From Gammaproteobacteria bacterium (GTDB lineage: Bacteria > Pseudomonadota > Gammaproteobacteria > Steroidobacterales > XN24): a DNA stretch of 64,000 nt. The notes below the pieces were generated by a model, which worked only from the letters and a program-made list of their open reading frames with translations, made no database searches and had not been told where the DNA came from. Shown here piece after piece: positions 1-64,000 of this stretch. The translations under genes were made by a program, and so were the position numbers. The stretch covers positions 1-64,000 of the forward strand of contig JAHEFR010000002.1 in assembly GCA_024640085.1 (NCBI GenBank), read 5' to 3'. The number at the start of each line of letters is the position of its first letter. Position 1 is the first letter of the stretch.

Positions 1-1
1 A

Positions 2-43
2 CTCGCGGACCTCGCCCGCATCGCGGTCGAGCGTTCCCACTGA
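2..43 (+). CDS. C-terminal end of an unidentified protein (partial)
   Basis: An open frame enters from the left edge and stops at a TGA two bases before the tRNA gene. The visible tail reads LADLARIAVERSH. Thirteen residues are too few to name a family. The closeness to the tRNA suggests the stop is real, but the frame could also be chance. Confidence 0.35.
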   Translation, partial: LADLARIAVERSH

Positions 44-44
44 T

Positions 45-121
45 CGGGGTGTAGCTCAGCCTGGTAGAGCACTGCCTTCGGGAGGCAGGGGCCGGAGGTT
101 CAAATCCTCTCACCCCGACCA
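45..121 (+). tRNA. tRNA-Pro (anticodon CGG)
   Basis: Full cloverleaf: acceptor stem CGGGGTG (45-51) pairs with CACCCCG (111-117), followed by discriminator A and an encoded CCA. The anticodon arm is CTGCC-TTCGGGA-GGCAG, giving anticodon CGG, which reads proline codon CCG. The T arm holds GGTTCAAATCC. It is followed by a terminator hairpin and by two further partial copies of its own 3' end. Confidence 0.97.
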
Positions 122-182
122 TTCATGAGAAAAAGGCCGTTCTCACCCGAGTCGGGACGGCCTTTCTTGGTGAATGGTCGGT
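122..182 (+). terminator. Rho-independent terminator after tRNA-Pro
   Basis: AAAGGCCGT (132-140) pairs with ACGGCCTTT (157-165), followed by a short T-rich tail. An outer palindrome also exists: CCGACCATTCA at 115-125 is the reverse complement of TGAATGGTCGG at 171-181, so the CCA end itself can be drawn into a longer hairpin. Confidence 0.8.
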
Positions 183-208
183 AGATGGAACCTAATGACA
201 GGTTCACC

Positions 209-225
209 GATTCGCGCAGCGAATC
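209..225. repeat. Palindrome in repeat unit 1
   Basis: GATTCGC-GCA-GCGAATC is a perfect 7-bp hairpin with a 3-nt loop. A related GATTCG/CGAATC pair recurs at 372-388 in the next unit, and both units carry a GGTTCAC motif (201-207, 393-399). This supports that the two spacer blocks are diverged copies of one unit. Confidence 0.6.
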
Positions 226-280
226 AGGGCGCGTGAGCGAAGCGAGCGCGGTCCGCAGGACCGAGCGGCGCAGCCGCGAG

Positions 281-302
281 TCAAATCCTCTCACCCCGAC
301 CA
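281..302 (+). repeat. Second copy of the tRNA-Pro 3' end
   Basis: Twenty-two bases identical to the last 22 bases of the tRNA gene (100-121), including the CCA. The core AAATCCTCTCACCCCGACCA is shared by all three copies. No cloverleaf can be formed here because the 5' two thirds are absent. A terminator hairpin follows directly, as after the true gene. Confidence 0.9.
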
Positions 303-362
303 AATCCAGAAAGGAAAATTGGCTCCCTCACCGGAAACGGGGAGGCATTTTTCTTTCTGGAT
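303..362 (+). terminator. Terminator-like hairpin of repeat unit 2
   Basis: ATCCAGAAAG (304-313) pairs with CTTTCTGGAT (353-362). An inner hairpin CTCCC/GGGAG lies at 323-343 and is followed by GGCATTTTTC. It keeps the tRNA-end plus terminator arrangement although its sequence differs from unit 1. Confidence 0.65.
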
Positions 363-397
363 GCCGGGAGGGATTCGCGGACCGAATCAGAGGTTCA

Positions 398-420
398 CAA
401 AATCGCGCTTCGCGATTTTG
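398..420. repeat. Perfect 10-bp hairpin in repeat unit 2
   Basis: CAAAATCGCG (398-407) and CGCGATTTTG (411-420) form a perfect stem around a CTT loop. It takes the same place in unit 2 as the 209-225 palindrome in unit 1. Confidence 0.7.
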
Positions 421-475
421 AACAGCGGAGCACAGCGACGCTGGCCCGAAGGGCGAGGGAACGGGGGTCCCGAGT

Positions 476-495
476 AAATCCTCTCACCCCGACCA
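476..495 (+). repeat. Third copy of the tRNA-Pro 3' end
   Basis: AAATCCTCTCACCCCGACCA is identical to the last 20 bases of tRNA-Pro. The sequence after it (CATTCAT, then AAGAAAATGACC) resembles the sequence after the real tRNA (CATTCAT, then GAGAAAAAGGCC), so this copy is closer to the original than copy 2. Distances between copy ends are 181 and 193 bp. Confidence 0.9.
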
Positions 496-506
496 TTCAT
501 AAGAAA

Positions 507-545
507 ATGACCGTCCTCACCCAATGCGGGACGGGCGTTTTTGTT
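507..545 (+). terminator. Terminator of repeat unit 3
   Basis: CCGTCC (511-516) pairs with GGACGG (529-534), followed by GCGTTTTTGTT. TTGAATGGTCGAG after it mirrors the GACCATTCA before it, again an outer palindrome like the one after the real tRNA. Confidence 0.75.
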
Positions 546-825
546 GAATGGTCGAGTTCGCCAGCATCTCGCCTCGCCCACTCCCTGGCTCTTTAGGTCA
601 ATGTCCGGCCGGCACCACTCGGAAATCCGGCGCAGATGGATTTCGAATCCGTTGGTGCATAATCTGGCTTAACGGGAATACGCGCGGCCGAAGGTCCGAG
701 ATCCTCGCCGCAAGACTGCTCATGCAAGGACCTGCAGGTGAGCGAAGGGCTGCAGCAAAGAATCTGCAAGCAAGGATCAATCCTGAAATCCCGCTACAGC
801 GAACGCGGTCCGAGGAGGATTGAAA
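546..825. other. Non-coding stretch before mgtC-like gene
   Basis: No convincing gene is seen on either strand. The only clear signal is the AGGAGG at 813-818 that serves the next gene. No promoter could be assigned with confidence. Confidence 0.4.
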
Positions 826-1260
826 GTGCCTGAAATCGATATCGCCTGGCCCGAGATCTGGTTCAACTTGCTGCACCTCTCGATTGCCTATCTTCTCTCA
901 CTGCCCATTGCCATGGACCGCGATCGCGGTAGCCGCGGCGCTGGCCTGAGGACGTTCCCGCTGGTCGCAGTCGCCGCCTGCGGTTACACCCTGGTTGGCA
1001 TATCCGTGCTGGACTCAACGGACGCGGAGGCGCGCATTCTCCAGGGACTGATCACGGGTATTGGTTTCATTGGCGGCGGCGCCATCCTCAAGAGCAAGGG
1101 CAGCGTCCACGGGACTGCCACGGCGGCCAGCATTTGGAACACCGGCCTGATTGGAATGGCAGTGGCTTTCGGGCGTTACGAAATCGCAATACTGATGACG
1201 CTGATCAACTTTGTCACCCTGCGTTACGTGCGCCGGTTCAAGCAGGATCCGGAGGACTAG
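826..1260 (+). CDS. MgtC/SapB family membrane protein
   Basis: Integral membrane protein of 144 residues of the MgtC/SapB family. Members affect magnesium limitation and ATP synthase or membrane potential homeostasis; the exact role here is unknown. Family marks are the GLRTFPLVA segment after the first helix (about residues 40-48) and GIGFIGGGAILK (about 78-89), with about four hydrophobic helices. I start at GTG 826 because AGGAGG (813-818) sits 7 nt upstream. A TTG at 820 in the same frame almost touches that ribosome site and is unlikely. The gene stands alone and converges on the next one. It lacks the long C-terminal ACT-like domain of Salmonella MgtC. Confidence 0.9.
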   Translation: MPEIDIAWPEIWFNLLHLSIAYLLSLPIAMDRDRGSRGAGLRTFPLVAVAACGYTLVGISVLDSTDAEARILQGLITGIGFIGGGAILKSKGSVHGTATAASIWNTGLIGMAVAFGRYEIAILMTLINFVTLRYVRRFKQDPED

Positions 1261-1311
1261 ATCCGGGCATCGACAAGGGGCAAAGCGTTCGGGTTGACGA
1301 TCTGTCCGCGT

Positions 1312-2505
1312 TTATAACGCTGTCGAGATCAGCCCGCCAAGCAGCAACAGGACGAAGACCGCTGTGACCACATCCTGGACTGACAAGGCCCTGGTGGCGC
1401 GAGCCGAACCTGGCTGGCTCCGGCGCCTGGCGAGCCAGATCATCGCCGCCACCACGACAAGCGCAAGGACATTCAGGTAAAACGTGTAATCCAGTTTGAA
1501 CGCCACGATTTCGCCGATTTGGCGAGGCGCCTCGGGCGTGATCCCGCCGGCCACGAATCCGTAGTGAAGCGCAACCGCGGTGATGATAATGCTTACGTAC
1601 ATGACGCCCGCGATATACAGCGAAGCCTTCCATCCATAGTACTTGGCATTGATCTTGACCAGCGGCGGCACCATCAGGTCCGAATAGATAAATCCCATGA
1701 TGCCGGCGAACATGACGCCGCCCGAGTTGAGCACGGTCGCCAGGGGGATGTTTCCCATGGAGCCGATGAACGTGGCGGCGGCGACGAACGGCGCTACCAT
1801 CGCGTTCTCAATAACGATCAGGAAGCTGTCGGGGTGGATCTCCGCCAGTTCGGCGAGGAACAGAGCCCGCCAGAAACTGTCGGGGACGAATACCGCGATG
1901 AAGCCGGCCAGTGAAAACCCGATCAGGATCTCCTGCCAGACCATCTGCCACTCCATCACGAATCTCCGCCCGACCATCTCCCACCCGCGGAGACTCCGCA
2001 CCCGGTCCCGCCAGTCGAACTCATCGTCCTCCGGCGCGGCGGCCTTATCTGCGCGCCTGCGCGCCTCCTCCAGCCACTTGTCCGGATAGGTCATTCTGAT
2101 CAGCATGGAACTGATGGCAATCAGCAGCAGGCCGCCGACGATCTCGGCGACCAGGAATTGCCAACCGAGGAAGATCAGGATGAGGATGCCCAGCTCTATC
2201 ACCAGGTTCGTCGAGGCGAACATGAACGCGACGGCGGCGACGAAGTGGGCGCCCTTCTGCACCAGGGCGCGTGCCGCGGCCAGAGCAGCGAACGAGCAGG
2301 AACTGGAGATCGCGCCGAAGACCGTGGCCAGACTGACGCTTGCTGGACCGCCGTCGCCCATGTGCAGCGCCAGCTTTCGCCGGGGCACAAACACCTGGAT
2401 GCAGGCACTGACCACGTAGCCGAGCACGAATGCCCATCCCGCCTTCCAGAAGAAACCCAGGGCAGTGAGGGCGGCCTGGCCGTAGGTCTGTATAGCTTCC
2501 TGCAT
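1312..2505 (-). CDS. Permease of the ArsP/YraQ (DUF318) family
   Basis: Polytopic membrane protein of 397 residues. The segment GDGGPASVSLATVFGAISS followed by SCSF, and the later GSMGNIPLATVLNSGG, match the two inverted-repeat cores of the DUF318/ArsP permease family. Some members export organoarsenicals and others have no known substrate. A hydrophilic cytosolic loop of about 50 residues (acidic and arginine-rich) separates the two halves, and the C-terminus has further helices. GGAGG lies only 3 nt before the ATG. No ars gene is near, so an arsenical substrate is not supported by context. Confidence 0.85.
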   Translation of the reverse strand: MQEAIQTYGQAALTALGFFWKAGWAFVLGYVVSACIQVFVPRRKLALHMGDGGPASVSLATVFGAISSSCSFAALAAARALVQKGAHFVAAVAFMFASTNLVIELGILILIFLGWQFLVAEIVGGLLLIAISSMLIRMTYPDKWLEEARRRADKAAAPEDDEFDWRDRVRSLRGWEMVGRRFVMEWQMVWQEILIGFSLAGFIAVFVPDSFWRALFLAELAEIHPDSFLIVIENAMVAPFVAAATFIGSMGNIPLATVLNSGGVMFAGIMGFIYSDLMVPPLVKINAKYYGWKASLYIAGVMYVSIIITAVALHYGFVAGGITPEAPRQIGEIVAFKLDYTFYLNVLALVVVAAMIWLARRRSQPGSARATRALSVQDVVTAVFVLLLLGGLISTAL

Positions 2506-2709
2506 GGTCCTCCGTATGTCGGCTGGTACTCCTTTTCACCGTAACATGAGAAGTGGTTGATCCTCGTGGCGGAGCGCTTTGGTACCCTGCCGGAAGCGTT
2601 CATCGCTGCCCGGCATGTTAAGGTTTGCGGCTATCCGTCCGGACAGGATCCGCGTTGACGCGAGACCAGGTACTGCAAGCGCCCCGGCATTCGACAGTGA
2701 GGTAAAGGT

Positions 2710-2973
2710 TTGGATTTTGATAGCGCATTGAAGGATCCCGCGAGCTGTTTCGAGCGGCCGTCCGAGATTCTCGAACATGACGAATTCACCAGAGATCAGA
2801 AGCTGAAGATTCTGCAGCAGTGGGAATACGACGTGCTGCAACGCGAGGTCGCCACCGAGGAGAACATGCCATCTCCTTCCACCTCGCCTCCGCGGCTGGC
2901 GGAAATCAAGAAGGCGCTGGACGCACTGGGCGAAGACGGCGACCCCCGCACCGGCAGCACGAAATTCGGTTGA
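2710..2973 (+). CDS. Small conserved soluble protein, function unknown
   Basis: Predicted 87 residues, acidic. It opens DFDSALKDPASCFERP and has a LKILQQWEYDVLQREVA helix. This pattern (phase-of-use residues, QK..IL..WEYD) is familiar from small conserved hypothetical proteins of proteobacteria; I know no function. The start is probably TTG 2710; GAGGTAAAGG lies directly before it, which is closer than ideal. A second in-frame TTG at 2728 would remove the conserved N-terminus. It converges with the next gene across a 14-bp palindrome, GCGGTCCGGACCGC (3007-3020). Confidence 0.65.
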   Translation: MDFDSALKDPASCFERPSEILEHDEFTRDQKLKILQQWEYDVLQREVATEENMPSPSTSPPRLAEIKKALDALGEDGDPRTGSTKFG

Positions 2974-3101
2974 CCGCCGGATGCCTGTCGCGCCGATATC
3001 GGAGCAGCGGTCCGGACCGCGATCCGGCGATTTCCATCCACGGGCAACCGCGCGCCGCCGCGGCCATCATTTGCCCCCTGCAGACCCGCGCTGCTGATCG
3101 C

Positions 3102-3626
3102 TCAGCTATCGCTGCCCCCCTCGCCGAAACCCACCTTGCGATGGCCGCTGAGCTTGTCGTCCCGGGTCTTCTCGCCCTGCAACAGCGCCTTGCCGGCACG
3201 CCAGAAGAACTCGAGCTTGTTGGCTCCCGTCCGGTCCCAGTATTCGGCTGCCGAAGGCTCGATCTGGATCAGAACGAGATCGGGATCCTCGCTACCGGCG
3301 GGGAACCAGATTCTCCATGACGGCGACCAGAGTTCATCGAGCTTGACCTGGTCCGTCTCGAGCCTGGCAGTACCGCTGATCGACAGATAACGCCCTACAC
3401 CCTGCATCGTGACCGCGACACGAGACGTCTGGAGGACTTCCTGGAGTTTTTCATCTTCGGCGCGAGATACGAACAGCAGTGCGCCTCCGGGCTCGTGGCC
3501 AGCGATCATCATCGGGCGCGCCCGCAGGTCTCCGCTCAAAGACTCGGTTACCAGCATCGCAGTCTCGAACTCCTCGATGAAATGATCGATGCTGTCGATC
3601 TCTGTCCTTTCAGGGTCATCGAACAT
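3102..3626 (-). CDS. Pyridoxamine 5'-phosphate oxidase-like (general stress protein 26 type)
   Basis: Predicted 174 residues with the FMN-binding split-barrel pattern: RARPMMIAGHEPGGALLFVSRAEDEK, then VAVTMQGVGRYLSISGTARL and ELWSPSWRIWFPAG. This layout is that of the stress-protein 26 subgroup, which binds flavin rather than making PLP. The open frame extends further upstream, but GGAGG (3633-3637) lies 6 nt before ATG 3626, so I start at MFDDPERTE. Its substrate is unknown. It is divergent from the CBS-domain gene. Confidence 0.85.
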   Translation of the reverse strand: MFDDPERTEIDSIDHFIEEFETAMLVTESLSGDLRARPMMIAGHEPGGALLFVSRAEDEKLQEVLQTSRVAVTMQGVGRYLSISGTARLETDQVKLDELWSPSWRIWFPAGSEDPDLVLIQIEPSAAEYWDRTGANKLEFFWRAGKALLQGEKTRDDKLSGHRKVGFGEGGSDS

Positions 3627-4061
3627 CATTTGCCTCCAGTTCCGCCTCTGCCAGGGGCCGGGCCGGATCCCTTCACCGCGGGGCGCCGGGTCCGGCGCCC
3701 AGAACGAGCCCTGGCTGACACTCGCACGGTAACCGCCAGAATGGCGGAATCCGTGGCGCCTGATCAAGCGATCGCCGTTGGCATTGCTGCCTGGAAATTG
3801 CCCCGCATTTATGTCCAAAGCATGCCAAAACACTCTACATGATGCGCGCCGCGTGCATGTCGTGACCGGTCCCCATTCGCCACGGCGTCACCTCGGCGTC
3901 TACCTGTTGCGGGCCTGCCGGGCAGCCTGGGCTACCGCGTCCTGCAAGACAGGAGTGGCAGCCCGGCACCCAACCGGCTAACTTAGGCTAGAAATGCGGA
4001 CCGAGGCCCGGGCGTGATCCCTTGCCGACGGTCCGTCACTCATGCGGGGAGGAGTCAGGAC
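3627..4061. other. Divergent intergenic region with strong hairpin
   Basis: About 430 bases between two divergent genes, presumably with both promoters. The clearest structure is GGGCGCCGGGTCCGGCGCCC (3681-3700), a 9-bp perfect stem with a 2-base loop, in the leader of the PNPOx-like gene. No convincing gene is seen. Confidence 0.4.
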
Positions 4062-4490
4062 ATGACATTGGTCAGACAACTGCTGCAGAACAAGGGCGGG
4101 CAAATATGGTCCATCGCCCCCGACGCGACGGTGTTCGATGCCATCAAATTGATGGCCGAGAAAGGTATCGGCGCCCTGATCGTGACTGATGGGGATGCCG
4201 TGGTGGGCATCCTGTCGGAGCGCGACTACGCCAGGAAGGTGCTGCTGCAGGGCCGGTCATCGAAGACCACCCCGGTCCGCGACATCATGAGCGTGGATGT
4301 AATCTTTGCGCAACCGGACGATAACGTCGAACATTGCATGAGCGTGATGACCGACAAGAGGATTCGGCACCTGCCGGTGATGGAGGGCGGCAAACTGGCC
4401 GGCGTCGTATCTATCGGCGACCTGGTCAAGGCCATCATCACCGAACAGCAGGAGACCATCGAACACCTCGAGAACTACATCCGCGGCTAG
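4062..4490 (+). CDS. CBS-domain pair protein
   Basis: Soluble protein of 142 residues made of two CBS domains (about residues 8-62 and 72-135). They show the usual A..LM.E..IGALIV..GD.VVGI.SERDYARK and CMSVMTDKRIRHLPVMEGGKLAGVVSIGDLVK patterns. Such pairs bind adenosyl ligands and act as energy or redox sensors; the partner here is unknown. I start at ATG 4062, preceded by GGGAGGAG (4047-4054); an upstream in-frame extension to 4014 has no ribosome site. It ends near the convergent ABM gene. Confidence 0.9.
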   Translation: MTLVRQLLQNKGGQIWSIAPDATVFDAIKLMAEKGIGALIVTDGDAVVGILSERDYARKVLLQGRSSKTTPVRDIMSVDVIFAQPDDNVEHCMSVMTDKRIRHLPVMEGGKLAGVVSIGDLVKAIITEQQETIEHLENYIRG

Positions 4491-4584
4491 TACGGCCCGA
4501 CGCTCCGGCCACAGGATGGTGCATCGCCCACGCAAAAGGGGCGATCCTGCGACCGCCCCCGCGCTTTCCGACGCCGGCCGTTGA

Positions 4585-4896
4585 TCAGGCGGCGTGGATC
4601 TTGTACCAGGTGGAATTTGCGACTTCGAAGTGTCGCACTTCCGGCTTGCCGTCGAAGGTGTCGGTCATCGACTTCATGAGATCGGGATAGACATCCTTCT
4701 CGTAGGTCCGAAGATCCGTCTCATTGTCCCAGAAGCTGATCGCGATCGACTCCTCGTGATCCTTGTCGAGGAACGACAGTTCATCGCGGAATCCTCTCTG
4801 CTTCCTCAACAGCGGGATGACCTTTTCCTCCATCCTTCGGGTCGCCAGATCGAACTTGCCTGGTTTCACGTGCGCTTTTACGAGCCTCGCGTACAT
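4585..4896 (-). CDS. Antibiotic biosynthesis monooxygenase (ABM)-like protein
   Basis: Predicted 103 residues with the dimeric alpha-beta barrel pattern MYARLVKAHVKPGKFDLATRR, a central RGFRDELSFLDKD and SFWDNETDLRTYEK. Family members are small heme- or quinone-related monooxygenases or signalling folds; function here is open. GGAGG (4903-4907) lies 6 nt before ATG 4896, which decides the start over the longer frame to 4920. Confidence 0.8.
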   Translation of the reverse strand: MYARLVKAHVKPGKFDLATRRMEEKVIPLLRKQRGFRDELSFLDKDHEESIAISFWDNETDLRTYEKDVYPDLMKSMTDTFDGKPEVRHFEVANSTWYKIHAA

Positions 4897-5120
4897 GACG
4901 AGCCTCCTGCTTACGCTCATACCCAGTTTATCGAAACGCCGGGGTTATCCTCGACGTGCCCATGTGGTCGGGGGAGTCTTGACCACATTCAAATCTAAGC
5001 ACCATCGGCTCCCGCCCGCCATTGGGACATGTACGGATTTACAGCGGCAGGAGCGACAGACCGCTCTCCAGACCGCGCGCTTGCCGACGTGCCAGCCGAC
5101 CGCCCCGGGGCAGATGAAAA

Positions 5121-5148
5121 GCGGGCACCGACATCGGTGCCCGCGCTG
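5121..5148 (-). terminator. Rho-independent terminator of the DsrE-like gene
   Basis: A perfect 11-bp stem GCGGGCACCGA / TCGGTGCCCGC (5121-5144). Read on the minus strand it is followed by TTTTC (5120-5116). It lies about 55 nt after the stop of the DsrE-like gene. Confidence 0.85.
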
Positions 5149-5198
5149 TCCCTGTCGCCCACTCGGGCGTTCCCCCGAGCGGGCCCCGGTGAGCGGTA

Positions 5199-5684
5199 TC
5201 AGGGCTTGATATATGCGTATCCCTGACCCTGGAGGATGGCCAGCTGGGCAACCCCGCTCGGCACGATGTCGGCGTCCTCCACGTTGTAGAGATCGGTCTC
5301 CAGATTCACGTTCCGGCCATTGATGGTGTTGGCGCAGACCTGGAACTGGACCCCCTGGATCCTGAGTCCGTCGATAGTCGCCGCCATCTCCTCGTTCGCG
5401 TTGGCGTACTTGAACTTAGGCAGGCGAGCGAGAGAATCCGGTTCCAGCAACAGTGCAAGGCCGTTGCCGTGGAGCACCACCTTCAGGTCGAGATTTTCCG
5501 CGCCCACGGCGTTGATGTGATTCTGAACATTCCGCAGCGCCGCTTTCTCGAGCTTCGGATCGTCGTAGTTGATGTGATAGACCACCTTCTGCTTGGTGGC
5601 CGCCTCCGCCTGCGCGTTGCCGGCGAGTCCAAATAACGTGCCCGCGGCCAGGGCCAGGGCAATCCAGGTCGTGACTTTTTTCAT
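5199..5684 (-). CDS. Periplasmic DsrE-family protein
   Basis: Predicted 161 residues with a signal peptide (MKKVTTWIALALAAGTLFG...AQA). The mature part has the DsrE/DsrF-like fold pattern KVVYHINYDDPKLEKAALRNVQNH, LDLKVVLHGNGLALL and a conserved cysteine in QVCANTINGRN. DsrE-like proteins carry sulfur on a cysteine; whether this one does is inference. GGAGGGGAGA directly precedes the start; ATG 5684 is favoured over ATG 5696, which overlaps that site. A clear terminator follows. No other sulfur gene is adjacent. Confidence 0.85.
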   Translation of the reverse strand: MKKVTTWIALALAAGTLFGLAGNAQAEAATKQKVVYHINYDDPKLEKAALRNVQNHINAVGAENLDLKVVLHGNGLALLLEPDSLARLPKFKYANANEEMAATIDGLRIQGVQFQVCANTINGRNVNLETDLYNVEDADIVPSGVAQLAILQGQGYAYIKP

Positions 5685-6020
5685 TCTCCCCTCCATTTTT
5701 GCTGCAACCGGGATTCTCGACGATCGTTCACAGGACGCAGGCGTTGCTGCGCCACACAGCGGGCCGGCGGGCCCCGACGGGGCTCCGCCTGCAGCGCCAG
5801 CTCGCCGACGATCCCGAGCGTCACGGGCACAGGGTTGAGCCGTGAGTCTCCGGTGCCGGGGAACGTTAGCACAGGGAATGAAGGAAACGGAAAATACGCT
5901 TCTTGCAGCGCGATATAACGAATCGATATAAGGCCGTCGGCGAACGGCCCGGGAATCATGACGGGTCAGGGTGGCAGCCCACCGTCGAAAGGTCGTGCTT
6001 AGCCGGGGAGATTGCCGGGA
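5685..6020. other. Intergenic region upstream of DsrE-like gene
   Basis: No gene is seen. It holds a short direct repeat CGATATAA (5911-5918 and 5924-5931, 13-bp period), in the only A/T-rich patch, which could be part of a promoter or binding site for the DsrE-like gene. Otherwise nothing can be assigned. Confidence 0.35.
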
Positions 6021-6605
6021 CTAGAACCGGAGACGCACTCCCACCGAGGCATAATCGACATTGCTGCCGTCGACGTCGAATCGCGTGTAGCTGAGGTCCA
6101 GTCCGACGTTGTCGCCGACATTCATCTCCATGCCGCCGCCGAAGAAGGGATCGGTGCCGCTGTCGCTCTCCTCGAGGCCGAGGTCGCCGACCTTGAGTCT
6201 CGATTGCCAGTCCATATAGCCGGCGCGCGCAGCCAGCGACATCCACCGGCTCAACGGGAGGTAGGCGTCCACCCCCATCATCCAGCCTTCCAGGTCTATA
6301 TCGATATCGGGGGCGTCTTCGATGTCGCCAACATCCAGTAGATCGTCGAAGGTCTGGAAGTCGACAAAGCCGAAGCGGGCGCCAAAGAATCGATTGAACT
6401 GATAGCCGCCTGACGCTCCCCAGGCCGGCGAGATATCGTCGACCTGCACGTCAACATCGAACTGGTCAAGATCGAGACCCTCGATGGTCTCCTTCACGTC
6501 GGCCTGGCCGCCGGAGATGCCTAAGAACACACCGGACCGGTCGTCGGAAACCGCGGGGGCAGCCGTCAGGATGGCGATGAGCGCCAGCGCTGCGAAGTTT
6601 CGCAA
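6021..6605 (-). CDS. Outer-membrane beta-barrel protein (OmpX/OprF-N-like)
   Basis: Predicted 194 residues: a signal peptide (LRNFAALALIAILTAAPAVS), then alternating strands of an eight-stranded barrel, ending in the strand VDYASVGVRLRF with terminal Phe, the usual signal for BAM insertion. The mature part begins SGVFLGISGGQADVKE. I start at TTG 6605 because GGAAGGAAG lies 6 nt before it and the signal peptide begins there; the longer frame to 6848 adds unlikely sequence. Specific function unknown. Confidence 0.8.
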   Translation of the reverse strand: MRNFAALALIAILTAAPAVSDDRSGVFLGISGGQADVKETIEGLDLDQFDVDVQVDDISPAWGASGGYQFNRFFGARFGFVDFQTFDDLLDVGDIEDAPDIDIDLEGWMMGVDAYLPLSRWMSLAARAGYMDWQSRLKVGDLGLEESDSGTDPFFGGGMEMNVGDNVGLDLSYTRFDVDGSNVDYASVGVRLRF

Positions 6606-6837
6606 GGTCGTCTTCCTTCCGGCGGGGGGGACCGGATGGCCAGAGTCGGAATCAGTGTCGGCGACCCGGGCGCCACAAACTGTGAACTGCGTCACGCCCG
6701 GGACAATTGTCGTCGAGCGCGCAATCCCGACACTCGGCCCGGACAGAGCACGCCGAATACCGGGGCCCCGCGCGGCAAGATGCCCGCCGCCCCGCTTCGT
6801 GCTATAGATTCGATCTCGGCGAACGGGGGGGGAAATC

Positions 6838-7632
6838 ATGACGGACAAGCGGAAATCGGCAGATCAGGCGGAATTACCCTTCGTTGCGCCGTGCCGCGAC
6901 GTCGGACCGGGTGCGCCGTTCCGCTGGCTCGCCGCCGGCTTCCGCGACATGCGCGCCGCGCCGAAGCAGAGCATGACCTGGGGACTGATCGTCGTCGGCC
7001 TTTCGTGGCTCGTGAGCCTGCCGCCACTCCTGCTGGGCAACAAGTTTGCCCTGCTGGGGCTGCTGTCCGGGTTCGTTTTCGTCGGTCCCCTGCTGGCAGT
7101 GGCGATGTATGCGATCAGCTGGCGCCTGGGGCATGGTCGCAGGCCCACTTTCAGGCGCAGTCTGGCGGAAGCGCGCCGACAGATATCCAACTGCATGGTT
7201 TTCGCCCTGGTTCTGATGGTGATCTTCCTTGTGTGGGCAAGGGCGGCGTCGATGGTGCATGTATTCTTCCCGGCGGAAACCAACGCGGATTGGCAGGCTC
7301 TCGCCCGCTTCCTGGCCATCGGCTCCGTCGTCGGGTCGATCTTCGCCGCCATCACCTTCGCGGCCAGCGCTTTCTCCCTTCCCATGATCATGGACAGGCA
7401 GACCGACACCGTCACGGCGGTGGTCACCAGCGTCAACGCCGTGCTCAGGAACAAGGCCGCCATGGTGGTGTGGCTGGGTATCATCGTGATCAGCGTCGCC
7501 ATCGGATTCGCTACCGCATTTATCGGCCTGGCGTTCCTGTTTCCCCTGCTCGGCCACGCCACCTGGCACAGTTACCGCGAAACCATTGACGCGTCGGCCT
7601 GGCCGCCACAAGAGCCCATGGGCCTGCCCTGA
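6838..7632 (+). CDS. DUF2189-family integral membrane protein
   Basis: Predicted 264 residues with about six helices. The pattern PFRWLAAGFRDMRAAPKQSMTWG, then FVFVGPLLAVAMYAISWRL and FAASAFSLPMIMDR is that of the DUF2189 family, common in proteobacteria with no known function. GGGGGGGGAAATC precedes ATG 6838. A TATAGA at 6803-6808 could be its -10. It is followed by the cupin gene on the same strand with a 55-nt gap. Confidence 0.85.
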   Translation: MTDKRKSADQAELPFVAPCRDVGPGAPFRWLAAGFRDMRAAPKQSMTWGLIVVGLSWLVSLPPLLLGNKFALLGLLSGFVFVGPLLAVAMYAISWRLGHGRRPTFRRSLAEARRQISNCMVFALVLMVIFLVWARAASMVHVFFPAETNADWQALARFLAIGSVVGSIFAAITFAASAFSLPMIMDRQTDTVTAVVTSVNAVLRNKAAMVVWLGIIVISVAIGFATAFIGLAFLFPLLGHATWHSYRETIDASAWPPQEPMGLP

Positions 7633-7687
7633 GGGATCACCGGATCCGGGCGGGTAAGCCACACGCCGCGCTTTCGGAGGACGAAGC

Positions 7688-8038
7688 ATGAGTATTCCCG
7701 ACCTGGTCCCGTTCGACCGCGACCTGCCGTCACCGGAGCCCGGTGCGCCGGATCGTGTGATCTCGGGTCAGCCGCAGACCCTGACCCGGAACCTGTTCAC
7801 GGACCCCGGGGAGAAATTCTTCTCCGGGATCTGGGAATCGACGCCGGGCGTCTGGCGCGTGGAATATGCCGAACACGAGTTCTGCCAGATCCTGTCCGGC
7901 AAGGCAGTGCTGACGCCGGACCACGGCGAGCCGCAAACCTACTCGGCGGGCGATGCTTTCGTCATCCCCGCCGGATTCAGGGGCACCTGGGAGACGGTGG
8001 AACCACTACGCAAACACTACGCCATCTATCTGCCATGA
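7688..8038 (+). CDS. Cupin-domain protein (DUF861/EutQ-like)
   Basis: Predicted 116 residues. One cupin barrel with GIWESTPGVWRVEY, EFCQILSGKAVLTPDHGEP and GDAFVIPAGFRGTWETVEP. This is the small cupin type annotated as DUF861; its substrate is unknown. GGAGG (7677-7681) lies 6 nt before the ATG. The last 13 nt overlap the convergent lipoprotein gene. Confidence 0.85.
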   Translation: MSIPDLVPFDRDLPSPEPGAPDRVISGQPQTLTRNLFTDPGEKFFSGIWESTPGVWRVEYAEHEFCQILSGKAVLTPDHGEPQTYSAGDAFVIPAGFRGTWETVEPLRKHYAIYLP

Positions 8039-8397
8039 CCTGAGCAGTCGTTGCCGTCATAGGTATAAGCGATGACGTGCTCGTCCTCACCCAGGGTGAA
8101 CGAGGTCTTGCACCAGTAGGTCTCGACCCGTGTCGGCTTGGATAAGGTCACCGGCTGTCCTGTGAGAGGATCGGTTGTCGTCATCGACTTGCCGCCTATG
8201 GTCTCGGTCCGGACGGTGGCGTAGACGAACACCGTCCGCCCGTCCTTATCTACCAGGACGTCGCCGGGCTCTCCCCAGACATCGACGAGTTCGGCATTGG
8301 ATCGTCCTACCCACGACTGAAGTTTCCCTTCGTAACCCGGCGCGGCGCAGGCCGAGGCCAGGATGACGGCCGCAGCGGCCAGTGACGAAACTCTCAT
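8026..8397 (-). CDS. Small lipoprotein, function unknown
   Basis: Predicted 123 residues with a lipoprotein signal (MRVSSLAAAAVILASACA; lipobox LASAC, Cys 17). The mature part has WVGRSNAELVDVWGEP and Y.W.C.TSF, which resembles small conserved lipoproteins with a BamE/SmpA-like WxG...L...WG pattern. That likeness is inference. Cysteines near the C-terminus (YWCKT, NDCSG) could form a disulfide. Confidence 0.75.
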   Translation of the reverse strand: MRVSSLAAAAVILASACAAPGYEGKLQSWVGRSNAELVDVWGEPGDVLVDKDGRTVFVYATVRTETIGGKSMTTTDPLTGQPVTLSKPTRVETYWCKTSFTLGEDEHVIAYTYDGNDCSGHGR

Positions 8398-8581
8398 GGC
8401 GTCTCTCCAGTCACGACCCGGCTCTGATTGTAGGCCGGATCAATCTTCTAGACCGCCGTCGCGATAATTGATTCAACCTGTACTGCGGGTCGGAAGAGAC
8501 AGGTCGCGCTCCGGTATCGAAGGAAGGATGGCCCGTTGGTCGCGGTGGTGCGGCCGGATGCGCCGCTGACGGCGGGTAATC

Positions 8582-10333
8582 TCAGACGGGCCAGAATATC
8601 GGCACCAGCCAGATCAGCATGGCGGCCGAAATCAGCGTCAGCGGCATCCCGACACGGACAAAGTCCCGGAAGCGGTAGCGTCCCGGACCGTATACCAGCA
8701 GGCAGGCCGGTTCCAGCGGCGTGAGGAAGGACAGGGAAGCCGCCAGGGTGACGAGTATGGACAGGGAACGCGGATCGAGCCCCAGGGACTGGCCCGTAGC
8801 AACGGCCACCGGCAGGACGACCAGGGCAGCGGCCGCGTTGGACATGGGTTGGGTCAGTATCAGGGTGATCAATACCAGGGTGCCGAGGACGGCAGTGGTG
8901 CCCATCGGCGCCGCCCAGGCGACCATATGCGCCGCCAGGAACGCCGCCGTGCCGGTGGTCTCCATGGCCAGCCCCAGGGCTGTCATGCCGCCGATCAGGA
9001 CGATCAGCCGCCACTCGATGAACGAGTAAGCCTCCTCCATGGTGATGCACCGGAGAAGAACAGCGCCCAGGGCCGCCAGAAGGAGGGCTACCGACAAGGG
9101 CAGCAAGCCGGTCCCACCCACGCCGAGTGCGGCCGCCAGAAGCGCCAGCACGAAGGCGCCGTTGCGGGGCCCGGCGCCCGCGGCCGTGGTCGGGGACAGG
9201 CCCCACAAGTCGGGATTTCCCTCCAGTTGGGCCAGCTGTTCCTTGTCTCCCTGCAGCAGCAGCACGTCGCCAGGGTGGAGCACCATGTTGGCGATCCTGG
9301 CCGGATACGGGCGACCGCCCCGGTAGATCGCCAGCACCGATACCCCGAAGCGGCTGCGGAAGGACAGTTCCCTCAGGCTGCTTCCGGCCAGCCTCGACTG
9401 GGGAGTGATGACCGCCTCCGCCAACAGCAGATGGCGGCTGACCTCGCCCTGCTCCGCCGCGATGTGCAGGTCGCCTTTCTCCTTCACGCCCATGAGCCCC
9501 TTGCGGGTCGTCATCACGATCAACTCGTCGCCGATACGCAGCTTCCTCATCGGGTGCGGCGGCAGGCGCCGCCCCTCTCTGATCACGGCCAGTGGCTCGA
9601 TCTCGCGCTGGTCGAGCCCGAGATCGGTAAGGCTGACCCCGATCAGGGGCGAGCGCTCGGGGACGACGAGTTCCGACAGATAGGTCTGGACCCGGTATTC
9701 CTCCGCCAGGGAGGACTCCTCCCATTTCGGCAGCATCCGGTAACCAAACAGGCTCATCCAGGCGATCCCTGCCAGCGCCACGGCGAACCCGACGGCGGTA
9801 AACTCGAATAGCCCGTAGCCCTCCATGCCCATGCGCTGCGCCAGACCGCTGGCGGCCATGTTGGTCGAGGTCCCGATCAGGGTGCAACTCCCCCCCAGGA
9901 TGGACGCATAGGCCAGCGGCATCAGCAGACGGGCTGGCCCGGGGCGGGCGTCGCGGGTGTAGGCCATGGCCGCGGGCATCAGGATCGCCGTGGCGCTGGT
10001 GTTACTGAAAAACGCTGATACGGCAGCGGTAAACGACATCACCGAGCCGATCACCCCGGGCTGGCTGGACACAGGAAACCGTCGGAGGCGTTCGGCCAGT
10101 CTTCCCATCACACCCGTCTTGACCACGGCCCCGGAGATGATGAATACACTGCACAGGATGATGATGATCTCGCTGGCGAATCCCGCAAATGCCTGCACGG
10201 GCGTCAAGATGTCGCCTACGATCAGTGCCGTCAGCATGAGGAGCGTGACCACGTCCACCGGCAGCCACTCGGTAACGAACAACGTGAGCGCCACGGCCAG
10301 CAGCGTCAGGAGCAGGATCATGTCGGCGCTCAT
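8582..10333 (-). CDS. SLC13-family permease with two RCK_C (TrkA-C) domains
   Basis: Membrane protein of 583 residues of the divalent anion/sodium symporter superfamily. N-terminal helices (1-190) are followed by two cytosolic TrkA-C-like domains (about 200-370; ERSPLIGVSLTDLGL...DELIVMTTRKG and SRLAGSSLRELSFRSRFGVSVLAIYRGG...GDVLLLQGD). C-terminal helices follow, with TQPMSNAAAALVVLPVAVA. The NTSATAILMPAA signature occurs in the N-terminal half. Substrates in this group include sulfate and dicarboxylates; this one cannot be assigned. Single gene, divergent from the next. Confidence 0.9.
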   Translation of the reverse strand: MSADMILLLTLLAVALTLFVTEWLPVDVVTLLMLTALIVGDILTPVQAFAGFASEIIIILCSVFIISGAVVKTGVMGRLAERLRRFPVSSQPGVIGSVMSFTAAVSAFFSNTSATAILMPAAMAYTRDARPGPARLLMPLAYASILGGSCTLIGTSTNMAASGLAQRMGMEGYGLFEFTAVGFAVALAGIAWMSLFGYRMLPKWEESSLAEEYRVQTYLSELVVPERSPLIGVSLTDLGLDQREIEPLAVIREGRRLPPHPMRKLRIGDELIVMTTRKGLMGVKEKGDLHIAAEQGEVSRHLLLAEAVITPQSRLAGSSLRELSFRSRFGVSVLAIYRGGRPYPARIANMVLHPGDVLLLQGDKEQLAQLEGNPDLWGLSPTTAAGAGPRNGAFVLALLAAALGVGGTGLLPLSVALLLAALGAVLLRCITMEEAYSFIEWRLIVLIGGMTALGLAMETTGTAAFLAAHMVAWAAPMGTTAVLGTLVLITLILTQPMSNAAAALVVLPVAVATGQSLGLDPRSLSILVTLAASLSFLTPLEPACLLVYGPGRYRFRDFVRVGMPLTLISAAMLIWLVPIFWPV

Positions 10334-10439
10334 GGCAGAATTCTAGGGGATATCCCGCCCGGCGGGTTGCGCCGGATACGAAATTGCGACACGGGCGTGA
10401 TAATGCCCTCGAGGACCCATCGACAGGAGAGGTCGGTTA

Positions 10440-10922
10440 ATGACTAAGAAGACTCGTCGGGCGGCGGCACGGAGACTGGCCGCGACGTCTGCTCTGGTAC
10501 TGTGGCTGGGCCAATCGCTGCCCGCGGCTGCCGAGCTCTCCGAACTGCTCCTCGGTTGCCGCCATGATCCCGACGACCGGATCCTGACCCTGGTGTGCGA
10601 CCGGGTCGAAAGGGAGGCGGGAATGGTGGCCGCAGACGCGGGTTACCGGGTGACCCTCAGCGTGGGCAAGCCGGTCATGCCTCAACACCCCGCCGCGGAC
10701 GCGCGGACGCTGGACATCCAGGTCACCGGGACACGGCCCGGAAGCCAGTTCGGCACCAAGCGTATCGAGGCGCTCCTGTCTGGCAGCTACGCTGCGGACC
10801 CGGCCGGGGGATGGGAGAGCGAGTTGACCGCCGAAGGCGCCCCGCGGGACCTGGTCCACCCGATCGCGGACGCTTTGCTGACAAGGATCGCGGTGTTCCT
10901 GGCCACCAACCCCGCAGATTGA
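10440..10922 (+). CDS. Secreted protein of unknown function
   Basis: Predicted 160 residues with a signal peptide (RRLAATSALVLWLGQSLPAAA). The mature part starts ELSELLLGCRHDPDDRILTLVCDRV and has two cysteines that could pair. I recognise no family. GACAGGAGAGG lies just upstream of ATG 10440. The TPR-2OG gene follows 54 nt later on the same strand. Confidence 0.65.
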   Translation: MTKKTRRAAARRLAATSALVLWLGQSLPAAAELSELLLGCRHDPDDRILTLVCDRVEREAGMVAADAGYRVTLSVGKPVMPQHPAADARTLDIQVTGTRPGSQFGTKRIEALLSGSYAADPAGGWESELTAEGAPRDLVHPIADALLTRIAVFLATNPAD

Positions 10923-10976
10923 CATCGCCGGGCAAACGCCAGCACTAGCGGCCGCCGCTACTATAATGCGACCGGC

Positions 10977-12767
10977 ATGGTGATCGAAGACTTCCAGACG
11001 CTGTTCTGGCGCGCCCTCAAGGCCCATAGGGAGGGGGACCTGGCCGCCGCTGCGGCCGGTTACCGTGACGTCCTGGCAGCCAACCCCGACCATATCGATG
11101 CGATCCATTACCTCGGTATGGTGGCGTATCAGCAAGGCGAGATCGCCCAGGCCCTGGATCAGGTCGGGAGCGCGGCCCGGATGCGGCCGGATGACAGCGC
11201 TATCCTGGCGAACCTGGGTATGGTGTTGCTGGCCGCAGGCCAGTCCCGGGAGGTAGTGCGGGTACTGGGCAAATCCCTGGAGATCCGCCCCGATCAGCCC
11301 AACGCACTCCTCAACCTGGCGCTAGCCTATTCTGCCCTGGGTCAACCGGACGAAGCGGCGGACTGTTATCGGCGGGTGCTGGACCTCGCCCCCGGGCTCG
11401 CGGCCGCGCGCCTGTCCCTGGCCCAGATCATGCTCAATGCGCGTCGGCCGGAAAGAGCCCGGGAGATACTGGATTCCGGACTGGCCCTCGATCCGGAGGA
11501 TGCCGACCTCCGCCTCGCCCTGGGCCAATCCCTGGAGATGGCCGGGGACCTGGCCGGAGCGACGGCATGCTTCCGGCATACCGCCGACAGTCATCCGGGC
11601 CACCGGTCCCGTGCCCTCACCCGACTGAGCGGCGCATTGAGGAAACAACACCTGCCGGGCTCTGCACTGGTCGCCGCGCGGTCAGCAGCGTGGGCCGACG
11701 GCGGGGATCACGCTGCCTGGCGCGCCGTCGGGCAGGCCCTCAAGGAGTTGGGCTGGCTGCATCAGGCGGCGGATACGTTCCGGCGCGCCCACGATCTGCT
11801 GCGGGACTCCGGGGGCAGCGACAGCGAGCTGCCGACCTTCTCGCGCACCTCCCGCGCCAAGCTCCGCCACGACATCCAGCAGATTGAATACCTGTCGGAC
11901 CAGGGGCTGGCGGACAAATCCCTTCATTCGATTGCGAAGCGCCTCAGGCTGGTCATGGAGGGCATGCCCGACTCGCTGCCCGATGGCCAGGTGGTGAGCC
12001 TGCCGTCACCGGTACGACGCCGGCTGCGCGGGATCTACAACCGCTGCCATCGTTACCGGGAGACGCCCGCGCTGGAGGGCCCGGCGATCGACCCAGGCCT
12101 CGTGGCGGAAGAGATCGCCGACGATTACCAGAGCCGTCCACCAGGCATCGCGTGGATCGACGGATTCCTCACCGCGGCGGCTCTTGAGTCCCTGCGCCGT
12201 TTCTGCCTCGAGTCCACCATCTGGTACGACTTCGAGCACCGCAATGGCTATGTAGGGGCTTATCTCCAGGACGGTTTCAATTGCCCGCTGCTGCTACAGA
12301 TCGCCGACGAACTGCCCCGCTCGTTGCCGCAGATCTTCGGCGACCACGTCCTCATGCAATTGTGGGCGTACAAGTACGACAGCCGCCTGGACGGCATCGA
12401 CATGCACGCGGACTTCGCCGCGGTGAACGTGAATTTCTGGATCACCCCTAACCAGGCCAATCTCGACCCCGACAGCGGCGGGATGGTCATCTGGGACCGG
12501 GAAGCACCCCCGGAGTGGGGCGTGGACGAATACAATACCTACGACCCCGCTCAGCAGCGGCGCATCCTCGACTACCTGGAACGTGAAGGCGCCTCGCGAC
12601 TGGTAGTGCCCTACCGCGAGAATCGCTGCGTGATCTTCGATTCGGACCTTTTCCACAAGACCGACGACATCCACTTCGGCGACCGCTACGAGGATCGCCG
12701 CATCAACGTGACCATGCTGTACGGAACCCGCGGCGGCGAACGGGGCCGCCACGGAGTTCGGCAGTGA
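10977..12767 (+). CDS. TPR protein with C-terminal 2OG-Fe(II) oxygenase-like domain
   Basis: Soluble protein of 596 residues. Residues 1-280 hold about seven tetratricopeptide repeats (HIDAIHYLGMVAYQQGE, ALLNLALAYSALGQPDEAADCYRR and so on). Residues 390-590 look like a double-stranded beta-helix oxygenase: an HxD pair at H477/D479 (GIDMHADFAAVN), distal H560 (DLFHKTDD) and an arginine in DRRINVT at about 574. That H-D-H-R set binds Fe(II) and 2-oxoglutarate in this superfamily. Target unknown; TPR-fused oxygenases often modify proteins or glycan-linked partners. No promoter motif is clear. Confidence 0.85.
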   Translation: MVIEDFQTLFWRALKAHREGDLAAAAAGYRDVLAANPDHIDAIHYLGMVAYQQGEIAQALDQVGSAARMRPDDSAILANLGMVLLAAGQSREVVRVLGKSLEIRPDQPNALLNLALAYSALGQPDEAADCYRRVLDLAPGLAAARLSLAQIMLNARRPERAREILDSGLALDPEDADLRLALGQSLEMAGDLAGATACFRHTADSHPGHRSRALTRLSGALRKQHLPGSALVAARSAAWADGGDHAAWRAVGQALKELGWLHQAADTFRRAHDLLRDSGGSDSELPTFSRTSRAKLRHDIQQIEYLSDQGLADKSLHSIAKRLRLVMEGMPDSLPDGQVVSLPSPVRRRLRGIYNRCHRYRETPALEGPAIDPGLVAEEIADDYQSRPPGIAWIDGFLTAAALESLRRFCLESTIWYDFEHRNGYVGAYLQDGFNCPLLLQIADELPRSLPQIFGDHVLMQLWAYKYDSRLDGIDMHADFAAVNVNFWITPNQANLDPDSGGMVIWDREAPPEWGVDEYNTYDPAQQRRILDYLEREGASRLVVPYRENRCVIFDSDLFHKTDDIHFGDRYEDRRINVTMLYGTRGGERGRHGVRQ

Positions 12768-12809
12768 GCGTGAGAGCGGCAGCGACCTGGCGGCCGTCGG
12801 GCCGACCGA

Positions 12810-13646
12810 TCAGCCCGAGACCTGGTGCAGGTACACGTCCTGCTGGGGGAACGGGATCGTGATTCCCTCGTCGTCGAACCGCTTCTTGATCTTCTCGTTG
12901 ATATCGAAATACACCGGCCAGTAGTCGGCAGTCTTGACCCAGGGCCGCACGGCGAAATTCACGCTGCTGTCCGCCAGCTCCAGCACGCCGATGGTGGCTT
13001 CGGGCTCTTTCAGCACCCGCTCGTCCTCCGCCAGCACCTGGCCGATGACGCGTCGGACCTTGTCCAGGTCGTCCCCGTATCCGACGCCGAACACCAAGTC
13101 CACGCGGCGCGTGTCCTTGGCTGAATAGTTGACGATGGTGCCGGAGGTGATCTGGCCGTTGGGCACCACGATCGTTTTGTTGTCGCCGGTCCGCAGGGTG
13201 GTGGTGAAAATCTGTATCGCCTCCACGACGCCGGCGATCCCCGCTGCCTCGACGAAGTCACCGACCTTGAAGGGACGGAAGATAATGATCAGTACGCCGG
13301 CCGCGAAATTGGCCAGCGACCCCTGCAGAGCCAGACCGACGGCAAAACCGGCGGCGCCGAGGACCGCGATGAACGAGGTGGTCTGGACCCCGAGCTGAGC
13401 GACAGCGGCCAGGACGACAAAAGTTAGCAGGCCGATGTATACGATATTCCGCAGGAAACCGCCCAGGGTGGAGTCGGTTCCGGCCTTCGCCATGCCTTTC
13501 TGGACCAGTCCGGCAAGCCAGCGGGCCACCCACCGGCCGATCACGAAGATGATCAGGGCGGTGATCAGCTTGATCCCGAACTCCGTCCCGAGGGCGTAGG
13601 CCTTGGCCACCAAGTCTCCGTTCATGACCTGATCGATCTCTTCCAT
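12810..13646 (-). CDS. mscS: Small-conductance mechanosensitive channel (MscS family)
   Basis: Predicted 278 residues. N-terminal helices, then the pore-lining TM3 with the Gly/Ala pattern FIAVLGAAGFAVGLALQGSLANFAAGVLIIIFRPFKVGDFVE, and the cytosolic beta domain with VVPNGQITSGTIVNYS. Length and order match E. coli MscS (286 residues). It opens under hypo-osmotic tension. Start ATG 13646 has GGAGG 7 nt upstream (13654-13658); the longer frame to 13706 is discarded. Confidence 0.95.
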   Translation of the reverse strand: MEEIDQVMNGDLVAKAYALGTEFGIKLITALIIFVIGRWVARWLAGLVQKGMAKAGTDSTLGGFLRNIVYIGLLTFVVLAAVAQLGVQTTSFIAVLGAAGFAVGLALQGSLANFAAGVLIIIFRPFKVGDFVEAAGIAGVVEAIQIFTTTLRTGDNKTIVVPNGQITSGTIVNYSAKDTRRVDLVFGVGYGDDLDKVRRVIGQVLAEDERVLKEPEATIGVLELADSSVNFAVRPWVKTADYWPVYFDINEKIKKRFDDEGITIPFPQQDVYLHQVSG

Positions 13647-13724
13647 GTTCCATCCTCCCAGTGGGAAATCTGTGGCGCCGCACCCTACCAGAGGCGGTCC
13701 GGCCAAGCCAAGTGGGGATCACCG

Positions 13725-13752
13725 AAAAAAAAAGCGGGCCCAAAGGCCCGCT
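13725..13752 (-). terminator. Rho-independent terminator of the DUF6502-DUF5666 operon
   Basis: On the minus strand GCGGGCC (13751-13745), a short TTTG loop, GGCCCGC (13740-13734) and nine Ts (13733-13725). A textbook intrinsic terminator about 30 nt after the DUF5666 gene. Confidence 0.93.
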
Positions 13753-13780
13753 GCCGATGCGAAAAGGGGGAATTGAGACG

Positions 13781-15244
13781 TTAGTCTTCAAGGCTGGCCT
13801 GGTCGGCGGTCAACACCGCACCGTCCCAGGTGCCGTCGACCTCGACTAGCCGGCCCTCAGCCGCATCGAAAAATTGTTGCGCCGGGATCTGCACCTCGTC
13901 GGCACCCTCGAACTCCGTCCCGGCGTTAGTGGTGACCGGCACACCGAGGATGCTGAAACCCGGCGCATTGACGTTCTCCGCCGTCCCGCGGATCTCTACC
14001 TCGTCCTCCGGGTCGTCCCGTTCCACGCGCTGTGCCAGGAAAAGACCCTGGTCGTCCTCCAAACCGCGAATCTCGACCCAGTCGCCCACGCGCAGGTCGG
14101 CGATGCCGAAGATCTGCATGTCCTGGAGCTTGTCCTCGAAACTGGTGCTCGTATCGGTCTGCACCTGGATCCCGAGCACGGTGAACGTACCGGTCGCCAC
14201 GCTCACGGCCTCCACGGGCGCGAATGCCTCCAGTCGACCCTCGGGATGGAACTGGATCTTGTCGGCGACAATGGATCCGTCGGCCTGCAATTCTCCCTCC
14301 GCTTCCAGGCGCACGTTGAGCCCGACGTCTGCCTGGGTGCCCCGCTCGAACTGGGTCGAAGCGGTGGTCCTCACCCGGATACCGAAGACGTCGAAGTCCG
14401 AGGCGGAACGGAACCCGGTTACGTAACCCTCGACCTCGGCGTCGTCACCGTCCTCGCCCAGGTCATCACCGGTCAGATCGTTCTCCCGCTGCACACGCGT
14501 CGCGATCAGCGCTCCCTCGATGGAGAAGGCAGACCCATTGGCCTCCACGAAGTCGCCGTTGGCGGGACCACCCGCCGGGAAGTCGTCCAGCTGAGCGCCG
14601 GAGTAATCCACGGTCTGCGCGCCAACATCGAACGTAAAGGCGCCGCTGTCCAGGTTGGCGATGAATCCTTTCAGTTCGAACAGGGCAGCCGCCGAGCGCT
14701 CGATCCGGGTGGCGCGCATGAAACCGTCGGCGTCGGGGAGCCCGCTGATCTCTATCACGTCCCCTTCCGCGAGCGCATCGAGGGAGCCCGGCTGGATGGA
14801 GTCGTCGAAGACTGTCGCGGTCGTCACCCGGACCGGCTGACCCAGTACGCGGAACGTCTGGCTGACCAGATCGATACTGCCAACCTCCACCGGACCCTTG
14901 ACGGCGGCGGCGTATGACACAGTGTCCGCTGTCCCCGTGGCTCCATCGTCGTCGATCATTCCCTTGACCACCACGACCTGCCCGACGGCGAGATCGTCCT
15001 GACCACCGGGACTCCCTTCCACCGTGAACTGGGCGTCGCTGGTGTCGAACCTGACGCCATTGACGATGACGCTGCCGAAGCCGTCGATGGGGCCGACGGC
15101 GACGCCGCCCCTGTCGATCCCGCCGCTCGGGGGAGGCGGATTAACAACCGGATCCGAACCGCTACCGCCGCCACCGCAACCGGCGGCCATCAGCGCCGCG
15201 GCAAGGACCAGAACTATTCGACCACTTCTGTACTGCTCTTTCAT
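13781..15244 (-). CDS. DUF5666 lipoprotein
   Basis: Predicted 487 residues with a lipoprotein signal (VLVLAALMAAGCGGGGSGSD). The rest is a chain of about six small beta domains of the DUF5666 type. Each has a core like VGPIDGFGSVIVNGVRFD, VEIRGLEDDQGLFLAQRVER or EVEIRGTAENVNAPGFSILGVPV, an OB-fold-like pattern. Function is unknown; surface or periplasmic anchoring follows from the lipobox. I start at ATG 15244 (GAGG 5 nt upstream), 16 nt after the DUF6502 stop, so the two are co-transcribed. A terminator follows. Confidence 0.85.
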   Translation of the reverse strand: MKEQYRSGRIVLVLAAALMAAGCGGGGSGSDPVVNPPPPSGGIDRGGVAVGPIDGFGSVIVNGVRFDTSDAQFTVEGSPGGQDDLAVGQVVVVKGMIDDDGATGTADTVSYAAAVKGPVEVGSIDLVSQTFRVLGQPVRVTTATVFDDSIQPGSLDALAEGDVIEISGLPDADGFMRATRIERSAAALFELKGFIANLDSGAFTFDVGAQTVDYSGAQLDDFPAGGPANGDFVEANGSAFSIEGALIATRVQRENDLTGDDLGEDGDDAEVEGYVTGFRSASDFDVFGIRVRTTASTQFERGTQADVGLNVRLEAEGELQADGSIVADKIQFHPEGRLEAFAPVEAVSVATGTFTVLGIQVQTDTSTSFEDKLQDMQIFGIADLRVGDWVEIRGLEDDQGLFLAQRVERDDPEDEVEIRGTAENVNAPGFSILGVPVTTNAGTEFEGADEVQIPAQQFFDAAEGRLVEVDGTWDGAVLTADQASLED

Positions 15245-15260
15245 ACCAACCTCGTGCGCC

Positions 15261-16100
15261 CTAGGCGCTGTTATCTTCAGCGCCCGCCTTTTCGGCACTG
15301 TCCTCGTTCTCGATCATGTAGATACCTGCGCCCAGGCGTACCGTCTTCTTGGCAGCGCCCGAACCGGCACGGTTCTCGTGCAGCCAGCGATCGACCAGCT
15401 CAAGGAAAGCCTGGCCGTGCTCCTCCAGAAACTCACGAAATTCGGCCACCCGTCGAGTGGGCACTCGCGGCTCGGTGGCGCGCCCCTCGATGCGTGACGG
15501 CGCGCCCTCCGGGCGCACCAGATTCCACGCGACGGTGCTGCCCAGATCATTGACTACGCTGCCCGCCCGGAGGACCGACTCCGGGTCCAGGGGGTCCGGC
15601 ATGTAATAGCGACTGATCGCCCGAAGCCAACCGTCCTCCTCTGCGACGGCACCGGCCTTGACGAGTTCCTTGAGCATGGCGCTGGCGGGAATGTCGCCCC
15701 CGTACCGCCGGTGCAACGCGTCGAAGGATGCGTCCCTTCCCTCTCGGCGCAAAGGCATGGGAGCCCCGTCTTCGCCCAAAAAATCCGGATCCTGGAACCA
15801 GCCGGACAGGAGTCGCGTGGCGTTACTGGTCTTGCTCAGCCCCGGGGCGGGCTCGCCCTCGAGCAGGTCTCTCCGGCGCTTGACCTCTCGTCGGGTCAGG
15901 CCCGTGAGTATGGAAACTCTCGATGCATTGGTCTGGCGTCCTCCAATGCCGTAGTCCCGACCTGCGACCTCCACGTAGACGGTCTTGGACAGCTCTGCGA
16001 ACTCCTTCCACATGACGCCGTTTTTCAACAAGAGCCGCACGATCGGGCGTAACATGGCCTGACAGGACTTCAGCATGGTTGCCTTGGGATCGGCTTTCAT
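15261..16100 (-). CDS. DUF6502-family protein, probable autoregulator
   Basis: Predicted 279 residues. The N-terminal 90 residues (LRPIVRLLLKNGVMWKEFAEL, then ASRVSILTGLTRREVKRRRDLL) read like a winged helix-turn-helix with an extra helix. The rest is the DUF6502 region. The pair DUF6502-DUF5666 is a recurring neighbourhood in Gammaproteobacteria, function unknown. I choose ATG 16100; there is no Shine-Dalgarno site, and the predicted transcript starts at or within 2 nt of this ATG. The start codon lies inside a perfect inverted repeat, which points to self-regulation. Confidence 0.8.
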   Translation of the reverse strand: MKADPKATMLKSCQAMLRPIVRLLLKNGVMWKEFAELSKTVYVEVAGRDYGIGGRQTNASRVSILTGLTRREVKRRRDLLEGEPAPGLSKTSNATRLLSGWFQDPDFLGEDGAPMPLRREGRDASFDALHRRYGGDIPASAMLKELVKAGAVAEEDGWLRAISRYYMPDPLDPESVLRAGSVVNDLGSTVAWNLVRPEGAPSRIEGRATEPRVPTRRVAEFREFLEEHGQAFLELVDRWLHENRAGSGAAKKTVRLGAGIYMIENEDSAEKAGAEDNSA

Positions 16101-16130
16101 ATTTGTGCATATTAAGCACAAATATGAAAG
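16094..16130. promoter_or_regulatory. Perfect 15-bp inverted repeat, putative operator
   Basis: CTTTCATATTTGTGC (16094-16108) and GCACAAATATGAAAG (16116-16130) are exact reverse complements with a 7-nt spacer. It is A/T-rich in a G/C-rich genome, overlaps the -35/-10 spacer and the -10 box of the DUF6502 promoter, and one arm contains the start codon. This is the layout of an operator for a dimeric repressor, most simply the DUF6502 protein itself. Confidence 0.8.
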
Positions 16131-16136
16131 ATGCAA
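16109..16136 (-). promoter_or_regulatory. Predicted sigma-70 promoter, leaderless
   Basis: On the minus strand -35 TTGCAT (16136-16131), a 16-nt spacer, and -10 TAATAT (16114-16109). A start point 6-8 nt beyond the -10 falls at about 16103-16101, at the ATG at 16100. So the message would have almost no leader. Confidence 0.65.
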
Positions 16137-16279
16137 CTATTTGGTGACGGAGCGATTCCACGTCCCCTGCAAGCACCGACTCCAACGGATCGCCCCGTTC
16201 CCGGACCAATGACTTTTCCTTGCCGTGGCAGGCAGCGTATTCTCACCCCTCCAATCGACACTCACTTCTGGGGATGAGA

Positions 16280-16864
16280 ATGGAATTCTGGATCCTTATC
16301 GGTATCGTCGTCCTCCTCGCCGTCTACGGTATCTCCATCTATAACCGCCTGATCGATCTAAGAAACCGGGTCAAGAACGGGTTCTCCCAGATCGACGTCC
16401 AATTGACCCGCCGCTATGACCTCATCCCCAACCTGGTGGAAGCGGTCAAGGGCTATATGAAACACGAGCGCCAGACCCTGGAGGAGGTCATCACCGCCAG
16501 GAACGCCGCTTCGGCCGGGCTGAAGAGGGCGGCCGCCGACCCGACCGACCCGGCCGCCATCCGGGAACTCTCCGGCGCAGAAGCGACACTGGGGGGCGTG
16601 CTTGGCCGGTTGTTTGCCCTCGCCGAAGCGTATCCGGACCTCAAGGCCAACCAGAACATGTTGCAGTTCCAGGAGGAACTGGCCTCTACCGAGAATCGCG
16701 TGGCCTTTGCCCGGCAGGCGTTCAACGACGCCGTGATGACCTACAACACCGCCCGGGAGAATTTCCCCAACAACTTTGTCGCCAACATGTTTGCCTTCAA
16801 GGCCGCCGAGTTCCTGAAGATCGAGTCGGACGAGAAGCGGACCGCACCGCAGGTGTCCTTCTAG
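16280..16864 (+). CDS. lemA: LemA family protein
   Basis: Predicted 194 residues. One N-terminal membrane helix (FWILIGIVVLLAVYGISIYN), then the LemA pattern LRNRVKNGFSQIDVQLTRRYDLIPNLVEAVKGYMKHE, a helical bundle, and NFPNNFVANMFAFKAAEFLKI at the end. LemA proteins pair with HtpX-like M48 peptidases, as here: the peptidase gene starts 33 nt downstream. GGGG (16270-16273) is 6 nt from ATG 16280; ATG 16274 is also possible. Confidence 0.93.
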   Translation: MEFWILIGIVVLLAVYGISIYNRLIDLRNRVKNGFSQIDVQLTRRYDLIPNLVEAVKGYMKHERQTLEEVITARNAASAGLKRAAADPTDPAAIRELSGAEATLGGVLGRLFALAEAYPDLKANQNMLQFQEELASTENRVAFARQAFNDAVMTYNTARENFPNNFVANMFAFKAAEFLKIESDEKRTAPQVSF

Positions 16865-16897
16865 CGGTTTTCCCGGAGGGCGGACGCTCGCCGGCAC

Positions 16898-18802
16898 ATG
16901 GATTTCTTCGAACACCAGCAGCGCAGCCGCCTCCACTCGAGGCGGCTCGTTACCCTGTTCGCCGTCGCCGTCACGATGACTGCCGCGGGCGTCGCCGTCG
17001 TGGTCGCGTTGCTGGCGTTCGCGTTGGGGCCGGGCAACGGGTCCATGGACACGCCCGACGTCCGGTGGCTCGCGGCCAACAGCGACCTGTTGACCGTAAG
17101 CGCTGTCATCACCGTGGCCTTCATCGGCCTGGCGAGCTGGTTCCGGCTCTCCCAGCTCAGGTCCGGTGGGTCCCGGGTGGCGGAGTCCCTGGGCGGCACC
17201 GAGGTCAGATCGGACGACCCTGATCCCGCCCGCCGCCAGCTTTACAACGTGGTCGAGGAAATGGCGATCGCATCCGGCCTGCCGGTCCCGGCCGTGTTCG
17301 TGCTCGAGCGGGAGAGCGGGATCAATGCCTTCGCCGCCGGCCGTACGCCATCGGACGCCGCCGTGGCCGTTACCCGGGGCTGTCTCGTTCATCTATCCAG
17401 GGACGAACTGCAGGGCGTGATCGGGCACGAATTCAGTCACATCCTGCATGGCGACATGACGCTCAATCTTCGTCTCATGGGATATCTGTTCGGGATCATG
17501 GCCGTAAGCATGGTCGGCCGCGCCATGATCCGGACCGGCGGGCGGCGCGGCGTCACCCGCAGCCGTGGCCGGGGAGCGGCGGTGATCGCCTTGGCCGGGA
17601 TCGCTCTCTACCTGCTGGGGTACATAGGGGTTCTGATAGGGCGCATGATCCAGGCTGCCGTCTGTCGTCAGCGGGAATTCCTGGCTGATGCCTCATCGGT
17701 GCAGTTCAACCGCCAGGCTGACGGCCTGGCGGAGGCCCTGAGGAAGATCGCCGGACTGGCCAGCCACTCGTTCCTGAGATCCGCCCGGGCCGAGGAGGTC
17801 AGCCACATGCTGTTCGCATCCGGGCGCAAGTCGATCGCGGGTCTGTTCGCCACGCACCCGCCGATCGAGGCGCGCCTCAAGGCGCTGCAGCCCCACCGGC
17901 CGGTGCGGGATACGGTTTCCCGGGACGTTCCTTCCCGGGCCATCCCCGCACGGTCCGTATCCACCGCTTCCCCGGGGCCGGCGGTGCCGGTGACCGGTTT
18001 CGTCGACTCCGTCGGGACGTCGGGAGGCGCACAGGTCGAGTTCGCTCAGGCCCTGGAAAACGCGATGCCTGTCGTGGTGTGGGATGCCGCCCATCGGGTG
18101 GACGGCGCAATTCCCACTGCGCTTGCCCTTATGCTTGACGAGAAGGAGGGGCTGCGGGCCCATCAGTTGAGCATCATCGAGGTCCGCTTCGGGGCGCCGG
18201 TAGCCAAGGAGGCGGCTGAGGTCTTCAGGGCACTGGGAGGGATGGATGACGATCGCAAGCTGGCGGTCCTGGACATGGCCTATCCCGCCATCCGCGCCAT
18301 CGACCCGACGCGGCGGGATTACGTTCTCGAGACCATGGACCGCATCGCGGAACTCGACGATCACCGCTCCTCTTTCGAAACCGCCCTGCTCGGTGTGCTT
18401 CATAGCCGGCTCCGTGACCTGGCCCGGCAGCATCCGCGACGCTCGGGGCCGAGGAGCGTGTCGGCGGCCACAACTTCCGTGATCGCGAGGATGGCAAGGG
18501 TCGGCCACGACGACGACAGGCTGGCCGGCGCTGCTTTCCGGGACGGGCTGAGAGCCGCCGGGCCTCTCGCATCTGGCGTGGCCACCGACCTGCCACAGGC
18601 GCTCGCTGAATCCGGCGACCCCGTGGCAGCCGTGGAAGTGCTGGATGCACTGGCGCCACCTGCGAAAAGAAGGATCGTTGCTGCCCTTGCAGCAGCAGCG
18701 GCCAGCGACGGGACGATCGCCGGGGAGGAAATCGCCCTGCTCAGAGCCGTATGTAGCGCCCTGCACTGCCCTGTGCCGCCTTTGCCGGGGGTGGCCTTGT
18801 GA
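16898..18802 (+). CDS. M48-family membrane metallopeptidase (HtpX-like) with C-terminal extension
   Basis: Membrane protein of 634 residues. Two N-terminal helices, then the zinc site HEFSH (H177, E178, H181) and third ligand E260 in REFLADASS. Two more helices lie between the ligands, as in HtpX. Residues 330-634 are a soluble extension not found in HtpX. It contains helical, Ala-rich sequence with a TerB-like ending (ASDGTIAGEEIALLRAVCSAL). It probably cleaves membrane proteins under stress; the partner is LemA just upstream. A short GGAGGGCGG precedes the ATG. Confidence 0.9.
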   Translation: MDFFEHQQRSRLHSRRLVTLFAVAVTMTAAGVAVVVALLAFALGPGNGSMDTPDVRWLAANSDLLTVSAVITVAFIGLASWFRLSQLRSGGSRVAESLGGTEVRSDDPDPARRQLYNVVEEMAIASGLPVPAVFVLERESGINAFAAGRTPSDAAVAVTRGCLVHLSRDELQGVIGHEFSHILHGDMTLNLRLMGYLFGIMAVSMVGRAMIRTGGRRGVTRSRGRGAAVIALAGIALYLLGYIGVLIGRMIQAAVCRQREFLADASSVQFNRQADGLAEALRKIAGLASHSFLRSARAEEVSHMLFASGRKSIAGLFATHPPIEARLKALQPHRPVRDTVSRDVPSRAIPARSVSTASPGPAVPVTGFVDSVGTSGGAQVEFAQALENAMPVVVWDAAHRVDGAIPTALALMLDEKEGLRAHQLSIIEVRFGAPVAKEAAEVFRALGGMDDDRKLAVLDMAYPAIRAIDPTRRDYVLETMDRIAELDDHRSSFETALLGVLHSRLRDLARQHPRRSGPRSVSAATTSVIARMARVGHDDDRLAGAAFRDGLRAAGPLASGVATDLPQALAESGDPVAAVEVLDALAPPAKRRIVAALAAAAASDGTIAGEEIALLRAVCSALHCPVPPLPGVAL

Positions 18803-18811
18803 AGAGAGTTC

Positions 18812-18966
18812 GTGCCGGTGTTCGGTTTCTCTGGTTTTCCGAGACATCGTTGGGGATCTGCACGACATCGCCGCCGCATGGTTCAAATAAGCCCGGGATT
18901 GGCGCAGCAACGGAATAGCCGATGGGCCAAACTCGTCGATTACTCGAAGAAACCGAACACCGGCAC
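18812..18966. repeat. REP-like element with 19-bp inverted ends
   Basis: GTGCCGGTGTTCGGTTTCT (18812-18830) and its exact reverse complement (18948-18966) bound a 155-bp non-coding segment. It begins 9 nt after the M48 stop codon. The same 17-bp core recurs at 22049-22065, again right after a stop codon. No flanking target duplication is evident. It fits a REP/BIME-type unit better than a MITE. Confidence 0.7.
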
Positions 18967-19492
18967 CTGCCACACCTGCCACAGATCAAGAATCCCGCGC
19001 AACAAACGCATTGCCAATCGCAGTCAGCCGGGCAAGACCGCTTTTCTTGTTTCCGGTGGCTGAAGATATGCGAGCCGGGTTTCCTCCCTACTGTCAGCTA
19101 ACTAACGGAGAAAGGTCGAAAACTTCTAGGAGATTCCGTGAGTTATGTTAAATGAGGGTTTGGCGAACGTCGAGTCAGGTCGGTAAGTTTGGATTGGTTC
19201 TCGAGATGTTCGAGCCGTGATTTGTTGAACTGCAGATCGTGACTGCTGCTGATTTCTCGCGGGACATGAATGGAATGGACCGTTCTGTGGGGTTGCAGCG
19301 GTAAAGCAGTAGACGTTGGGGTGAGCACGCATCTGCTGCGTGCTTATGGGGCGATTCCGGTCAATCGTTTTGATTCCCAGGAACGATGTGGACCAGGGAG
19401 ACTCTGGTCATCCGGAACAAGCGCCACATCGGCGATCACTCTGGTCTGAATAGAGCCGGAAATCTGCTCGTCAGTAGGAGCAGGGGTCGCGG
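18967..19492. other. Non-coding stretch at the edge of the accessory region
   Basis: About 525 bases with visibly lower G+C than the flanks. A tandem 9-mer CACCTGCCA lies at 18964-18972 and 18973-18981. Short open frames exist but none has a ribosome site or a protein-like composition. AGGAG at 19476-19480 and AGGGG at 19482-19486 serve the next gene. Confidence 0.4.
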
Positions 19493-20548
19493 ATGATGGC
19501 AATAGAGCGAAACATGCAACAAGAAATTCCCGTGGGTGGCGCCCACGTCGATGAATCTGGACCTCGTCGAATTTATCGAAACGGTTCTGCTTCACACCGA
19601 ATCACGCAAGCTATCGTGGCCTTGTTTATATTCGGCGCAAGCCCTGCCGTTGAAGCCGGAAAAGGCAACAAGGGTGGCCCACCCAACAGGGCTCCGACAA
19701 TTGAGGGAACGCCTGCTACCACGGCGACAGTGGGAGATATGTATGACTTTGTTCCGACGGTGAGCGATCCGGACGGAGATTCTCTGAGTTTTTCCATTGT
19801 CAATCAGCCGAACTGGGCAAACTTCGATCCCTCCGATGGCCGGGTTTATGGCGTGCCCCAGGCCACAGATGCCGGCCTTTTCCCTGGTATCGCCATTAGT
19901 GTCAGCGACGGACTGGAACAATCCTCCTTTGCGGCGTTCGACATAGAGGTAATCGAAGGACTCACTAACCGGCCTCCGGAGATCGGCGGCGATCCGCCGA
20001 CCGAGGTGATGGTGGGGAAGAGTTATTCTTTTACGCCAACCGCGGACGATAGTGATGGCGACGATCTGACATTCTCGATAGAGAACAAGCCGGGCTGGGC
20101 GAGCTTCAACTCCCCCGACGGCACGCTTTCCGGAACGCCGATGGAAGTAGACGTCGGGATGACGAGTTCCGTGGCCATCTCTGTCAGCGATACCCAGGAG
20201 CAAGCCTCCTTGCCTCCCTTCGACATCGAGGTTCAAAGCGAGGGCTCCGCCGTAGGTTCCGCAACGCTCACGTGGACGCCGCCAACAGAACGGGTGGATG
20301 GGACGCCGCTGACGAATATCGCTGGCTATGGCATCGCCTATGGCAGGACAAGTGGCATCTATGACCAGGTTCTGGAGATCAACAATCCCGGAATCTCGAC
20401 CTACATGGTGGAGAACCTCAATCAGGGCACATGGTTCTTCGCGGTTTACGTCTACGATGACCTCGGGCTAACCAGCGATTACTCCGATGAGGCCTCAAAG
20501 GAGATCGCGGATTCCACTGGATCTCCCCCAGGGAAGGGAAAGAAGTAG
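19493..20548 (+). CDS. Secreted protein with two putative Ig (He_PIG) domains and one Fn3 domain
   Basis: Predicted 351 residues. A hydrophobic signal (ITQAIVALFIFGASPAVEA, about residues 37-55) follows an unusually long polar N-region. Two repeats of about 92 residues match the He_PIG pattern: NRAPTIEGTPATTATVGDMY...DGDSLSFSIVNQPNWANFD and NRPPEIGGDPPTEVMVGKSY...DGDDLTFSIENKPGWASFN. A fibronectin III-like segment follows (SATLTWTPPTERVDGTPLTNIAGYGIAYG). It ends in a Lys/Gly tail (PGKGKK). Such domains mediate surface adhesion. Lower G+C than neighbours suggests transfer. Confidence 0.8.
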   Translation: MMAIERNMQQEIPVGGAHVDESGPRRIYRNGSASHRITQAIVALFIFGASPAVEAGKGNKGGPPNRAPTIEGTPATTATVGDMYDFVPTVSDPDGDSLSFSIVNQPNWANFDPSDGRVYGVPQATDAGLFPGIAISVSDGLEQSSFAAFDIEVIEGLTNRPPEIGGDPPTEVMVGKSYSFTPTADDSDGDDLTFSIENKPGWASFNSPDGTLSGTPMEVDVGMTSSVAISVSDTQEQASLPPFDIEVQSEGSAVGSATLTWTPPTERVDGTPLTNIAGYGIAYGRTSGIYDQVLEINNPGISTYMVENLNQGTWFFAVYVYDDLGLTSDYSDEASKEIADSTGSPPGKGKK

Positions 20549-20804
20549 GGCGTCATTACCCGGACCCATCTTTCGAGCCCGTGACGAGAGGCTCGAACGA
20601 CGATCTCCTTTCGACAAGTAGCTGCCGTTACCTCTACGTTCGCTACGCGGAGACTGGTTCTGCTGCTTGCTAATCCGCTCGTCAACAGATTGCTTCCGGC
20701 ACCGCCATTCCCGCACACTCTGTCGGCCTGACTATCTCGCCAATCTCAAGTACCGTCAGTGATAAACGCCGACAGGAAACAACAGATAGGATTTTGTCGA
20801 CAAC
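20549..20804. other. Intergenic region with hairpin
   Basis: TTCGAGCC (20572-20579) and GGCTCGAA (20590-20597) form an 8-bp stem 23 nt after the Ig/Fn3 gene. No T tract follows, so it is not a clear terminator. No gene is seen in the remaining 200 bases. Confidence 0.4.
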
Positions 20805-22046
20805 ATGCAATCGACAACAAAGCAGCTACTAGTCTGTTACATACCAAGCCTTGACATGCGGCTCCTGGATACCGGGTTGACGCCGAATATCTGTGCCGCC
20901 CTGGAACGCTACGGCACTGTCAATCTGACCACTATCCCCACCACTGAACTCGTACCGTCGATCATTACGGGGGTCTTGCCGCATGAGCATAAGATCTGGC
21001 AGGTCAGTCTTCGTCCAGAATTTCGCAATTCTGCGGGCCGTAGCTTTTCTGATCGAGTTCCCGATCTGATTTCGACCACGATCCAGTGCGTCAATCACTA
21101 TTTTGATCGCTCTTATGACCTTGCCGCGATACCGCACAGGCGGCGGCGAAGATTCGAACTGCATCGCTTCAAGTACACCCGCCGCATGGCTGACCCCACG
21201 ATCATGCGAGAATTCGGAGGGTATCCAACGATCTTTGGATTGCTCGGAGAGCAAGCAGAATATGCTTTCACCAAGAATTTCGGGGAGCTTGGTGACTTAG
21301 CTATGAGTCTGCCGAAATCGGATTGTCTCTTCTCACTGGTGGAGATGTACGCTCTGGACCTCGTTCAACATTGGCACCTCGACAATGCGGACGTGATGGC
21401 GGATGCGTTGCGACGAACTGACGAATTTGTCGGCAATCTGATCGAGGGTTGTGCCCGCACGGGCAAACGGCTGATTCTGTTAGTCGATCATGGACAGGAA
21501 CGTGTCACCAGCACCATCCCGCTGAAACAGACGGTCGCAAACTCAGGCATTGACGAACGTGAATTTTCCTTTTTTGTGGAGCTGGCAAGCGCGAGATTCT
21601 GGTTCCATACAGACAGAGCGCGCGAGTCGATTCTTCCCCGACTCCGTGCCATTCCCGGTACAACCGTTCTTGACTGGAGAGAGATGCATCAGGTCGGTGT
21701 CTGCTTCGAGGACGATTCTTTTGGCGAGGTTTATGTCTTCGCGGATGCTGGAAGAATCTTCTTTCCCCATGATTTCTATCAGCCCATCGGCAATGTGATC
21801 CTGGGTCTGATGGACAGACATCAGCGGCAACGAGTCCTGAATCCCGTCCATCGCGGCAATCACGGTTACCTGCCGCAATTTGCTTCGGAACAGGGATGGA
21901 TCACAGCCATCGATGATGGGCTATCACCTTGCGTCGATTCTGGCCATATCACGGACGTGGCCCCCTCGCTTCTCCGTTTGGCAGGGACGTCACCGCCCGA
22001 ATACATGAAAGGGCGACAACTTTTTCAACCGGCCTGCGGAGAATAG
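20805..22046 (+). CDS. Alkaline-phosphatase-superfamily (phosphodiesterase-like) protein
   Basis: Predicted 413 residues, no signal peptide. The pattern of nucleotide pyrophosphatase/phosphodiesterase-type enzymes is visible. It includes an N-terminal metal Asp (YIPSLDMRLL), a nucleophile region TTELVPSIITGVLPHEHKIW, metal ligands in YALDLVQHWH, VDHGQE near the middle, and a GNHGYLPQF metal histidine near the C-terminus. Substrate unknown; relatives hydrolyse phosphodiesters, phosphonates or glycan-linked phosphates. Lower G+C than flanks. The stop codon is followed after two bases by a REP-like core. Confidence 0.7.
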   Translation: MQSTTKQLLVCYIPSLDMRLLDTGLTPNICAALERYGTVNLTTIPTTELVPSIITGVLPHEHKIWQVSLRPEFRNSAGRSFSDRVPDLISTTIQCVNHYFDRSYDLAAIPHRRRRRFELHRFKYTRRMADPTIMREFGGYPTIFGLLGEQAEYAFTKNFGELGDLAMSLPKSDCLFSLVEMYALDLVQHWHLDNADVMADALRRTDEFVGNLIEGCARTGKRLILLVDHGQERVTSTIPLKQTVANSGIDEREFSFFVELASARFWFHTDRARESILPRLRAIPGTTVLDWREMHQVGVCFEDDSFGEVYVFADAGRIFFPHDFYQPIGNVILGLMDRHQRQRVLNPVHRGNHGYLPQFASEQGWITAIDDGLSPCVDSGHITDVAPSLLRLAGTSPPEYMKGRQLFQPACGE

Positions 22047-22048
22047 GC

Positions 22049-22065
22049 GCCGGTGTTCGGTTTCT
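22049..22065. repeat. Third copy of the REP-like core
   Basis: GCCGGTGTTCGGTTTCT, identical to the core at 18814-18830, two bases after the phosphodiesterase stop and 36 nt before the TIR gene. With the 18.8-kb pair it brackets the two A/T-richer genes. Confidence 0.7.
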
Positions 22066-22101
22066 TCACGTCGTCGCTTTCCAGGGTGAGGCTGCTGCAG
22101 G

Positions 22102-24024
22102 GTGGCTGACATCTTCATCTCCTATGCTCGCTCCACGGCAGCCCAGGCACGGCAGGTCGGGGACGCGCTGCGCGCGCACGGGTACACCATCTGGCGAGAC
22201 GACGAGCTGCCAGCCCATCGCGCCTACGCCGATGAGATCCGGGCCCAGTTGGATGCGGCGCAAGTGGTCGTGGTGATCTGGTCCGCGGAGGCCGCGAGAT
22301 CGGAGTGGGTTCGCTCTGAAGCAGATCGCGCACGCTCGCATCGCAAACTCGTTCAGGTCACCGTCGATGGCGCCGACCTGCCGATGCCCTTTGATCAGAT
22401 CCAGTGTGCGGACCTGGTTGCCTGGAGCGGTGATCACCAATCGCCCGGGTGGCACACAGTGCTCGCGAGCGTGGCCGCGCTCACGGGGTCTGCCCCCGAG
22501 GTCAGCGCCACGGCCAATGCTGCCAACCCTGGTTCACCGCCGGAGCTCGTGCTAGCCGTACTGCCATTCGACAATCTTTCCTCCGATGCCGAGATGCAGT
22601 TCTTTTCCGACGGTGTCAGCGAGGAAATCATTCAGCGCCTGTCGCGCGGAGCCAACCTGAAGTTGATCGGCCGCACCTCCAGCTTCCAGTTTCGCGGCGA
22701 ACGCAAAGCCGAGGCCGCACGCACTCTCAAGTGCTCCCATGTCCTCGACGGCGCCATACGCCGTGCCGCCAGTCGCGTTCGTATCAGCGCGCACCTGGTG
22801 GAAGCGTCGACGGGGACCACGCTGTGGTCAGATCGCTACGATCGTGGCCTGGAAGACATATTCGCTGTGCAGGACGACATATCGGAGAATATCGCCGGGG
22901 CGCTCGACCGGACGTTCTCCTGCTTCCCGACGCAGTCGGCCGATCCGGCGGCATACGACCTCTTTCTCCGCGCCAGTCCGAAATCCTACGCTCCGGACGA
23001 GTTGCGCACCGGCATCGGACTCCTGGAGGTCGCGACGCAACGGGCACCGCAATTCACAGAGGCCTGGGCTCGCCTTGCGTACCTGCGAGCCTGGTTGCGT
23101 TTCTATCAACCCTTCGCGGATCGCGCCGCGAGCACGGCATTGGTGATTCGCGAGGCGGAGCGCGCGCTCGCCGTTGATCCGCAGAACGTCGACGCGCTGG
23201 TTGCGCGGCTCTTTGTCATCCCCCCCTTTGGGCAGTTTGTCGAGTTCGATGAGGCCCTGGAGCGAATACGCCAGGCGCCTGGCGTGGGTGATGGAAAGAA
23301 GTACGTCGGCTGGTCCTTGCGGACAATCGGGCAGGTTCGCGCGAGCGTCGCGGAGGACGAGCGTACCTATCGCTCGGATCCGCTGGATCCGATGTCCGCG
23401 AACGTGGTCGCCCTTGCGAGGATGGCGGCCGGGCGCATCGAGGACGCCGTGCCATTGTACGAGGACCTCATGGCGCGCGTCCCCGACATGAGCTTTCCCG
23501 TCTCGAGCTTGCTGAGGGCGAAAGCACTCCTGGAAGACTGGCACGCGGTCGACGAGCTGCTTAAGCTCGCAGCGAAACGACAGCTGCGTGAGTTCGAGGA
23601 CGGGCTTGCATTCATTCGGGCCAAGCGAGATCCGACGCCGGAGAATATCGGCCGGTGGCGACGCAATTTCGAGATGCATGTCAGGGAGACCGGATGCGTT
23701 GACGTCTCGCGTCTCGTCTACGCGGCACACCTGGGCCTTGTCGAAGAGGCGTACCGGGCAGCCGAGAGCGCGTGCCTGGGTCCGGACGGATCCGGGTCGG
23801 ACATCATGGGGCCGGATGCCTACAGGACATCGATGTTGTTCCTGGCAGGCATGCCCGAATTGCGTAACGATCCGCGTTTCGTGCGCCTATGCGCACGCCT
23901 TGGGCTCGTCGAGTTCTGGACGGCGACGGGCAAATGGCCTGATTGCGCCAGCGAGATCCCCTATGATTTCAAAGCCGAGTGCGAGAAGGCGCGCGATGTC
24001 TCCAGACAGGAATTTGGCTTCTGA
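22102..24024 (+). CDS. TIR-TolB-like-TPR protein
   Basis: Predicted 640 residues. Residues 1-135 are a bacterial TIR domain (ADIFISYARSTAAQARQVGDALRAHG, WRDDELPA, VVVIWSAEAARSEWVRSEADRA). The glutamate in WVRSEADRA sits where TIR NADases keep their catalytic Glu. Residues 150-265 are the TolB/FlgO-like segment seen in adenylate-cyclase/TPR proteins (VLPFDNLSSDAEMQFFSDGVSEEII, LWSDRYDRGLEDIFAVQDDI). Residues 270-640 are TPR-like helices. In the usual relatives a cyclase or winged helix takes the TIR position. Could be a signalling or defence effector; no partner gene is clear. GTG start; weak GAGG 10 nt upstream. Confidence 0.85.
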   Translation: MADIFISYARSTAAQARQVGDALRAHGYTIWRDDELPAHRAYADEIRAQLDAAQVVVVIWSAEAARSEWVRSEADRARSHRKLVQVTVDGADLPMPFDQIQCADLVAWSGDHQSPGWHTVLASVAALTGSAPEVSATANAANPGSPPELVLAVLPFDNLSSDAEMQFFSDGVSEEIIQRLSRGANLKLIGRTSSFQFRGERKAEAARTLKCSHVLDGAIRRAASRVRISAHLVEASTGTTLWSDRYDRGLEDIFAVQDDISENIAGALDRTFSCFPTQSADPAAYDLFLRASPKSYAPDELRTGIGLLEVATQRAPQFTEAWARLAYLRAWLRFYQPFADRAASTALVIREAERALAVDPQNVDALVARLFVIPPFGQFVEFDEALERIRQAPGVGDGKKYVGWSLRTIGQVRASVAEDERTYRSDPLDPMSANVVALARMAAGRIEDAVPLYEDLMARVPDMSFPVSSLLRAKALLEDWHAVDELLKLAAKRQLREFEDGLAFIRAKRDPTPENIGRWRRNFEMHVRETGCVDVSRLVYAAHLGLVEEAYRAAESACLGPDGSGSDIMGPDAYRTSMLFLAGMPELRNDPRFVRLCARLGLVEFWTATGKWPDCASEIPYDFKAECEKARDVSRQEFGF

Positions 24025-24048
24025 GAATAGTGCCGGCACCCACCACGC

Positions 24049-24435
24049 CTATTCCGACTTGCCGAGAGACAAGGTGCCGCTGCCGCGGCAGGCGATATAG
24101 AGAAATACAAAGCAATACAGGATCGCGGCATCCCCACCGTTGATTGCAGGAAAAAACTCCGGGCCAAACCGGAACTTCCAGTGGAATTGGATATATGCGA
24201 CGGCCATTGTGCCGCTCGCAAGAAAGGCCGCCCAACGCGTCTGAAACCCAACAGCAATCAGAAGCCCGCAGATCAATTCGATCATGCCGCCAAGCCATAG
24301 CTGCGAACCTATCGGGGGCTGATGGTCCGTGAGGACACCGAAGATCTTTTGTACGCCGTGAATGGTGAAGATGGCGCCCGAGACGATACGCAGTGTGGCG
24401 TAGGATACGTCGGTGTACCTGGTCAGGAAATTCAT
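24049..24435 (-). CDS. DoxX-family membrane protein
   Basis: Predicted 128 residues with four helices. Hallmarks: ATLRIVSGAIFTIHGVQKIFG, GMIELICGLLIAVG, AVAYIQFHWK and GGDAAILYCFVFLYIA. DoxX proteins are small membrane partners of redox or quinone enzymes; some act in thiosulfate oxidation. GAGG lies before the ATG. It is on the same strand as the persulfide module but 195 nt after it, so co-transcription is uncertain. Confidence 0.9.
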   Translation of the reverse strand: MNFLTRYTDVSYATLRIVSGAIFTIHGVQKIFGVLTDHQPPIGSQLWLGGMIELICGLLIAVGFQTRWAAFLASGTMAVAYIQFHWKFRFGPEFFPAINGGDAAILYCFVFLYIACRGSGTLSLGKSE

Positions 24436-24630
24436 CTTGTCATCCTCGATTGATTGTTGCGCCGTGGCATGTCGCGCCCATGGCCCGGGAATGGAGGGGC
24501 GACGCCAACGAAAGTCCGCCCCGGCGTGGAAACATCTATCTCTGACAACCGATAATTTAGCTTCGCCCAGGTGCCAAAGTCCCCGGTTGACGTCAATTTA
24601 TCTGTCGTCCCTTGGAAACCTGCTCGGCCT

Positions 24631-25065
24631 CTACCGCACTGGCTTCCGGCCCGCCCTACGCCGATACAGATCGAACAGCAGGGAACCGGCGGCGACTCCG
24701 GCGAGGACGATCAACGGTTCCCTGAATCCCAGGACGGCAGCCGTGAGCGCGGGGCCGGGGCAGTATCCCGCCAGACCCCAGCCGAGGCCGAATACGACGG
24801 CGCCCATCGCCAGTCGCCCATCGATCGCCGTTGCTGTCGGCAACTGGAACCGGTCCTCCACCACCGGGCGCGGCCGCTTTAGCACCAAGCGATAGCCGAT
24901 CATGGTGGTTGAGACAGCGGAGACCATGACCAGCATCAACGTCGGATCCCAGTCCGCAAGATCCAGGAAGCCCTGCACCCGGCGAGGGTCGATCATGCGC
25001 GAGAGTACCAGGCCAAAACCGAACAGCCCGCCCGCCACCGCGGCCCAGAGCCAGCGGCCGATCAT
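24631..25065 (-). CDS. YeeE/YedE-type (DUF6691) membrane protein
   Basis: Predicted 144 residues with four helices and the conserved cysteine in GLAGYCPGPALTA. The GFGLVLSRMIDPRRVQGFLDL motif is that of DUF6691, the second half of the two-gene YeeE/YedE sulfur transporters. Its ATG overlaps the stop of the upstream partner (ATGA). Confidence 0.92.
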   Translation of the reverse strand: MIGRWLWAAVAGGLFGFGLVLSRMIDPRRVQGFLDLADWDPTLMLVMVSAVSTTMIGYRLVLKRPRPVVEDRFQLPTATAIDGRLAMGAVVFGLGWGLAGYCPGPALTAAVLGFREPLIVLAGVAAGSLLFDLYRRRAGRKPVR

Positions 25066-25493
25066 GACAAGACCTCTGCCATCCGCAGGGCCGCAACCGT
25101 GAGCATGCCGGCCGAGCAGAACACGAGAGTGGCGACCAGGGACCTCGGTGAAAGCCGGGCGCAGCCACAGACGCCGTGCCCACTGGTGCAGCCGCTGCCG
25201 AGGCGGGCCCCGAATCCCACCGCCAGGCCCGCAAAGAGAAGCAGGACCATCGGATAGCCGGTGCGTTCTGCTCCGGCCGCCAGGCCAAGGACCGACGCCA
25301 GGAATCCGCCTCCACCCAGCCCCAGCAGGAACGCCAGCCGCCAGCCCCGGTCGCCGCGCTCCCCCGTCAGGGCACCGCCGAGGATCCCGGAGATCCCGGC
25401 GATCCTGCCCTCGCCCAGCATCAGCAGTATGGCCCCCAGGCCAATCAGGACGCCGCCGCCGAGGGCCTGGAAGACGGGCATGCCCTCGATCAT
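25062..25493 (-). CDS. YeeE/YedE-family sulfur transport protein
   Basis: Predicted 143 residues with four helices. The conserved GSGCTSGHGVCG motif, with cysteines that pass thiosulfate or sulfur in YeeE, is clear. Partner of the DUF6691 gene; the two halves together equal one full-length YeeE. It starts 7 nt after the MBL gene. ATG 25493 or the internal ATG 25481 (MPVFQAL) could be used. Confidence 0.92.
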   Translation of the reverse strand: MIEGMPVFQALGGGVLIGLGAILLMLGEGRIAGISGILGGALTGERGDRGWRLAFLLGLGGGGFLASVLGLAAGAERTGYPMVLLLFAGLAVGFGARLGSGCTSGHGVCGCARLSPRSLVATLVFCSAGMLTVAALRMAEVLS

Positions 25494-25500
25494 CGGTCGC

Positions 25501-26367
25501 TCACAACAGGTCCAGCGGGATCTTGAGGTAGGCCACGCCGTTGTCCTCCGGCTCGGGCAGCGCTCCGGCGCGGATGTTGACCTGTATCGACGGCAGGATC
25601 AGCTCCGGCATCTCCAGGTCCAGATCCCGGCGATTCCTCATGGCGACAAACTCCTCCTCTCCGATACCGTCGCGGACGTGGATGTTGCCCGAACGTTGCT
25701 CGGCCACGGGAACCATGGCCCGCGGCGCGCGAGTTTCGGGCGGATAGTCGTGGCAGAGATACAGCCTTACGTCGTCACCGAGATCGAGCAGGCGCCGGAT
25801 AGAGTGGAACAACCGGCGGGCGTCACCGCCCGGAAAATCGCACCGGGCCGAACCGTAGTCCGGCGCAAACAGGGTATCGCCCACGAATGCGGCCTTCCCC
25901 ACGAGGTAGGTGACGCTGTCCTCGGTGTGGCCGGGCGTGTGGAGGACCCGGACCTCTGCGTCTCCCAGAGGCAGGCGATCGCCGTCCTCCACTAGCCGAT
26001 CAAACTGACGGCCGTCTGCGTGAAGAGCCCCACCGAGGTTGAAGACGTCCCGAAAATAGGCCTGCACCCCGCAGATGCCCTCCCCGATGACCACCGGGCA
26101 GTCGAGGCGGGACTTGAGCCAGGACGCGGCGGACAGGTGATCCGCATGAGCGTGGGTCTCGAGTATCCAGCGGACGTCGAGGGACTGCCGCTCGATCAAA
26201 TCCACCAGGACGGCCGCGGATTCGGCCCCTGTACGGCCCGACGCCGCGTCGTAGTCCAGCACCGGGTCGATGACCGCCCCGCAGCGCGTGGCGGGGTCCC
26301 ATGCCAGGTGGGTCCAGGTGTGGGTCGGGGGGTGGTATAGCGAATCGACCTCGGGGGTGTTGCTCAT
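25501..26367 (-). CDS. MBL-fold protein, persulfide dioxygenase-like (Blh/ETHE1 type)
   Basis: Predicted 288 residues. Metallo-hydrolase motif ETHAHADHLSAA (about residues 75-86), VLHTPGHTEDSVTYL and FVGDTLFAPDYGSARCDFPGG, then YLCHDYPP. These match the ETHE1/Blh group that oxidises glutathione persulfide at a mononuclear iron. With the divergent SqrR/BigR-type gene and YeeE pair this forms a classic bigR-blh arrangement. GGAGA precedes the ATG. Confidence 0.92.
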   Translation of the reverse strand: MSNTPEVDSLYHPPTHTWTHLAWDPATRCGAVIDPVLDYDAASGRTGAESAAVLVDLIERQSLDVRWILETHAHADHLSAASWLKSRLDCPVVIGEGICGVQAYFRDVFNLGGALHADGRQFDRLVEDGDRLPLGDAEVRVLHTPGHTEDSVTYLVGKAAFVGDTLFAPDYGSARCDFPGGDARRLFHSIRRLLDLGDDVRLYLCHDYPPETRAPRAMVPVAEQRSGNIHVRDGIGEEEFVAMRNRRDLDLEMPELILPSIQVNIRAGALPEPEDNGVAYLKIPLDLL

Positions 26368-26401
26368 GATTCTCCGGCTCGGTCCCGGGATGCGCTCGTT
26401 A

Positions 26402-26477
26402 ATTTTGCCTTCTCTAATTTAGCTTTTAACTGCAAAATCGGCTATATTGCAAATGATTCGTAACTACAGGTGCGTGG
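26402..26477. promoter_or_regulatory. A/T-rich divergent control region of the persulfide module
   Basis: This stretch is far richer in A/T than anything around it. ATTTTGC (26402-26408) and GCAAAAT (26432-26438) form an inverted pair, and TATATTGCAAAT (26443-26454) is a further candidate. BigR/SqrR operators are A/T-rich imperfect palindromes at such sites. I cannot set exact limits. Confidence 0.55.
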
Positions 26478-26828
26478 ATGTCCCGACCAGACCCGGTAGC
26501 AGGCTGCAGCAGTCCGGCCGTCATTATGTCAGCGGAAGAGCTCAGGGCGCACGCGGGTGAGGCTACCCGTTTGCTCAAGGCGCTCGCCAACGAGTCCCGG
26601 CTGATGATCATGTGCAACCTGTCGGAAGGCGAGATGACTGTCGGCCAGCTCAACGAATTGATCCCACTCAGCCAGTCGGCGCTGTCCCAGCACCTTGCCC
26701 TGCTCCGTCGTGACGGTCTGGTCAAGACAAGACGCCAGGCCCAGACCATCTTCTACTCTCTCGTCGACGGCCCGGCTTCCCAGGTCATCGACGTGCTGCA
26801 CGACATCTACTGCCCCAGGATCACGTGA
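26478..26828 (+). CDS. ArsR-family persulfide-responsive repressor (SqrR/BigR-like)
   Basis: Predicted 116 residues. Winged helix-turn-helix of the ArsR family: LLKALANESRLMIMCNLSEGEMTVGQLNEL, then LSQSALSQHLALLRRDGLVKTRR and IFYSLVD. Cysteines C46 and C112 are 66 residues apart, the same as C41 and C107 of SqrR, which form a tetrasulfide with persulfides and release DNA. Divergent from the MBL-YeeE operon it should control. Start may instead be ATG 26526. Confidence 0.9.
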   Translation: MSRPDPVAGCSSPAVIMSAEELRAHAGEATRLLKALANESRLMIMCNLSEGEMTVGQLNELIPLSQSALSQHLALLRRDGLVKTRRQAQTIFYSLVDGPASQVIDVLHDIYCPRIT

Positions 26829-27116
26829 CTGTCCTGCCTGCAGGTTCCCCGGGAACCTGAACGCGGCGGCGAATCCACGCCTCCCCCGTCCTCGAATTCT
26901 TCTCCATGCGGCCTTGCCCTGCGGCCCGGGCTCTGCCTGGGTCATGCGGTCGCAACGGGCCGCCTGTCTGCCCTGCGTATAGCTTCCGCATCAGTGTCGG
27001 CTAGGGCGTCGTTGCTCGTTCATCGACGAAAAATTTTCTCCGGTCCTGAAACTGACGACCTTCCATGAGCGAATCGGTTCCTCGAAGACTTTCGGCTGCG
27101 AGGAGAGGCTTAAGCG
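26829..27116. other. Intergenic region before the lipid-modification cluster
   Basis: About 290 bases with no gene. A short A/T-rich patch GACGAAAAATTTTCTCC (27024-27040) could hold a promoter for the seven-gene cluster. No clear ChrR/sigma-E type motif was recognised. Confidence 0.35.
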
Positions 27117-27719
27117 GTGTTCAGGATTCAGTTACTCGGGATAATCGCCACGTCGGTGGGGCTTCTCGCCACCCCGGTGTCCGCGTCCCCATCATCTTCC
27201 CATGCCGTCGATCCGGGGCGGGGGGTCGCCGGAGGGACACAACATCCTGCGATGGACGGGCTCGCCCTGAACGGGACCGGGTCCTTGTCATGGTTTGGCC
27301 TGAGGATCTACGACGCCGCCCTCTGGAGCGAGGCCCAAGAGTTGGGCGGTGAGATCTTCGACCAGCGGGTGGCCCTGCGTATCCAGTACCACCGCTCCGT
27401 TGACGCCGAACGGCTTGTCCGAGTCACCAGGGAGGAGTGGCGGAACCTGGACGATCACATGGAGGTCCCCGACCAGACACGAACCGAGGCCTGGCTGGCC
27501 CAGGCCGGAAGCATCTGGCCCGACGTCGGGCCGGGAGACTTCATCCTCACTATCGTTGAACCTGACGGTGAAACGAGGTTCTATGGGCCTGACGGATTGC
27601 TGGGTGTCATCGACGACCCGGCTTTCGGGCCGGCTTTCCTGTCCATCTGGCTCCACCCCCGCACCAGCCGGCCGGAACTGCGCTCCGCTCTCCTGGGCGA
27701 TCCGGTCAACGGAGCCTGA
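27117..27719 (+). CDS. Chalcone isomerase-like domain protein
   Basis: Predicted 200 residues with a signal peptide (IQLLGIIATSVGLLATPVSA). The mature part has LNGTGSLSWFGLRIYDAALW, the CHI-like pattern, and IWLHPRTSRPELRSALLG near the C-terminus. The bacterial CHI-like family is secreted and may bind fatty acids. GTG start with AGGAGAGG (27101-27108) 8 nt upstream. First gene of the lipid cluster. Confidence 0.82.
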   Translation: MFRIQLLGIIATSVGLLATPVSASPSSSHAVDPGRGVAGGTQHPAMDGLALNGTGSLSWFGLRIYDAALWSEAQELGGEIFDQRVALRIQYHRSVDAERLVRVTREEWRNLDDHMEVPDQTRTEAWLAQAGSIWPDVGPGDFILTIVEPDGETRFYGPDGLLGVIDDPAFGPAFLSIWLHPRTSRPELRSALLGDPVNGA

Positions 27720-27724
27720 GACCC

Positions 27725-28300
27725 GTGCGCCAGAACCGCATCACCGGCGCCGGCCGGCGACTGGGTCTTGTCGCTGCGACGATGGCCCTCTGTGCCTGTG
27801 CGGCCACTGTGTCTGACTATGCGGGCGAGCTGCCCCGGCTGGACCTGACGGAATTCTTCAACGGCCCGATCCAGGCCTGGGGCATCGTCCAGAACAGGAG
27901 CGGCAAGGTCGTACGCCGCTTCGAGGTCGACATGATCGGCCGCTGGGACGGAAACGAGGGCGTCCTCGAGGAAGACTTCCGTTTCGCCGACGGTCAGACC
28001 CAGCGTCGGGTGTGGCGCTTCCGGAAGGTCGATGCCAACCGCTACACCGGCACCGCCGCCGACGTCACTGGCGAGGCCGAGGGCGAGGTCGCCGGCTACG
28101 CTCTGCGCTGGCGCTACGTCCTCCAGGTCGACGTGGGCGACAAGACCTGGAACGTGGACTTCGACGACTGGATGTACCTGCTCGACGACCACACCATGGT
28201 CAACCGGTCGGTGATGAAGAAATTCGGGCTGCGGGTGGGAGAGGTCACCCTGTTCTTCCGTAAGCCCGCCGCCACCGGCGACGGAAGAACGGATTCATGA
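27725..28300 (+). CDS. DUF3833 lipoprotein
   Basis: Predicted 191 residues with lipobox LCAC (MALCACAATVSDY; Cys about 25). Conserved DUF3833 features: LDLTEFFNGPIQAWGIVQNRSGKVVRRF, RTWRF-like QRRVWRFRK, and WMYLLDDHTMVNRSVMKKFGL.R.GEVTLFF. DUF3833 proteins are regular members of ChrR/sigma-E singlet-oxygen regulons and have a lipocalin-like fold. GTG start; the last 4 nt overlap the desaturase (ATGA). Confidence 0.88.
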   Translation: MRQNRITGAGRRLGLVAATMALCACAATVSDYAGELPRLDLTEFFNGPIQAWGIVQNRSGKVVRRFEVDMIGRWDGNEGVLEEDFRFADGQTQRRVWRFRKVDANRYTGTAADVTGEAEGEVAGYALRWRYVLQVDVGDKTWNVDFDDWMYLLDDHTMVNRSVMKKFGLRVGEVTLFFRKPAATGDGRTDS

Positions 28301-29259
28301 ACCCGTCCCGGGCCATCAGGGGCGCCGGCGCCGAGCGCCCGTTGTTCAATCTCGCCCTGCGGCTAAGTCGCCGGCTCGACCGGGATGGCGACCCGGACGG
28401 GGTCGAATGGTTCAGGGCGCTTCCGTTTATCGGCATGCACCTGGCGTGTCTCGGAGTGATCTGGACAGGCTGGAGTCCGTTCGCCCTGGGGGCCGCTGCC
28501 GGCCTCTACTTCCTGCGGATGTTTGCCATCACTGGTTTCTACCACCGTTATTTCTCACATCGTACCTTCCGTACGTCGAGGACCGTCCAGTTCATGTTTG
28601 CGCTGCTCGGCGCCACGGCAGTGCAGCGCGGCCCGATCTGGTGGGCCGCCCATCATCGCCACCATCACGCCCACTCGGACCAGGACAAAGACGTCCACTC
28701 GCCGGGCCAGCACGGCTTCCTGCGCAGTCACATCGGTTGGTTCCTCACCCGACGCCATTTCGAAGCCGACCTGGATCGGGTCCGTGACCTGTTGCGATTC
28801 CCCGAGTTGCGGTGGCTGGACCGGTACGACGCCCTCGCGCCGGCGGGTCTCGCGGTAGCGCTGTTCGTGCTGGGCGAGGCCCTCGCCAGGGGTGCCCCCT
28901 CACTGGGCACAGACGGTCCGCAGCTGCTGGTGTGGGGCTTTTTCATCTCTACCGTGTTCCTCTACCACGCCACCTACAGCATCAACTCCCTGGCCCACCG
29001 CTTCGGCAGCCGCCGCTTCGAAACCGGCGACGACAGCCGCAACAGCCTGGCGCTGGCCCTGATCACCCTCGGCGAGGGGTGGCACAACAACCACCATCAC
29101 TATCCGGCCTCGGCCCGCCAGGGCTTCGCGTGGTGGGAGATCGACCTGACCTACTCTCTGCTTCGAATGCTCGAGGCCGCGGGCCTGGTCCATGACCTGA
29201 AGCCGGTGCCCGAGCGGGTCATGGCCCGGGTCAGGAATCCTGACGGAGATCCGGCATGA
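28297..29259 (+). CDS. Fatty acid (delta-9 type) desaturase
   Basis: Predicted 320 residues with four membrane helices and the three histidine boxes of membrane di-iron desaturases: HRYFSHRTF, HHRHHHAHSD and HNNHHHYP. It introduces a double bond into acyl-CoA or acyl-lipid. ATGA overlap with DUF3833 upstream and SnoaL-like downstream shows translational coupling. Presence in this cluster suggests it supplies the unsaturated acyl chain used by the methyltransferase. Confidence 0.93.
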   Translation: MNPSRAIRGAGAERPLFNLALRLSRRLDRDGDPDGVEWFRALPFIGMHLACLGVIWTGWSPFALGAAAGLYFLRMFAITGFYHRYFSHRTFRTSRTVQFMFALLGATAVQRGPIWWAAHHRHHHAHSDQDKDVHSPGQHGFLRSHIGWFLTRRHFEADLDRVRDLLRFPELRWLDRYDALAPAGLAVALFVLGEALARGAPSLGTDGPQLLVWGFFISTVFLYHATYSINSLAHRFGSRRFETGDDSRNSLALALITLGEGWHNNHHHYPASARQGFAWWEIDLTYSLLRMLEAAGLVHDLKPVPERVMARVRNPDGDPA

Positions 29260-29675
29260 GCCACCCGGTCGTCGACCGATTCCAGGCGCTGTATCGCGAC
29301 CTGGACATGGACCACCTGCACCTGCTGGGGGACGTATACGCACGGGACGTGGTGTTCATCGACCCGGTGCACCGGGTGGAGGGGCTCACGGCCCTTACCG
29401 ATTATTTCCGCCGCATGTACGAGGGCGTGGCCGAAATCGACTTCGATTTCGAGGACGTGGTGGCCGACTCCGACAGGGCCTTCCTGTCCTGGACGATGCG
29501 CCTCCGGCACCGCCGGTTCAGGCCCGGGGAGACCCTGGTTCTGCCGGGCGCGTCCCTCGTCCGCTTCAGCGGGCACGTTTATTTCCACCGCGATTATTTC
29601 GACCTCGGCGCCATGATCTACGAGCGTGTGCCGCTCCTGGGCGGGGCCGTCAGGGCGATCAAGAACAGGCTTTGA
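29256..29675 (+). CDS. SnoaL-like (NTF2 superfamily) protein
   Basis: Predicted 139 residues. The opening HPVVDRFQALYRDLDMDHLHLL.DVYARDVVFIDPVHRVEGL matches the SnoaL-like fold; FHRDYFDLGAMIYE is near the end. Regular member of the Cfa-DUF1365 clusters. Enzymatic role, if any, unknown. ATGA overlap with the desaturase. Confidence 0.85.
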   Translation: MSHPVVDRFQALYRDLDMDHLHLLGDVYARDVVFIDPVHRVEGLTALTDYFRRMYEGVAEIDFDFEDVVADSDRAFLSWTMRLRHRRFRPGETLVLPGASLVRFSGHVYFHRDYFDLGAMIYERVPLLGGAVRAIKNRL

Positions 29676-29689
29676 GCCGGAGCATTGTC

Positions 29690-30976
29690 ATGACCAGGCA
29701 GCGAATCGCTATCGTCGGCACGGGCATATCGGGACTGGTTGTCGCCCACCGCCTGAGGCACGATCACGACGTCACTCTTTTCGAGGCGAACGACTACGTT
29801 GGCGGACACACCAATACCCTGGACGTGGAACTCGAAGGCCGGCAGTGGGCGGTGGACACGGGATTCATCGTCTTCAATGACTGGACCTACCCGAACTTCA
29901 TCGCGCTGATGGACGAACTGGGGGTCGCTTCCCAGCCGAGCGACATGAGCTTCAGCGTCCACTGTCACCGCACCGGCCTCGAGTACTGCGGCAGTTCCGT
30001 GGACCAGCTATTCGCCCAGCGCCGCAACCTGGTCAGCCCCGGGTTCTATCGGATGATCCGCGACATCCTCCGCTTCAACCGAGAGAGCCGCGCATTGCTT
30101 GACGGCGACGACGAGCAGGTCAGCCTGGGCGAGTACCTGGACCGGGGTGGATACTCGCGGCGATTCATCGAGCACTACATCGTGCCCATGGGGGCCGCCA
30201 TCTGGTCCGCCGATCCGGCGATGATGTACCGCTTCCCCGCCAGGTACTTCGTCGAGTTCTTCGACAATCACGGGATGCTCAGCGTAAGGAACCGGCCCCA
30301 GTGGAGGGTTGTCCGCGGCGGCTCCAGGGAATATGTCCGCAGGCTGATCGCTCCCTTCGAGGATCGGATCCGGCTGGGCACCGGCGTCGCCGCCGTGATC
30401 CGCCATCCCGACCGGGTGGACATCGTCACACGTGGCGGCCAGAAGGAGCGCTTCGATGCGGTGTTCCTGGCCTGCCACAGCGACCAGGCCCTGGCGATGC
30501 TGGAGCGGCCCACCAGTTCGGAACGAGCGGTCCTGGGCAGCATTCCCTATCAGGAAAACGTGGCCGTTCTGCACACAGACGAAAACCTCCTCCCGGTGCG
30601 ACGCAAGGCCTGGTCGGCCTGGAATTATCACATCCCGGCCGACTCCACCGATCGCGTCGCCCTGACCTACAACATGAACATCCTGCAGTCGCTGGGCGCC
30701 CGCGCCCAGTTCTGCGTGACCCTGAATCGCGAGGAAGCTATCCGGCCCGACCGGATCCTGCGCCGAATCGTCTACCACCACCCGGTCTTCACGCCGGAAG
30801 GGGTGCGGGCCCAACGGCGGCACAGTGAAATCAACGGTGGCAACAGGACCTTCTACTGCGGCGCCTACTGGGGCTTCGGGTTCCACGAGGACGGGGTGAA
30901 GAGCGGCCTGGCGGCCATCGATGCCTTCGCGCAATGGACACAGAATGAACAGCTGTATCTACGAAGGGCGAGTTAG
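29690..30976 (+). CDS. FAD-dependent oxidoreductase of the Cfa-DUF1365 cluster
   Basis: Predicted 428 residues. Rossmann motif IAIVGTGISGLVVAHRL at the N-terminus, then VTLFEANDYVGGHTNTLDVELEG, the amine-oxidase/phytoene-desaturase type. It keeps NRPQWRVVRGGSREYV and YWGFGFHEDGVKSGLAA. In related clusters it is needed for lipid modification chemistry. I start at ATG 29690 (GGAG 7 nt before); TTG 29672, overlapping the upstream stop, is an alternative. Confidence 0.9.
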   Translation: MTRQRIAIVGTGISGLVVAHRLRHDHDVTLFEANDYVGGHTNTLDVELEGRQWAVDTGFIVFNDWTYPNFIALMDELGVASQPSDMSFSVHCHRTGLEYCGSSVDQLFAQRRNLVSPGFYRMIRDILRFNRESRALLDGDDEQVSLGEYLDRGGYSRRFIEHYIVPMGAAIWSADPAMMYRFPARYFVEFFDNHGMLSVRNRPQWRVVRGGSREYVRRLIAPFEDRIRLGTGVAAVIRHPDRVDIVTRGGQKERFDAVFLACHSDQALAMLERPTSSERAVLGSIPYQENVAVLHTDENLLPVRRKAWSAWNYHIPADSTDRVALTYNMNILQSLGARAQFCVTLNREEAIRPDRILRRIVYHHPVFTPEGVRAQRRHSEINGGNRTFYCGAYWGFGFHEDGVKSGLAAIDAFAQWTQNEQLYLRRAS

Positions 30977-31730
30977 GCACCGCCGGCGAGGCCGGGTCAG
31001 CCACGGATTCGGGTACCCGATCTTCATGATGTACCTGGACCTGGCCGAATTGCCGGAGGTATTCCGGGGACGCTGGCTATGGTCTGCCCGACGGGCCGCT
31101 CTCGCCTGGTTCAGTCGCCGGGACCATCTCGGCGACCCCGAGTGCCCCCTGGACCAATGCATCCGGTCTCTGGTCGAGTCCCGCACCGGCGCGCGCCCGG
31201 ACGGCCCCATCCGCCTGCTGACCCAGCTCCGCTATTTCGGCTACTGTTTCAACCCGGTCAGCTTTTACTACTGTTTCGACAGGAACGGCACGCGGGTCGA
31301 ATGCATCGTGGCCGAGGTCAATAACACCCCCTGGGGGGAACGCCACTGCTACGTGCTGCCGGCGAGCCGCGCCCGGCGCGTCGGGCCGGCGAGCAACCAT
31401 CGCCTGGTCAAAGAATTTCACGTATCGCCCTTCCTCCCCATGGACATGGAATATCACTGGCGCTTCGTCGACCCCGGCCGCGACCTGCGTGTGCACATGG
31501 AGAATCACCGCGGCGGCGAGCAGGTGTTCGATGCCACCCTGACACTGCGGCGCCGGGAAATCGGTGGCGCCAGCCTTGCCCGGGTGCTCCTGCGATACCC
31601 CTTTGCCACCCTGGCCGTGATCACGAGGATCCACTGGCAGGCATTGAAACTGTGGCTGAAAGGTGCCGATTTCCACCCCCATCCGGACAAGCTCCCACAA
31701 CCCACTGAAACCACTATGGAAAGCCGATGA
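30945..31730 (+). CDS. DUF1365 protein
   Basis: Predicted 261 residues. Starts MNSCIYEGRVRHRRRGRVSHGF, a normal DUF1365 beginning, overlapping the previous gene by 32 nt. Key conserved parts: YPIFMMYLDLAELPE, FGYCFNPVSFYYCFD, EVNNTPWGERHCYVL and KEFHVSPFLPMDMEYHWRF. Function unknown but almost always next to a Cfa-like methyltransferase. ATGA overlap with cfa. Confidence 0.92.
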   Translation: MNSCIYEGRVRHRRRGRVSHGFGYPIFMMYLDLAELPEVFRGRWLWSARRAALAWFSRRDHLGDPECPLDQCIRSLVESRTGARPDGPIRLLTQLRYFGYCFNPVSFYYCFDRNGTRVECIVAEVNNTPWGERHCYVLPASRARRVGPASNHRLVKEFHVSPFLPMDMEYHWRFVDPGRDLRVHMENHRGGEQVFDATLTLRRREIGGASLARVLLRYPFATLAVITRIHWQALKLWLKGADFHPHPDKLPQPTETTMESR

Positions 31731-33001
31731 GAGAGAGCATAATCCCCGCCGAATTCAACCCGCCCCGCCGCCGCACGACAACTGTCGCTCAGCGCCTGCT
31801 GCGCCGGGCGATGCTGGAGCGACTGTCACGACTCGAGCACGGCGTCCTGACTTTCGAGGAAGGAGGCCAACGCCATAGATTCGGCGGCGGAGCCGGTGGC
31901 GACAGCCTGGAAGCCACCATCAAGATCGTGGACCCGCGCTTCTGGTCGGAGGTGGCTCTCGGCGGCAATACCGGCGCCGGTGAGTCTTATATCAGCGGCC
32001 ACTGGACCTGCGACGACCTCACCGCGGCCGTCCGAATCCTGGTGCGTAACCGGGAGGTGCTGACAAGCCTCGACGACGGCGCCGGCTGGGTCGCGCAGCC
32101 CGCATTCCGCCTCCTTCACTGGCTGCACCGGAACAGCCGCGCCGGGAGTCGCCGGAACATCGCCGCCCACTACGATCTGGGCAACGACTTCTTCGAGCTC
32201 TTCCTCGACCCCACCATGAACTACTCCTGCGGCATCTTCCCCGACGAAGCCGCAGATATGGAACAGGCGTCCCTGGCGAAAATGGATGCCATCTGCCGCA
32301 AGCTGGATCTCGGGCCGGACGACCACCTGCTGGAGATCGGGACGGGTTGGGGCGCTCTGGCCATCCACGCAGCCGACCGGTACGGGTGCCGGGTGACGAC
32401 CACGACCATCTCCCGGCGACAGCACGAGCTGGCTACCGAGCGGGTGGCGGCAGCCGGGCTGCAGGACAGGATCACCCTCCTTCTAAGCGACTACCGCGAC
32501 CTGGAGGGCCGTTTCGACAAGCTTGTCTCCGTAGAGATGATCGAAGCCGTGGGCCACCAGTTTCTGGACACCTACTTCGCCAGGTGCAGTGAACTGCTGA
32601 AACCAAAAGGCATGATGTTGCTCCAGGCCATTACCATCAGGGACCAGCTGTATGCCGAGGCCGTGAAGAGCGTGGACTTCATCAAGCGCTACATCTTCCC
32701 CGGGGCGTTCATCCCTTCGGTCAACGCCATCTGCGACAGCGTGGCCAGGGCAACGGATATGCGCCTGTTCCATCTCCAGGACATCGGCCCCCATTACGCC
32801 ACGACCCTCAAGCAGTGGCGCCGGCGGTGCGTCGAAAATGCCCCCCGGATCCGGGCCCTCGGGTACCCGGAGAGGTTCATGCGCATGTGGGAGTTCTACC
32901 TCTGCTACTGCGAAGGCGGATTCCTGGAGCGCAACATCGGTGACGTACAGATGTTGCTGACCAAGCCCCTCAATCGGCGGGCGTCGCTCGGCTACGAGTG
33001 A
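31727..33001 (+). CDS. cfa: Cyclopropane-fatty-acyl-phospholipid synthase-like methyltransferase
   Basis: Predicted 424 residues. N-terminal lipid-binding half with GESYISGHWTCDDL, then RRNIAAHYDLGNDFFELFLDPTMNYSCGIF and the SAM site LLEIGTGWGALAIHAA. It ends FLERNIGDVQMLLTKP. It methylates unsaturated phospholipid acyl chains. In a cluster of this composition it may make a methylated or furan fatty-acid precursor (as UfaM does) rather than a cyclopropane; sequence alone cannot tell. The last 10 nt overlap the convergent gene. Confidence 0.92.
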   Translation: MRESIIPAEFNPPRRRTTTVAQRLLRRAMLERLSRLEHGVLTFEEGGQRHRFGGGAGGDSLEATIKIVDPRFWSEVALGGNTGAGESYISGHWTCDDLTAAVRILVRNREVLTSLDDGAGWVAQPAFRLLHWLHRNSRAGSRRNIAAHYDLGNDFFELFLDPTMNYSCGIFPDEAADMEQASLAKMDAICRKLDLGPDDHLLEIGTGWGALAIHAADRYGCRVTTTTISRRQHELATERVAAAGLQDRITLLLSDYRDLEGRFDKLVSVEMIEAVGHQFLDTYFARCSELLKPKGMMLLQAITIRDQLYAEAVKSVDFIKRYIFPGAFIPSVNAICDSVARATDMRLFHLQDIGPHYATTLKQWRRRCVENAPRIRALGYPERFMRMWEFYLCYCEGGFLERNIGDVQMLLTKPLNRRASLGYE

Positions 33002-33774
33002 GGCGCCCGCCGTCGGCGTTCGCGCTTCAGCAGCGAGCGGTAGACGAGCTTGTGGTACAGCCGGCTGGCATACAGCCGCCAGGGGATCGACGTGGCTGGG
33101 AAAAGCGGCAGCGGGGCCTTGTCCACCACGCCTGAGCGGGCCGCCAGGGCCGGCAGCAGTTCCCGGTCCACGTAGTCCCAGAGCTGCTGATCCAGCCGAT
33201 TGGCGTCCCGGATCCGGTCCATCGCGGCAGGATCCGATAGCAGACGTTCGCCTGGGCGCGGGTCCGCGGCCACGTTCTCGGGTCGGCAGCGGATATCCAG
33301 GGGCCACGGGCAGAGACCGGCGAGCATACGGACGGACTCGGCGAACCGCTCCGCCAGCCCGACGAAGAAGAACCGGTCCCTGAGCAGGGCCTTGGCCTGC
33401 TCCAGGTCCTCCGAGCCCGCGATCTTGCGAACCTGGAAGTTACGATTGGACGGGTCGCTGATGAACTGCTCGAACGAGAGCTTCCGCCGTCCGCGGACGA
33501 TCTTGTCCTGAAAGTGGGAGACGGACCGCTGGACCGGATCCCGCAGGAGCGTGAATGGCATCACGGCCTCGCCGAGGTGGAGGGACGGCTGGATGATCTC
33601 GTGGCTGCTGATGCTGCACAGCCAGGGGTTGGTGGATCTCGCGAACTCGAGATCGGTGGCGCCGAACGGACGGTCATGGGGCGGCTCTACCGGGTTGACG
33701 TCGCTGTGGCGGACGCCGAGGGAGTTCTTCAGGATGAACTTGAGCGTGGTCCCGGCCGCCTTCTGGATATGCAC
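32992..33774 (-). CDS. Sulfotransferase-family protein
   Basis: Predicted at least 260 residues. MHIQKAAGTTLKFIL is the 5'-phosphosulfate loop of PAPS-dependent sulfotransferases, and FTLLRDPVQRSVSHFQDK is the 3'-phosphate site. It probably sulfates a surface glycan. The only usable start is GTG 33774, without a ribosome site. The frame is open a further 28 codons upstream (to the fnr stop) and holds ...VIAF before the GTG, as homologs often do, so the true start is uncertain. Confidence 0.82.
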   Translation of the reverse strand: MHIQKAAGTTLKFILKNSLGVRHSDVNPVEPPHDRPFGATDLEFARSTNPWLCSISSHEIIQPSLHLGEAVMPFTLLRDPVQRSVSHFQDKIVRGRRKLSFEQFISDPSNRNFQVRKIAGSEDLEQAKALLRDRFFFVGLAERFAESVRMLAGLCPWPLDIRCRPENVAADPRPGERLLSDPAAMDRIRDANRLDQQLWDYVDRELLPALAARSGVVDKAPLPLFPATSIPWRLYASRLYHKLVYRSLLKRERRRRAPHS

Positions 33775-33859
33775 GAAAGCGATGACGGGGCGCGGCCCGG
33801 GATGCCCTGGATGGTGGCTGATGTCCGCCCTCGCTTGACTATGCCCTCTCCGGCGCGGC

Positions 33860-34609
33860 CTAGACGAACCCGGTGCGCTGCCGGCGCCTGTCCATCATCT
33901 CGAAACTGCCGCCCAGCTCCCGCAGACCATCCAGATCCAGCAGACGCACCTGCTTCCTGTGGACCTCCAGCAGGCCTTCCTGCTGGAAGCGTGCCAGCAG
34001 GCGGCTGACGGTTTCGGTGGCCAGCCTGAGATAACTGGCGATGTCCCGGCGCGGCATGGCCAGTTGCAGTTCGGTGCCTGCGCCGGTCCGCTGCGCCAGG
34101 CTCAGGAGGAACCCGGCGAGGCGTTCCTCTGCCGTGTGATCGGTGGCCAGATTGGCCGACATGGACAGGTCCTTGCTCATCAACCTGAGGATTGTCGCCT
34201 GCAGCCCTGCCACTTTCTGGGCCAGTTCGGCCAGCTGGGAGAAGGGCAGCACGCAGACCGAGCTGGAAGCCAACGCCACCGAGCTGCAACGGTTATATCG
34301 GGGATAGATGGCATCCAGGCCCAGCAACTCCCCGGGCAAATGGAAGCCCAGGACATGCTCACGGCCGTCGGCGTCGATGCTGTATGTCTTGAGGGCGCCG
34401 TGGCGGACAGCGTAGATGGCCTGAAACGCGTCGCCCTCCCGGTAGAGGTGGGCACCACGATCCAGGGGCCCCTTGACGTGGACGATGCTCTCCAGCGCCT
34501 GAATGTCGTCACTGGTCAGGCCCATGGGCAGGCACAGCTCCATGAGCGTACAGGTCCTGCAGGCCTGCCTCAGCCGAGTGATGTTGACGACCTTGCGGCT
34601 ACCGTGCAT
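33860..34609 (-). CDS. fnr: Fnr-type oxygen-sensing regulator
   Basis: Predicted 249 residues. N-terminal cysteines C17, C20 and C26 (C-X2-C-X5-C) and C119 (SSVCVLPF) match the four ligands of the E. coli FNR 4Fe-4S cluster. The C-terminal helix holds ATETVSRLLARF, with the E..SR residues that read TTGAT half-sites. It should be active without oxygen. AAGGAAGG lies before the ATG. It is divergent from ompW, whose promoter has an Fnr site. Confidence 0.95.
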   Translation of the reverse strand: MHGSRKVVNITRLRQACRTCTLMELCLPMGLTSDDIQALESIVHVKGPLDRGAHLYREGDAFQAIYAVRHGALKTYSIDADGREHVLGFHLPGELLGLDAIYPRYNRCSSVALASSSVCVLPFSQLAELAQKVAGLQATILRLMSKDLSMSANLATDHTAEERLAGFLLSLAQRTGAGTELQLAMPRRDIASYLRLATETVSRLLARFQQEGLLEVHRKQVRLLDLDGLRELGGSFEMMDRRRQRTGFV

Positions 34610-34698
34610 TACCGACCTTCCTTCTGACCCTCGCGGCCTTTCCCCCGACGACGCCGGGCGCCCCTACCGCGTCCCCATATTGTACAGGGACTGTGAAC

Positions 34699-34712
34699 TT
34701 GATCCATGTCAA
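34699..34712. promoter_or_regulatory. Fnr binding site upstream of ompW
   Basis: TTGATCCATGTCAA differs from the consensus TTGAT-N4-ATCAA at one base. Its centre (34705.5) is 41.5 bp before the start point predicted from the -10 below, the spacing of class II Fnr-activated promoters. It may also affect the divergent fnr gene. Confidence 0.85.
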
Positions 34713-34734
34713 TACGGGTCCCGCGACGCGATCC

Positions 34735-34740
34735 TAGAAT
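34735..34740 (+). promoter_or_regulatory. Predicted -10 element of ompW
   Basis: TAGAAT, with transcription expected to begin at about 34747. No good -35 exists, as usual where Fnr takes the -35 position. GGGAG (34764-34768) lies 8 nt before the ompW ATG. Confidence 0.65.
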
Positions 34741-34776
34741 TCTCTCAGATTCCTCACAAGAACGGGAGTACTCGTC

Positions 34777-35439
34777 ATGCGCAAATCCCTCGCGCTCATC
34801 TGCACCGCAGCCCTGCTCGGAGCGGGCCCCGTGGCACTGGCCTATGACGCCGGCGATATCTATCTCCGTGTCGGCGCCACTAACGTGGATCCTGACGACA
34901 ATAACGGCAGCATCGACCTGTCTGCCGTGGATCCAGCACTCGGCAACCAGAACATCGAGGTCGACGACGCCTGGAGCATGACCTTCACGGTCTCCTACCA
35001 GTGGACCAGGAACTGGGCCGTGGAACTGCTGGCCGCCTATCCCTTCGAGCACGACATTAGCGTAGAGGGCGTGGGTAAGGTCGGCAGCACCAAGCAATTA
35101 CCGCCGACCCTGAGCCTGCAGTACCACTTCCTGCCCGACGGCAAGTTCCAGCCCTACGTGGGCGCCGGCCTGAACTACACCATCTTCTTTGACGATGGCG
35201 CGGAAGGCGCGCTGAAGTCCCTCGGCGGCGACCTCGAGATCGAGGACAACTCCTTCGGCCTGGCCGGCCAGGTGGGCTTCGACTATATGATCAACGACAA
35301 GTGGTTCGTCAATCTGGACCTTCGCTACATCGGCATCGAGACCAAGGCGAAGGTGACCGTACCGGGCGTGGGCACGATCAAGGAAGACGTGAGCATCGAC
35401 CCCTTTGTCTACGGCGTCAACATCGGTTACAAGTTCTGA
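34777..35439 (+). CDS. ompW: OmpW-family outer-membrane protein
   Basis: Predicted 220 residues. Signal peptide (LALICTAALLGAGPVALA), then an eight-stranded barrel with YLRVGATNVDPDDNNG, TFTVSYQWTRNWAVELLAAYPFEHD, LSLQYHFLPDGKFQPYVGAGLNYT and a final Tyr-Lys-Phe. OmpW makes a hydrophobic channel and is Fnr-controlled in E. coli. A terminator follows. Confidence 0.95.
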   Translation: MRKSLALICTAALLGAGPVALAYDAGDIYLRVGATNVDPDDNNGSIDLSAVDPALGNQNIEVDDAWSMTFTVSYQWTRNWAVELLAAYPFEHDISVEGVGKVGSTKQLPPTLSLQYHFLPDGKFQPYVGAGLNYTIFFDDGAEGALKSLGGDLEIEDNSFGLAGQVGFDYMINDKWFVNLDLRYIGIETKAKVTVPGVGTIKEDVSIDPFVYGVNIGYKF

Positions 35440-35452
35440 TTTAGTAAGTACG

Positions 35453-35485
35453 AATGGCCGGGGGCTGCTCCCCGGCCATTTTCTT
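35453..35485 (+). terminator. Rho-independent terminator of ompW
   Basis: AATGGCCGGGG (35453-35463) and CCCCGGCCATT (35470-35480) are a perfect 11-bp stem followed by TTCTT. Confidence 0.9.
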
Positions 35486-35553
35486 GCCGACGCTAGGCCG
35501 GCCGCATCAGCGCATGCTAATGTAACGGCCGGCGCACCGGCCGGAGGGGAAGG

Positions 35554-35582
35554 CCGGTCAGTCGATCCTGCTGCCTGACCGG
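35554..35582. promoter_or_regulatory. Inverted repeat in the ccoN leader
   Basis: CCGGTCAG (35554-35561) and CTGACCGG (35575-35582) form an 8-bp stem just before the ribosome site of ccoN. No TTGAT-type site was found in the ompW-ccoN gap. The role is unknown; it could be an RNA hairpin. Confidence 0.4.
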
Positions 35583-35601
35583 AATCGGGGGAGTCCAACA
35601 A

Positions 35602-37017
<1,416 letters not shown>

Positions 37018-37029
37018 GGAGGACGCCCG

Positions 37030-37638
37030 ATGAAACATGAAATCGTCGAGAGAAAGATCGGCCTGATGGGCGTCCTGATCGTCGTGGTGATCAGTATCGG
37101 CGGCCTGGTGGAGATCACGCCCCTGCTGTTTTCGAGCCAGGTGCGGGATGCGGCGCCGGGGATCGAGCCCTACAGCGCGATGGAACTGGCCGGCCGGGAC
37201 GTCTACATCCGCGAAGGCTGCTATAACTGCCACTCGCAGATGATCCGTCCCTTCCGCTCCGAGACGGAACGCTACGGCCACTATTCGCTGGCGGGAGAAT
37301 CCGTGTACGACCGGCCTTTCCAGTTCGGTTCGAAGCGGACCGGTCCGGACCTGGCGAGGGTCGGAGGCCGTTATGCCGACGCCTGGCATCGCGTTCACCT
37401 GATGAATCCGCGCGACGTGGTGCCTGAGTCCAACATGCCAGGGTACCCGTGGCTCGCCGAATCCGACGTAGACGGTCGCGCCACCGTGGAGCGCATGCTG
37501 GCCCTTCGCGTCCTCGGGCATCCCTATACGGACGAGCAGATCGCCTCCGCCGAGAAGGACGTCGCCGGAGCGACGGAGATGGACGCCCTGATCGCCTATC
37601 TGCAGGGGCTGGGCACCAACCTTCAGGGCCGGAGGTAG
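37030..37638 (+). CDS. ccoO: Cytochrome cbb3 oxidase subunit II (monoheme c)
   Basis: Predicted 202 residues. One N-terminal membrane helix ([19 protein letters not shown]), heme c site CYNCH at about residue 63, and [18 protein letters not shown], a family signature. Passes electrons from CcoP to CcoN. GGAGGACG lies before the ATG, 12 nt after ccoN. Confidence 0.97.
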
Positions 37639-37641
37639 GTC

Positions 37642-37848
37642 ATGGATCTGCCCACCCTCAGAGGGCTGTTCACGCTGATCCTGATGATCGCCTTCGTGGC
37701 GATTGTGATATGGGCGTGGAGCGGCAAGAGACGCAAGGACTTCGCAGAGGCGGCGCGACTGCCGCTGGACGACGACACGCCGTCCCCGGGGCGGCGAGGA
37801 GATCCGGATTCCCCTCCAAAAGCGCGGGAGAACATGAATCATGAGTAG
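37642..37848 (+). CDS. ccoQ: Cytochrome cbb3 oxidase small subunit
   Basis: Predicted 68 residues. One helix (LRGLFTLILMIAFVAIVIWAW) then a polar tail with GKRRKDFAEAARLPLDDD, the CcoQ pattern. It stabilises the complex. It starts 3 nt after ccoO and overlaps ccoP by 8 nt. Confidence 0.93.
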   Translation: MDLPTLRGLFTLILMIAFVAIVIWAWSGKRRKDFAEAARLPLDDDTPSPGRRGDPDSPPKARENMNHE

Positions 37849-38734
37849 CTTCTGGAGCTGGTTCATCATCATCCTGACGGTGGCCAACGTGGCCGCCGCG
37901 ATCTGGCTGATGCAGGCCAACACGAAACGCGCACCCGGCGAGACCGACACGACCGGCCACAAGTGGGACGGCGACCTGGAGGAGTTCAACAATCCCCTCC
38001 CCCGCTGGTGGCTGATCCTGTTTTACGTCACGGTCGTGTTCAGCGTTGGCTACCTGACGCTGTACCCGGGGCTGGGCAGCTTCGCGGGGACCACGGGGTG
38101 GAGCCAGGTCGGTCAATACGAAGAACAGATGGCCGCCGCGGAAGAGAAGTACGCAGCCTTTTACGAAAGATTCGCCGGAATGGAACTGGCGGCGATCGCG
38201 GCCGATCAGGACGCGATGCGTGCTGCTGGCAACATATTCGGCAACCGTTGCGCCCAGTGCCACGGATCTGACGGCAGGGGCGCGGTCGGCTTCCCCAATC
38301 TGACCGACGACGCCTGGCAATGGGGAAGCACGCCGGATGCGTTGCTGGCATCGATCGGCAACGGTCGTAACGGCGCGATGCCGCCCATGGGAGCGGCGGT
38401 GGGCGGCGACGAGGCGATCGACGAAGTGGTGGCCTACGTCCGCAGCCTCAGCGGACTCGAGGCGCAGGCGGACAAGGCAGCGGCAGGCCAGCAGCGCTTC
38501 GCGACCGTGTGTGCAGCCTGCCATGGCCCCGATGCCAAGGGGAATCCGATGCTCGGCGCGCCGAACCTCACCGACGACAGCTGGCGGTATGGCAGTTCGG
38601 TGGAGGACATCCGGTACTCCATCGTCAACGGCCGCAGCAACCAGATGCCGGCTCAGCTCGATGCGCTGGGCGAGGACCGGGTCCGGCTGATGGCGGCCTA
38701 CGTCCTGCAGCTGTCGGGGAGCACGGGTGAGTGA
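37841..38734 (+). CDS. ccoP: Cytochrome cbb3 oxidase subunit III (diheme c)
   Basis: Predicted 297 residues. Two N-terminal helices (WFIIILTVANVAAAIWLMQ and WWLILFYVTVVFSVGYLTLYP), then two cytochrome c domains with CAQCH and CAACH heme sites. GADW-type features and HKWDGDLEEFNNPLPRWW are typical. It overlaps both neighbours. Confidence 0.97.
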   Translation: MSSFWSWFIIILTVANVAAAIWLMQANTKRAPGETDTTGHKWDGDLEEFNNPLPRWWLILFYVTVVFSVGYLTLYPGLGSFAGTTGWSQVGQYEEQMAAAEEKYAAFYERFAGMELAAIAADQDAMRAAGNIFGNRCAQCHGSDGRGAVGFPNLTDDAWQWGSTPDALLASIGNGRNGAMPPMGAAVGGDEAIDEVVAYVRSLSGLEAQADKAAAGQQRFATVCAACHGPDAKGNPMLGAPNLTDDSWRYGSSVEDIRYSIVNGRSNQMPAQLDALGEDRVRLMAAYVLQLSGSTGE

Positions 38735-39104
38735 GAGGCGGGACACGGTACCGGTAGCTGACGAGGAGGAGTCCCCGAGGGTCTGGCGCAGGAAGCAGCG
38801 CGATATCGCCAACGTCCTCTGGGTCTCCTTCCTGACCGCCTCCGCGGCCACCATGATCTTTTTCGCCTCCGTGGATCCGGAAATCCTGAGCGGAAACAAC
38901 ACCCTCGGCTGGGAGATCAGTCGGCAGGGCGGATATGCCCTGGGGTTCTTCGGATTCTGGGCACTGACCGCGGCCACGGGCTTCCTCTGCGTATTGCTAG
39001 TCAGGACCGAGCGCAGGGCCCGCGATTTCCCGGCGTTGCGGAGCGGTGCCGGACAATCCGGCAGGAAGGGGCCCGAAGACGGAGCGCACCAGGGAGACAG
39101 CTGA
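38727..39104 (+). CDS. Two-helix membrane protein inside the cbb3 cluster
   Basis: Predicted 125 residues. Polar N-terminus, then two helices (VLWVSFLTASAATMIFFASV and YALGFFGFWALTAATGFLCVLLV) and a basic tail. The position between ccoP and ccoG and the 8-nt overlap with ccoP show it belongs to the operon. I do not recognise a family; it could be an assembly factor or small subunit. GTG start. Confidence 0.75.
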   Translation: MSERRDTVPVADEEESPRVWRRKQRDIANVLWVSFLTASAATMIFFASVDPEILSGNNTLGWEISRQGGYALGFFGFWALTAATGFLCVLLVRTERRARDFPALRSGAGQSGRKGPEDGAHQGDS

Positions 39105-39106
39105 AT

Positions 39107-40507
39107 ATGAGCTCGTCCGGGGATACCGCCGCCAGGGCACCCGAGTCCTATTACGTCGCTCACCAGAAGATCTACGCGCGGGAAGTCCAGGGGCGATTCG
39201 CCCGGCTCCGCAATCTCGCGGTGATCGTTCTGCTCGGCATCTACTACGTCCTGCCCTGGATTCAGTGGCAGGACCGGCAGGCGATGCTCTTCGACCTGCC
39301 CGCGCGGAAGTTCTACATATTCGGGATCACGTTCTGGCCACAGGATTTCTTCTACATGGCGTGGCTGCTTATCATCGCGGCCATCTCCCTGTTCTTCTTC
39401 ACCGCCATCGCCGGACGCCTGTGGTGCGGCTATGCCTGCCCGCAGACGGTGTGGACCGAGGCCTTCATGTGGCTGGAGCGGATCACGGAGGGCAATCACA
39501 CCCGCCGCCGCAAGCTCGACCAGGCACCCTGGGGCAGCGAGAAGATCCTTCGCAAGAGCGCCAAGCAGGTGCTGTGGATCGGCTTCGCGCTCTGGACCGG
39601 CGTCACCTTCGTGGGCTACTTCTCTCCCATACGGGAATTGTTCGCCAGGATCGCCACGTTCAGCCTCGGACCGTGGGAATCCTTCTGGTGCCTGTTCTAC
39701 GGCTTCGCCACCTACGGCAACGCCGGTTACCTCAGGGAGCAGGTGTGCAAGTACATGTGCCCCTACGCCCGATTCCAGAGCGCCATGTTCGACGGCGATA
39801 CCCTGGTGATCTCCTACGACACCGACCGGGGAGAGCCCCGCGGCGGACGCAAACGCAGTGTCGACCACAGGGCAGCGGGACTCGGTGACTGCATCGACTG
39901 CAACATGTGCGTGCAAGTCTGTCCAACCGGGATAGACATCCGCCAGGGGCTGCAGATCGAGTGCATCGCCTGCGCCGCCTGCATCGACATCTGTGACTCG
40001 GTCATGGACCGCATGAGCTATCCGAGGGGCCTGATCCGGTACACCTCCGAGCGGGCGCTGGTCGAGAAGCGGCAATTGAAGGTGCTCCGACCGCGGGTGC
40101 TGATCTACGGGTCGCTGCTTGCCGCACTGGTGGTCAGTTTCCTGGTGGCTCTGGGCGGCCGCACCCCCCTGCGGCTGGACGCCATCCGGGACAGGAACTC
40201 CCTTTACCGGGAATTGGCCGGCGGCGAGATCGAGAACGTCTACAGCCTCAAACTCCTGAACCTGGACACTCAGCCCCACACCTACACCCTGTCGGTGGAC
40301 GGCCCGGAAGGCATGCGCCTGGAACTAGAGTCTCGGGACCTGACCCTGGATTCCGGAGAGGTGCGGCGCATCCCCGTACGGGTGCTGATCCCCCGCAGTG
40401 GGCTCAGCGGCACCGGACTCGACATCGTGTTCCGGGCGCGTGCGGAGGACTCACCGGCACTGGAAGCCGACGCCGAGAGCCGATTCCTCGCTCCACCACC
40501 GCGCTAG
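39107..40507 (+). CDS. ccoG: Cytochrome c oxidase accessory protein (polyferredoxin)
   Basis: Predicted 466 residues. Several helices, and two 4Fe-4S motifs, CIDCNMCVQVCPTG and CIACAACIDICD, plus the CGYACPQTVW motif. The C-terminal half is a beta domain (LDSGEVRRIPVRVLIPRSGL). CcoG reduces copper during oxidase assembly. It starts 2 nt after the previous stop. Confidence 0.97.
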   Translation: MSSSGDTAARAPESYYVAHQKIYAREVQGRFARLRNLAVIVLLGIYYVLPWIQWQDRQAMLFDLPARKFYIFGITFWPQDFFYMAWLLIIAAISLFFFTAIAGRLWCGYACPQTVWTEAFMWLERITEGNHTRRRKLDQAPWGSEKILRKSAKQVLWIGFALWTGVTFVGYFSPIRELFARIATFSLGPWESFWCLFYGFATYGNAGYLREQVCKYMCPYARFQSAMFDGDTLVISYDTDRGEPRGGRKRSVDHRAAGLGDCIDCNMCVQVCPTGIDIRQGLQIECIACAACIDICDSVMDRMSYPRGLIRYTSERALVEKRQLKVLRPRVLIYGSLLAALVVSFLVALGGRTPLRLDAIRDRNSLYRELAGGEIENVYSLKLLNLDTQPHTYTLSVDGPEGMRLELESRDLTLDSGEVRRIPVRVLIPRSGLSGTGLDIVFRARAEDSPALEADAESRFLAPPPR

Positions 40508-40508
40508 A

Positions 40509-41027
40509 ATGGCTGCCATGGCCCCCCGCGATCTATCGCCGCCGCCCTGGTATCGCCAGTTCTGGCCCTGGTTTCTGATCATGCTGCCGGCCACTTCCGT
40601 GATCGGCGGTGTCATCACGATCTTCCTGGCGACCAGTCATCCCGAGGCCATGGTGGTGGATGACTACGCCCGGATCGGCCTGTCCACGCAACGCAATTTC
40701 GAGCGGGATCGACGGGCCGCCGAGCTCGGCCTGTCAGCGAAAGTCTCCGTCACCGCCGAACCCGCCGAAATCCGCATACGGATCGAGGGCGACGGTCCCC
40801 GTCCGGACCACCTGGTACTGCTGTTGTCACACCCGACGCGGTCGGAGGCCGATCGACGGCTCCTCTTGCCGGGCTTCGCGGAGGCGTACGGCGCCCGGCT
40901 GGAATCGCCGCTGCCCGGACGCTGGTACGTGCAGATCGAACCGCCGGACGGCGACTGGCGACTGGCTGGTGAACTCCTCGTCGGGGAGACGGCGCTGACG
41001 CTGTTGCCACCGGCGAGCGCCCGGTAG
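40509..41027 (+). CDS. ccoH: FixH-family protein
   Basis: Predicted 172 residues. One N-terminal helix (FWPWFLIMLPATSVIGGVITIFLA), then MVVDDYARIGLSTQRNFERDRRAAELGLSA, the FixH pattern, and a beta-rich end. It helps cbb3 assembly. Start ATG 40509 or ATG 40518; neither has a clear ribosome site, so coupling from ccoG (stop 40505-40507) is likely. Confidence 0.92.
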   Translation: MAAMAPRDLSPPPWYRQFWPWFLIMLPATSVIGGVITIFLATSHPEAMVVDDYARIGLSTQRNFERDRRAAELGLSAKVSVTAEPAEIRIRIEGDGPRPDHLVLLLSHPTRSEADRRLLLPGFAEAYGARLESPLPGRWYVQIEPPDGDWRLAGELLVGETALTLLPPASAR

Positions 41028-41036
41028 CCCGGGACC

Positions 41037-43508
41037 GTGGACGACACTTGCTTCCACTGCGGGGAGCCGGTCACCACCGGGCGGCGTTATATGGTCAGGC
41101 TGGGTGACGACGACCGACCAGTGTGCTGCCCGGGCTGCAAGGCGGTGGCCGAATTCATCCGTGACGCCGGGTTGTCAGATTACTACCGGTTCAGGACCGC
41201 GGAGGCTGTCCGGCCGGAGTCTCCCGAGCCTGACAACATCCGCCCTGAGTGGCTAGCCTACGACCGTGAAGGCCTGCAGAAAAGCCTGGTCACCGAGCTT
41301 GAGGGGGGCAACCGTGAAATCCTGCTGCTGATCGAGGGCGTCAGGTGCGCCGCCTGCAGCTGGTTGCTCGAGCGGGTGCTGGGTCAGCGCGACGGCGTGA
41401 CCGAGGTCCAGGTCAATCCTGCTACCGGGCGGGGCCGACTGGTCTGGGACCCGGCCCGCACTTCGCTGAGCCGCCTGATGGACGCGATCGCGCGACTCGG
41501 ATACCGGCCGCACCCGGTGACTGCCGCAGGGGCGCGGTCCGCGGCGACACGGGAGCGCCGCCAGGCCATGAAGCGGCTGGCGGTGGCGGGGCTGGGGATG
41601 ATGCAGGTCATGACCTATGCGGTCTCGCTCTACGCCGGGGCCTGGCAGGGGATGGACGAGCAGATACGGGAGTTCCTCCGTCTGGTCAGTCTGCTGGTGA
41701 CCACGCCCGTGGTGCTGTATTCGGGTCTGCCGTTCTTTGCCGGTGCCTGGCGCGACCTCAGGGCCGGACGACCCGGCATGGATGTCCCCGTGGCACTGGC
41801 CATCGGCGGAGCCTATCTCGCGAGCATCTACAACAGCCTTCGCGGCAGCGGCGAGGTCTATTTCGATTCGGTCACCATGTTCGTTTTCTTCCTGTCCCTG
41901 GGCCGGTTCGCCGAAATGGTCACCCGACACCGGGCGGGCGAGACCGCCGATGCCCTGGCCCGATTGGCGCCGAGTACCGCGCTGCGCCTGGCGGCGGCGG
42001 ACGCCACGCCGGTGCCGGTCGGCGTCGCGGAACTCGTTGTCGGCGATCGGCTCCTGGTACGGGCCGGCGATGCCTTTCCCGCGGATGGTCGGCTGGACCG
42101 AGGACGGACCCACGTCGACGAGTCCATGCTGTCGGGAGAATCGCGGCCGGTGGCACGCGGCCCGGGCGAACAGGTTGTAGGGGGCAGCGTGAATCGCGGC
42201 GGACCGGTGGAGATGATCGTGGAGCGCACCGGCGGTGACACGGTCCTTTCCCATGTGGCCAGGATGCTGGAACGCGCCCAGGCCGGGCGCCCGGCCCTGG
42301 CCCGCACCGCCGACGTGATCGCGCGCTGGTTCGTGGTCGGCGTCCTGACCGTCGCGGGGGTGGTGGCGGCGGTCTGGAGCACCGTGGATACGGCCACCGC
42401 CTTCGAGGTCACCCTGTCGGTCCTGGTTGTCACCTGCCCCTGCGCCCTGTCCCTGGCGACCCCGACCGCGCTGACTGCCGCCATCGGGCGGCTCGCCCGG
42501 TCGGGCCTCCTGGTCGCCAGGAGCGACGGTCTGGAAGCCCTGGCGCGCGCCGATGTCCTGGTAATGGACAAGACAGGCACCCTGACACGGGGCCGGGTGG
42601 CGCTCGCCGAAGTGCGGCCTTTCGGCGCCATGACCGGGCCCCGTTGCCTGGAGATTGCGGCCGCGCTGGAGAGCCGTTCCGAGCATCCGCTGGCATCGGC
42701 CCTAGGGCAAACGCGGGCGATCCCCGCGGAGGAGTTCGAGATCTTCCCCGGCGAGGGGATCGAAGGCGTGGTCGACGGTCGCAGGTATCGTATCGGGACG
42801 CCCGAGTTCGTCACCGCGATCGCACCGGCAGGCTGGAGCGGCGACGCCGTGACCTCGGTGCTGCTCGGCGACACCAGTGGCCCTCTGGCGTCGTTTTCCT
42901 TCGACGATCCGGTGAGACCGGACGCCCCCGCCACCCTGTCGCAGTTACGCGAGGCCGGGCTGGAACCCGAGATCGCCAGCGGCGATGCCCAGGGGCCGGT
43001 GACGGCTGTCGGTCAGGCCCTGGCGATCTCCCGGCTGCGCTGGCGACAATCGCCCCAGGACAAGCTCGACAGGATCCACGAACTGCAGGCGGCCGGCCAC
43101 CGGGTGGTGATGGTGGGGGACGGCGTCAACGACGCCCCGGTCCTGGCCGGCGCCGACGTCTCCGTCGCCATGGGGGCCGGTGCGCCCCTGGCTCAGACGA
43201 CCGCGGACATGATCCTGCTGGGCGAGTCACTGTCGCCGCTCGCCGCCGGCGTCGCCACGGCGCGGCGGGCCCTGAACGTCATCCGCCAGAACGTCATCTG
43301 GGCGGTGATCTACAACCTGGTCGCCCTGCCGCTGGCGGCCGCGGGTCTGGTAGCGCCGTGGATGGCCGCCATCGGCATGTCGGCCAGTTCCCTGCTGGTC
43401 GTGCTCAATTCGACCCGGCTCGCGAGACTCCCCGGGCGCACCGGCGCATCTCCGGAAATCGGCGCCGTGTCCGGTGGCGCTGTGCCAGCCGGAGGCTCAC
43501 GACGATGA
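41037..43508 (+). CDS. ccoI: Copper-translocating P1B ATPase for cbb3 assembly
   Basis: Predicted 823 residues. N-terminal CFHCGEPV zinc-ribbon, then a heavy-metal domain with GVRCAACSWLLER, eight helices with the CPC motif (VVTCPCALSLATPTAL), phosphorylation site DKTGTLT, SEHPLASAL and GDGVNDAPVLAGADV. It delivers copper to the periplasm for CuB. GTG start 9 nt after ccoH. ATGA overlap with ccoS. Confidence 0.97.
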   Translation: MDDTCFHCGEPVTTGRRYMVRLGDDDRPVCCPGCKAVAEFIRDAGLSDYYRFRTAEAVRPESPEPDNIRPEWLAYDREGLQKSLVTELEGGNREILLLIEGVRCAACSWLLERVLGQRDGVTEVQVNPATGRGRLVWDPARTSLSRLMDAIARLGYRPHPVTAAGARSAATRERRQAMKRLAVAGLGMMQVMTYAVSLYAGAWQGMDEQIREFLRLVSLLVTTPVVLYSGLPFFAGAWRDLRAGRPGMDVPVALAIGGAYLASIYNSLRGSGEVYFDSVTMFVFFLSLGRFAEMVTRHRAGETADALARLAPSTALRLAAADATPVPVGVAELVVGDRLLVRAGDAFPADGRLDRGRTHVDESMLSGESRPVARGPGEQVVGGSVNRGGPVEMIVERTGGDTVLSHVARMLERAQAGRPALARTADVIARWFVVGVLTVAGVVAAVWSTVDTATAFEVTLSVLVVTCPCALSLATPTALTAAIGRLARSGLLVARSDGLEALARADVLVMDKTGTLTRGRVALAEVRPFGAMTGPRCLEIAAALESRSEHPLASALGQTRAIPAEEFEIFPGEGIEGVVDGRRYRIGTPEFVTAIAPAGWSGDAVTSVLLGDTSGPLASFSFDDPVRPDAPATLSQLREAGLEPEIASGDAQGPVTAVGQALAISRLRWRQSPQDKLDRIHELQAAGHRVVMVGDGVNDAPVLAGADVSVAMGAGAPLAQTTADMILLGESLSPLAAGVATARRALNVIRQNVIWAVIYNLVALPLAAAGLVAPWMAAIGMSASSLLVVLNSTRLARLPGRTGASPEIGAVSGGAVPAGGSRR

Positions 43509-43714
43509 GCATCATCTTCGTGTTGATCCCCCTTGGCCTGGTGCTGCTGGCGCTGGCCGTCTGGGCCTTCTTCTGGGCTGCCGGCAGCGGCCAGTTCGAC
43601 GACCTGGACTCGCCGGCGTGGCGGATCCTGCTGGATGACGACCGTCGGCCGCCGGGCGGTACTGATGACGGCGATGAGGGAGGCGATAAGGGGGGCGATC
43701 CCGGTGGGCGGTGA
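43505..43714 (+). CDS. ccoS: Cbb3-type oxidase assembly protein
   Basis: Predicted 69 residues. One helix (IIFVLIPLGLVLLALAVWAFFW) and the CcoS signature AAGSGQFDDLDSPAWRILLDDD. The polar tail is rich in Gly and Asp. ATGA overlap with ccoI fixes the start. Confidence 0.95.
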   Translation: MSIIFVLIPLGLVLLALAVWAFFWAAGSGQFDDLDSPAWRILLDDDRRPPGGTDDGDEGGDKGGDPGGR

Positions 43715-44450
43715 CCTGACGCTGATCGCGGCGCTGACGGCGGGACTGCTGGGAAGTGGCCATTGTCTTGGCATGTGTGGCGGCATCGCCGGAGCGCTCG
43801 GCATCGGTGCCCGTTCGGCCACTGCCTCCACAGCGGGCGCGGCAGCGTATACATTGATATTCAACCTTGGTCGCGTAAGCAGCTACGCCGCGATCGGGGC
43901 CCTGGCGGGACTGCTGGGAAGCGGGTTGATCTCAATGGCCGATCTCCCCACCTGGTCCGCGGTCGCCAGAGGGCTGACCGGCCTGCTGATGGTGATGATC
44001 GGACTGCAGATCGCGTTCCGATGGGCGCTGCTCGGTTTCGTCGAGCAGGGCGGCGCCAGGTTCTGGGCGCGGCTGGCGCCCCTGGCACACCGCCTTCTAC
44101 CCGCCCGGACGCCTGTCCATGCCCTGATGCTGGGCCTCGTCTGGGGCTGGCTCCCCTGCGGGCTGGTCTACAGCGTCCTGCTGATGGCGCTGTTGGCTGG
44201 TGACGCGGGCCACTCCGCATTGCTGATGGCGGCCTTCGGGCTGGGAACCCTGCCGTCGATGACACTGACCGGGCTTGCCGGTACACGCCTGAAACTGACC
44301 ATGCAGCGGCCGGCGGTGAGGCTCATGGCCGGGCTCCTCCTGGTAGCTCTGGGACTCTGGACCGGCCTGGGCCCGGTGCGGCACCTTGTCGGCGGCCAGG
44401 AGCACCACCATCATGCTTCCCTGCGGCCGGAAGTCGCGGTGCTGCTATAG
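43704..44450 (+). CDS. TauE/SafE-like membrane protein (COG2836 type) of the cbb3 cluster
   Basis: Predicted 248 residues with about six helices and the motif GSGHCLGMCGG near the N-terminus. It ends with a run of histidines (GGQEHHHHASL). COG2836 proteins follow ccoS in many proteobacteria; a role in copper handling is inference from CxxxC and the His tail. I start at GTG 43704, with AAGGGGGG (43688-43695) 8 nt upstream; it overlaps ccoS by 11 nt. In-frame ATGs at 43665 and 43674 are alternatives. Confidence 0.87.
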   Translation: MGGDLTLIAALTAGLLGSGHCLGMCGGIAGALGIGARSATASTAGAAAYTLIFNLGRVSSYAAIGALAGLLGSGLISMADLPTWSAVARGLTGLLMVMIGLQIAFRWALLGFVEQGGARFWARLAPLAHRLLPARTPVHALMLGLVWGWLPCGLVYSVLLMALLAGDAGHSALLMAAFGLGTLPSMTLTGLAGTRLKLTMQRPAVRLMAGLLLVALGLWTGLGPVRHLVGGQEHHHHASLRPEVAVLL

Positions 44451-44571
44451 TATCGGGGCCGGTCCGACGCGGCCGGTCGAAATTCCCGGAGACGCCACGC
44501 CGGACCCTTCCCGGTGCCCGCGGCCTCCAGCCAGGACAAGCACAATCCGGACATTGAACGAGGAGCAGCCC

Positions 44572-45678
44572 ATGACTCAAGAAGCCACGGTCGGCGCGGC
44601 CGCCGAATCCGTATCCTCCGTCGCGGACCCCGGGGTGGTCACCGGCAACGCGGTAGGGGAGATCTTCCGCATCGCCAAGGACCAGGGTTTCGCCTTGCCG
44701 GCGGTCAACTGCGTCGGCACCAACTCGGTCAATGCCACTCTCGAGGCGGCCCACGCGGTCAATTCACCGGTCATCGTCCAGTTCTCCAATAGCGGCGGCG
44801 CATTTTTTGCCGGCAAGACATTGCCCAATGACAACCTGGAGACCTCGATCCTCGGTTGCGTCCTGGCCGCCAAGTACATCCATGGCGTGGCCTCCGCCTA
44901 CGGCGTTCCGGTGATCGTGCATACGGATCACTGCGCCAAGAAACATCTGCCCTGGATCGACGGCATGGTGACCGCGGGGGAACGTCACTTCGAAGAGACG
45001 GGCGAGCCGCTGTTCAGTTCGCACATGATCGACCTGTCCGCCGAGCCCCTCGAGGAGAACGTGGAGACCTGCGCCCGTTACCACGAGCGGATGAGCAGGA
45101 TCGGAATGACCCTCGAGATCGAACTCGGTGTCACCGGCGGAGAGGAAGACGGCATCGACAACACGGACGTCGACAACTCCGCCCTGTACACGCAGCCCGA
45201 GGACGTCAATTACGCGTACGAGGTGCTGACGGCCATCAGCCCCAACTTCACGATCGCGGCCAGTTTCGGCAACGTGCACGGCGTCTACAAGCCGGGGAAC
45301 GTCAAGCTGACACCGCTCATCCTGAAGAACTCCCAGGATTACATCGTGGAGAAGCACGGGACCGGGCCGAGACCGGTCAGTTTCGTCTTCCACGGCGGGT
45401 CCGGCTCCGAACCGGAGAAGATCGCGGAAGCGATCTCCTACGGCGTGGTGAAGATGAACATAGACACAGACACCCAGTGGGCCACGTGGAAGGGCGTGAA
45501 GGAATACGCGGAGGAGTTCCAGGCCTACCTGCAAGGTCAGATCGGCAATCCGGAGGGCGACGAGAAACCGAACAAGAAGTACTACGACCCGAGGGCATGG
45601 ATGCGACGCGGCGAGCAGTCTATGGTCGATCGCCTCAAGGTCGCTTTCGGTGATCTGAACTGCATCGACCGTTGCTGA
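44572..45678 (+). CDS. fbaA: Class II fructose-bisphosphate aldolase
   Basis: Predicted 368 residues. FALPAVNCVGTNSVNA, the zinc ligands in VIVHTDHCAKKHLPWIDG, GVTGGEEDGIDN and VFHGGSGS match the class IIA (FbaA) enzyme. It joins DHAP and G3P in glycolysis, gluconeogenesis or the Calvin cycle. AGGAG (44561-44565) is 6 nt before ATG 44572; the longer frame to 44386 is rejected. Confidence 0.96.
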   Translation: MTQEATVGAAAESVSSVADPGVVTGNAVGEIFRIAKDQGFALPAVNCVGTNSVNATLEAAHAVNSPVIVQFSNSGGAFFAGKTLPNDNLETSILGCVLAAKYIHGVASAYGVPVIVHTDHCAKKHLPWIDGMVTAGERHFEETGEPLFSSHMIDLSAEPLEENVETCARYHERMSRIGMTLEIELGVTGGEEDGIDNTDVDNSALYTQPEDVNYAYEVLTAISPNFTIAASFGNVHGVYKPGNVKLTPLILKNSQDYIVEKHGTGPRPVSFVFHGGSGSEPEKIAEAISYGVVKMNIDTDTQWATWKGVKEYAEEFQAYLQGQIGNPEGDEKPNKKYYDPRAWMRRGEQSMVDRLKVAFGDLNCIDRC

Positions 45679-46388
45679 GAGACACGGCCACCGGCATCCC
45701 GTATCGCCGCCGGGCCAGCGCCCTGCGGGTCGCGGCGCTGGCCGCTGTCATCCTTCTCGTCGCCTCGCCGGTCATGGCGGACGAGTCAGCCGAGACGGCC
45801 CTGGCGGCCGTCGAGCAGCGCCTCCTGACCGCGACCCGGGTCAACTTCCGGTTCGACATCCGCGCCGTTGGCGCCGTCGATGCGGCACTGACCGGGACGG
45901 CTTCGATCGGACCCGGACAACAGGCACAGATCGCCGCGGAAGGCAGTTTTGCGGGCTCGGCGGCGACGATCGTTCTGGTAGCAGACGGACAGGCGATGCA
46001 AGGCGGCAATGGGGACCTCCTCTTCGAGGCCGACACCCCGCCGGCGCTGCGCGAAGGGATGGTCATCGGACTGGTCCGGATGGGGCTCCTGCATAATCTC
46101 GCGGTGCTATCCGGGGGCGCGCCCCCCGACAGGACCGACGGCACGATCCGCGACTGGGTGCGGTATACGGATGTGACTATCGAGCCGGAAGACGATATTG
46201 GTGGCGTCGCTACGAGGCGGTTCAGGTTCACGGTTGTAGTCGGAGGGCAGCCCTCCGCCATCGCGGAACTCTGGGTGAACGCCGAAACCGGTCTCCCCGT
46301 GCGCCGGGTACAGGTCGTGAATTTCGACCAGGGGGAGATGCGGGTACTGGAACAATATCCGGAGTTCTCCATCGACGAGGGTGGCTGA
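45672..46388 (+). CDS. Secreted protein, function unknown
   Basis: Predicted 238 residues. A TTG start overlaps the fba stop. Signal peptide region RVAALAAVILLVASPVMA, then ESAETALAAVEQRLLTATRVNFRFDIRAVGAV, an array of beta strands and VRRVQVVNFDQGEMRVLEQYP. The pattern recalls LolA-like or DUF2092 proteins; I cannot decide. No ATG is found before the signal. Confidence 0.65.
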   Translation: MLRDTATGIPYRRRASALRVAALAAVILLVASPVMADESAETALAAVEQRLLTATRVNFRFDIRAVGAVDAALTGTASIGPGQQAQIAAEGSFAGSAATIVLVADGQAMQGGNGDLLFEADTPPALREGMVIGLVRMGLLHNLAVLSGGAPPDRTDGTIRDWVRYTDVTIEPEDDIGGVATRRFRFTVVVGGQPSAIAELWVNAETGLPVRRVQVVNFDQGEMRVLEQYPEFSIDEGG

Positions 46389-46403
46389 ACCGTCGCGACG
46401 GAC

Positions 46404-47378
46404 TCAGTTCTTCCGGAAACGATCCGTGGCGGCGACGAGTGCGGCGGCGTTACCCGGATCGAAGGCCGAATGTCCCGCATCGGGCACGATAACCAGTTCC
46501 GCCTCGGGCCAGGCCCGACTCAGGTCCCATGCGGACCTGACCGGGCAGACCACGTCGTACCTGCCCTGGACGATGACGGCAGGGATGTGTCGGATGGCGT
46601 CCACCTCCCTGAGCAGTTGGTCGTCGCCGCCCAGGAAACAGTCGTTCACGAAATAGTGACACTCGATGCGGGCCATGGCCACCGCTTGCTCCGGCTCGCC
46701 GCAATGGTCCACGAAGGCCTCGTCCCGCAGCAGGAAGCTGGTGGCAGCCTCCCATGTTGACCAGGCCTTTGCCGCCTCCAGTCGCACCTCTGGGTCCTCG
46801 CCCGTGAGGCGCCGGTGATAGGCAGACATGAGATCGTCACGCTCGCTCGGCGGGATCGGAGCGACAAACCGCTCCCAGACGTCAGGGAACAGTTCGCTTG
46901 CACCAAATTGATACAGCCAGCGGGCCTCGCTGGACCGTCCGAGGAAGATGCCACGCAGGACAAGCTGGCTGACCACGTCCGGGTGGTGCTGGGCGTAAGC
47001 GAGCGCCAGCGTGCTCCCCCATGACCCGCCGAACACCTGCCATGCGGTGATGTTCAGGTATTCCCTCAGTCGCTCCGTGTCAGCGCACAGATGCCAGGTC
47101 GTATTCTCCTCCAGGCAGGCATGGGGGCGGCTGCGGCCGCAACCCCGCTGGTCGAACAGGACGATGCGATAGTGGTCCGGGTCGAAGAACCTGCGGGCCC
47201 GAGCGTCACAGCCCGACCCCGGGCCGCCGTGCAAGAACACCACCGGTTGGCCGTCCGGATTTCCGCACTCCTGGAAATAGATCTCGTGACGATCGGACAC
47301 CTTCAGGTATCCGTCGTTGAAAGGCTCTATCTCCGGATAGAGCCCGCGGCGTCCGGCCTCTTGCGACGTGATCGACAT
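46404..47378 (-). CDS. pip: Proline iminopeptidase
   Basis: Predicted 324 residues of the alpha/beta hydrolase fold. VVFLHGGPGSGCDARARRFFDP oxyanion loop, LFDQRGCGRSRPHA, nucleophile FGGSWGSTLALAYAQ, then RYDVVCP and PDAGHSAFDPG for the catalytic Asp and His. It removes N-terminal proline from peptides. ATG 47378 lies 1 nt after the stop of the small gene upstream, without a good ribosome site of its own, so translation is probably coupled. Confidence 0.95.
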   Translation of the reverse strand: MSITSQEAGRRGLYPEIEPFNDGYLKVSDRHEIYFQECGNPDGQPVVFLHGGPGSGCDARARRFFDPDHYRIVLFDQRGCGRSRPHACLEENTTWHLCADTERLREYLNITAWQVFGGSWGSTLALAYAQHHPDVVSQLVLRGIFLGRSSEARWLYQFGASELFPDVWERFVAPIPPSERDDLMSAYHRRLTGEDPEVRLEAAKAWSTWEAATSFLLRDEAFVDHCGEPEQAVAMARIECHYFVNDCFLGGDDQLLREVDAIRHIPAVIVQGRYDVVCPVRSAWDLSRAWPEAELVIVPDAGHSAFDPGNAAALVAATDRFRKN

Positions 47379-47379
47379 G

Positions 47380-47502
47380 TTACCGGGAGCGGGTAACCAG
47401 GAACCAGGCGAGAAAACCACCGATCCCCAGCATCACGACCATCACGATCAGTGATCCGAGTCCATATGGGCTGTTAAACAACAGATCCGTCCAGTTGTTC
47501 AT
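47380..47502 (-). CDS. DUF3149 small membrane protein
   Basis: Forty residues, too short for usual gene callers. Starts MNNWTDLLFNSPYGLGSL, then a helix LIVMVVMLGIGGFLAWFLV and a TRSR tail, matching the DUF3149 family (PF11346). GGGAG (47508-47512) is 5 nt before ATG 47502. The stop is 1 nt before pip. Function unknown. Confidence 0.87.
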   Translation of the reverse strand: MNNWTDLLFNSPYGLGSLIVMVVMLGIGGFLAWFLVTRSR

Positions 47503-47653
47503 CGAAGCTCCCGATCCTCACATCTATCAGACACGAGGCTAGCACAGCCACGCGGGGGCGTGGGGGCCACGCCTACACCGACTGCCGCCCTGTGCTAGTC
47601 TCGGCGCCGGAGCGGCAGGCCGGCCAGGGAGTAGTGCCGGCCCAGGGGGTGGT

Positions 47654-49069
47654 GTGCTGACGAACTGGCATGCGGTGGCGGCCGGGCTGGCGACCCTGAC
47701 CGGATTCATTTCGGCGGGCCACGCGCTGCTCAACAAGCGTGACCCCAGGGCTGCCATCGGGTGGTGCGCCATATGTCTCATGGTCCCGGTCCTGGGCGCC
47801 ATCCTGTATGTGCTGTTTGGCATCAACCGGGTCAGAAGCCGGGCCCGGCGGATGCGTCTGCAGGAACGGAACATCCCTTCCGGGCCGGAGGAAGTGGGCC
47901 GGGGCGAGCCGGGCGACGTCCCGGGCCACCTGGCCGAACTGTCCAGGCTCTCCGGCTCCCTGCAGCACTGGCCCCTGACCGAGCGCAACGCCGTCGGCAT
48001 CCTCCACAACGGCGAGAACGCCTATCCCCGCATGCTGTCCGACATCGACGGCGCACGCAGCCGGATCAGCCTGAGCACATACATTTTCGACTCGGACGAG
48101 ACCGGAAGGCGTTTCATCGATGCCCTGGCCGCTGCTTGCGCCCGCGGTGTCGATGTGAGGGTCCTGATCGACGGCGTCGGCGAATTCTATTCCTGGCCCA
48201 GGGCAAGACGGCTGCTGCGCAAACGCGGGGTACCGGCAAGGCGGTTCGCGCCGCCGACCCTCTTCCCACCCGCAATCCGCTTCAATCTCCGCAACCACCG
48301 CAAGATCCTCGTGGTGGACGGTGCCGTCGGGTTCGCCGGCGGGATGAACATCGGTGACCGTCATCTCGCGGGGCGGCCCCGCGGCCACCGCTCCCTGGAC
48401 ATCCATTTCAGATTCGCCGGCCCCGTAGCGGCACAGCTCGAGCGAGCCTTCTTCGAGGACTGGGACCGCGCCGGGGGGGTATGTCCCGACGCGCCCCTCC
48501 CCGTTCAGCCAGGATCCGGTCCGGCGGCCAGCCGCGTCCTGACAGACGGTCCGGGGGAGGACATGGACAAGCTGACCATCGTGCTCAGCGGCGCCGTATC
48601 CGTGGCGCGAAAGCGGGTGCTGGTGATGACCCCCTATTTCCTGCCCCCCAGGGAACTGATCGGAGCAATGGTGTCGGCGGCACTGCGCGGCGTGGACGTC
48701 TCGGTGATCCTGCCGGAGAAGAGCAACCTGCCCTATGTACACTGGGCGACGAGGAACATGCTCTGGGAGCTGTTGAGATGGGGCGTGAAGGTCTATTACC
48801 AGCCGGGGGATTTCAATCACACGAAGGTGTTCATCGTCGACGACAATTATGTGCAGGTGGGCTCCGCCAACCTGGACCCTCGCAGCCTGCGTCTGAACTT
48901 CGAACTGGCGGTGGAGGTCTTCGATCCCGGATTCGCCGGCCAGCTGATCGACCATTGCCTCGAGACGCGGAACAGGTCCCGCGAGATCACCCTGGAGGAA
49001 GTGGACGGGCGTCCCCTGCCACAGCGATTCCGGGATGCTCTGGCATGGCTGTTCTCGCCGTATCTCTGA
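47654..49069 (+). CDS. cls: Cardiolipin synthase-like phospholipase D
   Basis: Predicted 471 residues. Two N-terminal helices (LATLTGFISAGHALL and AAIGWCAICLMVPVLGAILYVLFG), then two HKD sites: HRKILVVDGAVGFAGGMNIGD and HTKVFIVDDNYVQVGSANLDPRS. It joins phosphatidylglycerols to make cardiolipin. GTG start; GGGGGTGGT lies before it. The next gene starts 5 nt later, so the pair is likely co-transcribed. Confidence 0.93.
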   Translation: MLTNWHAVAAGLATLTGFISAGHALLNKRDPRAAIGWCAICLMVPVLGAILYVLFGINRVRSRARRMRLQERNIPSGPEEVGRGEPGDVPGHLAELSRLSGSLQHWPLTERNAVGILHNGENAYPRMLSDIDGARSRISLSTYIFDSDETGRRFIDALAAACARGVDVRVLIDGVGEFYSWPRARRLLRKRGVPARRFAPPTLFPPAIRFNLRNHRKILVVDGAVGFAGGMNIGDRHLAGRPRGHRSLDIHFRFAGPVAAQLERAFFEDWDRAGGVCPDAPLPVQPGSGPAASRVLTDGPGEDMDKLTIVLSGAVSVARKRVLVMTPYFLPPRELIGAMVSAALRGVDVSVILPEKSNLPYVHWATRNMLWELLRWGVKVYYQPGDFNHTKVFIVDDNYVQVGSANLDPRSLRLNFELAVEVFDPGFAGQLIDHCLETRNRSREITLEEVDGRPLPQRFRDALAWLFSPYL

Positions 49070-49073
49070 AAGC

Positions 49074-50981
49074 ATGACCGCGCCGATCCCGACCTCCATC
49101 GAGAAGAAATCAGACCAGTTTCCGCTGCTGCTCCAGCGCCGGCTGGGGCCGCTGTGGATATGCCAGCTTGCAAACTCCCTCAACAACCAGTTCCTCAGAG
49201 CCGCCACCCTGTGGATTTTGAGCGGGAAGGCCTATGCCGTCCTCGGCGTGCCGTCGGTCCGCACCGCGACCGTCGCCCTGTTTGTGGTGCCGGCCATCCT
49301 CTTTGCGGCCATCGCCGGCCAGATCGTGGATCGCCTGGATCGCGCCCGGGCGGTCGTCATCGCCCAGAGCGTTGGGCTTCTGGCTTCCGTCGGCGCCATC
49401 TACGGGCTGGCGACGGGTCACGGCTCCCTGGTGCTGGCATGCGTGGCGGCCGCGGGGCTGCAGTCGACCCTGTTTGCGCCAGCTCAAGGTGCACTGCTAC
49501 GCCAGCACCTGGGCGATACGGAACTGACCCCGGGCAACGGACTGATGACGGCGGGCCGGCAGATCGCAATGCTGCTCAGCATGCTCCTGTTGATGGCCAC
49601 CATGGACGGCCCGTCCGCGAGCGGCATACTGATCCCGGCACTGGCGGCCTCGGCCGTCGTCGGCTGGGCGGCGGCCTTCGGCATCCCCACCTCGCCGGCG
49701 CCGTGCCCCGGCCTGAGGATATCGTGGAACCCGGTGGGCGCCCTGCGCGTGACGATCCTGGCGGCGCTGGCTGATCGCAACGTCTATCTCGCCATCCTCG
49801 GCGTGAGCTGGTTCTGGTTTACTCACCTGGTCTTCCTCGTCAATCTCCCCGCGTATGCCACAGAAGTGATCGGGGCGAGCGCGCTGGCCCTGACGGTGCT
49901 GGTGATGACCCCGTTGATGGGTCTCATGCTCGGAGCATTGCTTTGTCAGCCCGCGTCCGGTCGGCGGGTGGAACTCGGCCTGGTGCCACTGGGCGCCCTC
50001 GGCATGGCCCTGGCAGGCATGGGCTTCTATATCAACTCCCCCGAAGCAGCACCCACAAGCGCCAGGTCTCTGTCGGAACTGCTCGGTTCGGCTACCTACC
50101 TCCGCTGTCTTTTCGACCTCGCCCTCTTCGGCCTCGCCGCCGGTCTTTATGTCGTCCCTCTGTACGCCCTTATCCAGCAGATCGCGCCGCGCGAACGTCT
50201 GGGCCGGGTGCTCGGGGGCATGATGCTCTACAGTCTGCTCTTCGTGACCCTGGCTCTCGGCGGGGCCCAGTGGCTGAGATCCGAGGGGCTGTCGGTCCAC
50301 GCCGTGGTCCTGATGGCAGTGCTGCTACAGTTCAGCGTCTCCATCTACATCTTCCTGCTGCTGCCCGAGTTCCTACTGCGACTGCTTATGTGGTTACTGG
50401 TGCACACCTTCTATCGCGTGAACGCCAGCGGTTTGGAGCGGGTCCCTCCCGAGGGACCGGTGATCCTCGTCTGCAACCACGTCAGCTACCTGGACGCCCT
50501 GGTCATCGGGGCCATGATTCGCCGTCCGGTCCGCTTCGTGATGCACCGCTACATTTTCAAGATTCCGATCATGCGGACCGTGTTCCGGCTGGCAAAGGCC
50601 ATCCCCATCGTGTCGGGAAAGAAGGATCCCGAGGGACTCCGGTTCGCCCTCGACCAGGTGTCGCGCGAGTTGTCAGCCGGCCGCGTAGTGGCGGTATTCC
50701 CGGAGGGCATGCTCACCCGTGACGGCGATATCGGCGTCTTTCGGTCCGGCATCGAGCGCATGGTGGAAAGGAATCCGGTGCCGGTCATACCGATGGCCCT
50801 CCAGGGTCTCTGGGGCAGTTTCTACAGTTTCGCGGAGGGCGAGCCCATGGCCCACTGGCCCAGGTTCCGGCCCAGGTGGTCGAGGATCGGGCTGCACATC
50901 GGAGAGCCGATTCCGCCCGGGGACGTCACTGCGGATCTGTTGAGGGAGCGGGTCGCGGCGCTCCGGGGTCCCTTTCGCTGA
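49074..50981 (+). CDS. MFS transporter fused to PlsC-type acyltransferase
   Basis: Predicted 635 residues. Residues 1-420 are an MFS permease like LplT (QLANSLNNQFLRAATLW, 12 helices). Residues 440-635 are a PlsC domain with NHVSYLDALV (HX4D) and FPEGMLTRDG. It lacks the acyl-ACP synthetase domain of Aas. It could flip lysophospholipid and re-acylate it, next to cardiolipin synthase. ATG 49074 chosen (start after cls stop). Its 3' end overlaps the convergent gene by 56 nt. Confidence 0.88.
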   Translation: MTAPIPTSIEKKSDQFPLLLQRRLGPLWICQLANSLNNQFLRAATLWILSGKAYAVLGVPSVRTATVALFVVPAILFAAIAGQIVDRLDRARAVVIAQSVGLLASVGAIYGLATGHGSLVLACVAAAGLQSTLFAPAQGALLRQHLGDTELTPGNGLMTAGRQIAMLLSMLLLMATMDGPSASGILIPALAASAVVGWAAAFGIPTSPAPCPGLRISWNPVGALRVTILAALADRNVYLAILGVSWFWFTHLVFLVNLPAYATEVIGASALALTVLVMTPLMGLMLGALLCQPASGRRVELGLVPLGALGMALAGMGFYINSPEAAPTSARSLSELLGSATYLRCLFDLALFGLAAGLYVVPLYALIQQIAPRERLGRVLGGMMLYSLLFVTLALGGAQWLRSEGLSVHAVVLMAVLLQFSVSIYIFLLLPEFLLRLLMWLLVHTFYRVNASGLERVPPEGPVILVCNHVSYLDALVIGAMIRRPVRFVMHRYIFKIPIMRTVFRLAKAIPIVSGKKDPEGLRFALDQVSRELSAGRVVAVFPEGMLTRDGDIGVFRSGIERMVERNPVPVIPMALQGLWGSFYSFAEGEPMAHWPRFRPRWSRIGLHIGEPIPPGDVTADLLRERVAALRGPFR

Positions 50982-53900
50982 TCGCTCCGGGTACGGCCGG
51001 GGGCGCCCGACCGTCTTCGCCCGTCGTGTCGGGCGGCACGTCCCGGGCCGGCGGTCCGGACGCCACTTTCACCGGTACCAGCTCACCAGTGGCGTCATAC
51101 CTGAGTTTCAGGACATCCAGCCATCGAGCCTCGGCGCCGGGATCCGGCTCGCCCGGTGGGTCCCCTCGCCTGTCGAGTTCGAGTTGGACAATCCGGTGGC
51201 CGCCCGAATCCACGGCCAGCATCCTCACCACGCCGTCAACGTCGGCCGGGACGCGCCAGGCGTCCGGCGGAACCGCTCCCGGCAACAGGAAGCTTCCGCT
51301 GATCTCGGGTCTTTCGTCTGTGGAAATCCGGTGGAGCCACTCCCCGGTCTGCACGAACAAGGCATCCTCTCCGCCGAAAGCCATGTCCAGCAGCCAGCCG
51401 TTGATCTGAACGACTTTCCTGCCTCCGATAGGCTTCAGCGTGTCCCACAGGTAAACCTGCCCGCCGGCCGTGCCGCCGGCGACCCGACGCCCGTCCCGAC
51501 TCACCGCGACAGCGGCGACCGGTCCCGGCATGTTGCCGGACCAGACCTGCGCGCCGCCGGACGGCTCCCAGGCCTGAACTAGGCCTTCGCCGGAGGCCGT
51601 GTAAGCCAGCTCCCCGTCCCCGCTGAAAGCTACCCTGACCACACGCCGGCCCGGCCCAAGCAATGGCCCGGCCTCTCCGGTGATCCCATCCCACAGGCGC
51701 GCCCCGAGTTCCCCGCCCGTGAGGATCCGGCTGTTGTCCGGCGCCACCGCCACGGAGCGGACCCGGCCGCTACCATGATGGAATCGTTCACCGACCACGG
51801 TCGCTGACTCGGAATCCCACAGAAGTACGCTGCCGTCGGCGCCGACGCTGGCCAGGCGGCTGCCGTCGGGACTGTAGGCCAGGGCGGTGATGGCGCCGGC
51901 ATGGCTGACCGGCGTCTCCCGGGATGCGCTCCAGGGAGTTCCCCGATCGAGGAAACGCACCGAACCATCCAGCCCCCCCACGGCGATCTGGTCACTGGCC
52001 GGATTGAGAGAGAAAACCTGGGCGACCGCGATTCCAGGATCGGCAAGCGTCTCCGGATACCGGGTCACCGCCATCTCCCAGATCCGAGCCATGGACCCAC
52101 CGCGTCCGGTCACCAGCCGCGAGTTCAGAGCCCCGAAGGCTCGGGAAACAGGCTTGCCCCAGGCGGTCTCGGATTCCTCCGATCGCCAGTCACCGGAATG
52201 GCGCAGAGGCGGCGACGCCGGCATCCCCGATGGCAGGGACAGAACCTCGAAGCTGCGGCCCAGGCCCCGCATCAGCAACAGGCCGCCGTCACTGGAGAAA
52301 GTCAGGGAAAGAGGATCCCAGGTCTGCCGGGACACCAGCAGCCTGGCCTCGACGTCGCCCTCCCGGATCGACCAGACCCGGATGGTGTTGTCGTTCTCGA
52401 CGGTCGCCAGCCAGCGTCCGGAGGGATCGAAGATCATGCGGCTCACCGGCTGGTCATGGACCAATTGGGCCGTCAACACGGCCTCGGGGGATGTCCAGAC
52501 CTCCACCACGTTGTTGGCGCTCAGGGTGGCCACCATCCGCCCATCCGGCCCCAGTGCCATGGCGCGGATTTCACCAGTGACGCCGATCGATTTCCATTCC
52601 TGCCCCACCACCAGGTCTACCAGGCGGACGGTGCTGTTGCCGTCGCTCCGGCCCTCGGCGACCGCCAACACGCTGCCGGTGGCGGACAGTGTCGGCTGAG
52701 TGAGGAAACCGCTCTCGGAATCGAGGGACAGCAACTCCTGGCCCGCGGCCGCGCGCCAGACGCTCAGATGTCCGGGAGGACCCATTCGCCCGGTCACCAG
52801 GTACTGACCCTCGGCATCGAACGCCACGATCCTCGGCCCGGCCTCCACCGGAATTCGCGCCGTCACGGCACCTGTACCGGTATCCCAGACCTGCAGGAAG
52901 CCCCTGCTTTCGGTGTTGGAACTGACCGCGGCCGCCCGCCTCCCGTCGGGACTCAACACCACCTCGACCTGAGACGTTGGCTTTGGATCCGGCAACAGTA
53001 TGGGGTTCCCGGGGGAGTCCTCTGCCACATGAGCCTGATTGCCGGAGAGGGACAGCATCCAGCCATCCAGGAAGCCTGCAGTACCGGTCACCTGGTCCTC
53101 CAGCTCGAGGGTCCAGGTCCCCTGAATCTTCTCCTTGCGAAGCGACCGCAGATCAGGATGGCTGGTCTCGTCCAGAACATACGGGGCGTCAGGCTCTCGC
53201 TCCTGCCGCCTGATCGGCAGCACGACGACCTTGCCCGAAGGCGCAGACAGGCGCATTTCCAGGTCCGTCGCCTGAGGATGGCGGAGCCTGACCTCCAGCT
53301 TTGCCGCCCGGGCAGTCCCGCTCGCCTCCATATTGACCTGGCGCCGGACCGTGGCGAACTCCTCCGCCAGGGCTGGGAACCCTCCGGCGACACCCATCGG
53401 CACGCCGCGTTCCGCGTCCCAGGACTGAACAACGTGGCCCTCGGTCAGCGTCACTACCTGGCGACCGGCGGCGTCGATTCCGAGACCGTCGATGCGGGCG
53501 CCGGCCCGGATACCGGTCACCAGCAGTGGATAATCCTCGCCGATCAGCGCGCGTATCGCGCCCCCGGCTCCCGGCGCACCCATGTCGGCGGCGCGCAGCT
53601 GATACACCAGGGCCTGATCACGCAGTTCCTCGGCCGCCGCGGCAGCCGATTCCCGGATCCAGAATTCGCCGAGCAATTCGTCGGCACGCTGCGCCTCGCC
53701 GTGCAGGGCGCGCAATTCCACGTCTGTCGCCAGGGCATCGTCCCAGCTGTCTGCCGCCAGGCTCCGCCCTTCCAGCACGCGGGCATACAGCCGGTCCGCC
53801 TGTTTGCCGAACCCTGGCAGACGACGGAGATCCAGGTACGCCTCCTGGACTTCGCTGAACTCCATCCCGGGTCGCGTCAGCGTCTTCACGTAACCCTTGG

Positions 53901-55131
53901 GCAGGACCTGGCTGTACCAGTAAGGCAGTCCGATGGAAACGGCGATGATTGCGGCCCATCGTCCGGCGCCCCGCCAGTTGAACGGGACCGCGTGACGGAC
54001 CCAGCGCGAAGTGAAAACCTCGGTGTAGATGCGATTACGGGGCTGGAGCAGTCCACTGACGCCGATGGCCGCGAGACCCAGGATACGCAGCCATTCGTGC
54101 TCGGGCTGGTGTCGGTCGTATCGAATCTTGCGGCCTTTCCTTACCCTTCGGTACAACCTGAGCGCGCTGTGGGCAAGTGCGCCGCCGACCTCCGCCCATG
54201 CCCGGATGCGTCTCAGGTTGGGCTCGTTCTGGGGCGCATTGCCGAGGAAGAAGCGGCTGGAGACGAACTCGTCCACATCCTGGTCGGAACGGACCGAGCC
54301 CGGACTGCGCGCCATGGCGCGACAGAGCTTCTGGGTCAGGTAGGGTTGTCCTCCGGTCCAGTAAAATACACGGTACAGAGCCCGCTCCGCGTCGCCGGGT
54401 TCGAGACCGATCTCGCGGCAGAGGGGCCTCGCCTCCTCGAACGTGAAATCGGGCAGGTCAATTCGCCGCCCGATCTCCAGCGTAGCCGTGCCGGATTTGG
54501 CTCCAGGATCTCCGGGCATCACGGTGCCGAACAAGGCAAAACTCAGACGCTCGTATTCCGGCTCCGATGCCCGCGCATCATGGCTGGCGTGAACGGCGTG
54601 GAAGAGATCGGCGGCGTAATCCAGATCAGTCACGGCTTCGACTTCGTCCAGGAGGATGACCACGGCTGATCGGGTATGCCCCAGGACGACTTCCCAGAAG
54701 AACTCGCTGATACGTTGCACGGGCGACAGCGGTTTCTTCTCCTGCCACCAGTGCTGCAGGTCCACCGACAGGCGCAGGTCGCGAACGATCCGATACGCGA
54801 TGCCGTAATACCACCGCCCTGCATCGGCATCGCGGTCCCTGCCGATGGTCTGGGAAAGGTCCACCACCGCAGTGAGGAAGCCCTGCCGCCTCAGCTCACG
54901 GGCGGTCCTTCCCACCAGGCTGGATTTCCCGGTCTGTGGCGGAGCGAAAACATGGCAATACTCGCCTTCCCGGAGCTTCTCCACCAGCTGAGTATCGGCG
55001 GTCCGCTCCACGTAGCATCCCCGCCGTGGCAGGACCGGGCCGCCGACCACATAGAAGCTCTCGCCACGTTCCTCTTGCGGCGGCCGCAACTCGGTCACTT
55101 TTTTTTCGGTGGGTCCTTCCAAGGGTTTCAT
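50926..55131 (-). CDS. AAA-like ATPase-TM-P domain-WD40 protein
   Basis: Predicted 1401 residues. Walker A APPQTGKSS (63-71) and Walker B VVILLDE (157-163) mark an AAA-like (AAA_35 type) domain covering about 40-330. One helix lies near 385-405 (AAIIAVSIGLPYWY) with basic residues before it, so the N-terminus is cytosolic and the rest outside. A proprotein-convertase P domain lies near 597-695 (AKLEVRLRHPQATDLEMRLSAP, GTWTLELEDQVTG). From 700 to 1370 WD40 repeats fill the chain (ALAYSPDGSRLASVGADGSV and others). The start is ATG 55131; the open frame runs to 55485 over the divergent kinase. Role unknown. Confidence 0.8.
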   Translation of the reverse strand: MKPLEGPTEKKVTELRPPQEERGESFYVVGGPVLPRRGCYVERTADTQLVEKLREGEYCHVFAPPQTGKSSLVGRTARELRRQGFLTAVVDLSQTIGRDRDADAGRWYYGIAYRIVRDLRLSVDLQHWWQEKKPLSPVQRISEFFWEVVLGHTRSAVVILLDEVEAVTDLDYAADLFHAVHASHDARASEPEYERLSFALFGTVMPGDPGAKSGTATLEIGRRIDLPDFTFEEARPLCREIGLEPGDAERALYRVFYWTGGQPYLTQKLCRAMARSPGSVRSDQDVDEFVSSRFFLGNAPQNEPNLRRIRAWAEVGGALAHSALRLYRRVRKGRKIRYDRHQPEHEWLRILGLAAIGVSGLLQPRNRIYTEVFTSRWVRHAVPFNWRGAGRWAAIIAVSIGLPYWYSQVLPKGYVKTLTRPGMEFSEVQEAYLDLRRLPGFGKQADRLYARVLEGRSLAADSWDDALATDVELRALHGEAQRADELLGEFWIRESAAAAAEELRDQALVYQLRAADMGAPGAGGAIRALIGEDYPLLVTGIRAGARIDGLGIDAAGRQVVTLTEGHVVQSWDAERGVPMGVAGGFPALAEEFATVRRQVNMEASGTARAAKLEVRLRHPQATDLEMRLSAPSGKVVVLPIRRQEREPDAPYVLDETSHPDLRSLRKEKIQGTWTLELEDQVTGTAGFLDGWMLSLSGNQAHVAEDSPGNPILLPDPKPTSQVEVVLSPDGRRAAAVSSNTESRGFLQVWDTGTGAVTARIPVEAGPRIVAFDAEGQYLVTGRMGPPGHLSVWRAAAGQELLSLDSESGFLTQPTLSATGSVLAVAEGRSDGNSTVRLVDLVVGQEWKSIGVTGEIRAMALGPDGRMVATLSANNVVEVWTSPEAVLTAQLVHDQPVSRMIFDPSGRWLATVENDNTIRVWSIREGDVEARLLVSRQTWDPLSLTFSSDGGLLLMRGLGRSFEVLSLPSGMPASPPLRHSGDWRSEESETAWGKPVSRAFGALNSRLVTGRGGSMARIWEMAVTRYPETLADPGIAVAQVFSLNPASDQIAVGGLDGSVRFLDRGTPWSASRETPVSHAGAITALAYSPDGSRLASVGADGSVLLWDSESATVVGERFHHGSGRVRSVAVAPDNSRILTGGELGARLWDGITGEAGPLLGPGRRVVRVAFSGDGELAYTASGEGLVQAWEPSGGAQVWSGNMPGPVAAVAVSRDGRRVAGGTAGGQVYLWDTLKPIGGRKVVQINGWLLDMAFGGEDALFVQTGEWLHRISTDERPEISGSFLLPGAVPPDAWRVPADVDGVVRMLAVDSGGHRIVQLELDRRGDPPGEPDPGAEARWLDVLKLRYDATGELVPVKVASGPPARDVPPDTTGEDGRAPPAVPGAISERDPGAPRPAPSTDPQ

Positions 55132-55243
55132 CCAGCCGCCGTCAACCCGATTCTCCCCCAAACAGCCCTGCCGGCGCCAGACGGGCCGCGGGCGGTAGTA
55201 CACTGGCCCGATCCACCAGCGGCCCGTCAGGATCCGAGCCCCG

Positions 55244-55924
55244 ATGACCGATCGCCCCGAAGAGCTCCCCGTCGAACGGCTGCTGAAGCAGGATCTGTTC
55301 GGACGAATCGAGCTCGTGCAGGCGCCGGGGGACGACGGGGGACTTGCCGTCCGCAGAGATACACGCAGTGCCCGTTGGTGGACCCGCCCCGTCGCCCGTC
55401 GCCTGGCGGCTCGGGAAGCGCGGGCCCTGCATCGCCTGGCGGGATTCGACGGGGTGCCGCAACTGATCTCCTGGCGGGACGGCATATTGGTCAGGACTTG
55501 GATGGACGGTCTCCCGATGCAGATCGCCCGACCCCGGGACCCAGCCTATTTCGCCATGGCCTCTGCCCTGGTTCGGCGGCTCCACGCCGCCGGTGTCGTC
55601 CACAACGATCTTGCCAAGGAACCCAACTGGCTGGTCGGGGATGACGGCCGACCCGGGCTCATCGATTTCCAGCTGGCCTGGGCTCCACGCTGGCGTGGCA
55701 GGTTGTTCCGGGCCCTGGGGCGGGAAGACGTGCGACATACCCTCAAGCACAAGCGTTATTACTGCCCGGAGAACCTGACCCGAAGAGAACGAGCCATCCT
55801 CGCCCGGCCCGGGCCGCTGTCTGCGGCGTGGATGAACTTCGGCAAACCTGTGTATCTGTTCGTCACGCGCAGGCTGCTTCGCTGGAGCGACCGCGAGGGG
55901 GCCGGTGACCGAAATTTCCGCTGA
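55244..55924 (+). CDS. RIO-like protein kinase
   Basis: Predicted 226 residues. A short kinase: AAREARALHRLAGFDGVPQL, catalytic loop VVHNDLAKEPNWLV and metal site LIDFQLAW (DFQ instead of DFG). No N-terminal P loop Lys is clear. Substrate unknown; small kinases of this type act on lipid A Kdo or proteins. Divergent from the large AAA-WD40 gene. ATG start with a weak AGGAT. Confidence 0.85.
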   Translation: MTDRPEELPVERLLKQDLFGRIELVQAPGDDGGLAVRRDTRSARWWTRPVARRLAAREARALHRLAGFDGVPQLISWRDGILVRTWMDGLPMQIARPRDPAYFAMASALVRRLHAAGVVHNDLAKEPNWLVGDDGRPGLIDFQLAWAPRWRGRLFRALGREDVRHTLKHKRYYCPENLTRRERAILARPGPLSAAWMNFGKPVYLFVTRRLLRWSDREGAGDRNFR

Positions 55925-56081
55925 CCCTTGCCGCCGGGGCGCCACCGGAGCTATGGTCCGCCTCTTCCAGCGAACAGAATGATCGTCCATGGAGATCTGC
56001 CACCCACATAATCGCCGGGCGGGATCCGCACCCGCGCCACGACCGTTCGGACTGAGACTGAGCCTTCCGGACGGTGACCCG

Positions 56082-56249
56082 ATGAGGAAACTGATCGGAG
56101 ATGACTGGCATCAGTTCCAGTGGTTCGAAAGCGAGCAGGAGCGCGATGCAAAGGTCGCGGAACTTACAGGCCGATTTGCGTACTACAGGAAAGGGGATCG
56201 TCCGACCTTCCTCATCGAACGGGTGGAGGGCATGGAGGAAACCGAATGA
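56082..56249 (+). CDS. Small protein of unknown function
   Basis: Predicted 55 residues. MRKLIGDDWHQFQWFESEQERDAK, then YRKGDRPTFLIERVEG. No family known. The frame continues upstream to ATG 55989, but that part looks non-coding. Stop and next ATG overlap (ATGA), which supports the gene and frame. Confidence 0.6.
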   Translation: MRKLIGDDWHQFQWFESEQERDAKVAELTGRFAYYRKGDRPTFLIERVEGMEETE

Positions 56250-56476
56250 AAGATAGCGAAGCGGGGCTCGGGAAGGCGGAGCCGAAATGCCCGGATTGCG
56301 GCGTCGTCGGCACCGATCACCTCGTGGCCACCGACAGCGGCGAGAGATCCCGTGACGGCAAGTCCTGGTTCAACATCGTGCACTGCGACAGTTGCGGCCA
56401 TGTTTACGGCGTGTTCGCCAAACATGTGTTCGGCCCGAGGGGCGGCCCCCAGCTCGTAGTCCGGGAACGCGGCTGA
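56246..56476 (+). CDS. Small zinc-ribbon protein
   Basis: Predicted 76 residues. Two CxxC knuckles, CPDCG and CDSCG, 33 residues apart, form a zinc ribbon; GHVYGVFAKHVFGP follows. Target unknown. ATGA overlap with the previous gene fixes the start; the next gene begins 3 nt later. Confidence 0.75.
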   Translation: MKDSEAGLGKAEPKCPDCGVVGTDHLVATDSGERSRDGKSWFNIVHCDSCGHVYGVFAKHVFGPRGGPQLVVRERG

Positions 56477-56479
56477 TCC

Positions 56480-56929
56480 ATGTGTTCAGGCGGTGTCCTG
56501 GCTGAATTCCGGCGACAACACCCGGTCACCCGGGACATCCCGGTCGCCTGGGCCGACATGGACGCATTCGGTCACGTCAACAACGCCGTGTACCTCCGGT
56601 ATTTCGAAACCGCAAGGATCGCGTTGTTCGAGCAGGTGGGCTTTGCGGATCGGACCGGGACCGGCGGCGTCGGACCCATCCTTGCGGCGACCGAATGCCG
56701 GTTCCGCATCCCGGTCAAATACCCGGACACGGTCACGGCCGCGACGTGGATCGAGGATGTCTCGAACGACCGGTTCCTCATGGGTTTCGCCGTATTCAGT
56801 CACGCCCACGACGGCATCGCCGCCGAGGGCACGGGCCGAATCGTGGCGTACGATTATGCCGCCTGGAAAAAGGCTGTCCTCGATAATGAAATCAGACAAC
56901 AGCTTGCGGCGCTCGGCCTGCGAAAGTAA
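56480..56929 (+). CDS. Acyl-CoA thioesterase (4HBT hot-dog fold)
   Basis: Predicted 149 residues. Motif PVAWADMDAFGHVNNAVYLRYFETARIALFEQ with the catalytic Asp is that of 4-hydroxybenzoyl-CoA thioesterase-like YbgC/FcbC proteins. It hydrolyses an acyl-CoA. Third gene of the small operon 56082-56929. Confidence 0.92.
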   Translation: MCSGGVLAEFRRQHPVTRDIPVAWADMDAFGHVNNAVYLRYFETARIALFEQVGFADRTGTGGVGPILAATECRFRIPVKYPDTVTAATWIEDVSNDRFLMGFAVFSHAHDGIAAEGTGRIVAYDYAAWKKAVLDNEIRQQLAALGLRK

Positions 56930-57114
56930 ACGCCGAGCCGGCCCCGGGTACCGTGATTTCCGGGGTCGGCCACGGGCGCCGCGGCGCCTGTCCTGCCGAT
57001 CCGGAAACGGTGACCAGGGATCCTTGAAAATATCGCACACCGTGGTAAAAGAGTGAGCCGCCAGAGGCGGGGACACCTCATCTCCCCCGCATATCCAGAC
57101 ATGGAGCATCAGGA

Positions 57115-58059
57115 ATGATAGAGACGGAGCGACTCACGAAGCGCTACGGCAACCTGCTCGCCGTGGACCAACTGAGCTTCACCGTCGGCCAGGGTGAAGT
57201 GCTGGGTTTCCTCGGACCGAATGGTGCCGGCAAGTCGACCACGATGAAGATGCTGGCGGGCTTCCTGAGTCCCACCTCGGGGACCGCCCGGATTTGCGGT
57301 TTCGACGTCGAGAAGGACCCTGTCCAGGCGAAACGGCAGATCGGCTACCTGCCGGAAGGCGCCCCCGCCTACGGCGAGATGACGCCGCGGAAATTCCTCG
57401 AATTCATCGCCGACATCCGCGACCTCCGGGGTCAGGAGAAGCGGCGGCGACTGGATCAGGTCATCGACACGTTACATCTCGAACCGGTGATGGAGCAGCC
57501 GGTGGATAATCTCTCGAAAGGTTACAAGCGCCGCGTGGGACTCGCCCAGGCCATCATCCACGATCCCCGGGTACTGATCCTCGACGAGCCTACCGACGGC
57601 CTGGACCCCAACCAGAAACACGAAGTCCGTTCCCTGATCCGGGACATGGCCGCGGACAAGATCATCATCATCTCCACTCACATCCTCGAGGAAGTCCACG
57701 CCGTGTGCCACCGGGCGATCATCATCGCCCGCGGCCGCATCCTCGCGGACGACACGCCGGAGGCACTGGAGGCGAGATCGGAGAGGCATAACGCAGTGAC
57801 CCTGCGGTTCGCCGAGGCCGCGCCAGACGACGCCGTCACCGCGCTCCGGGCTCTGGACGGCGTCGCCAGCGTGGGCAGTGGAGACGACCATTCCGTCACG
57901 ATCCTGCCCGCAGGCGGCGGCAGCCTGCTGCCCGCGGTCGGCCGCCTGGCACTCGAGCGGGGCTGGCAGGTCGCCGAACTCCAGGTCGAGCAGGGACAAC
58001 TGGACACAGTCTTCCGCCAGATCACTACGGCAGATGCAGGAGAGGAGGCCCGGACATGA
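57115..58059 (+). CDS. ABC transporter ATP-binding protein (GldA-like)
   Basis: Predicted 314 residues. Walker A GPNGAGKSTT, signature LSKGYKRRVGLAQ, Walker B VLILDEPTDGLDP, H-loop STHILEEV. C-terminal extension of the GldA/NatA type. First of four co-directional genes with 4-nt overlap to the permease. Confidence 0.95.
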   Translation: MIETERLTKRYGNLLAVDQLSFTVGQGEVLGFLGPNGAGKSTTMKMLAGFLSPTSGTARICGFDVEKDPVQAKRQIGYLPEGAPAYGEMTPRKFLEFIADIRDLRGQEKRRRLDQVIDTLHLEPVMEQPVDNLSKGYKRRVGLAQAIIHDPRVLILDEPTDGLDPNQKHEVRSLIRDMAADKIIIISTHILEEVHAVCHRAIIIARGRILADDTPEALEARSERHNAVTLRFAEAAPDDAVTALRALDGVASVGSGDDHSVTILPAGGGSLLPAVGRLALERGWQVAELQVEQGQLDTVFRQITTADAGEEART

Positions 58060-58790
58060 GGGCAATCGCCATCATCTTCCGCCGCGAAATGGCCGCCTAT
58101 TTCGCCACTCCGGTGGCCTATGTGTTCATCGTCATGTTCCTGGTGCTGTCCGGGGCCTTCACCTTCTACCTCGGCAGCTTCTACGAACGGGGCCAGGCGG
58201 ACCTGCAGCCATTCTTTACCTTCCATCCCTGGTTGTATCTGTTCCTCGTGCCGGCCATCTCCATGCGCCTTTGGGCGGAGGAACGGAAATCGGGGAGCAT
58301 CGAACTGCTGATGACCCTGCCGGTGACCATGTTGGAAGCCGTTCTCGGCAAGTTCCTGGCGGCGTGGTGTTTCTGCGGCATCGCCCTGGCCCTGACATTT
58401 CCGATCTGGCTGACGGTCAACTATCTCGGCGAGCCGGACAACGGCGTGATACTGGCCGCCTACCTGGGCAGCCTCCTGATGGCCGGGGCGTTTCTGGCCA
58501 TCGGCGCGTGTATCTCAGCGACGACCCGCAACCAGGTAGTTGCCTTCATCCTTACGGTGGTGGTCTGTTTCGGATTCCTGCTGTCGGGCTTCCCGCTGGT
58601 GCTGGACCTGTTCCAGGGTTGGGCACCCCAGAGCCTGACCGACGCCATCGCTTCGTTGTCGTTCATGACCCACTTCACCACTCTGATGAAGGGGATCGTT
58701 GACCTCAGGGCAGTGGTCTATTTCACCCTGGTCATCATCTTCTGGCTGATCGCCAATGCGGTCGTCCTCGATCTGAAGAAAGCCAGCTAG
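58056..58790 (+). CDS. ABC transporter permease (GldF-like)
   Basis: Predicted 244 residues with six helices: AIIFRREMAAYFATPVAYVFI start, LFLVPAISMRLWAEERKSGSIELLMTLPV, the ABC-2 permease signature, and VVCFGFLLSG. Overlaps the ATPase gene (ATGA). Confidence 0.95.
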   Translation: MRAIAIIFRREMAAYFATPVAYVFIVMFLVLSGAFTFYLGSFYERGQADLQPFFTFHPWLYLFLVPAISMRLWAEERKSGSIELLMTLPVTMLEAVLGKFLAAWCFCGIALALTFPIWLTVNYLGEPDNGVILAAYLGSLLMAGAFLAIGACISATTRNQVVAFILTVVVCFGFLLSGFPLVLDLFQGWAPQSLTDAIASLSFMTHFTTLMKGIVDLRAVVYFTLVIIFWLIANAVVLDLKKAS

Positions 58791-58799
58791 GAGCGGAGC

Positions 58800-60677
58800 A
58801 TGACCACCAAGCAGACACGATCCGTCGGCGGTACAGGCCTGCTGGTGCTCGCGGCGCTCTTCCTCGCGCTGACCGTGCTCAACAGCGTGCTGTTCCGAGG
58901 CGTTCAGCTGGACCTCACCGAAAACCATCTCTACACGATCTCGGAGGGGACCGAGCACATCCTGCAGAAGATCCGGGAGCCGGTGAACCTCTACTTCTTC
59001 TATTCGGACAAGGCCACCCGGAACATCCCGTATCTGAGGACCTACGCCCAGCGCGTCCGCGAACTGTTGCAGGAGCTGGTGCTGAGATCTGACGGCAATC
59101 TCCGGTTGGCGGAGATCGACCCGTTGCCGTTCTCCGAGGAAGAGGACCGGGCCTCCCAGTACGGGCTGCAGGCGGTATCTCTCGGATCGGGCGAGCCCAT
59201 TTACTTCGGGCTCGCCGGCACCAATGCCGTTGACGACCTGGAGATCATCAGCTTCTTCCAGCCGGATCGGGAATCCTTCCTGGAATACGACTTGGCGAAG
59301 ATGATCTACACCCTGGCCAATCCGGAGAAACCGGTGGTGGCCATCATCAGCACGCTCCCCATGACCGGCGGAATGGACCCGGTCACGGGTCGGAACCGCC
59401 AGCCCTGGGTGATCTCGACCCAGGTGGAGCAGCTGTTCGAGGTCCGCAACCTGGATAGCGCGGCCACGACGATCGATGAGGACGTCGACCTGCTGGTGCT
59501 GGTGCACCCGAGAATGCTGGGCGACCGGACGCTCTACGCCATCGACCAGTTCGTCATGGGAGGCGGCAAGCTGATCGTCTTCGTCGATCCGTTGTCCGAC
59601 GCCCAGTTGCCCCAGGATTTCGCCAGCGCCAGCACTGCACTGTTCGAGGACCGGTCATCCACCCTCGAGCCCCTGTTCGAGGCCTGGGGCATCAGTTACG
59701 ACCCGCAAGAAGTCGTCCTGGACCAGGCGAACGCCCTGACGGTGAATGCCGGAAACGGCCAGCCGCCGGTGCGCCACCTGGCGATCCTCGGTATCGGGCC
59801 AGACGGTCTGTCGGCCAGCGACGTGATCACCGCTGATCTCAGCAGCATCAATCTCGGGTCGGTTGGTCACCTGGCCGTGGCCGAAGAAAGCGACGGCCCC
59901 CAGATCGTCCCACTGGTCTCGAGCAGCGATCTGGCGGCACTGGTGTCCACCGAAACCCTGAAGTTCCTGCCGGATCCCGGGGCACTGCAGGACGATTTTG
60001 TCCCCACCGGCGAGACCTATGTGCTTGCGGCCCGCTTCACCGGCAAGCTTGCGTCGGCGTTCCCCGAAGGCCCGCCCTCGGCGGAGGACGAGTCCGCGGA
60101 CGGCGCCGAGCACCTGTCCTCCACCGAGGATGTGGCAAACGTCATCGTCGTCGCAGACACAGACGTGCTCACCGACAGGATGTGGGTGAGAGCGGACAAC
60201 GTGCTGGGGCAACGCCTCTTCACGGCGTTCGCCAGCAACGGCGCCATGGTCGTAAACGCCCTCGACAACCTGCTGGGCAGCACCGATCTCATTAGCGTCC
60301 GCAGCCGGGGGACGTTCGCCCGGCCGTTCGACCGGGTCGAGGAATTGCAGGCCGCGGCCGACGCCAGCTACCGGGAGCAGGAGCAGGCGCTGCAACGGGA
60401 GCTGGAAGAGACCGAGCGCCGCCTGACGGCACTGGAATCTGCCAAGGATCAGGAGAACCTGTTGATCATCTCGCCGGAGCAGCAGGCGGAACTCGAGCGT
60501 TTCCAGCAGCAGAAGCTGAGGATCCGCAAGGAGCTGCGCGACGTGCGACGCAATCTTGACAAGAGCATCGAAGACCTGGGTACCACCCTCAAGTTGATCA
60601 ATATCGCTTTGGTGCCCCTGCTGCTGTCCGTCGCGGCGATCGTCATGGCGATCTTCAGACTGCGCCGCAGAGGCTGA
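58800..60677 (+). CDS. Gldg-family ABC-associated protein
   Basis: Predicted 625 residues. N-terminal helix (GLLVLAALFLALTVLNSVLF), DLTENHLYTISEGTEHIL, the Gldg signature, and an extracytoplasmic alpha/beta region. A coiled coil (EQEQALQRELEETERRLTALE, then RKELRDVRRNLDKSIEDL) and a last helix follow. Probably the periplasmic part of the transporter. GGAGCGGAGC before ATG. Confidence 0.9.
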   Translation: MTTKQTRSVGGTGLLVLAALFLALTVLNSVLFRGVQLDLTENHLYTISEGTEHILQKIREPVNLYFFYSDKATRNIPYLRTYAQRVRELLQELVLRSDGNLRLAEIDPLPFSEEEDRASQYGLQAVSLGSGEPIYFGLAGTNAVDDLEIISFFQPDRESFLEYDLAKMIYTLANPEKPVVAIISTLPMTGGMDPVTGRNRQPWVISTQVEQLFEVRNLDSAATTIDEDVDLLVLVHPRMLGDRTLYAIDQFVMGGGKLIVFVDPLSDAQLPQDFASASTALFEDRSSTLEPLFEAWGISYDPQEVVLDQANALTVNAGNGQPPVRHLAILGIGPDGLSASDVITADLSSINLGSVGHLAVAEESDGPQIVPLVSSSDLAALVSTETLKFLPDPGALQDDFVPTGETYVLAARFTGKLASAFPEGPPSAEDESADGAEHLSSTEDVANVIVVADTDVLTDRMWVRADNVLGQRLFTAFASNGAMVVNALDNLLGSTDLISVRSRGTFARPFDRVEELQAAADASYREQEQALQRELEETERRLTALESAKDQENLLIISPEQQAELERFQQQKLRIRKELRDVRRNLDKSIEDLGTTLKLINIALVPLLLSVAAIVMAIFRLRRRG

Positions 60678-60687
60678 GGAGGGACAA

Positions 60688-61800
60688 GTGCGAGCAAGAA
60701 CGCTTATCGTGCTGGTCATCGTGGCGGCCGTTGCCGCAACTATCGCTCTGTTCCTCGACACAAGTTCCCAGCCGGGGACCTCGGTCGCCGACGGAAGCCT
60801 GCTGTACCCGGGACTGAAGAGCGCGCTGAACGACGTGGACCGGATCGAATTGACCCCGCCGGAAGCCGCGGATCCGATCGTCCTGGACCGGACGGAGTCA
60901 GGCTGGGTGGTGGCGCCCAAGGCGGGTTATGCCGCTGATCCTGGCAGGATGCGCCAGCTCCTGCTCCGGCTGGCCGAGGCCCACATCGTCGAGGTCAAGA
61001 CATCGAATCCCGACCTCTACCCCCGATTGAGCGTCGCTGATCCCGGGTCCCCGGAGGGTGCCGGGACCCTGCTGGTAGTCGGGACCTCTCCCCGGGTCTC
61101 CCTGATCGTCGGAGCAGGTGGCGCGGCCGGCGGCGCCGGTACCTACATTCGCCGGCAGGGAGAAGAACAAAGCTATCTGATCGATACGGATCTCGACGTA
61201 ACCGGGACCGCCAGCGACTGGCTCGATCGGGATCTGTTCGACGTCGACGGTAGCGCGCTCGCCAAGATCACGATTACCCATAGCGACGGGGATGCCGTCG
61301 AGCTGATTCGCATCGGCGACCGGCTGGTGGTGGCGGGCGTCCCGGAGGGACGTGAACTTTCCAATTCTGGTGTCGCGCAACCGATCGCCCGCGCGCTGGC
61401 CGGCCTGCGTTTCGACGACGTCGTACCCGCCGGGGACTTCGACGGCGGCGATCCCGAGGCCACGGCAGATTTTCATGTGGACGACGGCCGCAGGATCACC
61501 GTGCAGGCATGGCGCAGGGACGATTCCCGCTGGGTGGCCTTCGACGTTGCGCTGGACCCCGCCTGGAGTCCCGCAGACGAACCGGCGGACGCGACCGGAT
61601 CGACGGATACAGACATGGCCGGCGGGCCCGACGCGGCCGCTGCGGGTCCATCGGAAGACATCGCACCGCCACGGGCCGATCAGGAGTCGGTGGCCAGAGA
61701 GGACGCCGACCTGGCGGGCTGGGTCTTCCGGATACCGGTCTACAAATACGACCAGATGGTCCGTCGTATGGACGATCTGCTCAAGCCCAAGACCGACTGA
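60688..61800 (+). CDS. DUF4340 protein
   Basis: Predicted 370 residues. One N-terminal helix (RTLIVLVIVAAVAATIALFLD), then repeated DUF4340 beta domains (DRIELTPPEAADPIVLDRTESGWVV). DUF4340 genes go with Gldg transporters. GTG start with GAGGAGGGAC upstream. Poor-complexity Pro/Ala/Asp insert near residues 295-335. Confidence 0.9.
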   Translation: MRARTLIVLVIVAAVAATIALFLDTSSQPGTSVADGSLLYPGLKSALNDVDRIELTPPEAADPIVLDRTESGWVVAPKAGYAADPGRMRQLLLRLAEAHIVEVKTSNPDLYPRLSVADPGSPEGAGTLLVVGTSPRVSLIVGAGGAAGGAGTYIRRQGEEQSYLIDTDLDVTGTASDWLDRDLFDVDGSALAKITITHSDGDAVELIRIGDRLVVAGVPEGRELSNSGVAQPIARALAGLRFDDVVPAGDFDGGDPEATADFHVDDGRRITVQAWRRDDSRWVAFDVALDPAWSPADEPADATGSTDTDMAGGPDAAAAGPSEDIAPPRADQESVAREDADLAGWVFRIPVYKYDQMVRRMDDLLKPKTD

Positions 61801-61862
61801 GCCCGGGGCGACTGAGCAGGATTCGGGTGGGCTGCCAGGCCGACCTGGCCTAGACTGGGCCC

Positions 61863-62690
61863 ATGATCGAACACCGTGACTATCAGCGCATCGAGAGCGC
61901 CATCCAGTGGATCCGGGCCCACGCCGGCGAACAGCCGTCGGTATCGGAAATGGCCTCCGCAGTGGCCCTCAGTCCGTTCCACTTCAGCCGCCTGTTCCGG
62001 CGCTGGGCCGGGATCTCTCCCCACCAGTATCTGCGGACCCTGAGGCTGGATGAGGCCAAACGGGCCTTGCGCGAGACCCCCGATCTCCTCAGTGCCTCGA
62101 TGGATGCTGGGCTCTCCGGTTCGGGACGGCTGCACGACCTGTTCGTTCAGTTGGAAGCCATGACCCCGGCGGAATACCGGGAATCCGGCCGCGGAGTGAC
62201 CATCCGGTACGGCGAGACCGATTCCCCCTTCGGCCGTGTGGGCATCGCGACCACGACAAGAGGTGTCTGCGCCGTTGAGTTCAGGGACGACGAGGCTGGT
62301 GAGCTCAGGGATTCCCTGGCATCGCAATGGCCGTCGGCGCGGCTTGAACGCGATGATGCTGGGGCCCGGGGATGGTCGCGACGGATCTTCGACCGCAGCG
62401 ACCACAGCGTCCCGATCCATGTCCGCGGGACAAATTTCCAGATACAGGTCTGGCGGGCATTACTCGGCGTCCCGGCCGGACGAACGATCAGTTACGGCAC
62501 CCTGGCGCGGGACGCGGGCCACCCCGGGTCCGCCCGCGCCGTCGGCGGGGCCGTGGGCGCCAATCCTGTCGCCTTCCTGATCCCGTGTCACCGTGTCCTC
62601 AGGGGCGACGGGGGCGTTGGTGGCTACCGCTGGCGGCCCGAGCGCAAGGCGGCCATCCTCGCCTGGGAGAGCGCCGGTCTCGCAGGCTGA
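61863..62690 (+). CDS. AraC-type regulator fused to O6-methylguanine methyltransferase
   Basis: Predicted 275 residues. Residues 1-105 are an AraC HTH domain (HYQ..ESAIQWIRAHAGEQPSVSEMASAVALSPFHFSRLFRRWAGISPHQYLRTLRL). Residues 115-275 are the repair domain with PCHRV (about 241-245; Cys 242 accepts the methyl group). It lacks the Ada zinc domain for phosphotriesters. It could link repair to gene control. Confidence 0.93.
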   Translation: MIEHRDYQRIESAIQWIRAHAGEQPSVSEMASAVALSPFHFSRLFRRWAGISPHQYLRTLRLDEAKRALRETPDLLSASMDAGLSGSGRLHDLFVQLEAMTPAEYRESGRGVTIRYGETDSPFGRVGIATTTRGVCAVEFRDDEAGELRDSLASQWPSARLERDDAGARGWSRRIFDRSDHSVPIHVRGTNFQIQVWRALLGVPAGRTISYGTLARDAGHPGSARAVGGAVGANPVAFLIPCHRVLRGDGGVGGYRWRPERKAAILAWESAGLAG

Positions 62691-62809
62691 GGACCGTCGC
62701 CCGGTCCCCGTGCCCGGGCTTCGCCGTGGGCATATCTCCGACGTAGCAGGTATCATTGGCAGTTCCGATGCCGCTTCGCAGAAGCACATACAACAGGAGC
62801 GAAAGGGAT

Positions 62810-64000
62810 ATGGCTGACGTAAAACTCGTCGTCCCGGAAGGGGGGGACCGAATCAGTATCGAGAACGGTAAGCTGAACGTGCCCGACAACCCGATCATCC
62901 CGTTCATCGAGGGTGACGGAACGGGACCGGACATCTGGCGCGCCACCGTGCGGGTGCTGGATGCAGCCGTCGAGAAATCCTATGGCGGCAAGCGCAAGAT
63001 CCACTGGATGGAGATCTTCGCGGGACAGAAGTCCAACGATCTGTTTCATACCTGGCTGCCGGACGAGACCGTCCAGGCCTGCCGGGACTTCCTGGTGTCC
63101 ATAAAGGGCCCGCTGACCACACCAATCGGCGGCGGCATCCGATCCCTGAACGTGGCGCTGAGACAACTGCTGGATCTCTACGTCTGCCTGCGGCCGGTAC
63201 GCTGGTTCGTGGGCGTGCCGTCGCCGGTGAAGAACCCGAAGGATGTCGATATGGTGATCTTCCGGGAGAACACCGAGGACATCTACGCCGGCATCGAGTT
63301 CGAGCGCGGCTCCGAGGACAATCGTCGGTTCCTGGACCTGTTCAAGGAGAATTTCCCGGCGGAGTACCACAAGATCCGTTTCCCGGATTCCTGCGGAATC
63401 GGCATCAAGGCGGTGTCCCAGGAAGGCACGGAGCGCCTCGTGCGGGCTGCTATCGAGTATGCCATCGCCAACGATCGCAAGAGCGTCACCTTCGTGCACA
63501 AGGGCAACATCATGAAGTACACGGAAGGCGCGTTCCGCAACTGGGGCTATGCCCTGGCCGAGCGCGATTTCGCAGAGTACACGTACACGTGGGGCCAGTG
63601 GGAAAGGACTCGCGCCGAGGACGGGGAGACGGCGGCCAACGAGGAGCAGCAGGCTGCCCTCGAGGGCGGCAAGATCCTGATCAAGGACGCCATCGCCGAC
63701 ATCACCCTGCAACAGGTGCTGACCCGGCCGAAGGAATTCGACGTCATCGCCACGCTGAATCTCAACGGCGACTATCTGTCCGATGCCCTGGCCGCCCAGG
63801 TCGGCGGCATCGGCATCGCGCCGGGAGGGAATGTCAATTACGCGACCGGCCACGCGGTGTTCGAGGCGACCCACGGCACGGCGCCCAAGTACGCGAACCT
63901 GGACAAGGTCAACCCGGGCTCGCTGATTCTCTCCGGCGAAATGATGTTGCGCTATCTGGGCTGGACAGAGGCGGCCGATGCCCTGATTTCGGCCATGGAC
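62810..64000 (+). CDS. icd: NADP-dependent isocitrate dehydrogenase (partial)
   Basis: 397 residues visible; the frame is open at the right edge, near the end of a gene of about 415-425 codons. [108 protein letters not shown]. Makes 2-oxoglutarate in the TCA cycle. AGGAG lies 10 nt before ATG 62810. Confidence 0.97.

Follow-up and report, generated by a model that had tools for sequence, protein, structure and literature searches.

Most descriptions of STAND ATPases present them as sensors within the cell, in many cases serving defence; a GxP motif is one of their defining features. In Apaf-1, the STAND module is followed by a helical domain and two propellers. Bacterial STAND proteins of the MalT and Avs types are likewise intracellular and carry a fused DNA-binding or N-terminal effector part, according to the portions of the two sources used here (PMC10427625, PMC10907252).

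The window considered here, a stretch of 64,000 nucleotides of gammaproteobacterial DNA, contains a gene for a 1401-residue protein in which a STAND-type ATPase is joined to predicted extracytoplasmic domains. Its coordinates, proposed in an initial annotation, were borne out by translation of the minus strand. Profiles, two AlphaFold models (pLDDT 88) and comparison with PDB structures agreed on the order of the domains: the STAND-type ATPase (AAA_35) comes first and is followed by one membrane helix, an arm of six helices and a pair of propellers, the first of which has a furin-type P domain inserted after its first blade. The gene and its parts are as follows.

50926..55131, minus strand: STAND, membrane helix, P domain and twin-propeller gene, 1401 residues plus stop
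53983..55062, minus strand: STAND nucleotide-binding, helical and winged-helix domains, residues 24-383 (AAA_35 profile, AlphaFold, VIA-align)
54919..54945, minus strand: Walker A, residues 63-71, APPQTGKSS
54643..54663, minus strand: Walker B, residues 157-163, VVILLDE
54322..54363, minus strand: GxP motif with G261 and P263, within residues 257-270, YWTGGQPYLTQKLC
53908..53976, minus strand: predicted membrane part, about residues 386-408, of a 34-residue helix (386-419) (hydropathy, AlphaFold, conservation)
53527..53859, minus strand: six-helix arm, about residues 425-535, predicted to be extracytoplasmic (AlphaFold models)
53416..53523, minus strand: first propeller blade, residues 537-572, four strands in the model
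53017..53367, minus strand: P domain, residues 589-705, between blades 1 and 2 (profile and model)
52042..52989, minus strand: rest of propeller 1, about residues 715-1030 (WD40 profile and model)
51169..52041, minus strand: propeller 2, residues 1031-1321 (VIA-align)

The same frame stays open upstream of 55131 (1519 amino acids from 55485 in the ORF list); the similarity of relatives begins near residue 24, which makes the ATG at 55131 a reasonable choice of start codon. Motif counts below refer to 81 sequences, the window protein and the best 80 of 506 relatives, minus those whose reading frame misses the column in question. Alignments comprised the window protein with 17 of the other 29 loci of a 59-genome search (A1) or with 47 (A2) or 42 (A3) of the best-80 loci.

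Annotation of the N-terminal part as a STAND/AAA-like ATPase, predicted to be cytosolic, was upheld. AAA_35 (PF14516) matched residues 38-272 with 78.7 bits, against a cut-off of 27, and was found at E <= 1e-3 in 48 of 48 sequences, and in all 18 of the smaller set. Over residues ~25-383, the predicted model has the nucleotide-binding, helical and winged-helix fold of STAND NTPases, with VIA-align Z scores of 19.7 to 2qen (311 residues), 19.2 to 2fna, 17.3 to the NLR RPP1 (309 residues), 16.2 to CED-4, and 15.0 to MalT (8bob). The GK[ST] of the Walker A P-loop and D162 of Walker B are each kept in 75 of 75 covering sequences, and the glycine and proline of the GxP motif in 78 of 79. The residue after D162 is E in 51, R in 15, G in 4, D in 3, and Q in 2 of these 75, so that it is acidic in 54 and non-acidic in 21. 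Conservation is highest in the STAND module, where the mean pairwise identity is 0.51, compared to 0.28-0.43 past the membrane helix. A fused effector domain, which is common but not required in the tripartite STAND plan, was not found: about 24 residues precede the nucleotide-binding domain, residues 17-720 matched only the AAA_35 and P_proprotein profiles, and no effector family was among the best 25 of 35 families matched by the whole protein.

The single membrane helix that had been placed near residue 395 is a conserved hydrophobic helix, although hydropathy shows it as the only peak in part of the family. In the window protein itself it is weakly hydrophobic, with a best 19-residue Kyte-Doolittle mean of 1.23, the lowest of the 81, whereas the same columns exceed 1.6 in 77 of 81 sequences. 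Hydropathy of the whole proteins at a threshold of 1.6 gave exactly one peak in 59 of 81 and none in 4, the window protein included. Two or three peaks occurred in 18, of which 6 count the same helix twice and 12 have a further peak, at positions modelled as ATPase or propellers in the window protein. In the AlphaFold model, the hydrophobic stretch forms a long helix of its own that follows the winged-helix domain, and not a segment buried in a soluble domain. At its outer end, Y406 is kept in 81 of 81 sequences and L410-P411 in 80 of 81. In 74 of 81 sequences, the flank before the helix carries a more positive net charge than the flank after it; the two are equal in 4 and reversed in 3. Because ATP is cytoplasmic, the part after the helix should lie outside, and this topology is further supported by a related Nostoc protein whose terminal amidase is an enzyme that works outside the membrane. 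With a pTM of 0.56, the model leaves it uncertain how the parts on the two sides of the membrane are arranged.

The predicted ectodomain contains the P domain and WD40 repeats originally assigned to it, with shifted boundaries. A P domain (PF01483) matched residues 611-695 with 42.4 bits, against a cut-off of 21, and was found in 47 of 48 sequences at E <= 1e-3 (17 of 18 in the smaller set). In the AlphaFold model, residues 589-705 form a beta domain of their own, predicted with high confidence, in agreement with the P-domain assignment of residues 590-700. Furin and an Aeromonas serine protease were among the Foldseek matches, with rmsd values of 20-23 and no aligned range displayed, which makes these matches weak evidence on their own. 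Since the four-stranded blade at residues 537-572 precedes it, the P domain sits within the first propeller and not ahead of it. The remainder past residue 720 is modelled as propeller, and WD40 (PF00400) scored 106.5 bits against a cut-off of 27. The VIA-align Z scores of propeller 2 were 29.4 against 5yzv and 28.2 against 7bie, a seven-bladed structure; the propeller stops near residue 1321, and residues 1366-1401 have a pLDDT below 50. The P domain is better conserved (mean pairwise identity 0.426) than the propellers (0.328 and 0.288). It is thus the best conserved beta-structured part of the ectodomain, which makes it the place to look for a ligand.

We consider the protein to be a one-pass (bitopic) inner-membrane receptor of the cell envelope, with a STAND switch inside and the arm, P domain, and propellers outside, at a probability of roughly 0.6. 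The cytoplasmic N-terminal STAND module would bind ATP or ADP as a switch, and the single helix would cross the membrane directly behind the winged-helix domain. In the periplasm, the helical arm, P domain, and two propellers may bind an envelope ligand or partner, and this binding would move the arm and helix so that the STAND module opens or assembles. The nucleotide-bound form, probably oligomeric, would then act on a partner encoded in trans, as implied by the lack of a fused effector domain. The initial annotation had likewise proposed an outside sensor coupled to an inside ATPase, which is consistent with the helix, the charge pattern and the domain order; the sensing itself is what we infer. 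Against the receptor reading count the lack of a fused effector, the uncertain arrangement across the membrane, the weak hydrophobicity of the window protein's own helix, the further peak in 12 of 81 sequences, and the 21 of 75 sequences in which a non-acidic residue follows D162.

Flanking genes bear on what such a protein might do, and the features around the gene are as follows.

47654..49069, plus strand: PLD-type gene (PF13091), which we take to be cardiolipin-synthase-like
49035..50981, plus strand: MFS transporter fused to an acyltransferase, convergent (PF07690, PF01553)
55132..55243, no strand: 112-base intergenic gap separating the divergent ATPase and kinase genes (ORF list)
55244..55924, plus strand: RIO1-like small kinase, 226 amino acids, divergent neighbour (PF01163, 31.8 bits, cut-off 22)
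55989..56249, plus strand: unnamed conserved protein, 86 amino acids, near-constant divergent neighbour (HMM E 4.1e-33)

The MFS/acyltransferase gene overlaps the ATPase gene by 56 bases, and this fusion adjoins the ATPase in 44 of the 69 loci with room for it. Elsewhere, the neighbours include a patatin phospholipase beside the ATPase (L036) and a TonB-dependent receptor near it (L042), and, in genomes that have only the kinase, a second patatin (L112) and, in one, a phosphatidylserine decarboxylase (L116). Such surroundings hint at a task connected with the envelope or with phospholipids, and less at defence. Together with the constant chromosomal place of the gene, these neighbours also speak for a reading of the protein as an ATP-driven assembly or scaffold factor. 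In that case, the propellers would be docking platforms and not sensors, and the cytoplasmic ATPase would power or time periplasmic work such as the assembly of lipids or of outer-membrane proteins. The ring-forming AAA+ proteins FtsH, HslU, and ClpX in the lower ranks of the Foldseek list are consistent with this reading, but the fold is that of a STAND switch with a winged helix, and the lack of an acidic residue after D162 in 21 of 75 sequences is more in keeping with a switch than with a motor. We therefore regard the scaffold function as unlikely, though it is the strongest competitor of the receptor.

The small divergent kinase named in the initial annotation is a real neighbour, but an optional one. 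By cut-off tests it appears to be a relative of the PRK12274 and PRK09188 kinases rather than a member of either family (214 vs 372 and 248 vs 490 bits), and its motifs HND...N and D.Q are invariant in 48 sequences. It occurs in 44 of the 87 genomes with the ATPase and is divergent and adjacent in all 44, with hit-to-hit gaps of 5-349 bases. For this count, a hit needed 100 bits or more and each genome contributed one place; 28 weaker rows and second places in two genomes (G532 C105, G430 C35), none beside the ATPase, were left out, and for G532, whose kinase is in two pieces, the piece adjoining the ATPase was used. Counted per locus, the kinase is adjacent in 43 of 76, and in three more (L054, L056, L060) it lies 613-1125 bases from an ATPase start that was set too far in. 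Kinase and ATPase distances are correlated (Mantel r 0.81, n=41, 0 of 999 permutations), a value uncorrected for common descent, as are the linkage figures, in genomes whose gene order is conserved in general. The kinase was dropped as the one partner, because 43 of the 87 ATPase genomes lack it and a steadier neighbour was found. That neighbour, a protein of ~85 residues, is present in 81 of the 87 (one place per genome), divergent within 98-1064 bases in 78 and on another contig in 3, and is absent from 6. Its upstream search omitted 6 of 80 loci with too short an upstream sequence and took distances from stop-to-stop ORFs. No Pfam or NCBIfam match was found for the 86-residue copy encoded in the window, nor any such family above cut-off in the four members scanned. 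The small protein is also common where the ATPase is missing (63 of 90 genomes), and this, with the frequent lack of the kinase, implies that neither is a dedicated partner. Both are candidate output partners, the kinase where present, and the small protein is a concrete, testable gene family. These neighbours came from targeted searches, as BLAST clustering of flanking ORFs was swamped by GC-rich shadow ORFs. Between 50700 and 56600, a search for promoters turned up no site resembling sigma-70, a result that says little.

The ATPase family was found in 87 of 177 genomes sampled from the host's order, nearly always in single copy. A match at E < 1e-100 in 31 of 59 genomes searched, the window's own included, indicates that the architecture is not a product of chance. 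AAA_35 was present in 4 of 200 genomes of the phylum, the window's own and three others; read by eye, one of the three proteins has an asparaginase-like tail (L128), and no WD40 or P domain is apparent in the other two (L129, L130).

This distribution also bears on a possible role in defence or conflict, as a receptor that would detect molecules of phages or rivals in the periplasm and, like Avs proteins, set off a harmful response. The STAND fold, Foldseek matches to EfAvs5, Avs3, and Avs4, the variable propellers, and weak PADLOC matches of the kinase to PD-T4-6 (best E 1.7e-4) are consistent with this role, and the sources, as far as they were available, class many bacterial STAND proteins as conflict systems (PMC7159879, PMC10907252). 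Yet the protein has neither the fused effector, by profile scans, nor the match to a known defence model that mark Avs proteins: the sole PADLOC match of the ATPase is to HEAT-ARM_XIII (E 1e-15), at residues 1042-1141 within the WD40 region. The family had no match in phage records and none confirmed in viral contigs, and its constant neighbourhood and nearly constant single copy also argue against conflict, which we judge quite improbable. Least probable is a degenerate AAA_35 module that merely anchors functional periplasmic propellers and a P domain. The acidic residue missing after D162 in part of the sequences would speak for it; the invariant Walker A and the conservation of the STAND module above all other parts speak against it.

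Beyond the receptor reading itself, we tentatively propose, as a possibility that falls well short of an even chance, that the protein is a version of the Apaf-1/NLR plan that spans the membrane. It would be a housekeeping receptor with its helix between the STAND switch and a twin-propeller sensor and with its furin-type P domain as the conserved ligand contact, and it would report the state of the envelope or its phospholipids to an output encoded in trans, namely the ~85-residue protein with or without the kinase. If so, the STAND switch also serves everyday envelope signalling, through a stable chromosomal family that is nearly always single-copy, and the protein is a natural case of an NLR-type switch coupled to a membrane helix. 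The full-length architecture has so far been seen in one gammaproteobacterial order only.

The closest relatives outside the order share the N-terminal AAA_35-type ATPase, with 33-36% identity over about residues 20-386 among the ten listed of 41 records. In four of six such cyanobacterial and Chloroflexota proteins (for example L131 and L132 from Candidatus Chlorohelix, L134 from Nostoc, L135 from Acaryochloris), a hydrophobic stretch above 1.6 lies between ATPase and WD40, and so the general plan is not new, nor is the pairing of ATPase and propeller as unusual as had been thought. The distinctive element is the P domain, which, judging from the six proteins compared, appears to set the gammaproteobacterial family apart: a home-made profile of the family's P domain matched none of them, and Pfam scans covered, for five, the 25 top families per protein. 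The Nostoc protein ends in a peptidoglycan amidase domain (Amidase_3), unlike the window protein. The source of all six is a plasmid collection, and one or more further genes annotated as AAA-like lie near each of them. Among the titles and abstract openings found in the open-licence literature, none describes a P domain joined to a STAND or AAA_35 ATPase. Furin-type proprotein convertases and the Aeromonas serine protease share the P-domain profile, but no subtilisin-like S8 protease domain was found in residues 17-720 of the window protein or among the best 25 of 35 families matched by the whole protein. A precedent for a periplasmic WD40 array on a cytoplasmic signalling enzyme is provided by Planctomycetota kinases, mostly with a single helix; these have a protein kinase in place of the STAND ATPase, and the part of the source consulted mentions no P domain (PMC11032199). 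MalT-type and Avs-type proteins share the STAND switch. With Apaf-1, which was among the Foldseek matches, CED-4, and plant NLRs, the window protein has the nucleotide-binding, helical, and winged-helix domains in common; it differs from them in having no CARD or other effector, a P domain inserted in propeller 1, and a membrane helix between switch and sensor.

The 1401-residue ATPase is a conserved protein. Some match to it was found in 37 of the 59 genomes searched, and a match at E < 1e-100 in 31, its own genome being counted both times. It is carried by 87 of 177 genomes drawn from Steroidobacterales, nearly always in single copy; in the five genomes that gave two or three match rows, each row falls on a different stretch of the query. 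Elsewhere in Gammaproteobacteria the ATPase is near-absent (4/369 genomes at E <= 1e-20), and three of these four matches belong to Steroidobacterales, while the fourth is partial and covers the ATPase part only. A search of named genomes gave 506 relatives, of which the best 80 were kept. Their titles point to metagenome-assembled Gammaproteobacteria or Proteobacteria; some carry the labels Woeseiaceae, Woeseia, Chromatiales or Nevskiales, four are labelled Rhodospirillaceae or Rhodospirillales, and one reads 'Bacterium MnTg04'.

The best-supported reading of this ATPase is a one-pass receptor, in which the periplasmic part would be the sensor, the cytoplasmic STAND module the switch, and the output would act in trans. 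The genes and modelled segments concerned are as follows.

Genes in the window and AlphaFold-modelled segments of the ATPase protein
50926-55131, minus strand: ATPase gene, 1401 residues
55244-55924, plus strand: kinase, RIO1 profile, 31.8 bits
55989-56249, plus strand: small protein of about 80-90 residues, HMM E 4.1e-33
Residues 386-419: 34-residue helix, after the STAND module
Residues 425-530: six helices (the arm), after the 34-residue helix
Residues 537-572: four-stranded blade (blade 1), before the P domain
Residues 589-705: P domain, then further blades

The ATPase, P domain and WD40 repeats named in the initial annotation are all present: a Pfam search matched AAA_35 at residues 38-272 (78.7 bits vs a cut-off of 27), P_proprotein at residues 611-695 (42.4 bits vs 21), and numerous WD40 and propeller models at residues ~720 to 1230. 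In two profile-scanned sets of sequences, AAA_35 was present in 18/18 and 48/48, and the P domain in 17/18 and 47/48. Walker A GK[ST] and Walker B D162 are retained in 75/75 sequences and GxP in 78/79; the position that follows D162 is acidic in 54/75 (E in 51, D in 3) and non-acidic in the other 21, and the window protein has D-E.

Two AlphaFold models, each based on an alignment of the window protein and its relatives, cover residues 17-720 (pLDDT 88.3, pTM 0.56) and 405-1401 (pLDDT 88.2, pTM 0.86); the low pTM of the former means that it does not fix the arrangement across the membrane. Residues about 25-383 align with complete STAND modules, best with 2qen (Z 19.7, rmsd 4.3, 311 aligned) and also with 2fna (Z 19.2), the plant NLR RPP1 (17.3) and CED-4 (16.2). 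Foldseek matches also include Apaf-1, Avs3, Avs4 and EfAvs5, and ring-forming AAA+ proteins stand lower in the same list. The hydrophobic segment is modelled as a distinct helix rather than buried in a soluble domain, and residues 589-705 are modelled as a separate beta domain that the P-domain profile matches. The profile is the chief support for the P-domain assignment, since the Foldseek matches to furin and Aeromonas sobria serine protease (E about 1e-4) have an rmsd of 20-23 over 211-242 columns with no aligned range given. In the modelled order of segments, the P domain comes after blade 1 and before blade 2 of propeller 1. Residues about 1031-1321 align with WD40 propellers (5yzv, Z 29.4, rmsd 3.2, 275 aligned; seven-bladed 7bie, Z 28.2). 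Among the 68 sequences that exceed 1250 residues, pairwise identity averages 0.51 in STAND, 0.47 in the helix region, 0.41 in the arm, 0.43 in the P domain, 0.28 in blade 1, 0.33 in the rest of propeller 1 and 0.29 in propeller 2; no other beta-structured part of the ectodomain is as well conserved as the P domain.

The 19-residue mean of the hydrophobic stretch exceeds 1.6 in 77/81 sequences and 1.2 in all 81, the window protein being lowest (1.23). Scanned over their entire length at 1.6, 59/81 proteins show exactly one hydropathy peak and 4 show no peak; the remaining 18 have two or three, and in 12 of these a peak lies outside the helix region. The topology first assigned by the positive-inside rule fits most of the family: the N-terminal side of the helix is the more positive one in 74/81, while 4 sequences have equal charge on both sides and 3 show the opposite pattern. 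Given this charge and that ATP is cytoplasmic, the arm, P domain and propellers are predicted to be extracytoplasmic. A Nostoc plasmid (L134 4971-9299) encodes an AAA_35-helix-WD40 protein with a peptidoglycan amidase domain at its end, by analogy an independent hint that the propellers may lie outside. Domain order and predicted topology thus agree with the initial proposal of an outside sensor signalling to an inside ATPase, whereas sensing itself, like nucleotide exchange and output, is inferred from the modelled fold.

The small divergent kinase noted next door is an optional neighbour. Its gene is divergent from that of the ATPase and directly upstream of it in 43/76 loci. Counting only hits of at least 100 bits, it occurs in 63/177 genomes of the order; in all 44 that also carry the ATPase the two are divergent neighbours (hits 5-349 bases apart), but 43 ATPase genomes are without it. 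Inspection of what replaces the kinase in those loci brought the small protein to light. The upstream sequence was long enough for judgement in 74 loci: 68 have the small protein there on the opposite strand, 43 of them together with the kinase and 25 lacking it; two have the kinase alone and four neither. It is present in 81/87 ATPase carriers of the order (78 divergent at 98-1064 bases, 3 on other contigs) and missing from six, and whenever one contig holds both, the ATPase adjoins it. The small-protein gene is wider than the ATPase, since it also occurs in 63/90 order genomes without ATPase (144/177 overall) and in 38/369 genomes of the class, of which four belong to the order. Fisher tests of co-occurrence with the ATPase gave p < 1e-4 for kinase and small protein, common descent being ignored. 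Eleven aligned small-protein members share invariant G, R, L, D, W, W, R, R, D and P; of four members scanned, none matched NCBIfam or exceeded a Pfam cut-off, and one gave a sub-threshold Dicer_dimer match. A short ORF (56120-56473, plus strand) with zinc-ribbon-like cysteines (CPDC...HCDSC), as called by script, overlaps the 3' end of this gene in another frame and precedes a thioesterase gene.

A defence role for the ATPase protein, to which the weak PADLOC matches of the kinase to PD-T4-6 would point, is less likely: no effector was found in the profile-scanned sequences, no ATPase match was found among phage records or confirmed in viral contigs, its single PADLOC hit lies in the WD40 region, and its gene location is constant. 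Other neighbours hint weakly at phospholipid or envelope work. An MFS-acyltransferase fusion gene on the other side of the ATPase is convergent in 44/69 loci, with a tail-to-tail overlap of 56 bases in the window (50926-50981) and of 22-29 bases in several relatives. Eight places with kinase and no ATPase were fetched, three profile-searched (L112, L114, L116) and the others judged by eye. A patatin phospholipase lies near the kinase in L112 and L118; L111 and L114 have a thioesterase near it, and so has L115 at a greater distance; none of these, nor phosphatidylserine decarboxylase or the MFS-acyltransferase fusion, was made out by eye in L113 or L117. In L116 (6151-9614) the kinase follows an MFS-acyltransferase fusion and phosphatidylserine decarboxylase, an order that hints at a lipid-linked role for the kinase family. 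The pointer is weak because gene order here is conserved in general, proA- and proB-like genes, recognised by eye, likewise recurring upstream.

The domain pairing initially considered unusual is less so than first supposed, the P domain being what distinguishes this family. Four of six cyanobacterial/Chloroflexota AAA_35-type plasmid proteins resemble the family in having a hydrophobic stretch > 1.6 between ATPase and WD40 (in one of the six, L133, the match is near the C-terminus, hence not comparable), whereas 0/6 match a P-domain profile built from the family. Another AAA_35 protein (L128 1429-3735) has a C-terminal half that is asparaginase-like by eye. STAND proteins figure in PMC10427625 and PMC10907252 as intracellular switches that carry fused effectors, and in PMC7159879 and PMC8195603 as conflict-system parts, some near the membrane; PMC10907252 also reports a predicted periplasmic NACHT protein and a neighbouring S8 peptidase bearing WD40 repeats. 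WD40 genes of Cyanobacteria and Planctomycetes often have kinases as neighbours, according to PMC5587647. Planctomycetota kinases described in PMC11032199 combine, mostly, one helix with predicted periplasmic WD40 arrays, which resembles the layout predicted for the window protein.
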